From Porphyra umbilicalis (Eukaryota; Rhodophyta; Bangiophyceae; Bangiales; Bangiaceae): DNA of 64,000 nucleotides. Positions within the stretch are counted from its first letter, which is position 1. Each line of letters begins with the position of its first letter. Shown piece by piece: positions 1-64,000 of this stretch. The position numbers and the translations under genes are program-made. The stretch lies in contig KV918993.1 in assembly GCA_002049455.2 (NCBI GenBank), forward strand, positions 62,001-126,000, in the 5' to 3' direction. The notes beneath the pieces are model-generated. The model worked only from the letters and a program-made list of their open reading frames with translations, had not been told where the DNA came from and ran no database searches.

Positions 1-296
1 GGCAGCAGCGCATCGTCGGGGGTGGCCCGCTCCGCGGCGGCGGCACGCTCGAGCGCCTCCGCCCGCAGCCAGGGGGGGGGGGTGAGCACCGCCCGCCGCG
101 TTTTTTTGAGCGTCAGCCCGAGCCACAGGGGGACCGTTGCGGGGATGCCGGGGCGCAGGGGGGGGGTCGACGCCGTGAGCAGGGGGAGCGCCGGCAGGCC
201 GATGGAGGGGGTGATGGTGATGGGCGTGGCGCCGGCGGTGAGGTGCGTCAACTGCAGCAGGGGGTAGAGGGGGGGGGGGGGGGCGGCCGACGGCAT
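1..296 (-). CDS. GINS2: GINS complex subunit Psf2 (N-terminal part, runs off the window)
   Basis: 98 codons in frame from an ATG at 296 to the window edge, so the C-terminus is missing. Psf2 is one of four subunits of the GINS complex, which joins Cdc45 and Mcm2-7 to form the replicative helicase in the nucleus. Seen here: a start of the type ATPITITPSIG (the family has an 'ItIiP.f' strand), then a proline/glycine turn and the family hallmark GIPATVPLWLGLTLKK (residues about 52-67), matching the conserved 'G.PveVPLWLA..LK' block. TPPPWLRAEALERAAAAE follows, matching the 'lPPeWl..e.Le....E' stretch. The frame stays open through a 13-C run near the start and an 11-C run inside. The first dozen residues (proline run) look unlike other Psf2 proteins, so the exact start is less sure than the identity. 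The neighbour at 1862 points away, so the two genes share a 1.56-kb upstream region. Confidence 0.82.
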   Translation of the reverse strand, partial: MPSAAPPPPLYPLLQLTHLTAGATPITITPSIGLPALPLLTASTPPLRPGIPATVPLWLGLTLKKTRRAVLTPPPWLRAEALERAAAAERATPDDALL

Positions 297-773
297 GGTG
301 AAGAAGAGGCGGGAGGCGGGGGGAGAGGGGGAAGCCACCCAAACAGGGTTAAGAGTGGAACAAAGACCACAAGGGAGGGCGGGGGGAAAGGGCAAGGTGC
401 CGGCCAAGCTGGCGACCGTGGCTTGATAAAAAAGCAGCTGCGGGTCGCCGCGTGGCGGTGCTTGCCGGGTACTAGACTGCTCGGTGGGTGTCGGGAGGGT
501 GCCAGTGGTAGAGCCAAAGGCGGCGGAGAGCGGGGGCGTCGTGGTCGTCACCAGGGGCGCCCCACCGGCCCGGGTCGGTGATCGGAGGACTACGCGTGGT
601 TGACTGTCAAAGTGACGCACGAGTCCTGTGACACCATTGACGGATTTTGGCGCGACGTGTACACTGTCCAGCTTGGATGCACAGCGCTGTTGCCATCGCC
701 ATGCAGTACAAAATACTTCTGGCAGCCTTGTATTTAAACACCCCTAGGCGGTGCTGTGGCGGACGCGTTGACT

Positions 774-874
774 GCGGCGCGCCCCAAGCTCCACCGCGGA
801 CCCGCGCTTCCACCGCGGACCCGCGCTTCGCCGAGGCGAAGCGCGGGTCCGCGGTGGAGCTTGGGGCGCGCCGC
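774..874. repeat. Perfect inverted repeat (cruciform/hairpin)
   Basis: A 37-base left arm (774-810, starting GCGGCGCGCCCCAAGCTCC) is perfectly complementary to the right end of the block at 838-874. Inside the loop the inner 19 bases of the left arm are present a second time (811-829), so the right arm can pair with either copy. This gives two alternative stems, about 37 bp with a longer loop or about 23 bp with a 3-base loop. Confidence 0.85.
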
Positions 875-1254
875 CTCTGGCGATCCCTGTCAGGCGCTCC
901 GCACCTCCCCGATGGGGTCGGTCGGGCCGAGTGGACCCGCCCCCCCCTCCAACGACCACCGTCCAAGCGCCCCGCGTGGCGACGCCGCCGCCCCACCCTC
1001 CGTGTGTCGACGCACCCCGGCAGGCAGCCGATCCCACAGATCCGACTCGGCAGCGGCGCGCGCCGACCGCCCCGAGCCGCAGCCCCGCGGGCGGGCGTGG
1101 GGGGGGGCGGGGGGGGCGGGGGGGGGTGTCACGCACCTCCGCCCGCCGCGCGTCTCGGGGGCGGGCGACGGGGCGCCCGGCGCCGGGGGCCCTGTCGCCC
1201 GCCCGCGGGGCCGCGGCCGCCGCGGCGGCCGCCCGGCCCGGCGGCGGCGGCGGC

Positions 1255-1360
1255 GGCGTGCGACGGGCGCGGGCGACGGCGGCGGGCGCGCACCCGCGGC
1301 GGCCGGCGCGCACCCGCGGCGGCGGGCGACGGCGGCGGGCGCGCACCCGCGGCGGCAGCC
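1255..1360. repeat. GC-rich tandem repeat
   Basis: Three imperfect copies of a block reading GGCGCGCACCCGCGGCGG, joined by GGCGACGG-type spacers, immediately downstream of poly-G tracts at 1100-1130. Nearly pure G and C. It makes long spurious open frames on both strands. Confidence 0.7.
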
Positions 1361-1861
1361 CGAAGCAACGGCGCAGTGACAGCGCCGCGTTGCGTGCGCG
1401 GCGCCCGCCGGGGGGGGGGCGCGGGACTCCCCCCGCGCTGTCGCCCCTCGTTGGCGTATCTCAGCCGCCGGCGTGCCATGATGGCGCGCACGTGCCACCG
1501 GCCGCGGGGGGGGGTTGTCGGGGGAGACACCCCCGCGCTCCCGCTGGGCGGCGTGGCAGACAGCGACGCGAGCCCGGTGCGGTGGCCTGGACGCGCCCCT
1601 CCCCCCCAACCCCCGACGGTCGTATACAACCGCCAGTGTGCGTCGTCGTCCGTGGGCTGTCGGCACCCCCACCACCCCGCCGGCAGTCTTTGCAAGTCCC
1701 CACCCACCCTTGCCCCCGCTTGCCGCCTCGCCCGCCGTCCCCCGCGCCCCTACCCTGATCGTCCTTTTGTCCATTTTCGCAGCACCGCCGTCACGCCCCC
1801 CCCCCCCCTCGCCGCCGACCCTTGACCTTTCCCCCACTCGTTGGTTATTGATCCCCCCACC

Positions 1862-3724
1862 ATGGCGACCAGCCGGAGACGCTTGGCCCGGTGGGCCGCC
1901 CTGCTGCTCGCCGCCGCCGCGGTCGCACCCGCCGTGGCGGCGGCCGCCGACGGGCACGCGGTCACGGGCGGCGTGCGCGAGGCCACAGACGACGCGGGGG
2001 GCGACACGGACGGCGGCCACGCCCACGGTCATGGGGAGGGCGACGCGGGGCACCACGGCGCCGACGGCGGGCAGCACTTGGAGGTGGGGGACGGCGGCGA
2101 CCACCACGCCGAGGCGGACGGGCACCACATGGATGGGGACCACGGGGGGGATGACCACCATGCCGACGATGCAGGGGGCGGCGACCACCATACCGGCGAT
2201 GCCGAGGGCGATGAGGCCAGCGGCAACGTCCAGGCCGCAGCGTCTGGGGCCGAGAGCGAGGGCGAGGCCGGCGCGGACGGGGCCCACAGCGACGGCGCGG
2301 GCACCGACCACGACCATGACCACGATGCCAGCGATGGGCACCATGATGACGACGCCGCCACGGCCGGGGCATCGACAGACGAGACGGGCGACGCGGACGA
2401 TCACTCTGGCCAAAGCCACAGCGAGGAGGGCCACAGCGGGGACCACAGTGACGGCGACGGTGGCCACGACGATGGCGGCGGTGGCCACGGCGACGACGGC
2501 GGCCACGGCCACGGGGGCGGCGTGCACGTTGGGCACGACACGCCCAACCCGCCCCTGACGACCTGCTTCCTCCCATCCGCGCCTGGGGGCGCCCGCAACT
2601 ACTCGCGCTGCCAGTCCCTCCCCGGCCAAGTGCCGATGAGCCTCTACTGGGATGTCGACGAGGCGGCGGGCACCCTCACCGCCGCCTTTACCGCCCAATC
2701 CATCGGCTGGGCGGCGTTTGCGTTCAACGGCGCCGACGAGGCGGACGCGATGCTCTCGGGCGACGCCGCCAACCCCAACGTTGCCGTCGCGGGGAGGGCC
2801 ACGGGCGCCGACACGGCGGCGGTCGGGGTCTACGCGCTGCGCGCCAAAGCGTCGGCGGGCGTGCAGCCGATCGGGTCGGGCGTCTACACGGGGTTGACGG
2901 CGACGCGCGACGCGGCGGGCGCGCTCGTCGTCGGCTTTACCCGCCCGCTTGCGGGCGCCCGCGGCGCGCCCGCGGTGCCGACCGACGGCACGCCCGTCAA
3001 TGCAATTTGGTCGACGGGGCCCCCGTCGCCGTCGGCGGGGGCGTTGCGCAAGCACGTTGGCCACGGGCTCGGCGGGATTGACTTTACGCGGTCGGACTTG
3101 GACGCGACGGCGGCGGGGGGGGGGGACGCCGACGGCAGTGACGGCGGCGGCGACGATGAGTCGGCCTGCTTCCCAGCGTCGGCAATGGTCGACGCCGGCG
3201 ACCGCGGCGCGGTGCGGATGGCAGACCTCCGCGTCGGCGACGCGGTCGCGTCGGCCGCCGCCGGCGGCGCGCCCACCGACGTCTACCTCTTTACACACGC
3301 CGACGCGGATGCGGTGACCCGCTTTGTGGTCTTGACGACGGGCGGCGGCCGGCGGCCGCTGGTCGTCTCCCCCGGCCATTACGTGTTTTTGGCGGGCGGC
3401 CGCACCGCCGCCGCGCGCACGGTGCGGGTCGGCGACGCGCTCGTCGACGCTGCCACGGGCGCGGCGGCGCCCGTGACGGCCGTGTCGAGGGTGCTCGCCC
3501 GCGGCTTGTACAACCCGCAGACGCTCAGCGGTGACTTGGCCGTCGACGGGTACGCCGTGTCGACGTGGACGACGGCGGTGGCGCCGGCGGTGGCGTCGGC
3601 GGCGCTCGCGCCCGTGCGGGCGGTGTATGGGGTGGGGGGGGGGTGGCTGTGGGGGGGGGTCGGCCTGCGGGGCGGGTGGCCACGGCTCGCTGCGCTGCTG
3701 CCGTCGGGGCGGGACAGCTTGTGA
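1862..3724 (+). CDS. Secreted His-rich DOMON-Hint protein
   Basis: 620 aa from an ATG in a good Kozak context (CACCATGG). Order of parts: signal peptide (residues 1 to about 27, twin-arginine-like start then leucine/alanine core); a His/Asp/Gly-rich region (about 30-230) with repeated HGDDGGHGH-type motifs; a DOMON-like beta-sandwich (about 255-408, with SLYWDVDEAAGTLTAAF and a GWAAFAF strand); and a Hint domain (about 435-566). The Hint part starts at Cys436 (ACFPASAMV) and has the MADLRVGDAV strand, the SPGHYVFL motif with the conserved His, and a final VDGYAVSTW strand. DOMON domains bind haem or sugars outside the cell. Hint domains catalyse self-cleavage by an N-to-S acyl shift at the first Cys. 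Hedgehog-like Hint domains are known in red algae. Inferred: a wall or extracellular-matrix protein that may process itself; the His-rich tract could bind metal. The C-terminus is hydrophobic/Gly-rich. No break in frame. Confidence 0.85.
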   Translation: MATSRRRLARWAALLLAAAAVAPAVAAAADGHAVTGGVREATDDAGGDTDGGHAHGHGEGDAGHHGADGGQHLEVGDGGDHHAEADGHHMDGDHGGDDHHADDAGGGDHHTGDAEGDEASGNVQAAASGAESEGEAGADGAHSDGAGTDHDHDHDASDGHHDDDAATAGASTDETGDADDHSGQSHSEEGHSGDHSDGDGGHDDGGGGHGDDGGHGHGGGVHVGHDTPNPPLTTCFLPSAPGGARNYSRCQSLPGQVPMSLYWDVDEAAGTLTAAFTAQSIGWAAFAFNGADEADAMLSGDAANPNVAVAGRATGADTAAVGVYALRAKASAGVQPIGSGVYTGLTATRDAAGALVVGFTRPLAGARGAPAVPTDGTPVNAIWSTGPPSPSAGALRKHVGHGLGGIDFTRSDLDATAAGGGDADGSDGGGDDESACFPASAMVDAGDRGAVRMADLRVGDAVASAAAGGAPTDVYLFTHADADAVTRFVVLTTGGGRRPLVVSPGHYVFLAGGRTAAARTVRVGDALVDAATGAAAPVTAVSRVLARGLYNPQTLSGDLAVDGYAVSTWTTAVAPAVASAALAPVRAVYGVGGGWLWGGVGLRGGWPRLAALLPSGRDSL

Positions 3725-4168
3725 GGGGCGGGGGGGGTGGGTGCCCCGCGGTCGTCAGCTGCGCGTCGTGGCGGCAATGGCCTGTGATAACTGGATGTGA
3801 CTGCTTTGCTGCGTACGACCGACGGCGGTTCCTTTCCATGAGCTCGTGGGCGGTGCAGCACCCCGCCCGCGACATGGCGGTGGTGGCCACCTACGCAATG
3901 GTCCCTATCTGGGGTGGTGCGTCCAGGCGCGCAAGCGCCGTGCAACGCAGATGGAAACCACCAGTCCGTGTGTTTCGCAACAGGATCGGGGAGGGGACTG
4001 GGGTGCCGCCCGCGACGCCGTCAGAAAGGGCGGGTGCCTCCCCCGCCATAGTGTATGTACAACCGTCCGCCCCACCAATCAACCACGCTCCATCCCCACG
4101 CTCGCCGCCTCACCGCAACCCCAACTGCTCCTCGTGCGCCTCCGAGTGGCCGCTCTCCCCATCCCCGC
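3725..4168. other. Intergenic between two convergent genes
   Basis: 444 bases between the 3' ends of the DOMON-Hint gene (plus) and the peptide-repeat gene (minus). It is less GC-rich than either gene. No gene, clear polyadenylation signal or repeat was recognised here. Confidence 0.6.
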
Positions 4169-5392
4169 TCACAGAGTGATCGCTCTGGGCGTCGCCACAC
4201 GGCGACGGCGTGCCACACGCGTCGACGTCGTCCTCGGGGGCGACGCCGTCGCCAACCGCGCATCCGCAGCGAGCACGAGCGTCTCATGGTCGGCGGCCTC
4301 TGTCGGCATCGCTGCGCGGACGGCAATCTCCCCACCGCAGCCGCCCGCTGCCGCCATCGGTGCCTGCGGCGGTGCCGTGCCCCGCGCCGCCGCCGCGTCG
4401 GTCGACGGCGGCGCCCCCGACGCGCACGCGGACCGGTCGTCCTCGCGGGGCGGGCGGGCGGACACGCCGGGCACCAATAGGCCGACGGGGAAACACGACG
4501 GCGACACACGCTCGTCCGGCGTCTGGTCCTTGCTCCCGCCACCTGCATGCACCTCGTCCGCGGCGTGCGTCGCCACGTCTGCCGCCACGACGCCACCCAG
4601 CGCCTCGACGGGCGCGCCCGCCGCCGCCCCGCCCGCCCCGCCCGACGGCGCGGGGGTGGCCGGCGGCGCGACCTCCGCGGCTGCCACCCCCGCCGCCGCC
4701 GCCTCGGCCGCCGGCGACGCGGCGGCGAGCGGCGCCACTCGCGCGACCGCCGCCGGCGCGGCGCGGCGAACAGTGCCGCCGAGCTTTCCCCCAAACGACC
4801 GCCCCGCAGGGTAGCGGTACCGGCGGCTGGCGGCCGCCCCCGCGTCACCCCCGCCACCACCCGCGGTGCCCGCCCCCGCCGCCCCCGCACCCAGCACCGC
4901 GGCGGCAGCGGGCGCGCCGCGCCCGACGGCCGACGGCGCGGCGCGGCGGCGGACCGTCCCCCCGAGCTTTCCCCCAAACGACCGCCCCGCGGGGTAGCGG
5001 TACCGGCGGCCGCCGGCCGCCCCCGCGTCACCACGTGCGCCGCCCACACCCGCCGCCGCCGGCGCGCCGCGGCCGACGGCCGTCGGCGCGACGCGGCGCA
5101 CAGTGCCGCCGAGTTTCCCCCCATACGTCCGCCCCGCGGGGTAGCGGTACCGGCGGCCGCCGGCCGCCGCGCCCGCGGCGTCCGCGGCGTCACCCGCACC
5201 CGCCAGAGCGGGGGCCCCCCGCGCGCCGGCGGCGGCACCCCCACTGGCGGCCACCGCCGCCACCGCCGGCGCGGCGCCGACGGGCACGGCGGGCACCGGG
5301 AGCGCGCGCTCCGCAACCACCGACGGCGGCAGCGCCGACGCGGCCACGGCCGCCACCGTCGCGGCGGCGAGGAGCGCCAGCGTGCGCCCCAT
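4169..5392 (-). CDS. Putative secreted peptide precursor with three dibasic-flanked repeats
   Basis: 407 aa from an ATG at 5392. That start is chosen because it opens with a clean signal peptide (MGRTLALLAAATVAAVAASA), although the frame stays open further upstream. Residues 80-100, 129-149 and 190-210 are three near-identical blocks. Each is a 17-residue core, YRYPAGRTYGGKLGGTV or YRYPAGRSFGGKLGGTV, bracketed by Arg-Arg on both sides, and at least the first two are followed by an AP.AVGRGAP spacer. Between copies the codons differ mostly silently (six silent and two conservative changes between copies 1 and 2; only silent changes between 2 and 3), so the peptide itself appears to be conserved. 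The rest is Ala/Gly-rich, with a more ordinary C-terminal third containing a few Cys. No known family was recognised. The layout resembles a prohormone cut at dibasic sites, but processing is inferred. An alternative is a structural wall protein or a nucleic-acid-binding repeat. Confidence 0.6.
   Translation of the reverse strand: MGRTLALLAAATVAAVAASALPPSVVAERALPVPAVPVGAAPAVAAVAASGGAAAGARGAPALAGAGDAADAAGAAAGGRRYRYPAGRTYGGKLGGTVRRVAPTAVGRGAPAAAGVGGARGDAGAAGGRRYRYPAGRSFGGKLGGTVRRRAAPSAVGRGAPAAAAVLGAGAAGAGTAGGGGGDAGAAASRRYRYPAGRSFGGKLGGTVRRAAPAAVARVAPLAAASPAAEAAAAGVAAAEVAPPATPAPSGGAGGAAAGAPVEALGGVVAADVATHAADEVHAGGGSKDQTPDERVSPSCFPVGLLVPGVSARPPREDDRSACASGAPPSTDAAAARGTAPPQAPMAAAGGCGGEIAVRAAMPTEAADHETLVLAADARLATASPPRTTSTRVARRRRVATPRAITL
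4763..5155 (-). repeat. Three copies of the RR-flanked 17-residue coding repeat
   Basis: Copies at 5093-5155, 4946-5008 and 4763-4825. Peptide distances are 49 and 61 residues, so this is not a simple tandem array. The conserved core YRYPAGR(S/T)(F/Y)GGKLGGTV lies between Arg-Arg pairs in every copy. Confidence 0.85.
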
Positions 5393-6704
5393 CGTGGGGG
5401 GGAGCGGGAGCGGGGGGGGGGGGGTGCGGGGCGGGGGGGGGGGGGGGGGGGGGACCCCTCGAGCACCCGACGTGCGTGGCGTGCGTCGCACCGCAGGGCG
5501 GGGGGTGCACGCGCCGCCGCGAGCGCGCGGGTGGGGGATCCCGTCGGGCGTGCAAGGCGGCCGGCGACGCTTTGACGGAGGGGGACCAAGCGCACGGACG
5601 ACGCCGGCGGGGTGGGACCGCTTAAGGGCGACGGAGCGGTGGCACTGGGGGGCTGCCGCCAGCGCCCCGGTTGCCGCCGCCGCGCTGGGCGGCACGGCAC
5701 GGCGGCAGCGGGACGCCCTGCTGGCACGGACCGGCCGTCGCACGGCATGTGCGGCCGCCGCGGCGCGGTGCGTGCGGCACACCCCACGTCGCCCGGCCAG
5801 CCGCAGCGTCGACGGGCGGCCCGAGCCCCGCGCCACCCCCGTGTACCGTCGGGCACGTGGCCGCCTGCGTCGGCGCGCCGCGCGGCCGCGTCGCGCGCAC
5901 CCGTCGCGCGGCGTGGGGGGCCCGCCGCGCGGGGGCGCCCCAGCCCCCCCACCCGGGGGGAACACGGGCCACTGGGCCGGGCCAGGCGTGGCACGGGCGC
6001 CCGCGGCGTCGGTCCCTGCCGCCGCCCCCGCCGCCGCCACACGTTGCCGCGGCGCCCGGCGGCGGGCGACCGTGGCGTTGCGGCGACGCGGCAGCGCCGC
6101 GCGCCGACGCGGCGCCTCGCGGCAGCCGCCGCCGCGCCGACGCCGCCACGGCACCGCCGTCGGCGCGTCGGCGGGGCGGCTGCCCCGCCCACCGCAGGCG
6201 CGTGTGCCGTGGCGCGGTGCGCGCGCGCCGGCGGCGCGGCGCCACCCCACGGGACGGCCCCCGCGCGTGTGGCGGCGGGGGGCGCCCGCGCGCGGGGGGA
6301 GAGCCACGCCGGCGCGCTCGCCGCGACCGCGCGAAAACGTGGGCGCCGCCCGCAGCGCGGCGCGGCCGCGTCGCGGAGCGTGGCAGCGGGGCGGCGGCAC
6401 GGCACGGGGCGGAATCGGGCGTCGGCGCGCCACTCGCGCGGGGCCGCACCGTGGCAACGGCTGCTCGCTGCTCGGGGCCCCCCGCGTGGGCGCGTGTGGG
6501 CCAAATCCGCGTCTGGGGGGCCCCCCAAGCGAGCCCCCCGCCGCGGGGGGGGCTCGCAGCGGCTGCCACGGATCGCTGTCTGGCTTTCGGTTGCAGGCAA
6601 TAAATTTAGCGGCTCAAGTGATCGATTGTTCGTGGATCAATGTAGTTATTGAAGGGTCCTCCTGGAATTGAATCTGCCGGTGGTCTCCCGCGAAAGGGAC
6701 AGCG
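5393..6704. other. Extremely GC-rich stretch without a recognised gene
   Basis: Up to about 6600 this is G/C-dominated sequence, with runs of G at 5408-5455, that stays open in several frames on both strands. The predicted proteins are Arg/Ala/Pro/Gly mixtures with no motif, as expected from composition alone. From about 6600 the sequence abruptly becomes AT-richer, marking the edge of the transposon-rich region. Confidence 0.5.
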
Positions 6705-6783
6705 ACGTGTAGGATTTCAAGAGAAACGGACCCACATTCTATTCTAGAGATTAAACCTCTAGAATCGATCGTGGGGGCCGTTT
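6705..6783. mobile_element. MITE-like short palindrome, copy 1
   Basis: About 79 bases that are themselves palindromic: a GAAACGGACCCACATTCTAT-type arm, TCTAGAGATTAAACCTCTAGA at the centre, then the complementary arm ending in GTGGGGGCCGTTTC. The same block recurs in inverted orientation at 13427-13506. It directly abuts the left end of the 10-kb inverted-repeat element. Confidence 0.6.
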
Positions 6784-8549
6784 CGGGGTTGTATCTCGAA
6801 AAAAACGACCCACGATGACACGTGGGCTACAAGAGATCGTGGGTGGGGCTACAAGAGATCGTGGGGGCTCCCTGGGGAGGTGTTGGGGGGGGGGGGGGGA
6901 TTCGAGGGATTAGGGGGGTGCTGGGGGGGGTGCTGGGGGGGGGGTTGGGGGGGGGGTTGGAGGCCGGGTTGGGGGGGGGTTTGGTCGGGGGTCGGGGGGA
7001 GCTCAGCAGCGTGCTAGGGGGGCTCGGGGGCGCAAATTGGCATTGTGGGCGGGTCGTCAATTTCGACGCACACTGGCCTGACACGTGCAGAGGAGCTCAC
7101 GTGGCCGATACCATCGCCCCACCAGTGCTGTGTCAGTGCCGCACCGCACCCCACTCCTCGGCTACCGCGGCCGTCCCTGCCCTTCTCCCCACTGACAGCC
7201 CGTCGCCACTACAAGTGTTTCTCGTTTTGTGTGTTTTCCTGCCTGGCCGCCCACCCGGCCGCTGCCGACGTGTCATCTGCCAAGGAGGTCCTGCTGGACA
7301 AGAAGAGACGCGCGAAGATAGAATTCCCGTTTCCAGCTGGTCAGAAAGAACAGAGTACAGTATGGGAGACCGGCCGCAGTGCTGTTTCCCACAAAAAGCA
7401 ATGGGAATCGCTATAGGCAGGAACAGAAGGCACATTCGGTATCCACAAGATGGGGCAGTGCCAGAAAAACGCACGTGATCCATTGGACTGGCAAGTGTTG
7501 GCACTGCTTTGACGTACAATCCGGGACACTCCAGCAATGCGCTCCTAGTTTATTCTCGCTGGCACGCGCACAGCGGTGGTCCGGTCCACCGGAGCAATCC
7601 ACAGCAGGTGGCCAAATGCATCCCCCATGGCTGGCTACCGCCGCAACGGCGAGCACGACAACGGTGACCTCATGCTACTTCCACTCACGTGTGTACCCCA
7701 CCTAGGTCCTTCCCCCATTGTGCGAACGTATGAGCTATCACTTGCTCGTATACGAAGATCGGGAGGGGGGAGCTGTGAGACCATGGCGGCGTGCGGGCAG
7801 TGACCCTCGTCTCGGATTGACGGGGCCCATGGGAAGATCCTGCGCCAGAGGATGTAGCTAATCGGCCGAAAAGCGACCATCAACAGACAATCAGATACTG
7901 TTCAGATGACAGCTTTCACTGGACGTATGTTACTGAAGTCTCGTGGCACGGTCACTGCCTTGGGAGCCGTGTCGGTCAGGCGTCAAGCGTTCTGAGGCCT
8001 CTCAATGGTAGTTGCATGCAAGGAGCTGCGGTTGTGTCGTGCTGTACTCAGGCTGCACATCGTCTCGACGTTGAATAGATAACTTTTGACCACTGGACCT
8101 GATTAGAGTATTCTACAAGATTCACTGAGACCAACTTCGTTTCAAGCTCACATCGGTCGCGGGGCACGCGTGAAGGGCAGCAGGTAGGGTGTCATATGAG
8201 CATGAAGGAGCCCTTGTGGTACTATTCTGAGCACACCGACGTGACCAGGGATTGTCCTCCATCCTACTTGAGCTCTTCGGTTGATTGTGACGTGGTGTTC
8301 TTTTTGGGTCGGACGTCTGGTAAAACGCGGAGGATGCCATGGACATGCCGAGCGGGCAAGGGCAACACGTCTTGGGACAGTAGGGTGTCAAAAACAAAAG
8401 TCGTGCGGCCCTTGACTTCATCATTTCCTCTGGGTAAAGTGACGTCCCTGATCACGCCTATACAGTCAGAATGGACTGAAACTCACACCAACATGCTGTT
8501 TTGCACCGATATGTATCCAGCAACAGTGCTTTTCCGCACATGCGAGCAT
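6783..8549 (+). repeat. Left arm of the 10-kb element
   Basis: Inverted copy of 14991-16774. Short open frames inside it are not convincing: their mirror copies contain different frame breaks, and the composition is not protein-like. The G-rich tract lies at 6870-7010. Confidence 0.85.
6870..7010 (+). repeat. G-rich subterminal tract (G-quadruplex-prone)
   Basis: Repeated runs of five to nine G separated by short spacers (TGCTGGGGGGG-type units), giving many possible four-tract combinations. The complementary C-rich tract is at 16540-16690 in the other arm, so both ends of the element carry it in the same relative orientation. Confidence 0.7.
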
Positions 8550-9200
8550 CGTCGGCGGTTCTGCCCACGCGCTTGTTTGGTTACTTCAGTGTATTTCAAG
8601 AGTCCCACCGTGTGGTGCTCCCGGGGAATGTGCGATTCCAGACTGGAGAAGGACTTTCGAGAGATTGGTGCTCCACAGACTACGGCTCCATCGACCATTC
8701 CGAGGCAAAGGCAATGGGCAAGCGCTGTGTGCGGCCAAGACCCGGCGTCCTCGGCCACTTTTCGTCCAATTCGGGATCAATCGGAGTATACAGTGCTCGG
8801 CGGTCCTGCCCGCGCGCTTTTTTGGCTACTTCGGGGCGATTCGTGTTCACTGTAAGAATCAATAACACCGTCTGTTGGAGCGGGGCGCACCCCCAAGCTG
8901 CTCAGACGAGATCACTGTCAGATCGTGCTCTTGAGGAAAGCATCGGAATGGGCTTTGAGGCCGTCTTTGATCCAGATGCAAGGCCTCGTGCGGATCGCCA
9001 GAAATCTTGCACTTTTATTCGGACTCCGACTGGCGAGCGCCGCTCCGGGGTGGCAGTAACAGAGGGACACTGACGCTGACAGTGCTCCTGCCTTGCAGCG
9101 ACGTGCTTTTAGACGATTTTCATTGGATACCAGCCGTGTCCACATTGTTCTGCTCGTGTAGCCGTATGCCTCCGGCACTATGATTGGTTGGCGGTGGCTT
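8550..9200. other. Interior of the element, no gene recognised
   Basis: Ordinary-composition sequence just inside the left arm. It has a degenerate direct repeat (8553 and 8797, both reading CGGCGGT.CTGCCC.CGCGCTT and then a TACTTC stretch). Short open frames on both strands have no recognisable features. Confidence 0.4.
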
Positions 9201-11500
9201 CTTCTCACAAAACTTGCACGATTGGTCGGAGGGTCCGCCACCTCCAGCGGCTTCAAAGAGCGCCGCAGGCGCCGTCGCCCGGCCCCCCCCTCCCCGCCGC
9301 CCGCACGTTCGTCGGCAGTAGCGGTTTCGTCGGCGGCGGCGACGGCAGCGGTTGCCGCGGAGCCGGCGGCGGCGACCATGGCGGAGCGCGGGTCGCCGTC
9401 GGCCGCGGGGATGGAGCTGCGGTTGTGGCGACGGCAGCGGTGGTAGCGGCCGACCCGCCGACCCAGTCGGGCGGGTCTTGCTGGTGGCGAGCGGACCCCC
9501 CTAGCGGGGGAAGAGGACGGGCACCAACAGCAGCGCCAGCGGCGGTGGCCGACTTGCCCGCCACGACGGGCGGCCGGCCGGCCGACGGCTGGCCACCGTG
9601 AGCGGCGCCGCCGCCGCCCGCGGCGGCGGGGGCGGCGGCGGCCCCCCCCGCGGCGGTGGTGGCCCGCTGCCGTGCCCCGCTGGCACGCGGGAGGGTGGCG
9701 GCGGTCACCGACCGCCGGGCGGGCGTCCCGCCGCGGCGGCGGCGCCAGCGTTGACACCCTTGCGGCGGCGGCAGCCGCTGTCGACGGCGGCCAGGAGTGA
9801 CCGCGTCGGTGTCGGTGGCGGCGGCAGAGGCGGCAGCGGCGGCGGTGGCGGGTGTGGCCGGCGCGCGACGGCGCCCCGCGGTTGGAGGCCAGGCGGCCGT
9901 GACCGCCGCCCTCACCTGCGACGCGACCGCCCGCCGGTCGTGCGGGCGGCGGTCCCCGCCGGCTACAGGCCGCCGGATGTCGGTGAGTGGGGTCGGGGCG
10001 GTGCCCGCCGCGTGTCGGCGTCGGGCGCCGCCGGCGGGCCGGGCGCCTTTGACGAGGCCGACGGGGAGGCCGACGACTGTGGGTGCGGCCGTCGCGGCGG
10101 CGGCGGCGGTAGCGGCTGCACCGCGGGGGACGGCGCCGAAGCGGCGGCCGCGTCGGCCAATGCGGCCGAAGAACCAGAGGACGAGGCGCTGGCGCGCGGG
10201 TCGGCCGAGACGGGGGGAGGGGGCGTGCCGCCCCCCGGGGGGGTGGTGGGTTGGGGGGTTATGCGGCAGCCGCGCGCGGGCGGGCTGCCACTGGGCGACG
10301 CCGGCAGCCGTGAAGGGGGGGAGCTCTGTCGGGATGGGGGGGGGGACGCGCCCGTATCGTGGCCCCGCGGCGCCCCGGCGGGCCCTGACGGCGGGCCTTG
10401 CGCGCCCCCTGTGTCCGGAGGAATGCCAGACGGTGGCGGCGGCGGCGCGCCGGCCGGCCGGTTTGGGGCGCCCGCCGGCGGCGGCGGGGCGGTCGGCCCA
10501 CCGTCGGGCGGCCGGTTTGGGGGCGCAGGCCCCGGCGGCGGCGGGCGCGTCTGGGGCGCCGGTGGTCCCCGCGGTGGCCCGTCGGCCGGCGCCCCTGGCG
10601 ACGGCTGTGGCGGCGGTGGTGGGGGTGGCGGCGGGAGCGCCGGCGGCGCCCGCGCCGGCACGGTCGGCGGCGGCGCGCGTGACGGCGGCGGTGGGTTTGG
10701 GTCAACTGGGGGGGGCGGCCGCGTCTGTAGCGGTTTGCGGGATAGCGGCAGTGGCGGTGGCGGTGGCGGTGCGGGGCGTGGCGGCGGGCCCGGGGGGGTG
10801 GCGGGGGGCCCCCGCAGCCGTGGAGTGGTGGCGGTGGCGGCGGCGGCAGCTTTGGCGGCAGCGTTGCGGCTGGCGGGCGGGGCAAGTGGCGACGCTGCGA
10901 CGACGAGCGTGGAGACGGCAACGTCGAGCGGCGCAACCACCCCCCAACCCCGGGACGGGCCGGCCTAGAAATCGCAAGCGGTGGAGGGGGGGATGGCGTC
11001 GCCGTCGCCGCGTGGCGCCGGCGCTGCCCGCCGCCGCCGGGCAGGGTGGCGGCGCCTCGGCCGGCGGGTTCGCCGGGTGACGCCGCGGCGGCAACGGGCG
11101 AGGCTACGGCAGGGGCGAGCGGCAGGCCCCCCCCCCCCCACCATCGCGCGGCGGTCAAGGAGGCGCGCACGACTGGGGGGGGGGCGGCGTCGCCGGCGAA
11201 GCGTAGACCCCGGGCGGCGGGCGGGCGCCAGCGGCGGCAAGGGGCGGCGCCGCAGCGGCGGCCGCTGTTTGCGCGGCCGCAGGCCACAGGCGCCCCGCGC
11301 GGGGCGGCGCCGCGGCGGCCGACGGCGGTGGTGACTCGGCGGCAGTGCCTCGGCGCGGCCGGCCGCCGTCGGGCAACGGCGGGGCGACGGCGGCGGTGGC
11401 CGGCGGCAAGGTGGTGGGCTGCACCGGTGGCGCGGCGGCGGCGGGTTGCGCCGCCCCAACACGTCCCCCTGGTGTTGTTGGTCGCGTGTCAGTCTTTGAT
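9201..11500. other. Gly-rich/Pro-rich low-complexity block, strand uncertain
   Basis: Very GC-rich. On plus it reads as Gly-rich protein with GGRFG-like repeats (about 9598-10968). On minus, 9963-10940 reads as a clean 325-residue Pro-rich protein with PPPPP tracts and PPNRP motifs, like a hydroxyproline-rich or FH1-type linker. Each strand's reading is the other's shadow, and the sequence alone does not decide. No catalytic or binding domain was seen. It may be a captured host gene fragment inside the 10-kb element. Confidence 0.3.
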
Positions 11501-11761
11501 TGGCACAAAATTGGATCAACAAATCTGCATCCGCCAAATAGTACTGAAGCATATGCCCAAAATCAGTAGAAAATATTTTGCACAGATTGTGCGAGAAACC
11601 GAACAAACCGGTTAGCTATCCGGATGCATATCCGCCGCTGAAGTGCTCCCGTGGTGCTACCGTCTGCGACACATTTAGCCTCCCTGCGCGACTCTCTGGC
11701 GACACTCTGTCGTATTGTGTCACCATTGTGTCGCTCATGAGGAACCAAAGTGTCACCTTGG

Positions 11762-13165
11762 TCACGACCGCCGACGATTGCGTGAGAACCGCTGGCGCGG
11801 CGTGGCTGCGGTGCCCGCCGCGGGGCCGGCCGGCACCATCCCACCGGCGGCCCCGCCGGCGGCGGCGCCCCCCCCACCGCCCCCACCGCCGCCGCCGCCG
11901 CCGCCGCCGCCACCCCCGTGACAGCCGACCGTCGATGAGCGGCGGCCGGAGCGGCCGCCCGCCCCCGCCCCCGCCCCCGCCGCGGAGCGGGTCACGATGG
12001 AGCCGCTCGCCAAAAAGACGGCCGGTTCGGGGGCGCTCCCCCCCCCCCCCGGCACGTCCGACCGGTAGAGCAGCACCACCCCCGACCGCAGCTCTGCATA
12101 AGCAGCGTACGCCTTGGCCCCCCGCCCGCCGCCAGTCGCCGCACTCGCCGCCGCCGTCGCGGCGGCGGCGGCGCCGCCAAACCAGCCCCGCTGCGACGGC
12201 GGCGCCGGCGTTGCGGCCGTGGCGGCGGCCGCAGCGGCGGCGGCCGCGGCGGCGGCCGCCGCCGCCGCAGGCGGCCCCACCCCGGGCGCCGCCGCCTCGG
12301 CGTCGAGGCGCAGCACCGTCACGTCTGCCGCCGCGTCGGCGGGGAGGCGGGCCACGAGCGCCAGCGGGAGCACCCCCGTCGGCGTCACGAGGGGGGGCGG
12401 CGGCGGCCGTCCCGCGGCGGCGGCGACCGCCCCCGCCGGCGACGTGGCCGCCGCCGCCTTGGCGTCGGCGGCTCCGTCGGGGGGCTCCCCGCCGCCGCCC
12501 TTGGCCGAGGCGCCCCGCTTGGCGTCGGACGCCGCGGAGCGGCTCGACTCGCGCGACGCGCGCCAGCCGCCGCGCTCGGCGGGGGCGGCCTTGGCGTCGG
12601 CGCCGCCGCCGCCGCGGTCCCGCTGCCGCTCCCGCCCGCGCCCCCGATCCCGCTCCCGGTCGCCCGCGCCCGCAGAGCCGCTGAGGTGCCCGAGCGGCAG
12701 CGACACGGACCACGTGCGGCGGCGGCCATTGCCGGGCTTGTCCGTCCCGGGCGGCAGCAGCAGCCGCAACGCCGACCACGCGCGCTCCCCAGACGTGCGC
12801 GGGGGGGGCTGCAGCGCGCGGGGGGTGGGCGGCGTCCGCTCCGCCCGCCCGGGCAGCGGGGAGGCGCTGGCCACCGCCAGGGGCGCCGCCGCCGCGACCT
12901 GGGCCACCGGCGACCGCTGCGTCGGCAGCGCCGCGTCGGCCGACGCCGAAGCGCTGGCGGCGGCGGCGGCGGTGGCGGCGGCAGCGGCGGCGGTGGTGGC
13001 GGCGGCGGCGGCGGACGCGCTCCCCGCCCGCTCGGCTGTCGACACGGCCGCCGACGGCGCCACGTCCCCGTGCCCTTCGGCCGCGGCGCGCGCAGCCGCG
13101 GCCACCACGACGGCCGCCTGGGCTGCCGGCGGGGCGGCGCCAGCGGCGCGGTCGCTCATGGGCAT
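11762..13165 (-). CDS. Hypothetical Ala-rich protein with a possible PH-like strand pair
   Basis: An open frame of 467 codons from the ATG at 13165 (an upstream in-frame ATG exists at 13360). Long alanine tracts alternate with less biased segments: RAWSALRLLLPPGTDKPG, a charged Arg/Asp/Glu stretch, VTPTGVLPLALVARLPADA, and YAELRSGVVLLYRSDVPG followed by PAVFLASGSIV. The last resembles the first strands of a PH domain, but only weakly. The beginning of the gene (about the first 60 codons plus the 5' flank) is duplicated in inverted orientation at 13509-13960. It lies inside the 10-kb element, so it may be captured cargo. Function unknown; an antisense Ala-rich frame also exists. Confidence 0.35.
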   Translation of the reverse strand: MPMSDRAAGAAPPAAQAAVVVAAAARAAAEGHGDVAPSAAVSTAERAGSASAAAAATTAAAAAATAAAAASASASADAALPTQRSPVAQVAAAAPLAVASASPLPGRAERTPPTPRALQPPPRTSGERAWSALRLLLPPGTDKPGNGRRRTWSVSLPLGHLSGSAGAGDRERDRGRGRERQRDRGGGGADAKAAPAERGGWRASRESSRSAASDAKRGASAKGGGGEPPDGAADAKAAAATSPAGAVAAAAGRPPPPPLVTPTGVLPLALVARLPADAAADVTVLRLDAEAAAPGVGPPAAAAAAAAAAAAAAAATAATPAPPSQRGWFGGAAAAATAAASAATGGGRGAKAYAAYAELRSGVVLLYRSDVPGGGGSAPEPAVFLASGSIVTRSAAGAGAGAGGRSGRRSSTVGCHGGGGGGGGGGGGGGGGGAAAGGAAGGMVPAGPAAGTAATPRQRFSRNRRRS

Positions 13166-13960
13166 GCCGGCAGCGGTAGACCGGCAGCCGGCACCCAGTA
13201 TAGGCGCCGCCGTTCGCTGCCCCCCACCCCGCCACATGGCATGTGTGACCGTTTTATCGCGTGAATGCGAGGTCCCCCTGAGCAATGAGGATGCTACAAT
13301 GGCTTCAAATCGGGTGATAAATTGAACATGAGCAGCACAAGGCGCGGAAAGTGGCCCCATCGCAATGGCGTCAGGAGAGGGATTTGGATCTAAATCGTTT
13401 GCAACTCTACCGCCTCTCAGGCGCTGGAAACAGCCCCCACGATCTATTCTAGATGTTTAATCTCTAGAATAGAACGTGGGTCCGTTTCTCTTGAGATACT
13501 ACACGGCCGTTTCCAACGCCTGAGAGGGGGTAGAGTTGCAAACGATTTAGATCCAAATCCCCCTCCTGACGCCATTGCGATGGGGCCACTTTCCGCGCCT
13601 TGTGCTGCTCATGTTCAATTTATCACCCGATTTGAAGCCATTGTAGCATCCTCATTGCTCAGGGGGACCTCGCATTCACGCGATAAAACGGTCACACATG
13701 CCATGTGGCGGGGCGGGGGGCAGCGAACGGTGGCGCCTATACTGGGCGCCGGCTGCCGGTCTACCGCTGCCGGCATGCCCATGAGCGACCGCGCCGCTGG
13801 CGCCGCCCCGCCGGCAGCCCAGGCGACCGTCGTGGTGGCCGCGGCTGCGCGCGCGCCGGCCGAAAGGCACGGGGACGTGGCGCCGTCGGCGGCCGTGTCG
13901 ACAGCCGAGCGGGCGGGGAGCGCCTCCGCCGCCGCCGCTGCCACTACCGCCGCCGCCGGC
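12980..13960. repeat. Inner palindrome around 13470
   Basis: Arms 12980-13431 and 13509-13960 are inverted copies with only scattered differences. The spacer of about 77 bases consists almost entirely of the second copy of the MITE-like palindrome (13427-13506). The right arm ends where the Ala-codon repeats of the left arm begin to diverge. Confidence 0.85.
13427..13506. mobile_element. MITE-like short palindrome, copy 2
   Basis: Inverted relative to the copy at 6705-6783, with the same TCTAGA...TCTAGA core and the same CCCACG and GAAAC arms, about 88% identical by eye. It sits exactly at the centre of the inner palindrome. Confidence 0.6.
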
Positions 13961-14990
13961 TGCCAAGCCGCGTCACGCAGGGCGGTGCCGGGGGGGGCCG
14001 CCCCGTCGGTCGCGGCGGGGGGGAGAGACGTAGCGTCGGCACCCCCCCCGCCAGCTCCCGATGGCCACCGGCACAGGGCGCCGCGGCCAGTGGTGCGCGT
14101 CGCCGCAGTGGCGGATTGGAGTGAGGCAGCCTATGCGTGTCACGCCGCGGTACCCCCCCCCCACTAGCACGGGCCACCACGCGGTCGCCGTCGGCGGCGG
14201 CGGAGATCGCGGCGGCCGCTGCCGCTACCTCCCCACCCACCGACCACCGCGCCGCGCGCTGCGCCGTGCCGCAGAGGGGAGATATCCGGTAGGCAGTGAC
14301 GGGGCTGGACGGCGCAGCGTCGCTAGCACCGCGCCCACTGGTGGCCCCAGCGGGTGGCAGTATGATCGTCGCCCCCGTTGCGGGCGCCGCGGCGATACCC
14401 GCCTCCACCAAAGCCGGGGACCGCCACGCCGCCGGTGCCTCCGTGCTGGTGCTCGCGGGCGCGGGTGCAGCAGCGGCGGCTTTTTCCGCGTCTGTAAACG
14501 GGTGAGGATAAGCCTCGTCACCGTCAGCGGCAGTGGCGGCGGCCCAGTCTACGGGGATTGCTGCACCGCCGCCGCCCCCACCGTGGTTCCAAGCACGGAT
14601 TAAACTTGCCTGGCCCACTTCTTAGGGTGGCCGCCCAGCAGGCGGAAGACGGGCAGGGTGACCCAGGGGCGGTCGCCGCCGCTCCGCGAAACCCCCGCTG
14701 AGGTGCTGTGTTCCCGCGCAGTGCTGGGGCCGGTGAGGAGGCGGCAGGGAAGGGTACGTGCCCTGACGCCTCCCACGCATCCGCCCTCCCCGGTGCCGTG
14801 GTGCTGACAGCAGCGGTGGCGGCCGGACCGCTCGCTGCATCGCGGCTATCGACGCCGCGTGCAGGGGCGCATGTTGCCGCGCCGCCGTCGCCGTACCGAC
14901 GTCGGCCGTAGTTGCCAGCAGGACAATGGGCGGCTGTGATGGCAGCAGCAGCGGGCACCGCAGCCACGCCGCGGCAGCGGTTCTCACGCA
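13961..14990. other. Interior of the 10-kb element, no gene recognised
   Basis: GC-rich, with several overlapping frames on both strands and no domain. At 14955-15000 there is an inverted match to 11775-11823 (GCGTGAGAACCGCTG and GCGGCGTGGCTGCGGTGCCC), so a short segment at the arm boundary also occurs in the middle of the element. Confidence 0.4.
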
Positions 14991-16774
14991 ATGCTCGCAT
15001 GTGCGGAAAAGCACTGTTGCTGGATACATATCGGTGCAAAACAGCATGTTGGTGTGAGTTTCAGTCCATTCTGACTGTATAGGCGTGATCAGGGACGTCA
15101 CTTTACCCAGAGGACATGATGAAGTCAAGGGCCGCACGACTTTTGTTTTTGACACCCTACTGTCCCAAGACGTGTTGCCCTTGCCCACTCGGCATGTCCA
15201 TGGCATCCTCCGCGTTTTAGCAGACGTCCGACCCGAAAATAACACCACGTCAAAATTAACCGAAGAGCTGAAGTAGGATGGAGGACAATCCCTGGTCACG
15301 TCTGTGTGCTCAGAATAGTACCACAAGGGCTCCTTCATGCTCATATGACACCCTACCTGCTGCCCTTCACGCGTGCCCCGCGACCGATGTGAACTTGAAA
15401 CGAAGTTGGTCTGAGTGAATCTTGTAGAATACTCTAATCAGGTCCAGTGGTCAAAAGTTATCTATTCAACGTCGAGACGATGTGCAGCCTGAGTACAGCA
15501 CGACACAACCGCAGCTCCTTGCATGCAACTACCATTGAGAGGCCTCAGAACGCTTGACGCCTGACCGACACGGCTCCCAAGGCAGTGACCGTGCCACGAG
15601 ACTTCAGTAACATACGTCCAGTGAAAGCTGTCATCTGGACAGTATCTGATTGTCTGTTGATGGTCGCTTTTCGGCCGATTAGCTACATCCTCTGGCGCAG
15701 GATCTTCCCATGGGCCCCGTCAATCCGAGACGAGGGTCACTGCCCGCACGCCGCCATGGTCTCACAGCTCTCCCCTCCCGATCCTCGTATACGAGCAAGT
15801 GATAGCTCATACGTTCGCACAATGGGGGAAGGACCTAGGTGGGGTACACACGTGAGTGGAAGTAGCATGAGGTCACCGTTGTCGTGCTAGCCGTTGCGGC
15901 GGTAGCCAGCCTTGGGGGATGTATTTGGCGACCTGCTGTGGAATGCTCCGGTGGCCCGGACCACCGCTGTGCGCGTGCCAGCGAGAATAACTAGGAGCTC
16001 GTTGCTGGAGTGTCCCGGATTGTACGTCAAAGCAGTGCCAACACTGGCCATTCCAATGGATCATGTGCGTTTTTCTGGCACTGCCCCATCTTGTGGATAC
16101 CGAATGTGCCTTCTGTTCCTGCCTATAGCGATTCCGATAGCTTTTTGTTAGAAGCAGCTCTGCGGCCGGTCTCCCATACTGTACTCTGTTCTTTCTGACC
16201 AGCTGGAAACAATACGGGTATTCTATCTTCGCGCGTCTCATCTTGTCCAGCAGGACCTCCTTGGCAGATGACACGTCGGCAGCGGCCGGGTGGGCGGCCA
16301 GGAAGGAAAACACACAAAACGAGAAACACTTGTAGTGGCGACAGGCTGTCAGCGGGGAGAAGGGCAGGGACGGCCGCGGTAGCCGAGGAGTGGGGTGCGG
16401 TGCGGCACTGACACAGCACTGGTGGGGCGATGGTATCGGCCACGTGAGCTCCTCTGCACGTGTCAGGCCAGTGTGCGTCGAAATTGACGACCCGCCCACA
16501 ATGCCAATTTGCGCCCCCGAGCCCCCCTAGCACGCTGCTGAGCTCCCCCCGACCCCCGACCAAACCCCCCCCCAGCCCGGCCTCCAACCCCCCCCCCAAC
16601 CCCCCCACCAGCACCCCCCCCAGCACCCCCCCCAGCACCCCCCTAGTCCCTCGAGTCCCCCCCCCCGCCCCTACACCGCCCCAGAGAGCCCCCACGGTCT
16701 CTTGTAGCCCCACCCACGATCTCTTGTAGCCCACGTGTCATCGTGGGTCGTTTTTTTTCGAGATACGACCCCGA
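14991..16774 (-). repeat. Right arm of the 10-kb element
   Basis: Inverted copy of 6783-8549. The C-rich mirror of the G tract is at 16540-16690. The mirrored subterminal motif TGTAGCCCACG is at 16725-16740. Confidence 0.85.
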
Positions 16775-16949
16775 GAGCGACGCAGTGGGTGGGGACGGGC
16801 AGGCGAGCCGCACTGGCAGACACGGCTGCACGTGCAACCGGACACCTGGTGGAGCACCGACACGACCAGCCGCGCGGGGGACCCGATCCTGCCTGGGGAC
16901 AGCGAGCAGCAGTCAGTCTGCGAATGGGTGCTGGCAACTGCAGCTGCAG

Positions 16950-17790
16950 CTGCAGCGGATGCACAACCAGCGCCATGGCTGTTACTCTGCTCACGTCGCG
17001 CAAAGCAGTCGCCCCGCTATGATGTTGCGCACGAAGGGCTGTTCTTGATTGCAGCATTCCCGCCCGTACAAGCACAACTGTCTCGCCAAAGGGCCCATCT
17101 CTCTTTCTGCGAGCCTTTTGCACTAGACTTGCTGTTCACAAGTTCCCAGTCTTGCTCGCTTCGATGACGTCTCCAAGTCTGCCATGCTCTCCTCAGCTTT
17201 CTCGCACCTATGTTGTCTCCGGAGTGTGAACGGCTGCTTCAGAGTCGCCCATTGGTTGAGCTGTCAGACACAAAAAACCGCTGGCCCTCGCTTGTCGTGC
17301 TGTCGCTGGGGTCGCGGTTACACAGGTTCGTCCCGGCCCTCTCGAATATACAGGGAGGATTGCGCGGCACGCCTCTTTCCGGAAGAGGAGTACCGGCTGG
17401 AAGGGAGGGGGGCGAGTGCTCCTACCAGCCACCTGCTATCGAGCTTGCGTGTGGACGTACAGCCATCATGCACGACGTACAGCCGTTCTCCCAAAAATCC
17501 ACCACTCCAATAGTTGCAAAATAGTTCCAAATCGGCCTCTGCGACCTCGCAGAGGCCGATTTGGAACTCTTTTGCAACAGTTGGAGTGCAGGGCTTCTGG
17601 GAGAACGGCTGTAAGGAGTGGAACACTGGGAGTTGACCCAACGGTGGCCTGCCTTCCTCTGCAGTAGACAACAACAACCACAGTAGCCGTCCACGATCAT
17701 GAGGCCGGGTTAGCGCGAGAGAGTGGTCACGTCCCTCGGCTGTTGTAAAGACGGGCCCCAACTCACCCGTACACGCGAGTAGAGTTGCTA
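16950..17790 (+). repeat. 850-bp repeat, left copy
   Basis: Inverted, diverged copy (roughly 80-85% by eye) of 31760-32650. Conserved frames such as GLFLI.AF.PVQAQL occur in both copies, but nothing identifies a protein. It contains the foldback hairpin at 17480-17611. Confidence 0.7.
17480..17611. repeat. Foldback hairpin inside the 850-bp repeat
   Basis: A near-perfect 132-base inverted repeat starting CAGCCGTTCTCCCA and ending with its complement, centred on CTCTGCGACCTCGCAGAG at about 17545. The inner 33 base pairs have a 2-base loop and only one or two mismatches. The other copy (31943-32119) has extra sequence at the centre. Confidence 0.85.
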
Positions 17791-18402
17791 AACGCGCCCC
17801 GATTTTGGGGGCGTGGTGTCATCCAGCCCCAGTAAGCGCCCGACAGCGCCCTAAACACACCGAAGAGCGCCCCAAAGAGCCTTAAGCGCCCATATGAATT
17901 CAGTATGAATCACGCACTAAAAAAAGAGAAGTACAGAAGTGGTGCCCGTGGCTGCTCTCTCAAGTATCATGTAAGAGAGAGGTGCGCCTGGAACTCTGTT
18001 CCACGGCCGATGGAGGAAGCCAGGTCCGATGATAAACTACCCTATTCGCATTCCGGAGCGGTTAGGGATCGATCCCTCATCCTTCCGATGCAGTACTGTG
18101 CAGCTCCGCTTTCTTTCGTACTGACAGTCATTCGTGGCCCCGACGCTCCACGCGACATCTGTGGGCGTGCCATGCATATGCGGGCAGTCGTCACGGCCCT
18201 ACGGGAAGTTTCGAATAAAAAAAGCTCTACATCCTAAGAACGGGCCAATCAGTATCGCGCATTTGCTCCTGCGACCCAGCCGGGATCACCTCGGATGGGC
18301 TTGAAGACCTGACTCGGATCAAAGGGTGTTTCACTGCAGCACACATCACCGTGAGTGGCCAGAGTATCAGCTGTAAACTGTAAGCTGTTCAGATGTCAGA
18401 TC
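17791..18402. other. No gene recognised
   Basis: Moderate-GC sequence between the 850-bp repeat and element A. It contains a small palindrome GCGCCCCGATTTTGGGGGCG at about 17796. No conserved coding motif. Confidence 0.4.
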
Positions 18403-18452
18403 CAATTTGATGTAGCCCACGAGGGTTCAATTTGATGTAGCCCACGAGGGTT
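18403..18452 (+). repeat. Two perfect 25-bp direct repeats at the head of element A
   Basis: 18403-18427 and 18428-18452 are identical and adjacent. Each contains TGTAGCCCACGAGGG. The 11-base core TGTAGCCCACG is identical to a subterminal motif of the 10-kb element (16725-16740, inverted at 6818-6831). Likely subterminal transposase-binding sites. Confidence 0.6.
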
Positions 18453-18801
18453 GCCTCGTGGAAGTGCATTTGAAAAAGTAGCCCTCAAGGAATGTCAGGT
18501 AATGCAGTGCCATACGAACTCAAAGCCGTCGCCGCCGTCGTGCCTGGCAACCCAAAGTCGCTCCTCATCGGCGACCGCTGCCGATCGACCGCTACCATCT
18601 GTCCGCCACTGGCACCGTCTCTGCTTGGCCATCGCACTCAAGACCGTTTTGCCACCACCATCCCCACCACTCGCACAATCACCATCATCCCCACCATCCT
18701 TACCGCTCGGTGACCTCCAAGCCCGGGGACCTGGGGACTGGCGAGCGTTTCCCCCGGAGGCGGCGACGCGACCATCACCAGCGGAATAACTCAAGCCTAC
18801 A

Positions 18802-21098
18802 ATGGAGGGAAAGCTGCAGTGATACTGCCATGACTGCCGGCAAGCCATCGCAGGATATGAGTTGGTGAGCCGGGCAACTTGGTTCCGGCACGGCAACAGC
18901 CGACCTAGATCTTCCAAGCAGCGCAAACTGCGTGCTGGTCCTGACGGCGGTGGCCCTGGCGGTTTGTGATCGGCTTCATCACTGACTGAGTCTACCGATG
19001 ATCCTGGTCGCAGTGCTGTGGATGGCGACATCGAAGGCGCTGGAAGCATCACTGTCGCTGTATGGGGCCCACGAGGTGCAGCATGTCCCAACAAGGGGTC
19101 TGCAGGAGGTCCCAGCAATCATGGATTCACGCATGAAACGGCAGGGTGGACAGCAGGCGTTCAAAAAGTAGCTAAAGCAGCCGCGGAAGAAGCAGAAGAG
19201 GATTTCGAGTTGTCGGACGGAGATGCAGAGGAGGGCTTCAGTGATGCTGGCAGTGACAATGGACTCCTCCTTGAAGATCTACCTCTCAACCTTGATGACA
19301 ACGAAGTGCTGGATGCTGACGGAGGCGGGCATGCGGATGCTAAAGAAAGCTCGGGCGCGGAGGACGCCGACGAGGACCGGAGCGACAAAAGTGTCGACAA
19401 GGACCAAGCCCCCGTAACTGAGGATCCAGGGTGTTCCGTCGGTGGAGGAAGTGCGCCTCCTACACCGCAAGCCGGAGAGCAAAAAGGATCACTTAAGACG
19501 AACGGGGTGACCTTGTCCGCGGATGAGTTTGAGTCGCACGTGTACGACTTTGCGGCGTTCTGCTTCCTAACGGACAACGGCATCTCACGGTCGGGTGCCG
19601 AAGCATTCGTGAGGCAGAGGATGCACTCCTCGCTGAAGCGCAGGTCACCGTTTCTGCTCAATCAGTTCATCAACCAGTCGGTACAGTGTGAGAGTTTTGC
19701 AAGGAAGATCGGTTCTATGCCAACCGGAACGTGGCTAATACCAGCCGATACTGCAGCATTGCGGCGTGGATGACCATGATGCTGGCGAAGCCGGACATTG
19801 GACCTCATATAATGGACCTGATGCGGAAAGCTCGATTTGCTACAGCCTCTGGGTCAACGTCTCGTGAAGATTGGTACAACTCGGACATCTTCCGCATCCT
19901 GCTGGACATGGGAAAGTTCTCTTCCGACACCGACGTCGCCCTGAGCATCTCGGCAGACGGGTTTGACGCGTGACGCCAAGGAGGCTTCCAGGGGTGGCCA
20001 ATTATGGGCACCATTCTCAGCATATCAATCTTCTCTCGATTAAAGACTGCCTCGCAGACACTTTTGACGGTAACTCCCGGCCCCAGGGAGCCCAAAGACC
20101 TGGTCTCGTTCCTACATCCCATCATGGAAGAGCTCAGTATCCTGGCCAATGGCATCAGCGGGCTCAAGGTTCATGGGAGTGACGCCGTTCATGTGCTACG
20201 CGTCTTCCTGCTTCAAGTCACTACCGACGTGCCCGCGGGTGACAAACTGATCAACGCCAATGTGTCCAACTGGATGTGACCAAGCCGCTTCCGTCACTTG
20301 TTTGGGTGGTGGAGCACCCAGCACCGGCACTTCTACTTCCCTGATCTACATCCTGTCACCGATGAGGTTCTCTTCACGCTACAAGACGTAGCAGCAGAAT
20401 TGAGGACCATCGAGACGATCACCGCAGCCGTGGAGGAGATTGAGGAAGCCCTGCGGCAGAAGAGGACCAAGGCACATGTGAAAGACCTGTGCCGGAAGGC
20501 AGGCGTCATGGGCTACTTCCTGCTTCTCAGCCCCAGCCAGGACCATAGCGCCATGTATCCAAACATGGAGTACTTCTGGGGCTTAGGACCCAGGTTAGCA
20601 CCGTACGATGTCATGCACATTATCCTCCTGAACGTCGTGCCCAACGTCTGGCGTCTCTTCTCCGGGAATTGAAAGACCTCTGACGGGTCGGCGCACCAAT
20701 GGGCGGTGAGCGAGGCCATCGTGACGGCTGCTGGGATGGATGTAGCCGCCGCACGTGCAACGGTACCACTGCAGCAGGCTCGCGCCTTGTGGAACATCGC
20801 ATTACGCTACAAGTCGTACAAGGCATTGCACTGGATGTTCTTCATCCGGTGTACAGGGCCGGCTGTTCTTGCTGGTCGCATCCCTCAGCTTTCCCAGCTT
20901 CGGCGAAGCTTGACGGTGCGTCGATGTGTGCGCTCTGGACTGCGTCGCCGGGACGCTGCAGCGAGGCACAAGGCACTACGTACTGTATCCGCGGATACCA
21001 TTCTCTCTGATAGAAAGCTAGGGACGAGGAGGCGGGGGTGGACTTCGAAGGCCAGCCGAGCCGTGCCTCATGTAAACGTACGCGGGATGCGTCGTTGA
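18802..21098 (+). pseudogene. CACTA/Plavaka-like transposase, decayed (element A)
   Basis: The coding order is still visible. ATG at 18802; a zinc-finger-like start CHDCRQAIAGYELVSRATWF then RHGN; an acidic Asp/Glu-rich region (about 19190-19420); the segment YDFAAFCFLTDNGISRSGAE; then the catalytic-type core SISADGFDA...RQGGFQGWPIM, VTPGPREPKDLVSFLHPI and DVPAGDKL, and finally PYDVMHIILLNVVPNVWRLF. These match the 'StDGf', 'PGP..P', 'gD.Pa.kl' and 'D.MH..lLNv...lW' blocks of the Transposase_21/Plavaka group, which cuts and pastes DNA. Broken by in-frame TGA at 18820, 18967, 19971, 20277 and 20670 and by a frameshift near 19703, so not functional as one protein. The C-terminal third is shorter than in element B. 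Homologous to the transposase in the palindrome arms but clearly a different family member. Confidence 0.8.
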
Positions 21099-21775
21099 GC
21101 CGGTGTTGAGTGGGTTTTGAGTGGGTATTGAGTTGGTGTTGAGTTGGTTGCGTGACGGCGGGTGAGTGTATGCAGAAATGCAGGAGGCATGAAGGCGCGA
21201 TACTTTCTTCTGCTCAATATATCTCCGAAGACGTCATGGTATCGTGGCCAACTTTCATAGAGCTGGTGTCGTGGCCAGCTTACAATGAACAAGCCTGCCA
21301 TTTTGCACCCACTGCATGAACCTATTGCGCCCGCAGCATTCAAGTCAGCAGAAACCATCAGAAGTCCGTCGCAGGAACAGACTCGGCCGGAACAGACAAA
21401 GAAGATAAACAAAAGACACAGTAACAATTGAAATGGACCACTACACAATATGCACCGGAAATACTGACATGCTGTACCACAAAACAGTGCAGACCCTTTT
21501 GCCTGCACGTCCTCCTCAATCTGCACCAAATTTGCGAAGGTACCCGTCAATCCATCTCAGATTACGCCAGTCAGCGCCATTTTTTGGCCACCCTTCTCCT
21601 TATCCCTTCCGACGACGGCTTCCGCTCCGCCCCCGTCGTCCACTCGCCCCGTCACTGCCAATACCAACACGTTGGCCAATTCCTTTCCGCCCCGCCCGCC
21701 TGACTTCCTCCCTTTTTTTGTTCGCCGACACCAGCACCTCCACCATCCCTCGCTTCCACTTCCTCTCAACGCACA
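21099..21775. other. Downstream flank of element A, no gene recognised
   Basis: It starts with short GAGT(G/T)GGT(T/A)TT-type tandem repeats at 21105-21150, which may be the far subterminal end of element A. The rest is ordinary sequence with no coding motif, leading into the C-rich 5' region of the next gene. Confidence 0.4.
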
Positions 21776-22896
21776 ATGTCCCCCGCAGCCAGTACGTCGA
21801 CCCGCCCACCTGCAACGGACACCACTACAAATTCTCGCATCTTGGAAGCGGCTCGCCGTGAAGCGGGTTTTTCTTCCCCCGACGTGCCCCCCAGGCACCC
21901 GCTTGCTTGGCTGCCACGCGGCCACCGCGCACCGACGATCCTGTTCGCTCGAACTCACCCACCGCACCCGCGTCTTGCTCCCCGCCCCGCCGCTGCTGCT
22001 TCACCGCCTACGTCTTCGGCTCCGACTGCTTCCCTGGCTGCTTCCCCGTCATTGCCTTCCTCTTCCTCTTTCCACCCGCATGCCCCTATCACTGCTCCCA
22101 CTCTGCCGGAGGTGATGGCTGTGGGGGCGCAGGCGGCTGCCGACGCCGTCTTGGCCGCCCGTGGTTGGGACCCGCACATCCCGTCGAGGGACAATGCTTT
22201 TCGCGCTGGCACTACACTGCTTCAATTGGCCGACGAAGAGGTCGCCACAACCCGCCGCACCTGCACCCGCGCCACGCGAGGTGGAATCGACGACGTACCC
22301 GTCGTTGGTGATGGCGCTCGTCACTTCCTTCAGCCGCGCAAGCTCTCCCTCGCGCACATCAACGTGCTCCGGCATGGTCTTTGCGGGGTGGACTACAAGG
22401 ACAAGGACTACATCCGAGCTGTCGTGCGGCGGGCGGCGATCAAGCACTTCGTCCTGGGCCGAACGTTTTGCCACCAAGGCACTGACGACTTCGCCAACGC
22501 CGTCGCTGACGTGAAGTGGGATGTGCCCTGCCTCGCACAGGCGAAGCGCTCTTGGGCGGCGTGCGCTCTTCTGGCGCGCGCGTTACGTAATCGCACTGCT
22601 GGTGCCCGACGCCGGACCAAGGCGGCGGAGGTCGGCTCGGCAGCAAGGGGGGCGGGGGGGGGGGGGGGGGGGGACGGGGACGTGGCGGGTGGGGGGGGGG
22701 TGGCCAGGATGAATTGGTCGTTGGAGTTCTGGGCGAGGGCGGTGGGCTTGATGGGGGGGACGGGGAAGGCGCGGGTGCCGACGTGGCGGAGCCGGAGAGG
22801 CGTTACACCCCCGCCGACGACGACGCCGACGACGCCGGCCTGTCGGACACAGAGGACGAGGACGACGGTGGCAAGAGCTTCCTTTCATGCTTGTAG
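21776..22896 (+). CDS. Hypothetical protein with acidic C-terminus (frameshift at poly-G)
   Basis: From the ATG at 21776 the frame runs through a Pro/Ser/Ala-rich N-terminus. A less biased central segment follows (about 22290-22620) with RKLSLAHINVLRHGLCGV, then VVRRAAIKHFVLGRTF and VKWDVPCLAQAKRSWAACAL. A run of about 22 G at 22650-22673 interrupts it. After the run, another frame gives an acidic tail (DDDADDAGLSDTEDEDDGG) ending at 22896, a more plausible C-terminus than the Arg/Thr-rich one in the original frame. No family recognised. It could be an accessory gene of a neighbouring transposon or a host gene. Confidence 0.4.
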
Positions 22897-24107
22897 TGTG
22901 CGGCTTGGCCGGGGGGCGGTGGAGGCGAGGGGGGGGGTGGGTGGCGAGGGGGGGGGGAGAGGCGAGGCAGGGGGGGCAGGCGAGGGGAAGGGGAGGCAGG
23001 CGGGGCTTGGGCGAGCGTGAGGCTGTGGGGGACGGAAAGAGGGTAGGTAGGTAGGCGTCGTGGACGGGCCGCCAGCGGCGTGGTAGCAGAAAAGGCTGCA
23101 GGCACGCCACAAGAAACCGTTCAGAATGCGACCCATTCAACTAATATCAGGGCAGCAGCGATGACAATTTTGCTAATTATGGACGATGTGATACACGTGG
23201 GTCTCACGTGTCTCTCTTTCACTCGTGGCGACATAAACGCCAGCCCGGATCATGATGTCATACGTGCATTCTATTTGCCAGATCTCTGCGCCTGGATCAA
23301 CGACAGCCGCTCAATCGAGTCAATGGCAGCCGCACAATCCGGTAGGGTGCCTCCCAGGCCCTTTCCATAACTTCATTCACTGAGCTTTTTTGATCGTTAG
23401 GCCAACGAGGAGCCGGTCTCAATCTCAACCTCAATTTCCAGCTAAATGGGATATTGCGAATACATAACTCCACAAAGTGGAGTTTTTTTGATCCGGCATT
23501 TCCCGTAGGGCAGATTGGCGGCAAGATTACTTTGGAGGTCTGATAGCCCATTTCCAGGGCTCCCCTCGGCTGGGACAGCAGCCGTTTATAGCTGCTGGGT
23601 CAGCAGCCTGCTCGTTGTCGGAGGTTGTCGAGTTTTGACAGGCACTTGACAGTGTCATGTCTATACTTAGCTGAGCAGAAATTACAGTTTGAGCCCCAAA
23701 AGTGTTCCTTCCCATATGGGGCGCGTGGTGCTTACGCACCGAAATCGCACTGTTAAGCGCGCCCTCAAAGCACCCTGAAGCGAGCTTCGAGATGCGTTTA
23801 GCAACCCTTCACGCGAGCGTCTCCGAAAAGATCGAAGGTCTCGTTACCCATGCGTTTTCACTCAACTCTTCAATTGCGCTCAGGTCCAGCTAGAAGATTG
23901 TCTTGACCATGTACTTGGTGAACCGTCACGTTCACTACAGTCAGGTGGATTCTCTAATAGATTCAATTGTCATGTTGTGTTTGCTCACGTAGTTTTGCAA
24001 TGATTGTGGGTGCTTGGCTGCTTACGCATATATGTACAAACTGAAACGACGGACCTGCTAATAGCGCTATCGCGATGAGACTGTTAATCTGCTTTTCTAG
24101 AATGCAA
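22897..24107. other. No gene recognised
   Basis: G-rich to about 23030, then ordinary-composition sequence with short open frames only. A segment near 23790-23840 (GCGTTTAGCAACCCTTCACG and CTCCGAAAAGAT) resembles parts of 17770-17790 and 31750-31790, suggesting scattered remnants of the same repeat family. Confidence 0.4.
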
Positions 24108-25226
24108 CTAAGGAATGGAAGCAAAGAATGCCGCTGCCGTCCGCGACTGTCTTTGATGCACAGCAGCGCAACTACCCGCGCTGCCCAGACGTGAGGGTGG
24201 CACAGGAACCTGCGGGGACGGTCGCGCCATGGGGACGGTGGCCTTGGCCGGCTGGGCCGCTGCCCCATCCTGCCGCGCCGCTTGCCCGGCATAGTCGGAC
24301 GCGTTGGTGATCGTCCGGGACAGCAGCGCGCGTACTCCCCACGACCACTCACTGACAGCAAGACGGGACTTCTTGTCCTTGAGAAAAGTGATGGCTGCCT
24401 CCAATGATGCCCGGCTCTATGCACAACAAGATGTCCCCTGTCCCTTCGCTAAGCCGGCTGGAGCCTGGCGAGCGAGGCCCCGCAAGCGCTTGGCGTCGGT
24501 CGAAGAGATGTCCAGAGAAGAGTCTCCAACCTCCTTCATGCGATTCACGGACTTGGCTGCCGGCGTTCGCACCCAGCGGCGGGCACCATGCGGGTCACGA
24601 TGAAATTCAAATCCCATCCACCCGTTCGTGCTAATTCGTCGCCGCGTCGCCTTGGCCGGTCGAGAGGCATACAGCAACAGCACCGGAGATTGTGGCACCC
24701 AATTGGCCGCGCCGTCACGGACGAAAGCTGTCATTGGAGCACTGGCCGCTCCACCTGTTTGACCATATGTAGCACGCAAGGAGAACTACTGCGCTGGGCT
24801 CGCCATGGGTGGCGGCAACACAGGGCGAGCACCCGTCCGGCGCGCCGTGGAAGGGCCAGCCAATGTGCGCGCGCCGGATGGCGGGACAGTGGCCGAATTC
24901 CGCAAGAGAGGGTCGGGTGGCAGTGGACGGGGCCGCAGGTGAGGGGACGGCAAGGTGCTCCGGGGGGCGGGAACGCGGCGAAATGCCGGGGATGGCGTCA
25001 CTGGCGGCACAAAAGTGCGCCCGCGACTGGATCTGCCGGGTTGCGCGCGCAGCGTGGGGCTTGAGGCCGTGCGGCTTGGGGGCCGGCGCACGTCGTCGCG
25101 GGCGGATGCCAGCGCGGCCGAGAGCGTTGCGGCCGCCGACACAGCAGCGGCGAGCTCATGTGCTGGAAAGTCTAAGAAACGGGTCCAATATAAGGGTGAT
25201 CGGAGGAGAGTGTAGGACACCAGCAA
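24108..25226 (-). pseudogene. Element-B downstream ORF, left copy
   Basis: Mirror of 37985-39088. It reads as one frame interrupted by TAG codons: a Pro/Arg/Ser-rich N-terminal part (from FPAHELAAAVSAAATLSAAL), then a less biased segment with FVRDGAANWVPQSPVLLLYA and ISTNGWMGFEFHRDPHGARR, then LEAAITFLKDKKSRLAVSEW. It is not like the transposase and was not recognised. It follows the transposase on the same strand, so it is probably a second protein of the same element. The last about 50 residues differ from the right copy because identity drops there. Confidence 0.5.
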
Positions 25227-26128
25227 AAAATGAACCTTGCAATCGTGTTAGCGGCGGCGGATTAAGCAAGGCTGCCTCCTAGTACGTGCGAGACTCGATC
25301 GGGGGAAGATGATAGCTCAAGTACAACCTCGGTGGGAACACATGGAAAGCAGAGAAGATCTAACGTAGCAGGTGCGTTGTGCCGGAGAAGGTGTGCGTCA
25401 TGCCCGAGGGGGGGTTGTGCGACAAGATATAGGAGCACTCAACAAATAGAATCGTACCTTCAGCTATTGCCTCGGTGTGCGGGCACCTCCGACCGCCCAC
25501 CATGATGTCACAGCGAGTGAAAAAAAGCGTGGCACGTGTGGTCGTGTACAAGTAGCAGCAAGATGGGGCCAGGACAAGATGAGAGAGGGGGGAGGGTAGT
25601 ACCGTGCGGTTGCAATCAATTCGTGGTGCCGGGAAAGACCGGCGGTGACACGGCGGATAGGCTCAACGACGGGGACAAACGGGAAGGAGAGGCTGCGACA
25701 CGCAGACGGGGTGTGGCGTTCTCTGGGCGTCGGAGACCAGACGTGCTCAGATCCCTTTCCAGGGCACCACGCTCGCCCACCAGGTTGGCGCCGCCCCTGT
25801 CCAACGACGAAGCGAACGACCCTACCTCGCTGTGCCCGTTCGCAGGCTGGCGAGGGCATTCTCTCAGCCCTCTTTCTCAAATTGTGCGGCTGAGACGTCA
25901 CGCTCAAGGAGAATCGAAGCGGGATTGGGGTCAGGCGCAGGCGTTGTAGAAACTCTGCGGATTGACTGTCAAGACGTATGAGTGAACAAGGCCAGGACAA
26001 GTTACCACGGACAAGAGAAGTTGTACCCAATCCATATAGCTCAGGCCGTCGTGCGTATAAAAGAGAGACATTGACGTGCTTTTTGGCATTGCCACCCCCC
26101 GGCCTTGTCATCGTGCAACCTCAAGGCC
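25227..26128. other. Between the two element-B ORFs (left arm)
   Basis: 902 bases, mirrored at 37083-37984. Both strands have moderate open frames, but frames in the two arms differ by substitutions (for example Gly/Asp and Gln/His in predicted peptides) without a clear coding pattern. Likely the spacer holding the promoter of the downstream ORF. Confidence 0.4.
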
Positions 26129-28744
26129 CTAATTGTCGTGAGAAAACGGCTCCCGGTTATGCAAAACAAAGTGCACACCCTCTCTCTCCAACGTCGCTAC
26201 GACTTCGGCTAGAGCCGCGATAAGCGCGTAGTACGGCCTTCCGCCGAGCTCAAGGATGCACTCGATCTCCTACTTAGTAGCGGCGTAACCAAACCAACCA
26301 GACCGGTCCTTTGCAGACTTAGCGCGCTCCACGTACGCGAAAGCCGTTCGTCATTCGTCAACGAAGATGGCGACATAGTGCAGAACGGCCCCCAAAGTAG
26401 AGACGGGGCGCCCCCCGACGGTCTCATTAGGGAAGTAGGACTGCTCGGACGAATTGATTCGAATCAAGTAGTCGCGCCGCCGGTACTTGTCGCTGTTCGA
26501 TCCGACCGGCTTCGATCCCGCGTGTTTTCCGGAAGCCAACTGGGCCCGAAAGTACTTCTTGGAAAGGATATCGTCCGGAACTGCACTTGCGCTCTCTTGT
26601 ACGAGAGCCGCCCGCATGTTAGCCAGCTCAGCTCCAGCAACGCCGACCGGCGCACACTTAGGCGGCAGCAACGCACAGTCGGCGCCGATATTCTCAGGCA
26701 CTCTCAAGCTGCCGACAGGCAGCCCGGGCGTCACCAAGGGCTTGCCCGTCGCATCGGCCCACTCTTCAGGAAGGTACTTCTCACCGAAAGAAGTGCCGAG
26801 GTCGGCCTTACATTGACGAGTCACATTAGCCGCAAGGCTTGCGTGAGGTCGCGACGCGGATCTAATGAGCCTTCCCAATGTCCCAATCTTCAGCTCCATG
26901 GGGAGCTGCCAAACAACCCAGGCCGAGCCACATGCCCAGAGCAAGAAGACAATTTCCAGCAAGGCAGCAATGGTAGAAAGGCAGAGTGGAGGCCGCTCGG
27001 CAGTTCGCAGTAGATCTTGGCATAGTAGTTGGTGACACAGTTCTTGATGTCCTTGTCAGTCGCCTCGATTTTGGCCTTAGTCACTCCCCTTGAACGGAAA
27101 AGTAGACGGCAAGCCCGAATTAGTGCCATGAACATGTCGTGGTAGACACTTGGAAGCCGTCCGGCCAGCAGGACGTCTCGGGTGGAAAGAATGATGTGCA
27201 TGCAGTCCACCGCCTTGAAAGACGTGTGGTGCAAGTCAATGTTTCTCAAAGTTCTTGCCTAGGCCTAGGGCACCGTCCGTCTAGCCCGTCGGAGCTCCTG
27301 GACGATGAGCGTCACCGTGGTGTTTGCCATGATGTATTCTTCGTCTTTATTCTTGTTGACCAACTTGAGTGCGGCGAAAAGCTTCCACGTATGTGGCACG
27401 ACGTTCAGGAGCACCAAGTGCACAGCATCATAAGGCGCGGCCGTAGGACCCACGTCCCATAGATGCTGTAGATGTGGATATGCAGCGCGCCTAGCCGGAC
27501 TTGGCGCGAAGAACAGTGAGTAGCCTTTGACGCCACGCTCCTGCTCCAACCTCGTTTGAAAAGTCACGGAATTGCCTTGGGCCCGCGCGTCCTCGACTGC
27601 AGCGGCACTTGCACAAATGGATGCGGCTGTGCGTCGTGGCGCAACACAATTGTGTACTTTTAACAAAGAACTGCCATTGGATCGGTGCTTCGGCGGGTAG
27701 TAGATATGGCTGCTCGCCGGCACATAGACGGCCTGGAATTGGCGAAGCCGATTGTAGATGTAGCTGCTAGCGCCCTTAAAGTTGGTGATTTTGTCACCAC
27801 CGGGTTGATCCGTCGTGAAGTTCATCACGCCGGCCCTTAGCACGACTGGCCATGTAGAGTTCAAAGCGATGAGGCTGGGAGCTCCCTTGGCAAGCTTATC
27901 GAACTCCTTCGCGCTGGGGTGCCAAAACGACCCAAGGTCGACTGGCTGCTTTGATCCCGGCGTCACAACAACCAGCATCTGGTACTTGTTACGAGTCCGT
28001 TGGTCCCAGCTCATCGAAAGCGGCGTGAAAACAATTGGCTAGCCTTCAAAACCGTTCTGCCGAAAGAACTGGAATCCATCGGTGCTGCTGTGTAGCATTT
28101 CGAATGGACCGTCATCGAGTAGCCCCCTGTTGCGGTAGTGATGGTAGTTGGTAGCATGATAGTAGTCGTGCATGCCGCCTACCCCTTCGTCTGACGCCTG
28201 GCGGGCGGCCGCCATGTTTTCCAGCATGGATTTGCGGATATCGGGGTCTCCAAGAAGGTGGTCCAGCCAAGGTGTTAGCGACCAGTATGTGACATGTTTG
28301 GCCGGTTTCCCGTTGGACTTGTAGCGTGGCGCGCCGCAGGAATCACACGCGGTCTGCTGCGCACGCATGTGCGTGGAGGCCAGGCACACGTTCAGGCAAC
28401 AGTCGACGGTGTACGTCTCAAAATTTACGCTTGCGTCGATGAAACGCCCATACGATAGGGCGTGCGGTACTTGGCGATTGTCGAGCTCAATTTCAGTAGA
28501 TCCGTAATCGACGCTTGCGTCAAGCCGTGTTGAACGGTGTAAGCGTACAGCGCCAGGTCAGCTTTGTAGTTTTTGAACTGGCTGCCAGGAAGCCTTATCT
28601 CGCTTGTGCGTATATCAGGTTGGTAAATCGCAGAAGGCGGAGGCCCGACGTCTCCTTATTGTGCTCGTTCGGCCTAGAAAGTTGGTGGTGAAATGTCTTC
28701 CGGGTCACTTTCAGAGTTGGCATCGCAGGACTCGCTCGCCTCGG
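26129..28744 (-). pseudogene. CACTA/Plavaka-like transposase, decayed (element B, left arm)
   Basis: Mirror of the right-arm gene. Read from about 28740 downward it shows an SESDPED acidic end, CDSCGAPRY (about 28340), STDGFQFFRQNGFEG (about 28080) and VVTPGSKQPVDLGSFWHP. PYDAVHLVLLNVVPHTWKLF, NIDLHHTSFKAVDCMH, WQLPMELKIGTLGRLIRS and LGAVLHYVAIFVDE follow. These are the successive conserved blocks of the family, including its C-terminal 'MElkIG.LGr.IrS' motif. Several in-frame TAG stops and two frameshifts are shared with the right copy, so the decay predates the duplication or was homogenised between arms. Unlike the right arm, the frame through the C-terminal block near 26455 is intact. The N-terminal region above 28665 is about 20% diverged and no zinc finger was recognised there. 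Confidence 0.8.
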
Positions 28745-31700
28745 GAGTGGAATCTGCATCAGACTGGCGGGAGGCATTGGCCGGGGGTCTGATGGCCTTG
28801 TGAGACAGGTTTTCTCCACACGCAGTCCGGGATGGTCGGTACGTAAACCCCGTACAAAGTTGGGATATACGGCCGATTCTTTTTGCAGGGGTACCGGCCC
28901 CGCTTTCCGCCTTGGTGCCCGTGGGTAGGCCCGGGGTCCGATGCCGACGCGCCAGCCTTCTTGGTGCTCGTCTCCAGGTCCTCTGCCCGCTGCCGGTGTA
29001 GGCGCTTGTTTCACAGGAGTCCTGACAGACGCGCACAAGGTACTCCGAGTCCCGCCCGAGTGCTCTGTATCGGATGGTCGCCTACGCGATGAGGTCATGG
29101 TCTGCTTTTTCTCCAACCATCTCATCCCGGGCGGCTCGTCCTCTCACAGACGGCTGAACCGCTGGATGGCCGGATGGAGACTACTGACCCGCTCTTGGTC
29201 GCGTGTGAAACTCTCTCCCCGCTCAGTAAATTGTGTGGCAGTTCCACGCAGCGCTCCAGTCCATATGTCTGGATCATCGGTAAAGAAGAATCGCCGTCTG
29301 AGAGAGTCAATCAGCGATCGCCCTCATGAAATTGATGCTGATGGAAGCGTTTTCTATACTGTACATGGTCCAGACAATCTTCTTGCTGGTTGGGCGCAAT
29401 TCAAGAGCTGAATGAAAGTGCATCGTCTGGAAAGTGTACCACTGTACTCGGGCGTACTGGCCAGTACAGCGCGTCGCATTTCAGATTGAGGTGAAATGGG
29501 CACATTACACACACTCGCGGGGTTACTTGCCTCGTTTCCCCACAGTGTTCTTCCAAACTAGTTCACCAGCAACTATTCGCAATTTATGACGTGCATGTAC
29601 TGTGACACTGGCCAATGATGTCTCTGGGAGGGGGATGGTTATCATACACCCCCCTTTAAGGGCTCTGTGGGTGCCCTGTCCAGACGGAATGCAAAAGCAC
29701 AAGTCTTGAAATGTAGCCGACCATTCCATTGAAACGTATCGTGCGCCGCAACGGTACGTGTCTCGCAGAGATGCGTCCTGCCGAAATTGTGGGCGGCACG
29801 CCTCGGGCCTGCCGACAGTCGTTCTAGAAGATTGCTGACACTGCGTCAGGGCTTTTTTTCCTACGCTTCATCAGCTCTACTGCCCACAACCACATGCTCG
29901 CCGAGACTTCCACTTTTGAAGGCAGGCGTACACATGCGCACCACCCAGGACGCCAAGAAAACGGACAACAGGCAGGAAAAAAGAAGAAACAACCAGAAAA
30001 GAGGGCAGAGAGCGGAGGCGGAACGCGAACATGATGAGAAGAAGGCCCTCCGAGCCACCACCAATGCGAGAAAATAACATGAAACCAGCCAGCAGATCAC
30101 AGTGACACCAGTAAAAGCATGCAAGAGGCGATCACAAAGTCCAAGGCAGGCACGAGAGGAGCAGGAAAAAGGAGAATCGGTCAGCGCTCTTTCTGTCGGC
30201 AGCGCACGGTTTTCCAAGGAAGAGAGCTACATGAGCGCAGGCAGTTGATGGTAGTCTCGTATGTCACTTACGCACAATAAAGAGAAACACCCGCGAAAGA
30301 GGCGCAATGCCTAGCACGTACAAGTGCCAACCGTGACCCGTGTAGTGCACTGCACAATTCACGTCAAGAGAGGTCTCGTGCGTTCGCATGCCTGGAAACT
30401 ATAAGAGAAAAGCCGGGGCGCCCCTGGGCGAGTCGGCGATGAGGAAGGCGGGAGGGGGCGGGGGTGAGGAAGACGGTGGCTCCGATTGCAAGGTCGCATG
30501 GCACGGGAGTCGTCATGTTCCGACTTTGTTGTCGGCGCGTGCTCGCGGAGGTCGCGCCCGTGGATCAGGCTTGCGGTGGCCTCAATCCACTGCGTCTAAC
30601 CGCCACGTAACTGTCCTGGGATCACCCTCAGCGGGTCGGAGCCTCCGTGTGAGATTGAACGGGATGCGATTCGCTCGAAGTCTGCAACGCGGTGCCTTCG
30701 TGAGGCCGTGTCGTGCCACCGAAAAACAAACCAGGCACAATGATGGCAGGACATACGTAATGGCGCGGACCACCACACCTGAGAGCGTCTGAGCCCTTGT
30801 CATTTAGTACATCCCAGCACGACGTTCGTGCTTCAGCACGTCTTGATATTGGCTCCTCCATCTGAGTCGGCCGACAACAGAACTACACACTGTGCACCAG
30901 GCTAGATGTGTGACATTTGGCAGCCACGAATCTGTCAGCTGCGAACGTGTTCGGTGAAGAGGCCACCGGGCATTCCAGCGACGCTGATCATCTCTGACTT
31001 GTGACCCGAAGGCGCCTTCCCGCGCCAAGCTGCCCAGCGCTGGCTGAAAGTGGGCCGAATCGCTCCATTTGTAGCCTGCTTTCAGGCGGGCCACAAGTCG
31101 TAGAACTTCGGAGCCGTCTGGGAATGACGAGGGTGTGCAAAGTGCCGATGAAATGGCTCCTGAGGCCTCGATTTGCCTGGGTTTTGATCGACTTGAAGCC
31201 TGCTTCAGATGTGGGCTACAAGACGCGGAATCCAGTCGCCGTCTCGAGCCGTCTCGAGCCGTCTCGAGTACGTGACATGAAGACTTGTGGCCCACATTTC
31301 GGCCGCCCTGGCACAGGCCAGACTGCGGCCGGGCTTCATTTTGGGCTCTGGGCCTCAGTTTCGGCCCCACAGTACAGAAATCGGGCCCCAGTACGCCCCA
31401 GTACCCCTTAAGTAGGAAGGTACACATTCCCGACGATGGGGAACATGATGTGGCGCCTTAAGATAGAATCCTCATTGTTCGAGCAAACGTGATTTTGGAG
31501 TTAGCCACACCATTCGACTCAGCTCACCGAGATCTGTCCAATGAGGCTGTCTCCACATCAATCTGACCGAAAATCACGAAGTTATCATCGAGTGCGTTCT
31601 TGCACAATTTTCCTGGATCGCAAGAATCGGGCTTGACGGCCCTACTGCGGGGGTTTTCCAAGCGACTTAAGAATTGCAGAAAACTTGAAGCGGCCACATC

Positions 31701-31759
31701 TCGGAACGACCGACCTCAGGTGCGCTGAGGAATCTATCGTAAGGCGCCATTGATCCTCA
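28745..31759. other. Palindrome spacer, first part; no gene recognised
   Basis: It includes the diverged 5' end of the left transposase copy (to about 29100), a Lys/Arg/Glu-rich short frame at 29930-30077, and a 134-codon frame at 30388-30792 starting MPGNYKRKAGAPLGE with no family match. It also holds a triplicated 10-mer at 31239-31268 and a GTGGGCTACAAGA motif (about 31211) shared with the ends of the 10-kb element. None is strong enough to call a gene. Confidence 0.4.
31239..31268 (+). repeat. Three tandem copies of GTCTCGAGCC
   Basis: 31239-31248 is offset by the preceding bases; perfect copies start at 31241, 31251 and 31261 (the last ends GTA). Each contains an XhoI-like CTCGAG. Confidence 0.7.
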
Positions 31760-32650
31760 ATCTTTTCGGAAACGCTCGCGTGTACGGGCGAGATGGAGCC
31801 CGTTTCCACAACAGACGGGGAGGGAGACCTCTATTTCGCGCTAACCAGGCATCATGATCGTGCACGCCGACTGTGGTTGTTGTTGTCTACTGCAGAGGAA
31901 GGCAGGCCACCGTTGGGTCAACTCCCAGTTTCCCACTCCATACAGCCGTTCTTCCAGAAACTCCGCACTTCAACTGTTGCAAAAGAGTTCCAAATCGGCC
32001 TCTGCGAGGTCGTAGAGGCCGATAAAAACAAAATCCAAATCGGCCTCCGCGAGGTCGTAGAGGCTGATTTGAAACTATTTTGTAACTATTGGAGTGGGGA
32101 AAGTTTGGGAGAACGGCTGTACGTCGTGCATGATGGCTGTACGCCCACACGCAAGCACGATAGCAGGTGGCTGGTAGGAGCACTCTCCCCCCTCCCTTCC
32201 AGCCGGTACGCCTCTTCCGCAAAGAGGCGTGCCGCGCAATCCTCCCTTCCTCTTCGAGGGAGCCGGGACGACCCCGTGGGACCGCAATCGTAGCGAAGTC
32301 ACGACAGGCGAGCGCCAGCGGTCTTTTGTATGTGACAGCTGAATCCATGGGCGACTCTGAAGCAGCCGTTCACATTCCGGAGACAACATAGGTGCAAAAA
32401 CGTTGAGGAGAGCATGGCACACTTGGAGACGTCGTCGAAGTGAGAAAGACTGCGAACTCGTGAGCAGCAATTGTAGTGCGAAAGGCACGCAGAAAGAGAG
32501 ATGGGCCCTTTGGCAACACAGCTGTGCTTGTACGGGCTGGAACTCTGTAATCAAGAACAGTCCTCCGTGCGCAACCTCACAGCGCGGCGACGGCTTGGCG
32601 TGACGCGAGCAGAGCAACAGCCATGGCGCTCGTTGTCCGTCCATGCCGAG
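31760..32650 (-). repeat. 850-bp repeat, right copy
   Basis: Inverted copy of 16950-17790. Its hairpin (31943-32119) carries an extra partial duplication of the central CAAATCGGCCTC(T/C)GCGAGGTCG unit separated by an A-rich linker. This copy lies in the spacer of the 14.9-kb palindrome, while the left copy lies outside it. Confidence 0.7.
31943..32119. repeat. Foldback hairpin, right copy, with duplicated centre
   Basis: Same outer arms as 17480-17611 (CAGCCGTTCTTCCA and its complement), but the centre reads unit, linker GATAAAAACAAAATC, unit. It is 45 bases longer than the left copy. Confidence 0.75.
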
Positions 32651-32653
32651 CTC

Positions 32654-32950
32654 TCAGTCGGCCGCTAGCGCGGCCTTGCCGGCGGCCACTTCCTTTTCGA
32701 CGGGCGTCTCGTAAACCGCCTCCGCTTCCTTGGCCAGACGGCAAGCGACCGACGTGGCCCCGTCGGCGAGCGCGGCGGCGCGCGGCGCGGTCGGGTACGG
32801 GCCGGGGGTGGCGACGCACCCAGAGTGGCGCAGCACCGCCACGTACCCGCTTATGACCGTACTGTCGTCGTGCGTCAGGAGCGGCACGTGGCCGTTTGGG
32901 ACGGTCTTGTAGACGGTCGGCGAGTCAACTTGGAGAAGCGCCAGCTGCAT
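32654..32950 (-). pseudogene. Truncated first-exon-like fragment, GST-N-like
   Basis: 98 codons from an ATG at 32950 whose upstream sequence is a typical C-rich leader. Protein start MQLALLQVDSPTVYK, then TVPNGHVPLLTHDDSTVISG and YVAVLRHSG. The order 'N..VPLL..dd..ViSgy.Avl+' resembles the N-terminal thioredoxin-like half of GST-type domains (as in eEF1B-gamma or synthetase-associated GST domains), but no family is certain. The frame stops within a few bases of the edge of the 850-bp repeat at about 32650, as if the gene had been cut there. Codon use is host-like (GC-rich), unlike the surrounding transposon sequence. Confidence 0.35.
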
Positions 32951-34087
32951 GACGGTGGTCGGATGATGGGGATCGGGGGTAGCTGAGGGAGGAATCGTCG
33001 GTAAATGGGGGCAGTGAAGATCGGGAGTGCGAGAGGGGAGGTGGGCGTTGATGGTGTCGTGTGCTACGGATGGGGGACGAAGGCAGGTGGCCCTCAAGCG
33101 TGTCCCCTCAGCCTAATTACGCGCATACCTAGGTGCAAGGCGCTCGTCCCTTCGAGGTGCGCTGCCAGATGAAAAGACGGAATATCCCGGGTTTCTGCAC
33201 CAACATACCGTAAAACCCATGATCCCGGACCAAATCCATATCCCGCGAGCTTTCTTTTATTAAGATTCCAAGGCATCAACAGTTGACTCCTGCAGATTGA
33301 CCCTGCCTCTGCAGATCTTGAGTGCTCTGGATCTGTGTGAATTGACCAGAGATTGTGAGTGTCAGCCTGCGCATCCTTCGCGCGCCGAGGCGAATCTGCT
33401 GTACCGTCTTTAGTCACAACGGGTTCGACCGCAGAGCCTCCAAATTGGCGACGAACGCCCGCCCCCCTTGCGCTCACATCACTGGTGCAAGACACCGCTT
33501 GCCTCTAGGCGAGACCAGTGTGCACATCCCGCGTCGGAGTCTTCTGAGGTTCGCCTCTGGTCCACACTTCAACCAGCCGTTCCTGGCCCAGATTCCAGTC
33601 ACAGATATTGAGCGACAGCCATGCAGTAAGCATGTCGTGGAGGGTTCCATACACACAGGAAGGCGTGAGATGCCTCTAGTGAGGCGATGGCATAGAAACA
33701 TGGGGTTGTGGGTTGTCGCAGGCTTCCCGCACGAACAGCTACCGTGGAAACGCGGAAGCCTAGCGAAGCACCTGGAACCTTTCACGATCAGCACGGGGAC
33801 TCTGCAAGCGCACTGGGCAGCAGCAAGTGCCCTGACGGCGGAAGAAAAGGTATCCCTCTGAAGTCATGTTGCTAGCACAGCTGCACCATCGACACAAACA
33901 CGTGCGAAGGCGCACCCACCCCTTTGCATGCGCCGATTGTATCTCCCCACCCCACTGCCCCCCTTCCACTCCCACCCCACTGCCCCCCCCCTCCCCCATC
34001 TCACCACCTCTTCCCTCTCCCTACGGCACTGCCTCTGCCCCTCTCTCCCCCCACCACCCCTTCCGCCCCGTTCCACCACTGCTCATC
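32951..34087. other. Palindrome spacer, last part; no gene recognised
   Basis: It contains the leader of the fragment above, then about 700 bases of ordinary sequence. A C-rich segment (33930-34085) directly precedes the right-arm transposase ATG and probably is its 5' leader. Confidence 0.4.
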
Positions 34088-37082
34088 ATGCCAACAGCTG
34101 GCTAGTACTTGTGCGAGTGCTTTTCGTGCACATACGGAGGCCGCGCCGACGCGAAACGTGTCGGCCGGTCGACGTTCTACCTCCACCGTCGAACTGACAA
34201 TCGCCCCCATCTGGAAGCTCCCGCAGGATGTGGAGGGCCAACTGGCGGTCACAAAGCGCCATTGGTGGTAGTCCAAGTCGTCACAGGCGTGGGGGCAGGC
34301 GAGAGGACGAACGCCAGCTGCGCTCACAAACGAAATCGGTCCCCGGCGTTGCGTCAGGCTCTGGAGACCACGGCCACGCCGGTACGGGGCCAGCGGCGGA
34401 TACAGGCGCGAACAAACGCTCCAGCTCGGCCGATGACTCACGCAAGTCCGATGCAGATTCCACTCCCGAGGCGAGCGATTCCAGCGAGGCCAGCACCGAA
34501 AGTGATCCGGAAGACACTCCTCCACCCACTTTTGAGGCCGAACCAGCACAATAAGGAGACGTCGGGCCTCCGCCTTCTGCGATTTACCAACCTGATATAC
34601 GCACAAGCGAGATAAGGCTTCCTGGCAGCCAGTTCAAAAACTACAAAGCTGACCTGGCGCTGTACGCTTACACCGTTCAACACGGCTTGACGCAAGCGTC
34701 GATTACGGATCTACTGAAATTGAGCTCGACAATCGCCAAGTACCGCACGCCCTATCGTATGGGCGTTTCATCGACGCAAGCGTAAATTTTGAGACGTACA
34801 CCGTCGACTGTTGCCTGAACGTGTGCCTGGCCTCCACGCACATGCGTGCGCAGCAGACCGCGTGTGATTCCTGCGGCGCGCCACGCTACAAGTCCAACGG
34901 GAAACCGGCCAAACATGTCACATACTGGTCGCTAACACCTTGGCTGGACCACCTTCTTGGAGACCCCGATATCCGCAAATCCATGCTGGAAAACATGGCG
35001 GCCGCCCGCAAGGCGTCAGACGAAGGGGTAGACGGCATGCACGACTACTATCATGCTACCAACTACCATCACTACCGCAACAGGGGGCTACTCGATGACG
35101 GTCCATTCGAAATGCTACACAGCAGCACCGATGGATTCCAGTTCTTTCGGCAGAACGGTTTTGAAGGCTAGCCAATTGTTTTCACGCCGCTTTCGATGAG
35201 CTGGGACCAACGGACTCGTAACAAGTACCAGATGCTGGTTGTTGTGACGCCGGGATCAAAGCAGCCAGTCGACCTTGGGTCGTTTTGGCACCCCAGCGCG
35301 AAGGAGTTCGATAAGCTTGCCAAGGGAGCTCCCAGCCTCATCGCTTTGAACTCTACATGGCCAGTCGTGCTAAGGGCCGGCGTGATGAACTTCACGACGG
35401 ATCAACCCGGTGGTGACAAAATCACCAACTTTAAGGGCGCTAGCAGCTACATCTACAATCGGCTTCGCCAATTCCAGGCCGTCTATGTGCCGGCGAGCAG
35501 CCATATCTACTACCCGCCGAAGCACCGATCCAATGGCAGTTCTTTGTTAAAAGTACACAATTGTGTTGCGCCACGACGCACAGCCGCATCCATTTGTGCA
35601 AGTGCCGCTGCAGTCGAGGACGCGCGGGCCCAAGGCAATTCCGTGACTTTTCAAACGAGGTTGGAGCAGGAGCGTGGCGTCAAAGGCTACTCACTGTTCT
35701 TCGCGCCAAGTCCGGCTAGGCGCGCTGCATATCCACATCTACAGCATCTATGGGACGTGGGTCCTACGGCCGCGCCTTATGATGCTGTGCACTTGGTGCT
35801 CCTGAACGTCGTGCCACATACGTGGAAGCTTTTCGCCGCACTCAAGTTGGTCAACAAGAATAAAGACGAAGAATACATCATGGCAAACACCACGGTGACG
35901 CTCATCGTCCAGGAGCTCCGACGGGCTAGACGGACGGTGCCCTAGGCCTAGGCAAGAACTTTGAGAAACATTGACTTGCACCACACGTCTTTCAAGGCGG
36001 TGGACTGCATGCACATCATTCTTTCCACCCGAGACGTCCTGCTGGCCGGACGGCTTCCAAGTGTCTACCACGACATGTTCATGGCACTAATTCGGGCTTG
36101 CCGTCTACTTTTCCGTTCAAGGGGAGTGACTAAGGCCAAAATCGAGGCGACTGACAAGGACATCAAGAACTGTGTCACCAACTACTATGCCAAGATCTAC
36201 TGCGAACTGCCGAGCGGCCTCCACTCTGCCTTTCTACCATTGCTGCCTTGCTGGAAATTGTCTTCTTGCTCTGGGCATGTGGCTCGGCCTGGGTTGTTTG
36301 GCAGCTCCCCATGGAGCTGAAGATTGGGACATTGGGAAGGCTCATTAGATCCGCGTCGCGACCTCACGCAAGCCTTGCGGCTAATGTGACTCGTCAATGT
36401 AAGGCCGACCTCGGCACTTCTTTCGGTGAGAAGTACCTTCCTGAAGAGTGGGCCGATGCGACGGGCAAGCCCTTGGTGACGCCCGGGCTGCCTGTCGGCA
36501 GCTTGAGAGTGCCTGAGAATATCGGCGCCGACTGTGCGTTGCTGCCGCCTAAGTGTGCGCCGGTCGGCGTTGCTGGAGCTGAGCTGGCTAACATGCGGGC
36601 GGCTCTCGTACAAGAGAGCGCAAGTGCAGTTCCGGACGATATCCTTTCCAAGAAGTACTTTCGGGCCCAGTTGGCTTCCGGAAAACACGCGGGATCGAAG
36701 CCGGTCGGATCGAACAGCGACAAGTACCGGCGGCGCGACTACTTGATTCGAATCAAATTCGTCCGAGCAGTCCTACTTCCCTAATGAGACCGTCGGGGGG
36801 CGCCCCGTCTCTACTTTGGGGGCCGTTCTGCACTATGTCGCCATCTTCGTTGACGAATGACGAACGGCTTTCGCGTACGTGGAGCGCGCTAAGTCTGCAA
36901 AGGACCGGTCTGGTTGGTTTGGTTACGCCGCTACTAAGTAGGAGATCGAGTGCATCCTTGAGCTCGGCGGAAGGCCGTACTACGCGCTTATCGCGGCTCT
37001 AGCCGAAGTCGTAGCGACGTTGGAGAGAGAGGGTGTGCACTTTATTTTGCATAACCGGGAGCCGTTTTCTCACGACAATTAG
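34088..37082 (+). pseudogene. CACTA/Plavaka-like transposase, decayed (element B, right arm)
   Basis: ATG at 34088, then a zinc-finger-like start (CECFSC...GRSTFYLHRR); an acidic Ser/Asp/Glu region ending STESDPED (about 34510); CDSCGAPRY; DGFQFFRQNGFEG; VVTPGSKQPVDLGSFWHP; PYDAVHLVLLNVVPHTWKLF; NIDLHHTSFKAVDCMH; MELKIGTLGRLIRS; CILELGGRPYYALIAALAEV; last stop at 37080. This is nearly the full family architecture, roughly 950-1000 codons. Breaks: TAG at 34103, 35169, 35943, 35949 and 36939, TAA at 34552, frameshifts near 34200, 34765 and 36210, and one extra A at 36755-36757 absent from the left arm. At 35169 the stop replaces the Trp of the 'GfqGWPI' motif seen intact in element A. Not functional as one protein. 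Confidence 0.82.
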
Positions 37083-37984
37083 GGCCTTGAGGTTGCACGA
37101 TGACAAGGCCGGGGGGTGGCAATGCCAAAAAGCACGTCAATGTCTCTCTTTTATACGCACGACGGCCTGAGCTATATGGATTGGGTACGACTTCTCTTGT
37201 CCGTGGTAACTTGTCCTGGCCTTGTTCACTCATACGTCTTGACAGTCAATCCGCAGAGTTTCTACAACGCCTGCGCCTGACCCCAATCCCGCTTCGATTC
37301 TCCTTGAGCGTGACGTCTCAGCCGCACAATGTGAGATAGAGGGCTGAGAGAATGCCCTCGCCAGCCTGCGAACGGGCACAGCGAGGTAGGGTCGTTCGCT
37401 TCGTCGTTGGACAGGGGCGGCGCCAACCTGGTGGGCGAGCGTGGTGCCCTGGAAAGGGATCTGAGCACGTCTGGTCTCCGACGCCCAGAGAACGCCACAC
37501 CCCGTCTGCGTGTCGCAGCCTCTCCTTCCCGTTTGTCCTCGTCGTTGAGCCTATCCGCCGTGTCACCGCCGGTCTTTCCCGGCACCACGAATTGATTGCA
37601 ACCGCACGGTACTACCCTCCCCCCTCTCTCATCTTGTCCTGGCCCCATCTTGCTGCTACTTGTACACGACCACACGTGCCACGCTTTTTTTCACTCGCTG
37701 TGACATCATGGTGGGCGGTCGGAGGTGCCCGCACACCGAGGCAATAGCTGAAGGTACGATTCTATTTGTTGAGTGCTCCTATATCTTGTCGCACAACCCC
37801 CCCTCGGGCATGACGCACACCTTCTCCGGCACAACGCACCTGCTACGTTAGATCTTCTCTGCTTTCCATGTGTTCCCACCGAGGTTGTACTTGAGCTATC
37901 ATCTTCCCCCGATCGAGTCTCGCACGTACTAGGAGGCAGCCTTGCTTAATCCGCCGCCGCTAACACGATTGCAAGGTTCATTTT
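37083..37984. other. Between the two element-B ORFs (right arm)
   Basis: Mirror of 25227-26128, with the same interpretation. A few substitutions distinguish the two. Confidence 0.4.
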
Positions 37985-39088
37985 TTGCTGGTGTCCTACA
38001 CTCTCCTCCGATCACCCTTATATTGGACCCGTTTCTTAGACTTTCCAGCACATGAGCTCGCCGCTGCTGTGTCGGCGGCCGCAACGCTCTCGGCCGCGCT
38101 GGCATCCGCCCGCGACGACGTGCGCCGGCCCCCAAGCCGCACGGCCTCAAGCCCCACGCTGCGCGCGCAACCCGGCAGATCCAGTCGCGGGCGCACTTTT
38201 GTGCCGCCAGTGACGCCATCCCCGGCATTTCGCCGCGTTCCCGCCCCCCGGAGCACCTTGCCGTCCCCTCACCTGCGGCCCCGTCCACTGCCACCCGACC
38301 CTCTCTTGCGGAATTCGGCCACTGTCCCGCCATCCGGCGCGCGCACATTGGCTGGCCCTTCGACGGCGCGCCGGACGGGTGCTCGCCCGGTGTTGCCGCC
38401 ACCCATGGCGAGCCCAGCGCAGTAGTTCTCCTTGCGTGCTACATATGGTCAAACAGGTGGAGCGGCCAGTGCTCCAATGACAGCTTTCGTCCGTGACGGC
38501 GCGGCCAATTGGGTGCCACAATCTCCGGTGCTGTTGCTGTATGCCTCTCGACCGGCCAAGGCGACGCGGCGACGAATTAGCACGAACGGGTGGATGGGAT
38601 TTGAATTTCATCGTGACCCGCATGGTGCCCGCCGCTGGGTGCGAACGCCGGCAGCCAAGTCCGTGAATCGCATGAAGGAGGTTGGAGACTCTTCTCTGGA
38701 CATCTCTTCGACCGACGCCAAGCGCTTGCGGGGCCTCGCTCGCCAGGCTCCAGCCGGCTTAGCGAAGGGACAGGGGACATCTTGTTGTGCATAGAGCCGG
38801 GCATCATTGGAGGCAGCCATCACTTTTCTCAAGGACAAGAAGTCCCGTCTTGCTGTCAGTGAGTGGTCGTGGGGAGTACGCGCGCTGCTGTCCCGGACGA
38901 TCACCAATGCGTCCGACTATGCCGGGCAGGCGGCGGGGCAGGATGGGGCAGCGGCACAGCCGGCACCGGCCACCGTGCCGAAAGCGTCATCGTCCCCGCA
39001 CGCAGCTCTGCCACCCTCACGTCTGGGCGGCGCGGGTGGTAGCGCTGCTGTGCAAAAAAGTCAGTGGCGGATTATCTCCAGCCAATAG
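37985..39088 (+). pseudogene. Element-B downstream ORF, right copy
   Basis: A single reading frame with TAG at 38423 and 38792, ending in TAG at 39086: about 365 codons. N-terminal half Pro/Arg/Ser-rich; middle with FVRDGAANWVPQSP and GWMGFEFHRDPHGARRWVR; then a helical-looking segment LEAAITFLKDKKSRLAVSEW and an Ala/Pro-rich tail. Unknown function. Its place downstream of the transposase in both arms suggests a second transposon protein. Confidence 0.5.
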
Positions 39089-39848
39089 AAATGATGTGGT
39101 TCAGGTGCATCGGTATTTGATTGGACCGCATGACATCGCACCAGAACCGCACGTGAAAAACACGTATGAGAGACGTGGCTCCAATTGTGCATGAGTGCAA
39201 TCACTACTGGCTTCCTAATTGAACCACAACCACTCATAAAATGAGTCGTTGGGCACATCTCACTCAAAGGACAGTGGCATCTGTGAGAGAGGTGTGAAAG
39301 AATAAGTATCCGCTACTGTCAGCCGCTAGGCACTTCTTGAAAAGGTAGATACCGGAGGGTAGCATCTCAAACCCGCGACTTTCGGAATGGAAGTCTAGTA
39401 TTGCTGATCCCCAAATTTTGTCCTGGTGGACAGAGACTGACTTGCGGACCGACTTTCTCCACCAATCAGATGCGCCACTGGGACTGACTTGGTGCTCCTG
39501 ATTGCTTACATGTGCCCATGCAGCCTGGAAATCAACATCAGCTCCTCTTCTTTTCTGCACTGCTGGCGAGGAGACAGTAGAAAATCTGAAGATCTCGCGT
39601 GGGCAGCTCGCTCCGTGCCAAGAAAAGCGGATCAAGCAGCGACGAGCAGTGAGTTCTGCTCGATGCAAGGTCCTGGCATAGAATGCGGGCTTTCTATTGG
39701 CGGCAATGCCTTCTTACTGCCGTTTTAAACCAATAGAGTGCTCTTATTCAGAGTCAGTCTCTGTCTCTGTCCCGCAGGACAAAATTCGGGGATCAGCAAT
39801 ACGTTGCCCACCAAGCCACGGGCCCCATCGGCCTACCAAGTAAGCTAA

Positions 39849-39925
39849 ATCCGGACATTTCAAGTCCGGATTAATAGATGATCGTACCCCGGGTATGCCA
39901 TACGTGACAGTACGAATACTGTCAC
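39849..39925. repeat. Two short hairpins
   Basis: AATCCGGAC...GTCCGGATT with a 7-base loop (39849-39873), then GTGACAGTACGAATACTGTCAC (39904-39925). Neither is followed by a U-tract. Confidence 0.65.
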
Positions 39926-40480
39926 AAGTGGCCCGGCTGCACGAAAGTGCATTGCAAAGGAACGTCTCAGTGCACTTCTATCGGTGCCCCAAATCGCCAG
40001 ATGACTGTTCTTGACACTGGTACCAGTTCCCAGCAACTCCGTCTTGTGTGGGATGTCTACAGAGTTCACATATGACATCGGGTTCCTGAGGATGCCTCGG
40101 AACCGCCTATAGCGCAGTTCACGCGTTTTTTATAAAACAAACAAAGAGTTCTTGAGCAGTCTGAGTCAAACCACTAAACCCATGCGTTCATCAGATGTCC
40201 AACGACGCCTTGTGCGCCTCAAACGGAGCACTCCTGGACCGGAAAAGCCCATTTTTTACCTCTGGAAGAAAGCAGCGAAAAGTACATGGCTGGATCGCTG
40301 CAATTCGACGTTCACACAGTCCTTGGGGAGTGATTCCGAGCGGAGCGTTCTGCTCCCAGGTCACCACTGAGATCGCGGACAAGAGGTCACCCCGACGCAT
40401 CCCGGAGCCCCGTAGTGGTCATGTGGGTCGGTTTCTGTGGCAAGGTCGACAAAGAGGTGTGATCAGCACATCTGCAGATG

Positions 40481-40526
40481 CCTCAGGCTATAGAGCATCT
40501 CATATGAGATGCTCCATAGCCCGAGG
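40481..40526. repeat. 46-bp near-perfect palindrome
   Basis: Centre CATCTCATATGAGATG; 21 of 23 positions pair, and the two exceptions are A/C mismatches in an otherwise perfect stem. Confidence 0.8.
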
Positions 40527-41986
40527 TTTGTGGTCGTGTTGTTCTGTGCGGGTTTTTCAGAGCTATCCATCACCCCCCGCACCCCCCGATCTTGAAGCCA
40601 TCACAGCGTAACTCTGTACCAGTGCCGTAGGTAACAGCGCAGCCTGACACATCATATTTTCATCCAGCTGATAGACCCTGCACCCCCCTGCTGCCATGCT
40701 CTACCCTCCCATCCGCCCCCCTTTCTTCCCCACGCGTTCACCCTCCGTTCCATGGGCTGTCCTCGGCCTGCAGTCTTCCCCCCCCCCGCCTCCCTCCTGC
40801 TCTGTCCTGGCCCCCTGCCCAAAAACTGGTTTTCAACAACCCTCTGTGTCTCGTGACGCTACCCGAGGTACTCCAACAACTCATGTGCCCCTCCTCTGCG
40901 AAGCGTCTTGTGCTGCACAGGCTCCTTGCGCGGTCCACAAGCACCTTCGTGTGGTGGAAGGCGACACCACGATGGAGGTCGGGGCTCCCAGATGGCCACA
41001 CACTCCGTTCTCAAATAAGCATAATTGCTGTAATGTGCGATTCCGATCCGTTCTTGTGTAAGAAATCATGGTGTCGGGCGCAGCATGGCCGGGTGACAGC
41101 AGCGGCTGCAGCGGGCCCACTGTCTGTCCGTCCGCGCTGGTCAAGCTTGCCCTGCTGGATGATAATCGCCACACACACACTAGAGAGCGTCGGCAAGTCA
41201 AATGTGGGTCGGCGGCGTGGATCGAGGACACGTTTCGTGCCACGCAGCAACGGCTACCCACATTTGGAACCCATTTCTGGCTATCTGGGTCATCCGACCC
41301 ACGCCAAATACCGGTCGGTGAGGACCACGTGGCCACACACGTGGCGCTAGTTGTGCCACCACCGCTCGTCTGAGCCCGGGCTTGGCGCCCACCACGGGCG
41401 CTTGTGTCTCCAGTTTCGGGTGTATCGAGAAGGCGCATCATCTTGCACCGTACAAGCTGCCTTTGTCAACCGGCACCATACCCCCCCCGATGCCGTCACC
41501 CCCCCCCCCCCACGCCCATAACTGCCGGCGCCCCTCCATCCAAAACTCGCACTATGCCCACTGTATCCCTTCTCCATCGACCGCCGCCCTGTCATATGGT
41601 CGGCCGGGGCGTTTCCCCAAGGGGGAAGGGGTGATGGTGCTGGGGGTGGAGGTCAATTGGAAGGTGTTGCTCGCACAGAGGTCGCTGCTGTGCGGTTGTG
41701 GTACACAGCGTTTTGTCCCCGATTCCTTAAAACTGAGAACTGCGAGATTCGAACACGCCCACCGATGGTTCGCAGAACAGTCGCACATCGATCATGCGAT
41801 CAAATGATGCCCACTTTTTGTTGATCTCTGAGACAGAGCCCGCAGTGGAGTTCAGAAGTGCTCGAATACCATCTGCACCGATATTCAGTGGGAATAATCC
41901 TCACACCAGCACCTGCAGATTTGGCAATTGTCCGGCGAAGTTGCTGCCCCATGCTCATGAAGGATCTTTCCGATTCGCTGGTTCTA

Positions 41987-42100
41987 ATCGTTCTGCGTAT
42001 CGTGCTGAGAACTGTCCTGAAGTGGGAGTAAGATCATCCTGAGGATCGTGCTCAGGACTATCCTGGCGTCGGAGTACAATCATCCTGGGGATCGTCGTCA
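41987..42100 (+). repeat. 46-bp tandem repeat, about 2.4 copies
   Basis: Units start at 41987, 42033 and 42079, each beginning ATC(G/A)T(T/C)CTG and containing GATCGTGCT(G/C)AG-like sequence. About 75-80% identical by eye. Confidence 0.6.
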
Positions 42101-44631
42101 TAGATTGAGTGAACGAGTGCGCAAGATTGATCTAGATTCCTGCCTCAAGGACTCGATCGTAGATGATAGCCTAGACTACTTCGAGTGACGTCGTGAGGAG
42201 GGTCTGCCGAAACCGATCAGAGAGCAAGACCTGCCCATGGGGCGTCGCTCCTGGGCCACAAAGCGTGTGCAGAGGGAACCTCAATGTTACTTGGTAGTCG
42301 TGCGACCGACACGCTGTTTCCAGGCGCAGAGGGGATGGGAACTGGGTAAACATGCGTCGGCTCGCACATCGAGAATACCGTGAAGTCCCGGACGCACCCA
42401 GTCCCGATTTATGAATGATTGGGTCTCCTTCACGCGCAGTAAATTCGTTCTCAGCTCAGTGGCAATCTCGTCCCCTCTCGTCCTAACACAGCACGTCCCG
42501 AACTCGCAATCCCCCGGGTCAATACGGTTCAGAAGCACTCGCACCAGTTTCTCAAGCGCATGAGTGATGTGTCAGATTGCAAGTTGGGCATTGCTCTGAA
42601 CGAAGAAAATGTCCACAGGTTTGTGTTCACACTGTTGACGAAATAGGCAGGCATTTTGTTTGCAGAAGAGGCAGTCAGACTATCAGTTGAACAAGTCCTC
42701 ACATTTTGTTCGAATGACAGTCCCCGAGATGATCTGTGGGTCAGGATGACACTGCTTCTGGAACGATCCCAGAGTCAGTCCCGAAGATGATCCGTTGAAC
42801 GAGTCCAGAACTGTAGTGAAGAACTGCCGAATCACAGAGGTCACTCGAGAATCAGGCAATCTGAAATGTAGGATTTTCGCTGATCCACAGAACTTTTGTG
42901 CACATGATCCTCCGAATCATGCTGAGGCCATCTCACAGGAGCTTTGCATGGCTATCTCAAAACATTCTTTCGCGTCTACTCGTTATAGATTTACAAGCCG
43001 GCAAATTTAGCACTATCCTGGCGATGAAATACCGACCCGCAGTGTAGATGTAGAGAGCTCAAATCGTGTCGACCGTTATTTGGCCACTTGCCGACGCTAA
43101 ATGTGGGTAAGATGTGGGTACATCCGACGTGGGTCGGCGACCCACATTCTACCCACTTTTGATACCCACGCCCGACTTGCCAACGCTCTCTACTGTGGAC
43201 GAGTTTATAAATTTATTAACTACATCCTGCTGAAAAAGAACTTGCCTTCTGTCAAATCAAGTCTGCCACTGTCTTCGCCTATATCTTGGATGCACCTTTC
43301 CGCTCCGGAACTATTCGTCACTATTTTCGAACTCATCAAAACATATTACGTACATACTGAAAACTCATCGGGATGAATTTCGATTAAAAGCAGTGCTAGG
43401 AATGAATGGGGGCTACTTTTCTTTTGCTAGTTGTTCCGACCACGTGTGGCCCTTTTGTGGGCCATTCGAGGCCCTATTCATAGCTTTTTGGGGTCTTATT
43501 CAAACATGTTTCCGCGTCCCCAAGACATGGGGCTGTGGCACGAGCGCAACGTGGACGTAGCTAGACGCGCCGATCTGCGTGCGAACTCCGTCTCGCGAAT
43601 CCCGTCGCGCGGATCCTGTCGCGCGATTCCCGTCGCGCGGCATGGAGTAAAACAACGCTTCTATTCCGGAGAACGGAACGGCGATGTGACCATTGGCTTG
43701 CCGTCCCCAGAATGCGGTCAGATCAAGTGATTGTCGGCATCGCCAAGGACTCGCAGCCGGAAAAGATTTCCCTTCGACACCTGTGCGTCATTCCAGAGAC
43801 TAGCCAAAGCGTTTCCAGCCTAATAGAGCACCCGCTTCTCCTTGGTTTAGCCGCTCGCTCGTATCCTTCCCCAGCTTCCTTCGCCCCCCTTCCTTCTCCT
43901 CCCTCCCCGCATTTTTTTGGGTCATGGTGCCTAGACTACAAACTGTCTTGTGCTTTATCGACGTATCCCTCGGTCCTTCTCACTCCCGCTCAGCGGCGAC
44001 CGTGCCAGACATAACTAATGTTGCCCCCGGCCGCAGCTCTCCGTCCCCACCCCTTCTCCACCTCTACCCGCACGACCCCCACCACTACAACCAGCACAGC
44101 CGTGGCCATACGTGATCAGAGTCAAAATGGGAGCTGGGCAGCAAGAATAAGGGACGATCGGCAACGGGGGGGGACGAGGAGGGGGTTGCAGGACGAGAGA
44201 GACGGAGAACACTTGTGCTCAGCGTGGATAGGGAATTCTCTCGGCATGACGAGCACACACGGCGAGGTGACTCAAGTCACCGTTGGCGGTCGCCGCTTGA
44301 GAGCAGAGCATGCGACAAGGGTTGTGGGGGGTCTCTTGCAAGTCGGGCCGCAGTAAGGGGCCCCTCTTTCAGCGGCAGTAGTGTAGTGTTCGTTCGAAGG
44401 CGGCCAGCGCCAGGGGCAACCACTTTGGACGGGTAAACCCCCTGTGGCGTATCTTATCGGCAGGGACGACATGAGTCGGGCACTTGGACAACCAATACTC
44501 AGATTGAGGCCCTCACGAGCACGGTTGAATATGATGTCCCGCGCGAAGTGCTTGTGGCCCGGCTTTGCGGCTTGGCCTCGCGCGCGGCCGCGGGCGCCCC
44601 TGCGGTGGCGCATCGCCGCCGCCTCCTCCTC

Positions 44632-45524
44632 TGACAAGACGGCCCGTCCGCCGCTGCGGGCGCCGCCGCCGCGCGCGCGCGGGCGGCGGCCGCCGCTGCG
44701 GCCGCCGTCGCTGCCGCCGACACGACCGCCGCCGCCGCCGCTGCCGAGGCGGCAGCGGCGGCGGCAGCGGCAGACCCGCCTCCCTTCCCCTCCTCTGCAG
44801 CTCCGCTCGACGCTCCCATCAGGGCCCCTCCCCCCCCGCTGCCAGGAGGTGCGGTGCCCGCCCAGCGCGGCGGCAGCCGATACATTGGCGGCCTCGTCGC
44901 CGCCGCCCGCCTCCGCGACGCGGAGCGGTCGGCGGCGGCGGCGCGGCGCGAGGCGGCGGCGGCGGAGGCGACGGGGGGGGCGCCCGTGGAGGCGCTTGTG
45001 ACGCCCGCCTACGCGGCGGTGATGGCGGCGGCAGCGGCGGCAGAGGGCGGGGGGGGGCGGAGGGGGGGGGGGTCGTCGGCGGCGCCCAACTCGCCGCCGC
45101 CATGGCTACCCGCGCGGCTGGGCAGGGCGGGAGGGGGGGGACGCCAACGGCGCCAGCGGCGCCCGTCGCGGCGGCGGAGGCAGCAGTCCCAACGCCAGAG
45201 GGGGAGGGCGGCGCCCCCAGGGAGGGTGCGGCGGCGGCGTTGGCGGCGGCGGCGGCAACACGGTCCGCGGCCGGCGCGGTGGGCGGCGGTGGCTGCGTCA
45301 GTACAGCCGCCCTGTCGGCTGCGTCCGACCCGCCGGCCACGCCGGCGGCCGGTGCGGTCGGCGAACCCGGCCCCCCCCGCCGCTTCCGCCGCAATGAGAA
45401 GGCGGCCGTGACGGCGGGGCGCGCACGCTTCTTTGCGCGCCGCGACGCGGCGGCGGCGGCGGCAACGGTGGCGGAGGGGGAGGGGGGGGGCACCGGGTGG
45501 GGGACCGCCAAGGGCGGCAGCTGA
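44632..45524 (+). CDS. NSRP1: NSRP1/CCDC55-like nuclear speckle protein (frameshifted)
   Basis: Two conserved ends of the NSRP1 (DUF2040) family are visible. SRYIGGLVAAARLRDAERSA, followed by ARREAAAAEATGG and EALVTPAYAAVM (44877-45020), matches the helical 'kYi..Ll.aA..Rk.e......rE.e.Eg...fgdkE.FVT.AYk.kl' block. RRFRRNEKAAVTAGRARFFA with the RR that follows (45380-45450) matches the C-terminal '+RRn.eaV..AreRyLaRk' motif. The two lie in different frames, and the switch falls in G runs at 45050-45072. The N-terminus is Ala-rich with no in-frame ATG after the TGA at 44630, so the true start lies upstream in another frame or exon. NSRP1 is a nuclear-speckle protein that affects alternative splicing. 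The alanine-heavy replacement of charged residues is unusual and lowers certainty. Confidence 0.5.
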
Positions 45525-47962
45525 CGTGGGCGCCGCCACCACCCCGGCGCGTGGGCGGTGGTCGGTCGTCGGACGTTTGGTGTGCGGGGCGCCTGTGGGT
45601 GGCGGCGCGGGGATCGTCTGACCGGCAGCGACGGGGGCGGCGCGTCGGTGGCGGCAGCCCGCGGCCGTCGAGTCAACGGCCGCCACGTCGAGGTGGGGCT
45701 GCCACGCCACGGGCGGGCGGCGGGGGGGTGGTGGCGGCGGTGGTGGCGGCCGTCGTCGGACGGTGCTGGCGGCGGCCGTCGCTCCCGCGCTCGCAGGGGG
45801 CACGCCCCACCGGGGGCTCCGTTGATGCCTTTGGTGGAGTGGGGGGATGCTTTCCGGCACGCGGCGGCTGGGCGCGGGGACGCCCGTCCTCCTCCCGCTG
45901 CCGTGCATGTCGGTGGCAACTTGCCCTTCGCCCATGCCCGTGCTGCCGTGGCGGGTTTTCGTGGCGGCCGTTGGGGAGCCAACGTTCATGGGAGCCTCTG
46001 GCTGTGTGTGCGCCGCGGGTGACCTGGAGTCGCAACCGGGTTGGCGGGTGGGCAGGCGGCTGTGGTGACACTGGCGTTGGACGTCTAACGCCGGCGTGTG
46101 TCCGCACGTAGGGGTCGCATGCGTTGGGCTGCCCACCAGTGATGCCATATCAAGTATTACAGAAGGCGCAAAGCACAACAAACAGCCTCGGAGAGTGCCA
46201 CCTCAAGAAGTCGGGCAAGCCGTGCCACGAACAAACAACGCAAAGGCCCCATGAGCAACAGTCACAGAATAACAATTGCTTTGCGGGTGCGGAACTGTCG
46301 CTCCAACACAATGCATGTGTCCCGCCAGCCAGGACCCTCTCGCCGCCGCACTGCCGCCACCGTCGTCTGTGGCCGCGCCCCCAGCCTCTCGGGGCGGCTG
46401 CTCGCCTACCCGGGCCGTTGCCGTGCCCCCCCCCCCCCCGCACACCCTTTCCCGTGACGCCCGCGGCGGGTACACGGGCCCACTAGAAGCGGCGGACGGG
46501 CCACCACCACCGCCACACTTCTTGGCGCGACTCGGGGGGACGGCTGCCTCCCAGACAGACCCCCGCCTGCCCGACACGCGCGCGGGCGGGGGGGGGCCGC
46601 CCCCCCGGATTGGTGGCGCCCGGCATGGGTGTGGCGAGCGTGCCACGACGGCAGGGGGGGGTGAGCTCGGCATCGAAGGGAGGGAGCGCCGCCCCGCTGG
46701 GCACCCCGCCGCCACCGCGCGCACGCGGCCGGCAACGCCAGCCCTACAGGAACAGAACCGCAATAAAACCGCGATCCGTGATGCTCGCGCAGGGACCGTG
46801 GGCCGAGGTCCAAACCGCGATAAAACCGCAATCTGCCGGACTTTGATTGGCCCACAATCGCCCTCAGCTGGGCCCAGCGAAGATGAGGAGGAGGTCTGTC
46901 GACCATGCTTACAGCCCGCAAGTGCGGACTACAGTTCGTATCGCTGCCTATGGCACTTCCCCCAAAAATGGACACACCGCTCATCCGTTGCACGATGACC
47001 CCCCGCAAAGACCCCCCAGAGAGGGGTACGATGTGGACGAAGCGAACAAATGCTGACAGAAGTGGCGCTCCCGAGTTCGCATGCAAGGACATTTCGTGCC
47101 CATCGCGTGGGCGCGGCGGCGGAATCGCGGTGGACGGTCATGCGGGTGCCCCTCTGCCTTAGCCGAGTGGGCCAGTTCCTAAGATCAGCTCAAATGCGCT
47201 GAATCTGACCCCCTGTTTGGGCATCGTGCGACGCATCGTGCTCGCCGCCTCAGCACGCCCCTAATCGGACCATGCGATCTGAGTGCCTGGGGACCTGTCG
47301 GCTGTTTTAAGGCCGATTAGCGATGGACATATCTGGGCTCCGGGCCGAAAAATTCGGCATCGTGCTTGACAACGTGCTCGGCGTCCGACGTGCAAATCTT
47401 AGTTTCTCGGGTGCAAACATGCTAAGTCGCCGGCAGACGCCCGTCCGGTGCGGGATCCCCCGGCAAAGAATCCGGTAGGTCGGATTCTATTGGCTGCTGG
47501 AGGGCTCCAGTGTGTCTTGAGAGAGACGATCTCCCGGTCAAATCAGCGGTGGGCCATCGCTTTTTGCCGTGAGGCCGGTCAAACGGTGAGTTCCTGGTAA
47601 AAGATCGGTGGTAATATAGCAAGGCCCTTCTTTTTTTTCATATTTACCCCCCTTCAAGACCTGGAATCGCAGGTCGTTCCGGAAACAATATTTGGCCGGC
47701 GATCTTATAAGCGAGAAAACACTGGAATTCCAGCTGAGACGTCGACGGTGGATGCAGAATCAGCACATCCAGAATCAGCACCCGTCAGGACACCACTGTG
47801 GATCCAGAATGTGCCCAAGTCAGAACGCCATCCACTTGGCACTGTGGGCGTTTTCTTCTCCAGGCGCCGCTCTTCTCCCAATTTCCCCACTTCCTCTTCC
47901 GCAATTCTGCCCACCCGCACCACTACGAATCCCCACCACCACCCCACGGACGGCCTGTCGAC
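45525..47962. other. 2.4 kb without a recognised gene
   Basis: GC-rich to about 46750 (Gly/Arg or Pro-rich frames, no motif). Then lower GC, with a pair of AACCGC(A/G)ATAAAACCGC repeats (46756 and 46815) and a C-rich leader just upstream of the ATG at 47963 (ACCACTACGAATCCCCACCA). Confidence 0.45.
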
Positions 47963-49561
47963 ATGGTGGGTCGCTGTGCCATGTGCGGTTTCGATCTGGG
48001 GCGGGGGGACGACGGGGAGTTGCGCAAGGGCGGGCACGATGCCCGCTCCTGTGAGATGAAGGTGTTCCCCTGCTTCAACAGAGTACCCCCCGACTCCTCT
48101 TTTCATGATGACGAGACGTGTACAACGCAGGGCTGCGCGCACGCTGAGAAGTGCACGACTTGCAAGCAGGTGGGGCACCATGTCCGTACACTCGTGATCA
48201 CCGACGCCCTATATGTGCGCACCGGCAACCGCAAGCTGCCGTGTCGCCGGCGGTCGGCACCCGAGCTTGGGGGCTCCGACTTTGTGTGCCCAATGGTCGA
48301 CGACCAGTGTGTCAAAGAGTGGGTCAAGGTGTACCACGACAAGTGCTGGGCGTCGTGGCGCGAGCGGCAGCGCTCCGCCAGCAACGCGGAGCTGCTTCGG
48401 AATAATTTATTTCAAACTGGTTTGTCGGCCACCGGGGCGGCGGACGTCATGCGTGCCAATTCCATCCCGGCGGCCACGAACGCAGTCGACAACCGGCGTC
48501 ATTACGATCGCGTCACGGCGGCTCTGGCCGAGCCGGGGATGTCGGCTGTCGGAGCCGCCATGGTCGCAGCCACCTCGGGAACGGCGGCGACGCAGGCGGC
48601 ACGTGGTGGTCGGGCCGGGTCGGTCGCCTCGGCGACGGCGCCGCCGGCTTCGGGCGTTGTGGCGGGGGCCGAGACGATGGCAGCGCGCGGGGGAGGGCAG
48701 GTGGCTGTAGCCGGCAGGGGACGGCGGGGCGGGGCAGCCTCCGGCACTTCACTGGTGACCGCCTCGTCCCGGGCGGGCAGTGACGGCGGTGTCACCCTGG
48801 TGGCTGCGCGCAAGGTGTCGCAACAGGAGGGCGACATGCGCTCCGCGGCGCTGCGCGCCGCCGTGGCTGTCCGCCAAATGACGGCGGACCGGTCGGCGGC
48901 CACTGTGCGTCATACTGGCGGTGGCGGCGGCGGCGGTCCCGCCGCCGCCGAGCCTGCCGGCGGCGGCAGTGGCTTGACTCGCGCTGGCCCCCCTCCGACA
49001 CCCGACCATCTCTTGTGGCGCGCTGGACAGCGCGCCCTTTACGACAAGGCAGTCATTTTTTCCGACTCTATTGTCAATCTGTGGTCGCCAGTGGACTTGG
49101 CGAAAGTCGTGTTTGAGGGCGCCATTGGCTCCGCCAACGCGCAGCACTTCCCTGGTATGGAGGCCGCCTTTGTGGAGGCCGCCAAGGACCACGTTCTGAT
49201 AGGGATGACTCTGACGTGCGGGACTGTCTCCCCCGCGGACGTTGCCGAGCAGCTTTGCTACAAACGGACGCAGAGCCCCAACGTGAACGTCTTGCCTATG
49301 ATTGCCAAGTGGGTCCACAACCTCGTCGTCGAGTGCGCCGTGGCGACGTCGGTCGTGACACCGCCGGTTGTGACCGGGGGGGGGCGGGGCGGAGGCGCGG
49401 GCGCAGGGGGCGGGGGTGCGGGGGATGGCTTGACAGCGGGGGCTGTTGCGGATGGCACGCCGTCACGCAAGAGGCAGCGCCATGTGGGAAGCGAAGTCGA
49501 GGAAGTTTTGGACGAGGACGACGCTGCCGTGTCTCTCGGGAGTGGCAATGAGGGGGAGTAG
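47963..49561 (+). CDS. Putative zinc-knuckle protein, nuclear
   Basis: 532 aa, uninterrupted. The ATG at 47963 is chosen because upstream codons are leader-like. Residues 5-30 form C-x2-C-x16-H-x4-C (RCAMCGFDL...GGHDARSC), a zinc knuckle with a stretched loop. Residues 64-77 read CTTCKQVGHHVRTL, a knuckle whose last Cys is replaced by Leu. Further Cys at 37, 53 and 58 and CRRRS/DFVCP suggest a larger zinc-binding module. Then come an Ala/Gly-rich linker, a segment with YDKAVIFSDSIVNLWSPVDL, KVVFEGAI and a helical region to about residue 480, and an end with PSRKRQRH (a likely nuclear localisation signal) and an acidic tail EVEEVLDEDDAA. Zinc knuckles of this 'C..C...GH..RtC' type occur in MULE/FAR1-like and splicing proteins. 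Function unknown; it could be host or transposon-derived. Confidence 0.65.
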   Translation: MVGRCAMCGFDLGRGDDGELRKGGHDARSCEMKVFPCFNRVPPDSSFHDDETCTTQGCAHAEKCTTCKQVGHHVRTLVITDALYVRTGNRKLPCRRRSAPELGGSDFVCPMVDDQCVKEWVKVYHDKCWASWRERQRSASNAELLRNNLFQTGLSATGAADVMRANSIPAATNAVDNRRHYDRVTAALAEPGMSAVGAAMVAATSGTAATQAARGGRAGSVASATAPPASGVVAGAETMAARGGGQVAVAGRGRRGGAASGTSLVTASSRAGSDGGVTLVAARKVSQQEGDMRSAALRAAVAVRQMTADRSAATVRHTGGGGGGGPAAAEPAGGGSGLTRAGPPPTPDHLLWRAGQRALYDKAVIFSDSIVNLWSPVDLAKVVFEGAIGSANAQHFPGMEAAFVEAAKDHVLIGMTLTCGTVSPADVAEQLCYKRTQSPNVNVLPMIAKWVHNLVVECAVATSVVTPPVVTGGGRGGGAGAGGGGAGDGLTAGAVADGTPSRKRQRHVGSEVEEVLDEDDAAVSLGSGNEGE

Positions 49562-49724
49562 CCAGTGATGCGTGAGGTGTGATAGGACAGTGTTGCGCCG
49601 GCAGCACGTCTATTTCGTTCTTTCCGCCGTCCCCCCCACCTTGACTTGCAGTATGGACCCCTCGACCCCTCAGCTGCCCGCGGGGTGGACTTCCGTCGTC
49701 TCCCCCCCGTCCCCCGGTGCCACC

Positions 49725-49842
49725 CCCGTCGCCACCCCCCGTCGCCACCCCTCGTCGCCACCCCCGTCGCCACCCCCCGTCGCCACCCCCCGTCGCCACC
49801 CCCCGTCGCCACCCCCCGTCGCCACCCCCCGTCGCCACCCCC
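49725..49842 (+). repeat. Minisatellite, unit CGTCGCCACCCCC
   Basis: About nine units of 11-13 bases differing in the length of the C run. Confidence 0.9.
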
Positions 49843-51170
49843 TGTCAGCTGGCAACACGTTCTGCATGCACCCGCCCCGCCCTGCTCGCCCCCTCCCTGT
49901 CGCATTGTTCGGGCGGTCAACGCCGGTGGCGGCCGGCGGGTTCCTCGCGCCGTCGCGCCCACCTCCTTCCCTCTCCTCTCGCCCGCGACGCTGGCAGCGG
50001 CGCTGCCGACGCCACCGCCGCCGCCGTAGCCGCCACCGGCGCCGCGGAGGCCTTGGCCGCCGCCGCTTGCCTCTTGCCCACCGAAGCCGGCGGCAGCAGC
50101 AACACCGTCGGCAGGACCGCCCGTGGCTGCCCGAGCAAGAGCGGCGCCATGCTCGTGGCCCCGAAATGAGCACGGCGCAGCGGGACCCGCGCCGGGGTGT
50201 GGGGGAGAGGGCGAGGGCGCAGGTCACGGGGCTGCCAATGCACCCGTCGGGGCGTTCCACGCCGGCGCGCGGCTTTGGGCGATGGGAAACCCAAGGCGAC
50301 CGCCGCCTAGGCCGTCGCCACCAGCAGGGGCGCGCATCGTGGGGCGTCGTTGGCGGCCCGGCGCCGGCCGTCGCAACCGCCGCCGCCGTGTGTTGCCGCG
50401 ACTGCCGGCGCAGCCGCCGGCACTCGCGGTGCAGGCACCGCCCCCGGAGGGAGGCCCAGAGCGTAGCTCGCCAGCGTCTGCCGGCCGCGGTCGTCCCAGT
50501 GTCTTGCCGGTCGCGGTCGTCCCAGCCGGCAGGGGTGTCGTCGCCGCCGCTGTTGCCGCTGTGGACGTCGTCCCAACTGGCAAGGTGGTCGTCGCCGCCG
50601 CCGATGCCGCGGCGGACGTCGTCGCCACCGGCACGGCGGTCGTCACCGCCGCCGATGCAGCGGCCGACATCGCCCCCGCCGACAGCGCCGTCATAGCCGC
50701 GTCCGCCCCCGCGCGCCGCCATCCTCTGCCGTGCCGCCGGGATAGCCGATGTCGACGCCGACGCGGCGGCGTGCGTCGTCACACCCGTGATGGTTCTTAC
50801 GTCGGGATGTGCCGCCGCCGGCGCGACGGTTGCCGTTCCGACCGCTATCGCAGCCGCCACCGCCGGCAACTGCGAATCCGTTGTGGACGCCGCCACCAAG
50901 GATGTCGCCATCATGGGCGCAGCCGCCGCCACCAAGGGGGACGAAAAGTGGCGTGCCACCGCAGTCCGGGCCGCAGCCTCCGGAGCGGCTCCCGCCGCCG
51001 CGGGGCCTGCTCGCGGCGTCGCCTCCGCCGGTGCTGTGTCCCCAGCGTCCGCCGTCACCACTGGCGCCGCCGCTCTCAGCACTCGAGCAATCGGAGGGGG
51101 GGCGGGTGTGGGGGAACATCGAGGTTGTTGAGGGAGAGGGGCGGTGGGGGGTTGCCTGGGGGCGGACAAA
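49843..51170. other. GC-rich region, Ala-rich frames, no gene recognised
   Basis: Plus-strand frames give Ala/Val/Asp-rich repeats (VVVAAADAAADVVATG type, 50560-50700, unit about 51 bases). The minus strand gives one long 683-codon frame (49670-51721) with Gly/Arg and Ala tracts. Neither has a signal peptide or domain. Composition alone could keep both open. Confidence 0.35.
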
Positions 51171-51900
51171 GCAGCATGAGATGACGCGGCCGCCGCGACC
51201 ATCGCCGCCGCCACTACCACTTCCGTCGCCACTCCAACTGCCGCCGCCACCGCCACCGCTGCAGCCGGGCTTCCACCGCCGCCGCTGCGTCCGCTTTCAT
51301 GGCCGCCAATGCGGCCGTCGAGGCCGCCACCGCCGCCGCCGCTCCCAGCACTCGGAGCAATCGAAGGGGGGGCGCGCGTTAGGGGACATTGGGGTTGGTG
51401 AGGCAGGGGGGCGGCGGGGGCGGGGCTGGGGGCGGGCGAAGCAGCATGCGATGACGCGGTCGCCGTGACCACCGCCGCCGCCATTACCACTTCCGTCGCC
51501 ACTCCAACTGCCGCCGCCGCCGCCACCGCTGCAGCCGGAGCTTCCTCTACCGCCGCCACTGCGTCCGCTTTCATGGCCGCCAATGCGGCCGTCGCGGCCG
51601 CTACCGCCGCCGCCGCTCCCAGCACTCGGAGCAATCGAAGGGGGGGCGCGCGTTGGGGGACATTGGGGTTAATGAAGCAGGGGGGCGGAGGGGGCGGGGC
51701 TGGGGGCGGGCGAAGCAGCATGCGATGACGCGGTCGCCGTGACCACCGCCGCCGCCATTACCACTTCCGTCGCCACTCCAACCGCCGCCGCCGTCGCCAC
51801 CGCTGCAGCCGGAGCTTCACCGCCGCCACTGCGTCCGCTTTCATGGCCGCCAATGCGGCCGTCGCGGCCGCCACCGCGGTCGCCGGCAGTGGACCGCCGC
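51171..51900 (+). repeat. About 275-bp tandem repeat, 2.6 copies
   Basis: Units begin near 51171, 51447 and 51718, each with AAGCAGCATG(A/C)GATGACGCGG, a GCCGCCGCC-rich middle, CTGCAGCCGG, TTTCATGGCCGCCAATGCGG and, in the first two, AGCACTCGGAGCAATCGAAG. Partial homology extends back to about 51080. Copies 2 and 3 are the most alike. Confidence 0.85.
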
Positions 51901-52131
51901 CATCGCGTCTGCGCGTGTCATCAGCTTGGAAGAACGGGACCAGCCGCCGTTGTGTGCGCTCTCTGTCTTGCAACATGAGCGTTGGTTGGGAATGCGAGCC
52001 AAGACGCCATGTGGACGAACAATGCTGTGCAACTCCTCGACCAGGTCACACGCAATTGCAATATGTTGCAATGTCTCGACCGATGAGTGGACAAGGGGGT
52101 ATGTGCTGTGCTCAAATGCTTTATCGCCCAT
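51841..52131 (-). CDS. Small hypothetical ORF
   Basis: 97 codons. The first half (MGDKAFEHSTYPLVHSSVET, then IAIACDLVEELHSIVRPHGV) has a balanced composition unlike the GC-rich shadows around it. The second half runs into the 275-bp repeat and becomes Arg-rich. No family. Possibly a fragment; low certainty. Confidence 0.2.
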   Translation of the reverse strand: MGDKAFEHSTYPLVHSSVETLQHIAIACDLVEELHSIVRPHGVLARIPNQRSCCKTESAHNGGWSRSSKLMTRADAMAAVHCRRPRWRPRRPHWRP

Positions 52132-52674
52132 GAGGCCGAGAGGGCAGTGCGCGAGACGTCCGAGGATCTTGGAGCTCCAGTGTCGTCTCTGATCCTGTCC
52201 CTCGTCAATCGTCTATCTTGTTCATCTCTGTGGGCCAGCCGTCCATCCTTGGCGCCTCTAGAGCGACCGCTGTGTCGTCAGCCTTGACTCGTTCTCGTCG
52301 ACCGGCCGGTGCGTTGTGACTGGCGGGAGCCCGCAGACCGACTGGCGGGTGTTTGAGACCAGTGGGCGCTCCCGTCCAGGAGGTCACATTGCCTGGAGCG
52401 GTTCCTGGCTGACGGGAGGCTTGTTACCGACCCGTTCGCGCTCGGCCACCGGCGCCTGCCCGCCTAGCAGACCTGCTGTCTGCCTCTGCCTGCTGTGCGT
52501 CGTCCGTCAGCCACGTGCTAACCACTGGTCGCTCATTGTCCGCCCACTGTGCTTTGGTTCTGTCCGACTGCGGCTTTCTCTCGCAATGGCGGCTGATCAC
52601 ACGGCCAACAGTGTGTCGATTGCGGTTTTCTGTGGTCGTCCGGTCTGTACCGTCCGCCGTCTCTTCAGAGAGAC

Positions 52675-55527
52675 ATGGCCTACCCCGCCGCTCTGCATGT
52701 CCCTCCTGACTACGCATGTGCGTCTTCGTCCGATGGCGGTGCGTCGAGCGTCGACCCTGGCGAAGAAGCCATTGATATCGCGAGAGCGCGCGCCGGGGAC
52801 CGACGCGCGATAGCGCGGGTCGCGCCGCGCATCATCCGCAGGACGTTTCGGCTGTCGCGGCGCCGTCGCCGTTCTGCTGCTGCAGCTGTCATGAGGGCAA
52901 ACCGAGAGGCAGTGCGCCGTGCACAGCACGACCGGCATCTTCAGATTCGTCGTGGCGCAGCTCCGCTGCCCGTTGAGTGCGCCGACTCCGCTCAAGACGT
53001 CATTGCGCCGGCTGCCCACTGTGTTTGGGCGCCCCTGGCGCCAGTCCCAAGAGACCACGCCTGGCAAAGCCCTTCTCGCCACCAATTCGGGGGAAGCGGG
53101 GGCGGGTGCCGATGTTGCCATCGCACCTTCCGGCATTGAACCGCCCATCGACCCATCTGTCGATGTGCCGGAGCGTACGGCCGTTCAGCCGACCATGCTC
53201 CACGCAGTGCGACCTCCCCCTCGGATGACCAGCTATGCGACTGTCCGCCGATCGTGGCGGCGAGTCGAGGCCTCTTCGCGGGGCTTCGTCTTCCAGCACA
53301 CGGGGGATTCTTCTCGTGCCAAGGGCACGACGGCGCGTGGGCTCGACGAGCAAAGGAGTCGTCAACTGTCAGCTCTGACGGCAGCGACACCTCCGGGGAC
53401 GAAGCAAGCAGGACAGGGAAAGACTTTCACTCCCTTGCTGCGCGTACTCTCAGAGCCATGAACCGAGAAGCTCTTGCGTCTGTTGTGGCTGTGCTGTGTG
53501 CGGACGCTGTCGTGCTCCGTGTCGTGCGTCGTTTTCTCCGCGTGCGTCGGTCGGCCGTCCGTCATATGCTTGACCAGGCGGACGCCCGTCAGGCCGCCGC
53601 GCAAGAAGTCCAACGGGCGCGGACGAGCGCCGCTGCCCGACACTCGTCTCTGAAACGGCTAACGGGCGGCGCCTGCCTCGCGGCAGTGTTGGCGGCGGGT
53701 GCACTGGCAGAGTCCCAGGAATCTCCGTCTGACGTCACGCGTTGACCGGGCCTCGCCCGGTCGACCGACGTGGGCGCCCGTTCCAACCCGGCACTGTCCC
53801 CTATTGTGCTGACGCTTTGCGTGCAGGCGTCGCCGGTGCCCGCGCTGTCAGGATGGCTATGCGTGCTGCGGGGGGCGCTACTTTCCCGTCCGTGTCCCCA
53901 TTCTTCGGGACGCTGCTGGGATGCCACCCTCTGCGGCACAGTCAAGCGGCTGGTTCATCACGTGCAGACGTCGCTGCTGCCCCGAGGCTGGTCGACTCGG
54001 CGGACCGTCCCCGTGACGCGTTTCTCCGATTGTTCTGTCGGTTTTGCTTTGTGTACTGCTGCCGTATTCACGGCACGACTATGCGTGACACGCTCGTCGC
54101 GCCGTTCCCGTCGACACCCGTCGTTTTTCTATTGGATCCACGCCGAATGGAAACAGCGGCGGATGGCGGCGATTGCGATTTTGACGCCCAAGGCTCGGCG
54201 TCTGTTGGCGGGTCAGATGGTGGTCGTGCGCGTCGCGCCCGCGCCATGCATGCGGCAATTCGTGTCGCGGCCGGACCTTGCCGTGACTGCCGACTCGACC
54301 TCCGCAGCCGCGCGGCTGTTTTCGTGCACGGATGCCGCACGGAGGTTTGGACGGTCGAAGACGTCGAGCTCCTTCGCGCCGCAGTTCGTATTTTCCGGCC
54401 ATTTGATACGTGCCGCATGGCCCGTTTCGTTCCCAACTCGACTTGTCGCCGGGTGGCTGAGTACCTGGTGGACTGGGACTGGCCGGGCGCCTGGCGCGAG
54501 GAGCCCACAACACCGCGACCACCCCCCCGACGAGACGCTCTTCCGTCTCACCCCCCGGTGCTATCCCTCACCAACAACAGCCAAGAGTCGGTCGTGAAGA
54601 AATCTCCGCCCTTCATTCCGTGCTGGCATGTCGGGCCGTGCACGCGGTCCAGTTGCCAGTGCGTGGCAAATGACGTACCCTGTAGAAGCAGTGCGGGTGT
54701 GCTCGTACCCAGTGGGCGTCGAGGGTGCCTGTCTTCTGGAAGCCGGCGAGGCGGCGTCCACATCCATCCCCGCCGACGGCTGCGCGCCGACGGATGGGTC
54801 GCTGTTTTGCAGCAGGCGCATATCCTGCTCGTGTCCCTCGCCGTCGCGCTGTGAGACGGACGCGTGCCCTTGCTATGCCGCGGACCGTGAGTGCGACCCA
54901 GACGCGTGCATGATGTGCGGTGCCCACCTCCATCCCGCGTCAGACGTTGACGGGTTGACCACGGGATCAGTTGCCGCAGAGTCTCCCATGGCCCGATCCA
55001 CTGCGGCCGCGACTGGAGCCTATTGGCGCCTGATGCGGTCGCCGCGCCCGACCGACCTGGGTGTCATGCCAGGGCGTGGCGGTGGTGCGTCTCCGACCAG
55101 TCCGCCGATGGTTAGACGCTGTCGCAACATTCAAGTGCAAGTTGGGGCCCGAGTGCGCCTCGTGCTCGGCGTGTCTCGTGCTCACGGGCTTGGCGTCTTT
55201 GTCGCCGAAGCAGCTGGGGCCGGGACTTTGTGGGTGAATACGTCGGGGAGCTTGTTTCCGCCGCGGAGGGCACCGTCGCGGACGTGCTTACGACGCCGTG
55301 GGGGTGAGCTATCTCGCCACTCTGTCGCAGACAACCATCGTCGACGCCACTCGGGTTGGAAGCCGGACGAAGTTCATCAACCACAGCTCCGACTCGCCCA
55401 ACCTGGAGATGAAGTTCTCAGCATTGGTGGGACCATTCGTGCCGCTCTGTTCGCTGCGAGGGATTTGAGCGCCGGAGAGGAGGTGTTTTTTGACTACGGC
55501 TATGCTCTTGACTCATGGGTGCAGTGA
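52675..55527 (+). CDS. E(z): Enhancer-of-zeste-like H3K27 methyltransferase (PRC2), frame-disrupted
   Basis: The full E(z)/EZH order is recognisable. MCSS-like LRLFCRFCFVYCCRIHG (54027-54077). SANT2-like WTVEDVELLRAAVRIFRPFD, with CRMARFVPNSTC after it (54348-54450). CXC: PCWHVGPCTRSSCQCVANDV with the C that follows (54618-54683) and CSCPSPSRCETDACPCYAAD, RECDPDACMMCGAH (54829-54930). SET: GLGVFVAEAAGAGT, EYVGELVSAAEG, SYLATLSQTTIVDATRVG, TKFINHSSDSPNLEM, then DLSAGEEVFFDYGY. The catalytic-site NHS and GEE-FFDY motifs are present. As subunit of PRC2 the enzyme methylates histone H3 Lys27 in the nucleus. The domains lie in alternating frames (switches near 53000-53260, 53742, 54690-54830, 55228, 55290 and 55425), with a degraded first CXC lobe. 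Either several sequencing indels, or a pseudogene. GT-AG introns at every switch seem unlikely because conserved motifs run right up to the junctions. The N-terminal third (EED-binding region) is not recognisable. Confidence 0.78.
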
Positions 55528-58500
55528 TAAGCCAGGGAGTGACAGAAGGGCATTTTCCTCTCTGTTTGTGCGTGTTCAAGTCAGATGGGTGGTCCAGCTC
55601 CGGGCGTCTCGTCGTCCCGCGGGCTTGCGCAGGGCGAACCTCCATCCCTTGATTCTCCTCCAATGCGTTTAAGGAGGCAGCGCGACAGGGCCTCATCCGG
55701 GGCGTCAGCGCGTCGAGCTGCCACCCCGGCACCGGCGCGCCCTTCGGGGACAGTAGCCCGCCGTAGCCGCACTTGCTGCTGCCGCAGCCGCAGCCGCCGG
55801 AGGTGTCGGCAGGAGACACCGCAGCTGGCGCCTCCCCGGCCGAAACCAGCCTGGGCGGGAGCCCGTTGTGGCGCTGACTGCTGCTCGCTGCTCCCGGCGG
55901 CGGCCCCGGCTGACAGGACTGCTGTGAGATGGACGGAGTCGGGAGAGCACGGTTGGAGTGTTTGTTTGTTTGCTTGGGCCTCCATATACCGACCCCCCCA
56001 TCGTCGTCCCCGCCCACCACGCGACCGTCAAGTCTGGGTCGGCAGTCCGTCCAGCAGCAGCCGCACGAAGGCGACGCGCTCGGTCACGTCCGAGGTGGCC
56101 GATTCCCCAGCGCTGCCGCCCGCCGCCGGTCGGCGGCAGCCGTGCAGCCCGCCGCTGCCGCCGGGTCGTCGTCGGTGCCCTCCCTCCCCCCGTCGGCTGT
56201 GCCACCGTGGAAGGGCAACGCCGCCGCCGGCCGCCGCCATGCCGCGGGGGAGGCGAGCGTGGACGGCATCGCGCCTCTGTGCCAGCGCCGCCTTCGAGGC
56301 CCGCCAGCCGCCGTGGGAGGTCGAGCACGAGCTAACATCTCCGTCGCCGCCGTACCCGCCGACCCGGCAGAGCTGCCGTCGCTCCCACCTGCAATCGTGC
56401 CGCCGACGCCCGCATCGCCGCCATTCCCTCCGCCCCACCGGTGATGCCCGAACCGCCGTCACCTCCATTCCCACCAGCACCCCCGTCGCCATTGTCGTCC
56501 CCGCCGCCGCCGCCGGTGTCGTGACCATTTTCCGTGCCGCCACCTGCGCGAATGCCGTCCCCGCCATTGCTACCATGCCCATCGGGCCCGCCGACCCGGC
56601 AGAGGCGCCGTCGCTCCCCCCCTGCACCCGTGCCGCCGACGCCCGCATCACCGCCATTCCCTCCCCCCCCTCGGTGTCGCGCGAACCGCCGTCACCTCCA
56701 TTCCCACCGGTACCTCGTCGCCACTGTCATCCATTCCCACCGGTACCCTCGTCGCCACTGTCGTCCCCGCCGCAGCCGCCGGCGCCGTCACCATTTTCCC
56801 TGCCGTCACCTGCGCGAATGCCGTCCCCGCCACTGCCACCACTCCCATTGGGCCCGCCGTCGCCGGCATCCATGCCGTCCGAGCCTCCAATGCCGCCCAC
56901 ATAGCCAGACCCGCCGTTACCGCCCTTCGCGTCGGCGTTTGGCGCATACGGATCCCCCGCGCCCGGGTTGCCGACGTCGCCACCGGTGCCGCCCGCGTCC
57001 GACCCGTTGCCGCTGCCACCGTCACCACTGGGCCCGCCGTCCCCCCCTTCGCCCCCAGATGGACCCGTCCCGCCGGCGTCACCCGATCTGGCCGGCCCTT
57101 CATCACGGCGCCCTTCAGGTTGCCCCCTTTCCCGGCAACACCGTTGTCCCCCCCGCCGGCACCGTCGCCCGACATGCTGCCCCTCGCCCGTCGTCACCGC
57201 CAGCATCTCCGGTGCCCAAGAGGAAGCCGGTCTTCCCCGACGTGGAGCCGTCACCGCCATTTCCACTGCGTCAACCGTCCCCGCCCGCGCAGGGCAAGTC
57301 CCCGCCGGCCGCCGACTCCTCAATGTCACCGTCGTCGCCCGGTCCACCGTCGCCGCTCTGGGGACTGCTGCCGCCATTACTGCCGTCGGCACCGTCCCTC
57401 CCAGGTCCACTCGAAGCGCCCCCCCCGACGGGCGCACCGCTCCCCACGGCCTTGCCGTCGCCCCCCTTATTTTCGTTACCAGGGTTGCCCCAATCCTCAT
57501 CCTGCCCTGCTGCCACACGCCCCACACGGGTGCTGGTCGGACGGTGCGCTGCCGCCGCCGCCGCCGCCGTGGACGACGGCGGCGGTGGAGCCGGTGTCAG
57601 CATCGCCGGCAATTCCGCGTGGCCTCTCGCGACCACCACCTCCGGGGCGCCCACCCGCCGGGCCGCAACGACAGTTTCTGCGTCCCCTGGCACATTGTCC
57701 TCACACATCCGGGCGCACGTACGAGTGGTGGCCGGTGGCGCAGCAAAGTCGATGTCTGTCGCCCGGCCGCGAAGGAGCCAACAGGATGGCTGGGTTGCAG
57801 CTACTGCCGCCGCCGTTGCAACGAGCGGCGCAGGCCCCGTTGCCGCCGCCGCCGCCCGTGCCGGAGCTGCCAACGCTGCCCAAGCTGTCACCTCCAGCAG
57901 CAGATACAGCCGCCGTCACGCACGGTGTGCGTGGCAGCACGTCTTTGCGGCAGCTGCCGGTTGCAGTGGCCGCGCATTCTTTCGCCTTTGCCGTCGGAAT
58001 GGCCCGCTCGTGCTGCACGCGGCAGGGCTGGCACCACGGCAGAGTCATTGGTGCCGCCGCCGCCGCACCCGGCGACACGGTCCCCGCTGCTGATGCCGCA
58101 GTCTGTGCCGTCGCCGGTGCCGCTTCAGGCCCCGCCGCTTCCTGTGCGGGAGCTGGTGGTGATGCCGCCGCCAGCGCAGCCAAGTTTCGCGTCGAGAAGG
58201 GACAGGGACCATGCGCCCGGCGGAGGAGGGTGCCCCAGATTGTTGTTTGCAGACGCCGCCGCCACCACAGCCGCTGGTACCGCTGCGACTGCCGTTGGTG
58301 GCTCCGGCAGTGTCGGCAGTGACATCCTTTGTCGCGCACGGCGGGAATGGGAGCCCGGCGTGGGGGCAGGAGCCGCTGCTGCTGCCACCGCCACAGGGCA
58401 CCCCCACCAGTGTCGCCGACACAGTCGCGCGCGTTGTCCATGTCCACCATCGCTGTGTTCGAGGACGGCAGCAGCGTGACGTGGCGCCTGCTCACGTCGT

Positions 58501-59714
58501 CGCTGCTTCGGCCGCTGCTCCCGCCGCTGCCGCCGCGGCTGCTGCCGCCGCTGCGGCGGCGGCCGCCGCCGGCGGTGCTGGAAGCGACCAATCTGGCCAC
58601 ACCCGGCACGGGCGGATTTCCAGACGTACGGGCTTCTGCGCCGCCACCGCCACCGCTGGAGCCGCTACCGCCGCAGTGGTTTGCAACGGAGCCGGCGCCG
58701 CTTTATCCGCCGCCGCAGTCACCGCCGCCGCCGCCGCAACCGCCGCCGGCGCCGCCGGCGCCGCCGGCGCCGCCGCTGGCGTCGGCAGAGGCAACGCCTG
58801 TCGCGCCCGGCAAGGGCAGGAGCCCTGCGTTGTGACAGCTGCCGACGCCTCCACGGCCGCCGCCGCCGCTGTTGGCGTCGGTGTCGGCAGACGCCGCCTT
58901 CGCCGCGCTTCCCCGCGGGGGCCGTCGCGCGAAGCATGCCACCGCGAGATGGGCGTGTTGGTGCGCGTGCCGACCCTGTGCGGCGTTTCAGCGTCCGAAA
59001 AGGTCTTTGAGATGCACTGTGACCCCGCCACTCATGGGCGAGCTGCGGCCGTGGATGACGGGACCGACCAATGGAACGCGTGCGTTTATGCTCTTGGTGC
59101 CGGCGACTGCATTCACCGTGTCATGCAACATCTTGTGTCTGGAAGGCAGATACGTGAACATGCGAGCGAGCACGACCCACCTGCTCGTGAGTTTTCTCGA
59201 TTTCCAGTGCACACTGAGCGGGTGCAGACCAACGCGACACTGTCGCAAGCCCTCATGACCTGTAAAATAGCATCTTCCATGGAAAAGACAAAGTTGCCGT
59301 TTCATGTGTATCCGAATACCTCTTTAAGACAGCGACATCCCAGTCGGGCTCTGGTCCAGTCTCACAAGCGTGCCAATGAGCATGCGCTGTGGCAAACATC
59401 TGATTCAAACGACGTGCTTCCATTGGCAAGCACGATTCGGGTACGCCTTGCATGCACAGGCAACCCAGAGCCTCAGACACGGATGTTTCTGGTCCAACAT
59501 GTGCTGAGACATGCGCCGTGTGAGCAGGGCCTGAAACAGAATTCGCACCGGTTCGCACGGACGGGACCGGATCGGCGTGATCGGTTTGAAGGGCGGCTCC
59601 GCCATGGTAGTGTGTCGGCTGCCAAGCATCCACATCTGTCCCTCTCTGTTCTGGTTCTGACTTGTCCGCTGTCTCTGCGAGTCGGCGAGTGTGGTTGAGC
59701 CGGGCTGTGAGAGC
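55528..59714. other. 4.2-kb low-complexity tract between the two PRC2 genes
   Basis: 56340-56880 contains imperfect long repeats (about 200 bases each, with CCGCCACCTGCGCGAATGCC-type and CATTCCC(A/T)CC-type pieces). 56560-57500 reads as Pro/Ser-rich on plus (PSPPFPPVPSSPLSSPP) and Gly-rich on minus (GGNGGSGYVGGIGGSDGMDA), with the minus frame also broken near 57240. 57500-58900 is dominated by GCC/GCA triplets. 58950-59700 is more ordinary, but its open frames have no motif. No WD40 (EED-like) pattern was found. Confidence 0.45.
56340..56880. repeat. Imperfect tandem duplication, unit about 220 bp
   Basis: 56400-56560, 56630-56720 and 56740-56860 share GACGCCCGCATC(G/A)CCGCC, AACCGCCGTCACCTCCATTC and CCGCCACC/CTGCGCGAATGCC segments in the same order, with deletions between copies. 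Confidence 0.65.
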
Positions 59715-61920
59715 ATGTCTCGTCGGCGGGCTTCCGTACCCATGTCGGCATCCCCTCCTGGGCCCGCCTCCTTGCCGCCTCTGCCATTTGAGATCCGCTT
59801 AACCCCCCCTTTGTCCGTCACGATGCATCCCCCACCCCCCCTGGGGTTCAACCGCTCATCTTGTCTTTGGAGGTCACAGTACTCGCCGGACGTGATCATG
59901 GTGCCGATGCTGCGCGCAACCCTCGTGGGGGGCGCACCAGGCGCTCGAGGACTCGGGACTTGTCTTCTCACATGGGTGCAGGACCCGCCGCCGCCGAGCC
60001 CGGTGCGCTATATATCGCGCTGGTTTGTGAGACTCCCTCTGTGGTGGGGCCGCTTCAGACGCTGATTTCCGTCGCACCCGCGCTTGTCGGTCAAGTTGTT
60101 TCGATTGACGTACGTCCTGGGATTGCGGCGGTATTGCATCATGAGGAGCGCCAGTCGGCCGCTACCGCAGCGGCCGGCCTTGCTGGAGCTATGGGGCGTT
60201 CCGCGGCGCCGAAGCCTTTGGCACCCTATCCCCGTCTTCTACTGCGCGTCGTGCAGCGCAGCGGCGATGGACGTCGCGCCGAGGCCGCCGCCGGTTTCGA
60301 ACACGCGCTGCACGAGGAAGGCAAGTGGGCTGGTGTATGCGCACGCGGCGGAGGCACCATTGCTCTTGGCGACACATTAAATGAGTGGCGGCTGCAGTTG
60401 TCGTGGGTGGGCGGCGTTCCCCCACTCGATGTATTGTCTTCGTACGCTATTTTCCTCGGCCGCCCGGGGCATCTGGCTGCAGTCCCTGCGATGGCGTCGG
60501 CAGCTGCCGAGACGGCGGCGGCCGCTGAAGCGCTCGTTCTGGCGGCACTTCCCGCCTCGCATGGTCGTACAAGGGCCCCGTGCGAGGCGTGTGCAGCTTC
60601 TCCTGCAGCTGTGCTGTTCTCTCTTCCTTCTGCTGGCTCTGGCGACGTGCCGGCCATGCCTGCCATGCCGCAAACGAATGCCGGGGGGAGGAGTTGGTTG
60701 GTGGGACGCGGGGCTTTGCAGCCATCGGCCGGCCGGCAACGGCTCCCTCTGACGTTGAGTACCTGGAACATCGGCCAGGTCGAATGACGCAGCTCTTTCG
60801 CCGGCATACACGGCAGGACGCCCGGTGTCCGCTGTGTCACCTCGATGGCGTGTCTGTCAGTGGCCTGCTCGAACATTTCCACGCTCTCCACACCGACGTC
60901 AACGTCGAGTTCTTCCGTGCTGTGTCGGCCGCAGATCTGGGAGGGGCGGCATCCAGCCGTGGCGGAAGCAGCGGCTGGGACCGCTACCTGGCCAACGTTC
61001 GCTGGTTGTCCACCCCAATGCCTTTGCCAGGCATTTTTGGGTTGACCGGTTGCGTCACACCGTCCGGTGGGGCTGTGCAGCCCTCCGCCCGCCTGCGACC
61101 CACACGGGACGCCATTGCTTCCGCCGATGTGCACCCCGCTGGGCGCGCTGCCTCGTCTCCGCAGCTGCGCGTCGATGGAGGCGCCGTTCGCCCCGTTGGG
61201 GGGCTGCGTGATCGAAGCGGGGCCGGGTCGGCGACGGCTACAGCCGCCTTTCTCCGTGGGAAGCGGTCCTGTATTTGTCACCCGCTGGCGCCCGGGGCGT
61301 GTCGCCGATGGCCGAGGATGTCGCCGCGGTCGAGCGACAAACGGGCTGCGCATCGGACACTGGCTTCTGCAAGCGCCGGTCGAGAGTACTTCCACACGGG
61401 CACCCTCGCCCCTCTTACTGTCAAGCAGTCCCCGCATGCCGAGCTGTCTTCTGACTCCGAGGACGACGTCAACGAGGATTGGCTTCACTCGATGGACGCG
61501 GCACGCCTAGAGGCCCTCGAGTTGCCGGCGCATGACGTGTTGTTCATGGCTTTGTGGACAGGGTACGTGGACGCGGTACCATCGTGGGGTGACAGAGGCG
61601 CGGCGTTCTTGCTCGGCAGCTTTTTTGTCGCGCGTCGCCGTACCATCCTGGAAACAGGGTTGCTGGCTCAGGCCGTGGCTCATGTTGAGGTGATGTACAC
61701 TCATGGGCTTTTGGACGTTGACGCTGCAGCCCAAGCCGTCGGTGTATTGACGGACCGGTCGAGCCCGGACGTGCTCCGTGGCGGCAGTTCTGCCGGCGCC
61801 GCGAACGGTCTAGATCCTGCGGAGGCCGTCGTTGCTGCCGCCGCCGGTGTGGCGGCGTCGGACGCGCGCGCGGCAGCTGCGGAACCTGCTGGTGAGGGCG
61901 ATCGCCAAGCGAGGCAGTAG
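59715..61920 (+). CDS. SUZ12: SUZ12/Su(z)12-like PRC2 subunit with zinc finger and VEFS box (two frame changes)
   Basis: ATG at 59715 (MSRRRASVPMSASPPGP). The frame changes once at the C run 59829-59846 and again near 60780; from there one frame runs to TAG at 61918. Zinc finger: CPLCHLDGVSVSGLLEHFHA then LHTD (Cys at 60826 and 60835, His at 60874 and 60889), matching the single C2H2 finger of Su(z)12/EMF2/VRN2. VEFS box: ELSSDSEDDVNEDWLHSMDA (61441-61500), LEALELPAHDVLFMALWTGY, a Cys-less middle, FVARRRTILETGLLAQAVAH and VEVMYTHGLL. This matches the 'DSEdE...eWl........ef.d....eK..m.lWN.fv' and C-terminal helices that hold E(z). SUZ12 is required for PRC2 activity. The N-terminal part (LYIALVCETPSVVGPLQTLI and following) is weakly conserved. 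Total about 730 aa, usual for the family. Frame changes at or near homopolymers suggest sequencing indels. Confidence 0.78.
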
Positions 61921-62778
61921 AACCGCTTGGTCGCCTCACTCTCACGTTGCTCGTGGCTGTTTTCCAGTACGCTGGTGGCTGGGCGGGTAGTCGTACACGC
62001 GATGACGGTGGAGCGCAGGTTGTGGTGTGTCGCACACGAATGCGTACTTTTTTTTTTGCGCGGTCTGTTTTCCATTCCCTCTTGCAGCAGCATCGTCCGG
62101 AGCGCCGAGCGCCACCGTGGAGGTCGCAGTGGCCTGCGCAGTCCACAGCCTGCGGCGACGGCGATGGCGCCATCCCGCATCGGCGGCGGGCGGCTTGCCA
62201 CCGCAGCTGGCAGACAGTGGCCGGAGAAGCACGACCAACACCACAGCCGCCTGCGTTCGAGCTTTCGGGGCAGCACAATGCGCACGGGGCTGTCGGCGGC
62301 GACGACCGCGACGGGGAGAGGCCTGAGCAGCACCTGTGAAGAGGAGGAAGGGGGGGGGGCGGGTGGTCCAAGGACCGTGCCGCCGACGCGGGCGCCAAGG
62401 GCGGCGAGGGGTGCCGGGGGGGGGGGAGGGGGGGCAGGAGGGGCGGTGGGACCGTCTCTGGCCGTGGCGCCCGGAAGACCACCACGCGACGGTCGTGCGG
62501 CTGCAGGTCGTCTCCGTCGTGGCGCCCGCGGCGGGCGGCGGCGGCGGCGGCACAGACGGCACGCGCACGGCGGGCACCTCCCGCACCATCACCTCGGTTC
62601 CGGTAGCGCCGGCGGCGGCGGCGGGCGCGGCGTCGGCGGTACCGGCGGCGGCACCCTCCCCAGCCGCCGTCGCGCCCAAAATCGCGACGGTCATGGTTTT
62701 TGCAGCGCGCCACGGCGGGGACCTCCCCTTTACGGTCGTGCCGCCCGCCGAGGCGGCGGGCGCCGCCGGCGCCATCGA
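61921..62778. other. Between SUZ12-like gene and ATPase remnant
   Basis: Ordinary sequence to about 62100, then very GC-rich. It could include the N-terminus of the ATPase gene, but no GMxCxxC metal-binding motif was found. A G run at 62351-62446 may hide frame changes. Confidence 0.4.
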
Positions 62779-63992
62779 CGCCGAACACGCGCTGCGCGCG
62801 GAACGGCGCTCGTACCGCACCCGCTTCCTCTTTTGACCGTCTTTTCGGCGCCTCTTTCTTCTGACCATGGTCGTGCGCACATCCCCGCCGCGCAAGAGCG
62901 GCTGCGGGAGAGCGTCACCGACGCGGCGGCGCTGCCGCTCATTGACGTCCTCGCATGGGTGCTCGTCACGCCCGTGCAGTTTGTTGCGGCGGCAGGGCTT
63001 TTACCGGGGCGCGTGTTACGCGGCGAAAAAGGGGCGGTCGACGATGGACACGCTCAGCACGCTCGGAACGAGCATTGCGTAGGGCTTTTCGGTCGTTGTC
63101 GTCGTCCGCAACGTCGTGGGCTCGGTGCGAGTTGACGGCGGCGGCGGCGACGGCGACAGCGGCGAAGGTGACAACGGTGGTGCGGTTGTGACCGCCGAGG
63201 GGCGATGCTCACGGGGGAGGTGCGGCCGGTGGCCGTGGCGCCCGGCGACGATGTGTATGGGAGCACCCTCAACGAGTCTTTGCTCACGGGGGAGGCGCGG
63301 CCGGTGGCCAAAGCGCGCGGCGATGATGTGTATGGGGGCACCCGCAACGCCAGGCGCGGGATGGCGGCGGTGCGCGCCACCGCCGTTGGCGTCGACGCGG
63401 CGCTCTCCCAGCATCATGTGCCTCTTCGACGATGCGCAGACGGCGCGCGCGCCGATCGGGGCGTTTTCCGACCGCGTCAGCGGCGTCTTTGTCCCCGTCG
63501 TTGTCGCCATCGTCGTTGCCATCTTTGCGGTATGGTTCGGGCTCGCCGCCGGTGGTGTGGTGCCGGACTGCCGGACGTTCTTTGAGGGCGCCTCGGGCGC
63601 CCCAGCGCCCCCCCGTCCCCCTCCCCCGCCATGGCGCTGACGGCCAGCCGGGTGCACTCCGGCAAGGTCGTGACGGCCACGCTCGGCGACGGCACCGCCT
63701 TCGCCGTCGGCTCCCGAACCTTTTTCACCGAAACGAACGGGTGGGCGACGGCATCAATGACGCGCCCGCGCTCACCGCCGCAGTGTGGGCGTTGCGATGG
63801 GCGGCGGCACCGCCGCCGCCGCCGAATCGGCGGGCGTCGACCTCGTGCGCACCCGCCTCGTCGACGCAATTGTGATGGTCGACCTCGCGTCCGCCGCCTG
63901 TCCGCCGTCGCCATGGCCGCTGGCAGCATGTGTGTCGTCGGCTTGAGTTGACGCTGAGGCTGTACCGACCGCCGACAATCAAGGAGCTGTGA
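62779..63992 (+). pseudogene. P1B-type (copper) ATPase with internal deletions
   Basis: Ordered fragments of a CopA/RAN1-like heavy-metal pump. HALRAERRSYRTRFLF (first helix entry). PLIDVLAWVLVTPVQFV continued in another frame by GFYRGACYAAKKGRSTMDTL and STLGTS (helices 3-4). LNESLLTGEARPVAKARGDD with VYGGT (actuator domain TGE; 63262-63345), preceded by a partial tandem copy of the same segment (63205-63260). RATAVGVDAALSQ. DDAQTARAPIGAFSDRVSGV with FVPVVVAIVVAI. GKVVTATLGDGTAFAVGSRT (N domain end). GDGINDAPAL (hinge). AMAAGSMCVV and LTLRLYRPPTIKEL (C-terminus). The CPC helix, the DKTG phosphorylation site and most of the nucleotide domain are absent. The span is about 1.2 kb where an intact pump from this point needs about 1.9-2 kb. 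Several frame changes. Not functional as read. Confidence 0.75.
63205..63330 (+). repeat. Tandem duplication of the actuator-domain segment
   Basis: Two copies about 78 bases apart: TGCTCACGGGGGAGGTGCGG...GATGTGTATGGGAGCACC and TGCTCACGGGGGAGGCGCGG...GATGTGTATGGGGGCACC. Both encode LTGE(V/A)RPVA(V/K)A(P/R)GDDVYG. Confidence 0.8.
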
Positions 63993-64000
63993 CAGGGAAG

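Follow-up and report, generated by a model that had tools for sequence, protein, structure and literature searches.

A predicted secreted repeat protein of Porphyra umbilicalis that may be a wall-binding protein or a peptide precursor

The repeat protein and its surroundings

The window analysed here is a 64,000-nucleotide stretch of contig KV918993.1 of the red alga Porphyra umbilicalis, with a GC content of 52-82% in 2-kb blocks. Four Bangiales genomes are given as 64-68% GC and other red algae as 37-57% in the available part of a published comparison (PMC7423979). The minus strand carries an open reading frame (ORF) of 407 amino acids at 4169-5392, whose first in-frame ATG lies at 5392. Its main features are as follows.

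4169..5392, minus strand: repeat-protein ORF, predicted to be secreted; stop codon at 4169-4171, last ~60 residues uncertain
5312..5392, minus strand: predicted signal peptide, approximately residues 1-27, from hydropathy, with a putative cleavage site
5093..5155, minus strand: copy 1 of the 21-residue block, RRYRYPAGRTYGGKLGGTVRR
4946..5008, minus strand: copy 2 of the 21-residue block, RRYRYPAGRSFGGKLGGTVRR
4763..4825, minus strand: copy 3 of the 21-residue block, RRYRYPAGRSFGGKLGGTVRR
4172..4708, minus strand: C-terminal tail of 179 residues, pI 5.6; the end of the frame may differ from the true end of the gene

A preliminary description of this DNA had reported three 17-residue copies between Arg-Arg (RR) pairs. 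These are indeed present: the blocks span exactly 4763-5155, all six RR pairs were found, and the three copies lie in the same frame of the same ORF. The block reads RR-YRYPAGR(S/T)(F/Y)GGKLGGTV-RR. Copies begin at residues 80, 129 and 190, giving start spacings of 49 and 61 residues, and the spacers between them are rich in Ala, Gly and Pro. The whole protein contains 10 RR dipeptides versus 3.8 expected in shuffles, a count that includes overlapping runs and the C-terminal RRRR. Basic residues outnumber acidic ones 26 to 2 in the repeat region (149 residues), whose pI is 12.0, compared with 5.6 for the C-terminal tail. GC by codon position is 0.84/0.76/0.87 overall, and the codon phase pattern becomes faint near residues 351-407 (0.69/0.71/0.76). 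A single-sequence structure model contained one helix (residues 3-17) and nothing after it; with a mean pLDDT of 35.5 from a single sequence, the model says little, and on this basis the protein is probably intrinsically disordered.

Directly upstream of the ATG, the plus strand has a G-rich run (5396-5453), which would form a C-rich 5' leader if transcribed. Read from a Met at 1862, a convergent neighbouring ORF (1841-3724, plus strand) has a signal-like N-terminus; it also contains a stretch rich in His, Asp and Gly and, at its C-terminus, a Hint module (Pfam Hint, E 4.1e-19). Its middle part, which had no Pfam match at E 1, we take to be DOMON-like. On the other side, 6799-16757 consists of inverted arms (~1.75 kb in pieces, 90-98% complementary) around a 6.4-kb centre. 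A 1-kb piece of the arm occurs at 40 or more places in the genome, itself included, with 93-100% identity (40 of 92 candidates scored), and this region looks like a recently spread element adjoining the gene. Further into the window, a 274-bp unit is repeated 3.1 times at 51058-51885 (91% matching) and partly overlaps a 683-aa minus-strand frame (49670-51721), and 49711-49846 holds 10.6 copies of the 13-bp unit CCCCCGTCGCCAC. A light-harvesting complex (LHC) exon had its best match among solved structures in chain 7y5e_62, presumably part of the Porphyridium purpureum megacomplex.

Constraint on the repeat core

Pairwise codon comparison gave the counts originally claimed, namely six silent and two replacement changes between copies 1 and 2, and five silent changes and no replacement between copies 2 and 3. 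Copies 1 and 3 have three states in common that differ in copy 2, so that the 11 pairwise silent changes count some sites twice. Because pairwise counts are therefore not independent, core changes were recounted as minimal events. This yielded 8 silent and 2 replacement events (P of at least 8 silent out of 10 = 0.0017), both replacements setting copy 1 apart from copies 2 and 3. The corresponding dN/dS-like ratio was 0.11, not the value near 1 between repeats that the preliminary description had named as speaking against its reading. In a base-matched random placement test, the core had 2 variable residues versus 6.2 expected (p = 0.0005).

The flanks were taken as 24 codons per copy (9 before and 15 after), aligned by hand without gaps and with the third Arg codon of copy 2 omitted. 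They showed 13 silent and 18 replacement events, counts that do not differ significantly from the neutral expectation (P = 0.17); the dN/dS-like ratio was 0.66. The contrast between core and flanks gave a Fisher p of 0.067 on minimal events and of 0.025 on the two adjacent pairs, both of which include copy 2. Pairwise values were 0-0.05 (dN) and 0.25-0.41 (dS) in the core versus 0.18-0.40 and 0.32-0.75 in the flanks. The limit of constraint at the RR pairs is not sharp, as partial conservation extends over the 15 residues that follow (APxAVxRxAPxAA; pairwise dN 0.11-0.28, dS 0.43-0.91). Considering that 8 of the 9 variable core sites are clustered in codons 10-19, some gene conversion may have taken place.

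The plus-strand frame that shares wobble positions with the ORF gives the same silent and replacement counts, yet it carries a stop in all three copies, which rules out antisense coding; in each of the other four frames, pairs of copies differ by at most one silent change. The silent/replacement pattern in the ORF frame thus bears out coding on the minus strand, as had been proposed. The accompanying claim of conservation at the protein level only held as far as selection on the core is concerned, but was overstated, since the DNA at 4689-5032 (copies 2 and 3 with their spacer) is itself a tandem repeat with 84% matching. Taken together, the peptide core looks preserved by selection, with the constraint strongest in the 21-residue block.

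N-terminus, relatives and proteases

The 12-residue hydropathy maximum within the first 30 residues was 2.49, at residue 5, a value reached by 0.22% of shuffles. In the same genome, six signal-like subtilase N-termini reached 1.94-2.56, compared with 1.30-1.53 for three LHC transit peptides, and the neighbouring Hint protein reached 2.42 from the start at 1862 that we chose. This comparison relied on hydropathy rather than a trained predictor and on few, hand-picked sequences: the six subtilases came from 14 loci scanned out of 17 matches, and the LHC set comprised three first exons picked by eye at three loci, out of 10 LHC matches. The three exons begin MAAFV, MYAFVG and MMGFV, i.e., with transit peptides that no signal peptide precedes, which is the pattern of a primary plastid. 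A Phe near the N-terminus was considered as a separator of secreted and plastid proteins and dropped, as it is present in four of the six signal-like subtilases; hydropathy alone separated the groups. The previously suggested signal peptide is thus consistent with the hydropathy of the N-terminus, which resembles the subtilases more than the LHC transit peptides among these few examples, and the protein is probably secreted.

Relatives were sought first of all in the alga's own genome (83.8 Mb, 665 contigs). Two protein searches returned the three copies of this ORF and nothing further; another returned this ORF and two weak matches (E 0.04 and 0.31), which we judged compositional from their E-values. 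The DNA search gave at least 130 matches including self (40 of 48 candidates scored), mostly weak and GC-rich, and the non-self matches were judged to be GC-rich low-complexity similarity. No relative was found in plasmids, and none was confirmed among 387 pattern matches in viral contigs and 593 in GTDB contigs. Pfam contained no matching family at E 1, and another search retrieved POLH-Rev1_HhH at E 2.1, far below its cut-off; NCBIfam had no match to the protein. Five weak matches among PDB sequences, the best at E 0.026, were to four ATP synthase c subunits and a TetR regulator; we judged them compositional because the matched query stretch (69-109) includes the end of copy 2 and the Ala/Gly spacer. 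What had been called a family is therefore a single gene without a relative in its own genome, plasmids, viral contigs, GTDB contigs, Pfam, NCBIfam or PDB. As these collections include no red algal proteome set, the result means absence from them and does not make the gene an orphan. As a predicted secreted tandem-repeat protein, it is of a kind already known. Among the open-licence literature matches listed, judged by titles and abstract openings, there was no red algal repeat peptide precursor, comparable Porphyra repeat protein, comparable pyrenoid linker of red algae or red algal kexin, nor did the core sequence turn up among those matches.

The preliminary description had also invoked cutting by Kex2/furin-type proteases. 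The genome gave no match to the P_proprotein domain (PF01483) and, at E 0.001, none to the Kex1-type S10 carboxypeptidase family (PF00450). It did contain 17 matches to S8 subtilases, 15 of which had a readable serine motif; these read GTSMA(A/T/C)P, GTSMSAP, GTSQAAP or VTSMASP, and none was of the kexin type. In kexins, which combine an S8 domain with a P domain, this motif has the form GTSAAAP. Two of the subtilase matches, L013 and L016, have one in-frame stop each inside the domain match and could be pseudogenes or reflect introns or sequencing errors. The absences are not firm, given that the same kind of search at E 0.001 also missed the PsbO family (PF01716), which is expected in any oxygenic alga. 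Gaps in the assembly, domains split by introns or a genuine lack of the genes could account for the PsbO and S10 misses. Within these limits, we found no enzyme of the type proposed, although an unrelated protease could cut at RR. Of the earlier overall reading, minus-strand coding, selection on the core, a signal-like N-terminus and an origin in a red alga remain, while Kex2/furin cutting and the family found no support here.

Candidate functions of the basic modules

The best explanation, which we favour tentatively on the grounds of the sequence, is a disordered protein that is secreted into the wall or mucilage and binds sulfated galactan through its three basic modules. The signal peptide would bring the protein into the secretory pathway, from which this bangiophyte red algal protein would reach the wall or mucilage. 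There, the three strongly basic 21-residue modules would make multivalent contact with the putative ligand, the wall's sulfated galactan, and the RR pairs would serve as binding residues in a presumably uncleaved chain, not as cutting sites. In the matrix of red algae, sulfated galactans are dominant, the example in the available part of the source being a carrageenophyte (PMC8307928). We rank the wall protein first because it accounts for the basic residues, the fixed core, the freer spacers and the missing recognised convertase, with no further enzyme needed. That the most constrained block coincides with the RR pairs is equally expected of a cleaved peptide.

Each copy also starts with the pattern XBBXBX, which matches the protein three times in total:

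5141..5158, minus strand: GRRYRY, copy 1, residues 79-84
4994..5011, minus strand: GRRYRY, copy 2, residues 128-133
4811..4828, minus strand: SRRYRY, copy 3, residues 189-194

XBBXBX is described as a pattern of heparin-binding proteins in the part of the source available (PMC2229832). Since 15% of shuffled cores with RR kept fixed also show it, the pattern is weak evidence, a lead rather than a proof. The likeness to heparin-binding segments is this one match per copy; the difference is that here the pattern match stands alone and that the place of heparin would be taken by a sulfated galactan of red algae. Plant repeat-type wall proteins, such as extensins and proline-rich proteins, are secreted, low-complexity proteins with short repeats containing Tyr and basic residues. 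The algal protein resembles them in these respects, but it has no Ser-Pro4 run, its spacers are rich in Ala and Gly, and its lineage is unrelated.

A second possibility, somewhat less likely but to be taken seriously, is that proteolysis of the secreted protein at its RR pairs releases three near-identical signal, defence or adhesion peptides of 17-19 residues. This agrees with the signal-like N-terminus, with the six RR pairs flanking three 17-mers and with a block more constrained than its spacers. Moreover, in-silico cutting at KR/RR produced 8 fragments, including the three near-identical 17-mers, whose similarity we assessed by eye instead of with Fimo. Such a precursor would call for a protease that is not a recognised kexin; a candidate is one of the genome's subtilisin-type S8 proteases, six of which, among the 14 scanned, have signal-like N-termini. 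The missing P_proprotein, S10 and kexin-type serine motif speak against a precursor, with a force weakened by the missed PsbO.

Fungal KEX2-processed repeat proteins (KEPs) offer a yardstick here. According to the available part of the study that defined them, KEPs were filtered for a signal peptide without any further membrane segment, for at least four fragments on KR/RR cutting of which at least three are similar, and for repeats covering 15% or more of the protein; layouts of motifs separated by variable regions were set aside, and 9-24 is the commonest repeat-length class in most Dikarya (PMC6339444). With its 17-residue repeats, the algal protein falls inside this length class, and it passes the fragment filter; for the signal peptide, hydropathy and the within-genome comparison are favourable, based on few sequences. 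Its repeat share, however, is 12.5% (51/407), below the 15% filter, and reaches 15.0% (57/380) only if one includes the RR tails and leaves out the signal peptide. Likewise, its motifs lie between variable regions, the layout that the KEP authors excluded. What it has in common with both fungal KEPs and animal neuropeptide precursors is a signal-like N-terminus and three near-identical short repeats between dibasic pairs, whereas the low repeat share, the long variable spacers and a lineage outside the opisthokonts distinguish it from both. A further difference is that no kexin was found in the algal genome, an absence that is not firm given the PsbO miss.

Far less probable is a disordered plastid linker of the pyrenoid, whose spaced basic and aromatic motifs would bind Rubisco like those of EPYC1 or PYCO1. 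The protein has a pI of 11.2 and is predicted to be largely disordered, without structure after residue 17 in the low-confidence model. Its start spacings of 49 and 61 lie within the 20-120 residues used by FLIPPer, in a study that concerns the green lineage in the part available (PMC11570498). A red algal linker need not resemble EPYC1, as EPYC1 has no homologue beyond the Volvocales. The PYCO1 stickers KWSPRGGS and GTGYNP likewise combine basic and aromatic residues, as given in the accessible part of their description (PMC10288592). Compared by sequence alone, the protein is similar to EPYC1, CsLinker and PYCO1 in its predicted disorder and in having short motifs set apart from one another that contain aromatic as well as basic residues, and differs from them in its signal-like N-terminus, the lack of a KWSP motif and the lack of a predicted helix in the repeats. 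Its N-terminal hydropathy groups with the six subtilases and not with the three LHC transit peptides, its motifs number only three, and the single-sequence model predicts no structured element in the repeats (mean pLDDT 35.5).

We give equally little credence to a long frame arisen by chance in DNA of 82% GC that contains a tandem duplication. In its favour, the 4001-6000 block does have 82% GC with long frames common on both strands, and the searches returned no relative and mostly weak, GC-rich DNA matches. Against it, the silent/replacement pattern (P = 0.0017) suits, besides this frame, a single other one that has a stop in every copy, and the signal-like segment right after the start codon is of a kind seen in 0.22% of shuffles.

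The locus may therefore encode a wall-binding protein or a peptide precursor. For the wall protein, its relevance lies in the fact that structural proteins of macroalgal walls are mostly uncharacterised, as stated in the available part of a review of the field (PMC8307928). If the protein is cut, this lineage, which yielded no kexin here, would be one that matures peptides at dibasic sites. That a red alga without a recognised kexin/furin convertase makes a precursor with several peptide copies between dibasic pairs seems unlikely to us; if true, repeat-precursor peptide maturation would have arisen outside the opisthokonts by means of a different protease, giving red algae a candidate peptide signal. 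The 21-residue motif, being short, constrained and synthesizable, provides a direct experimental handle.
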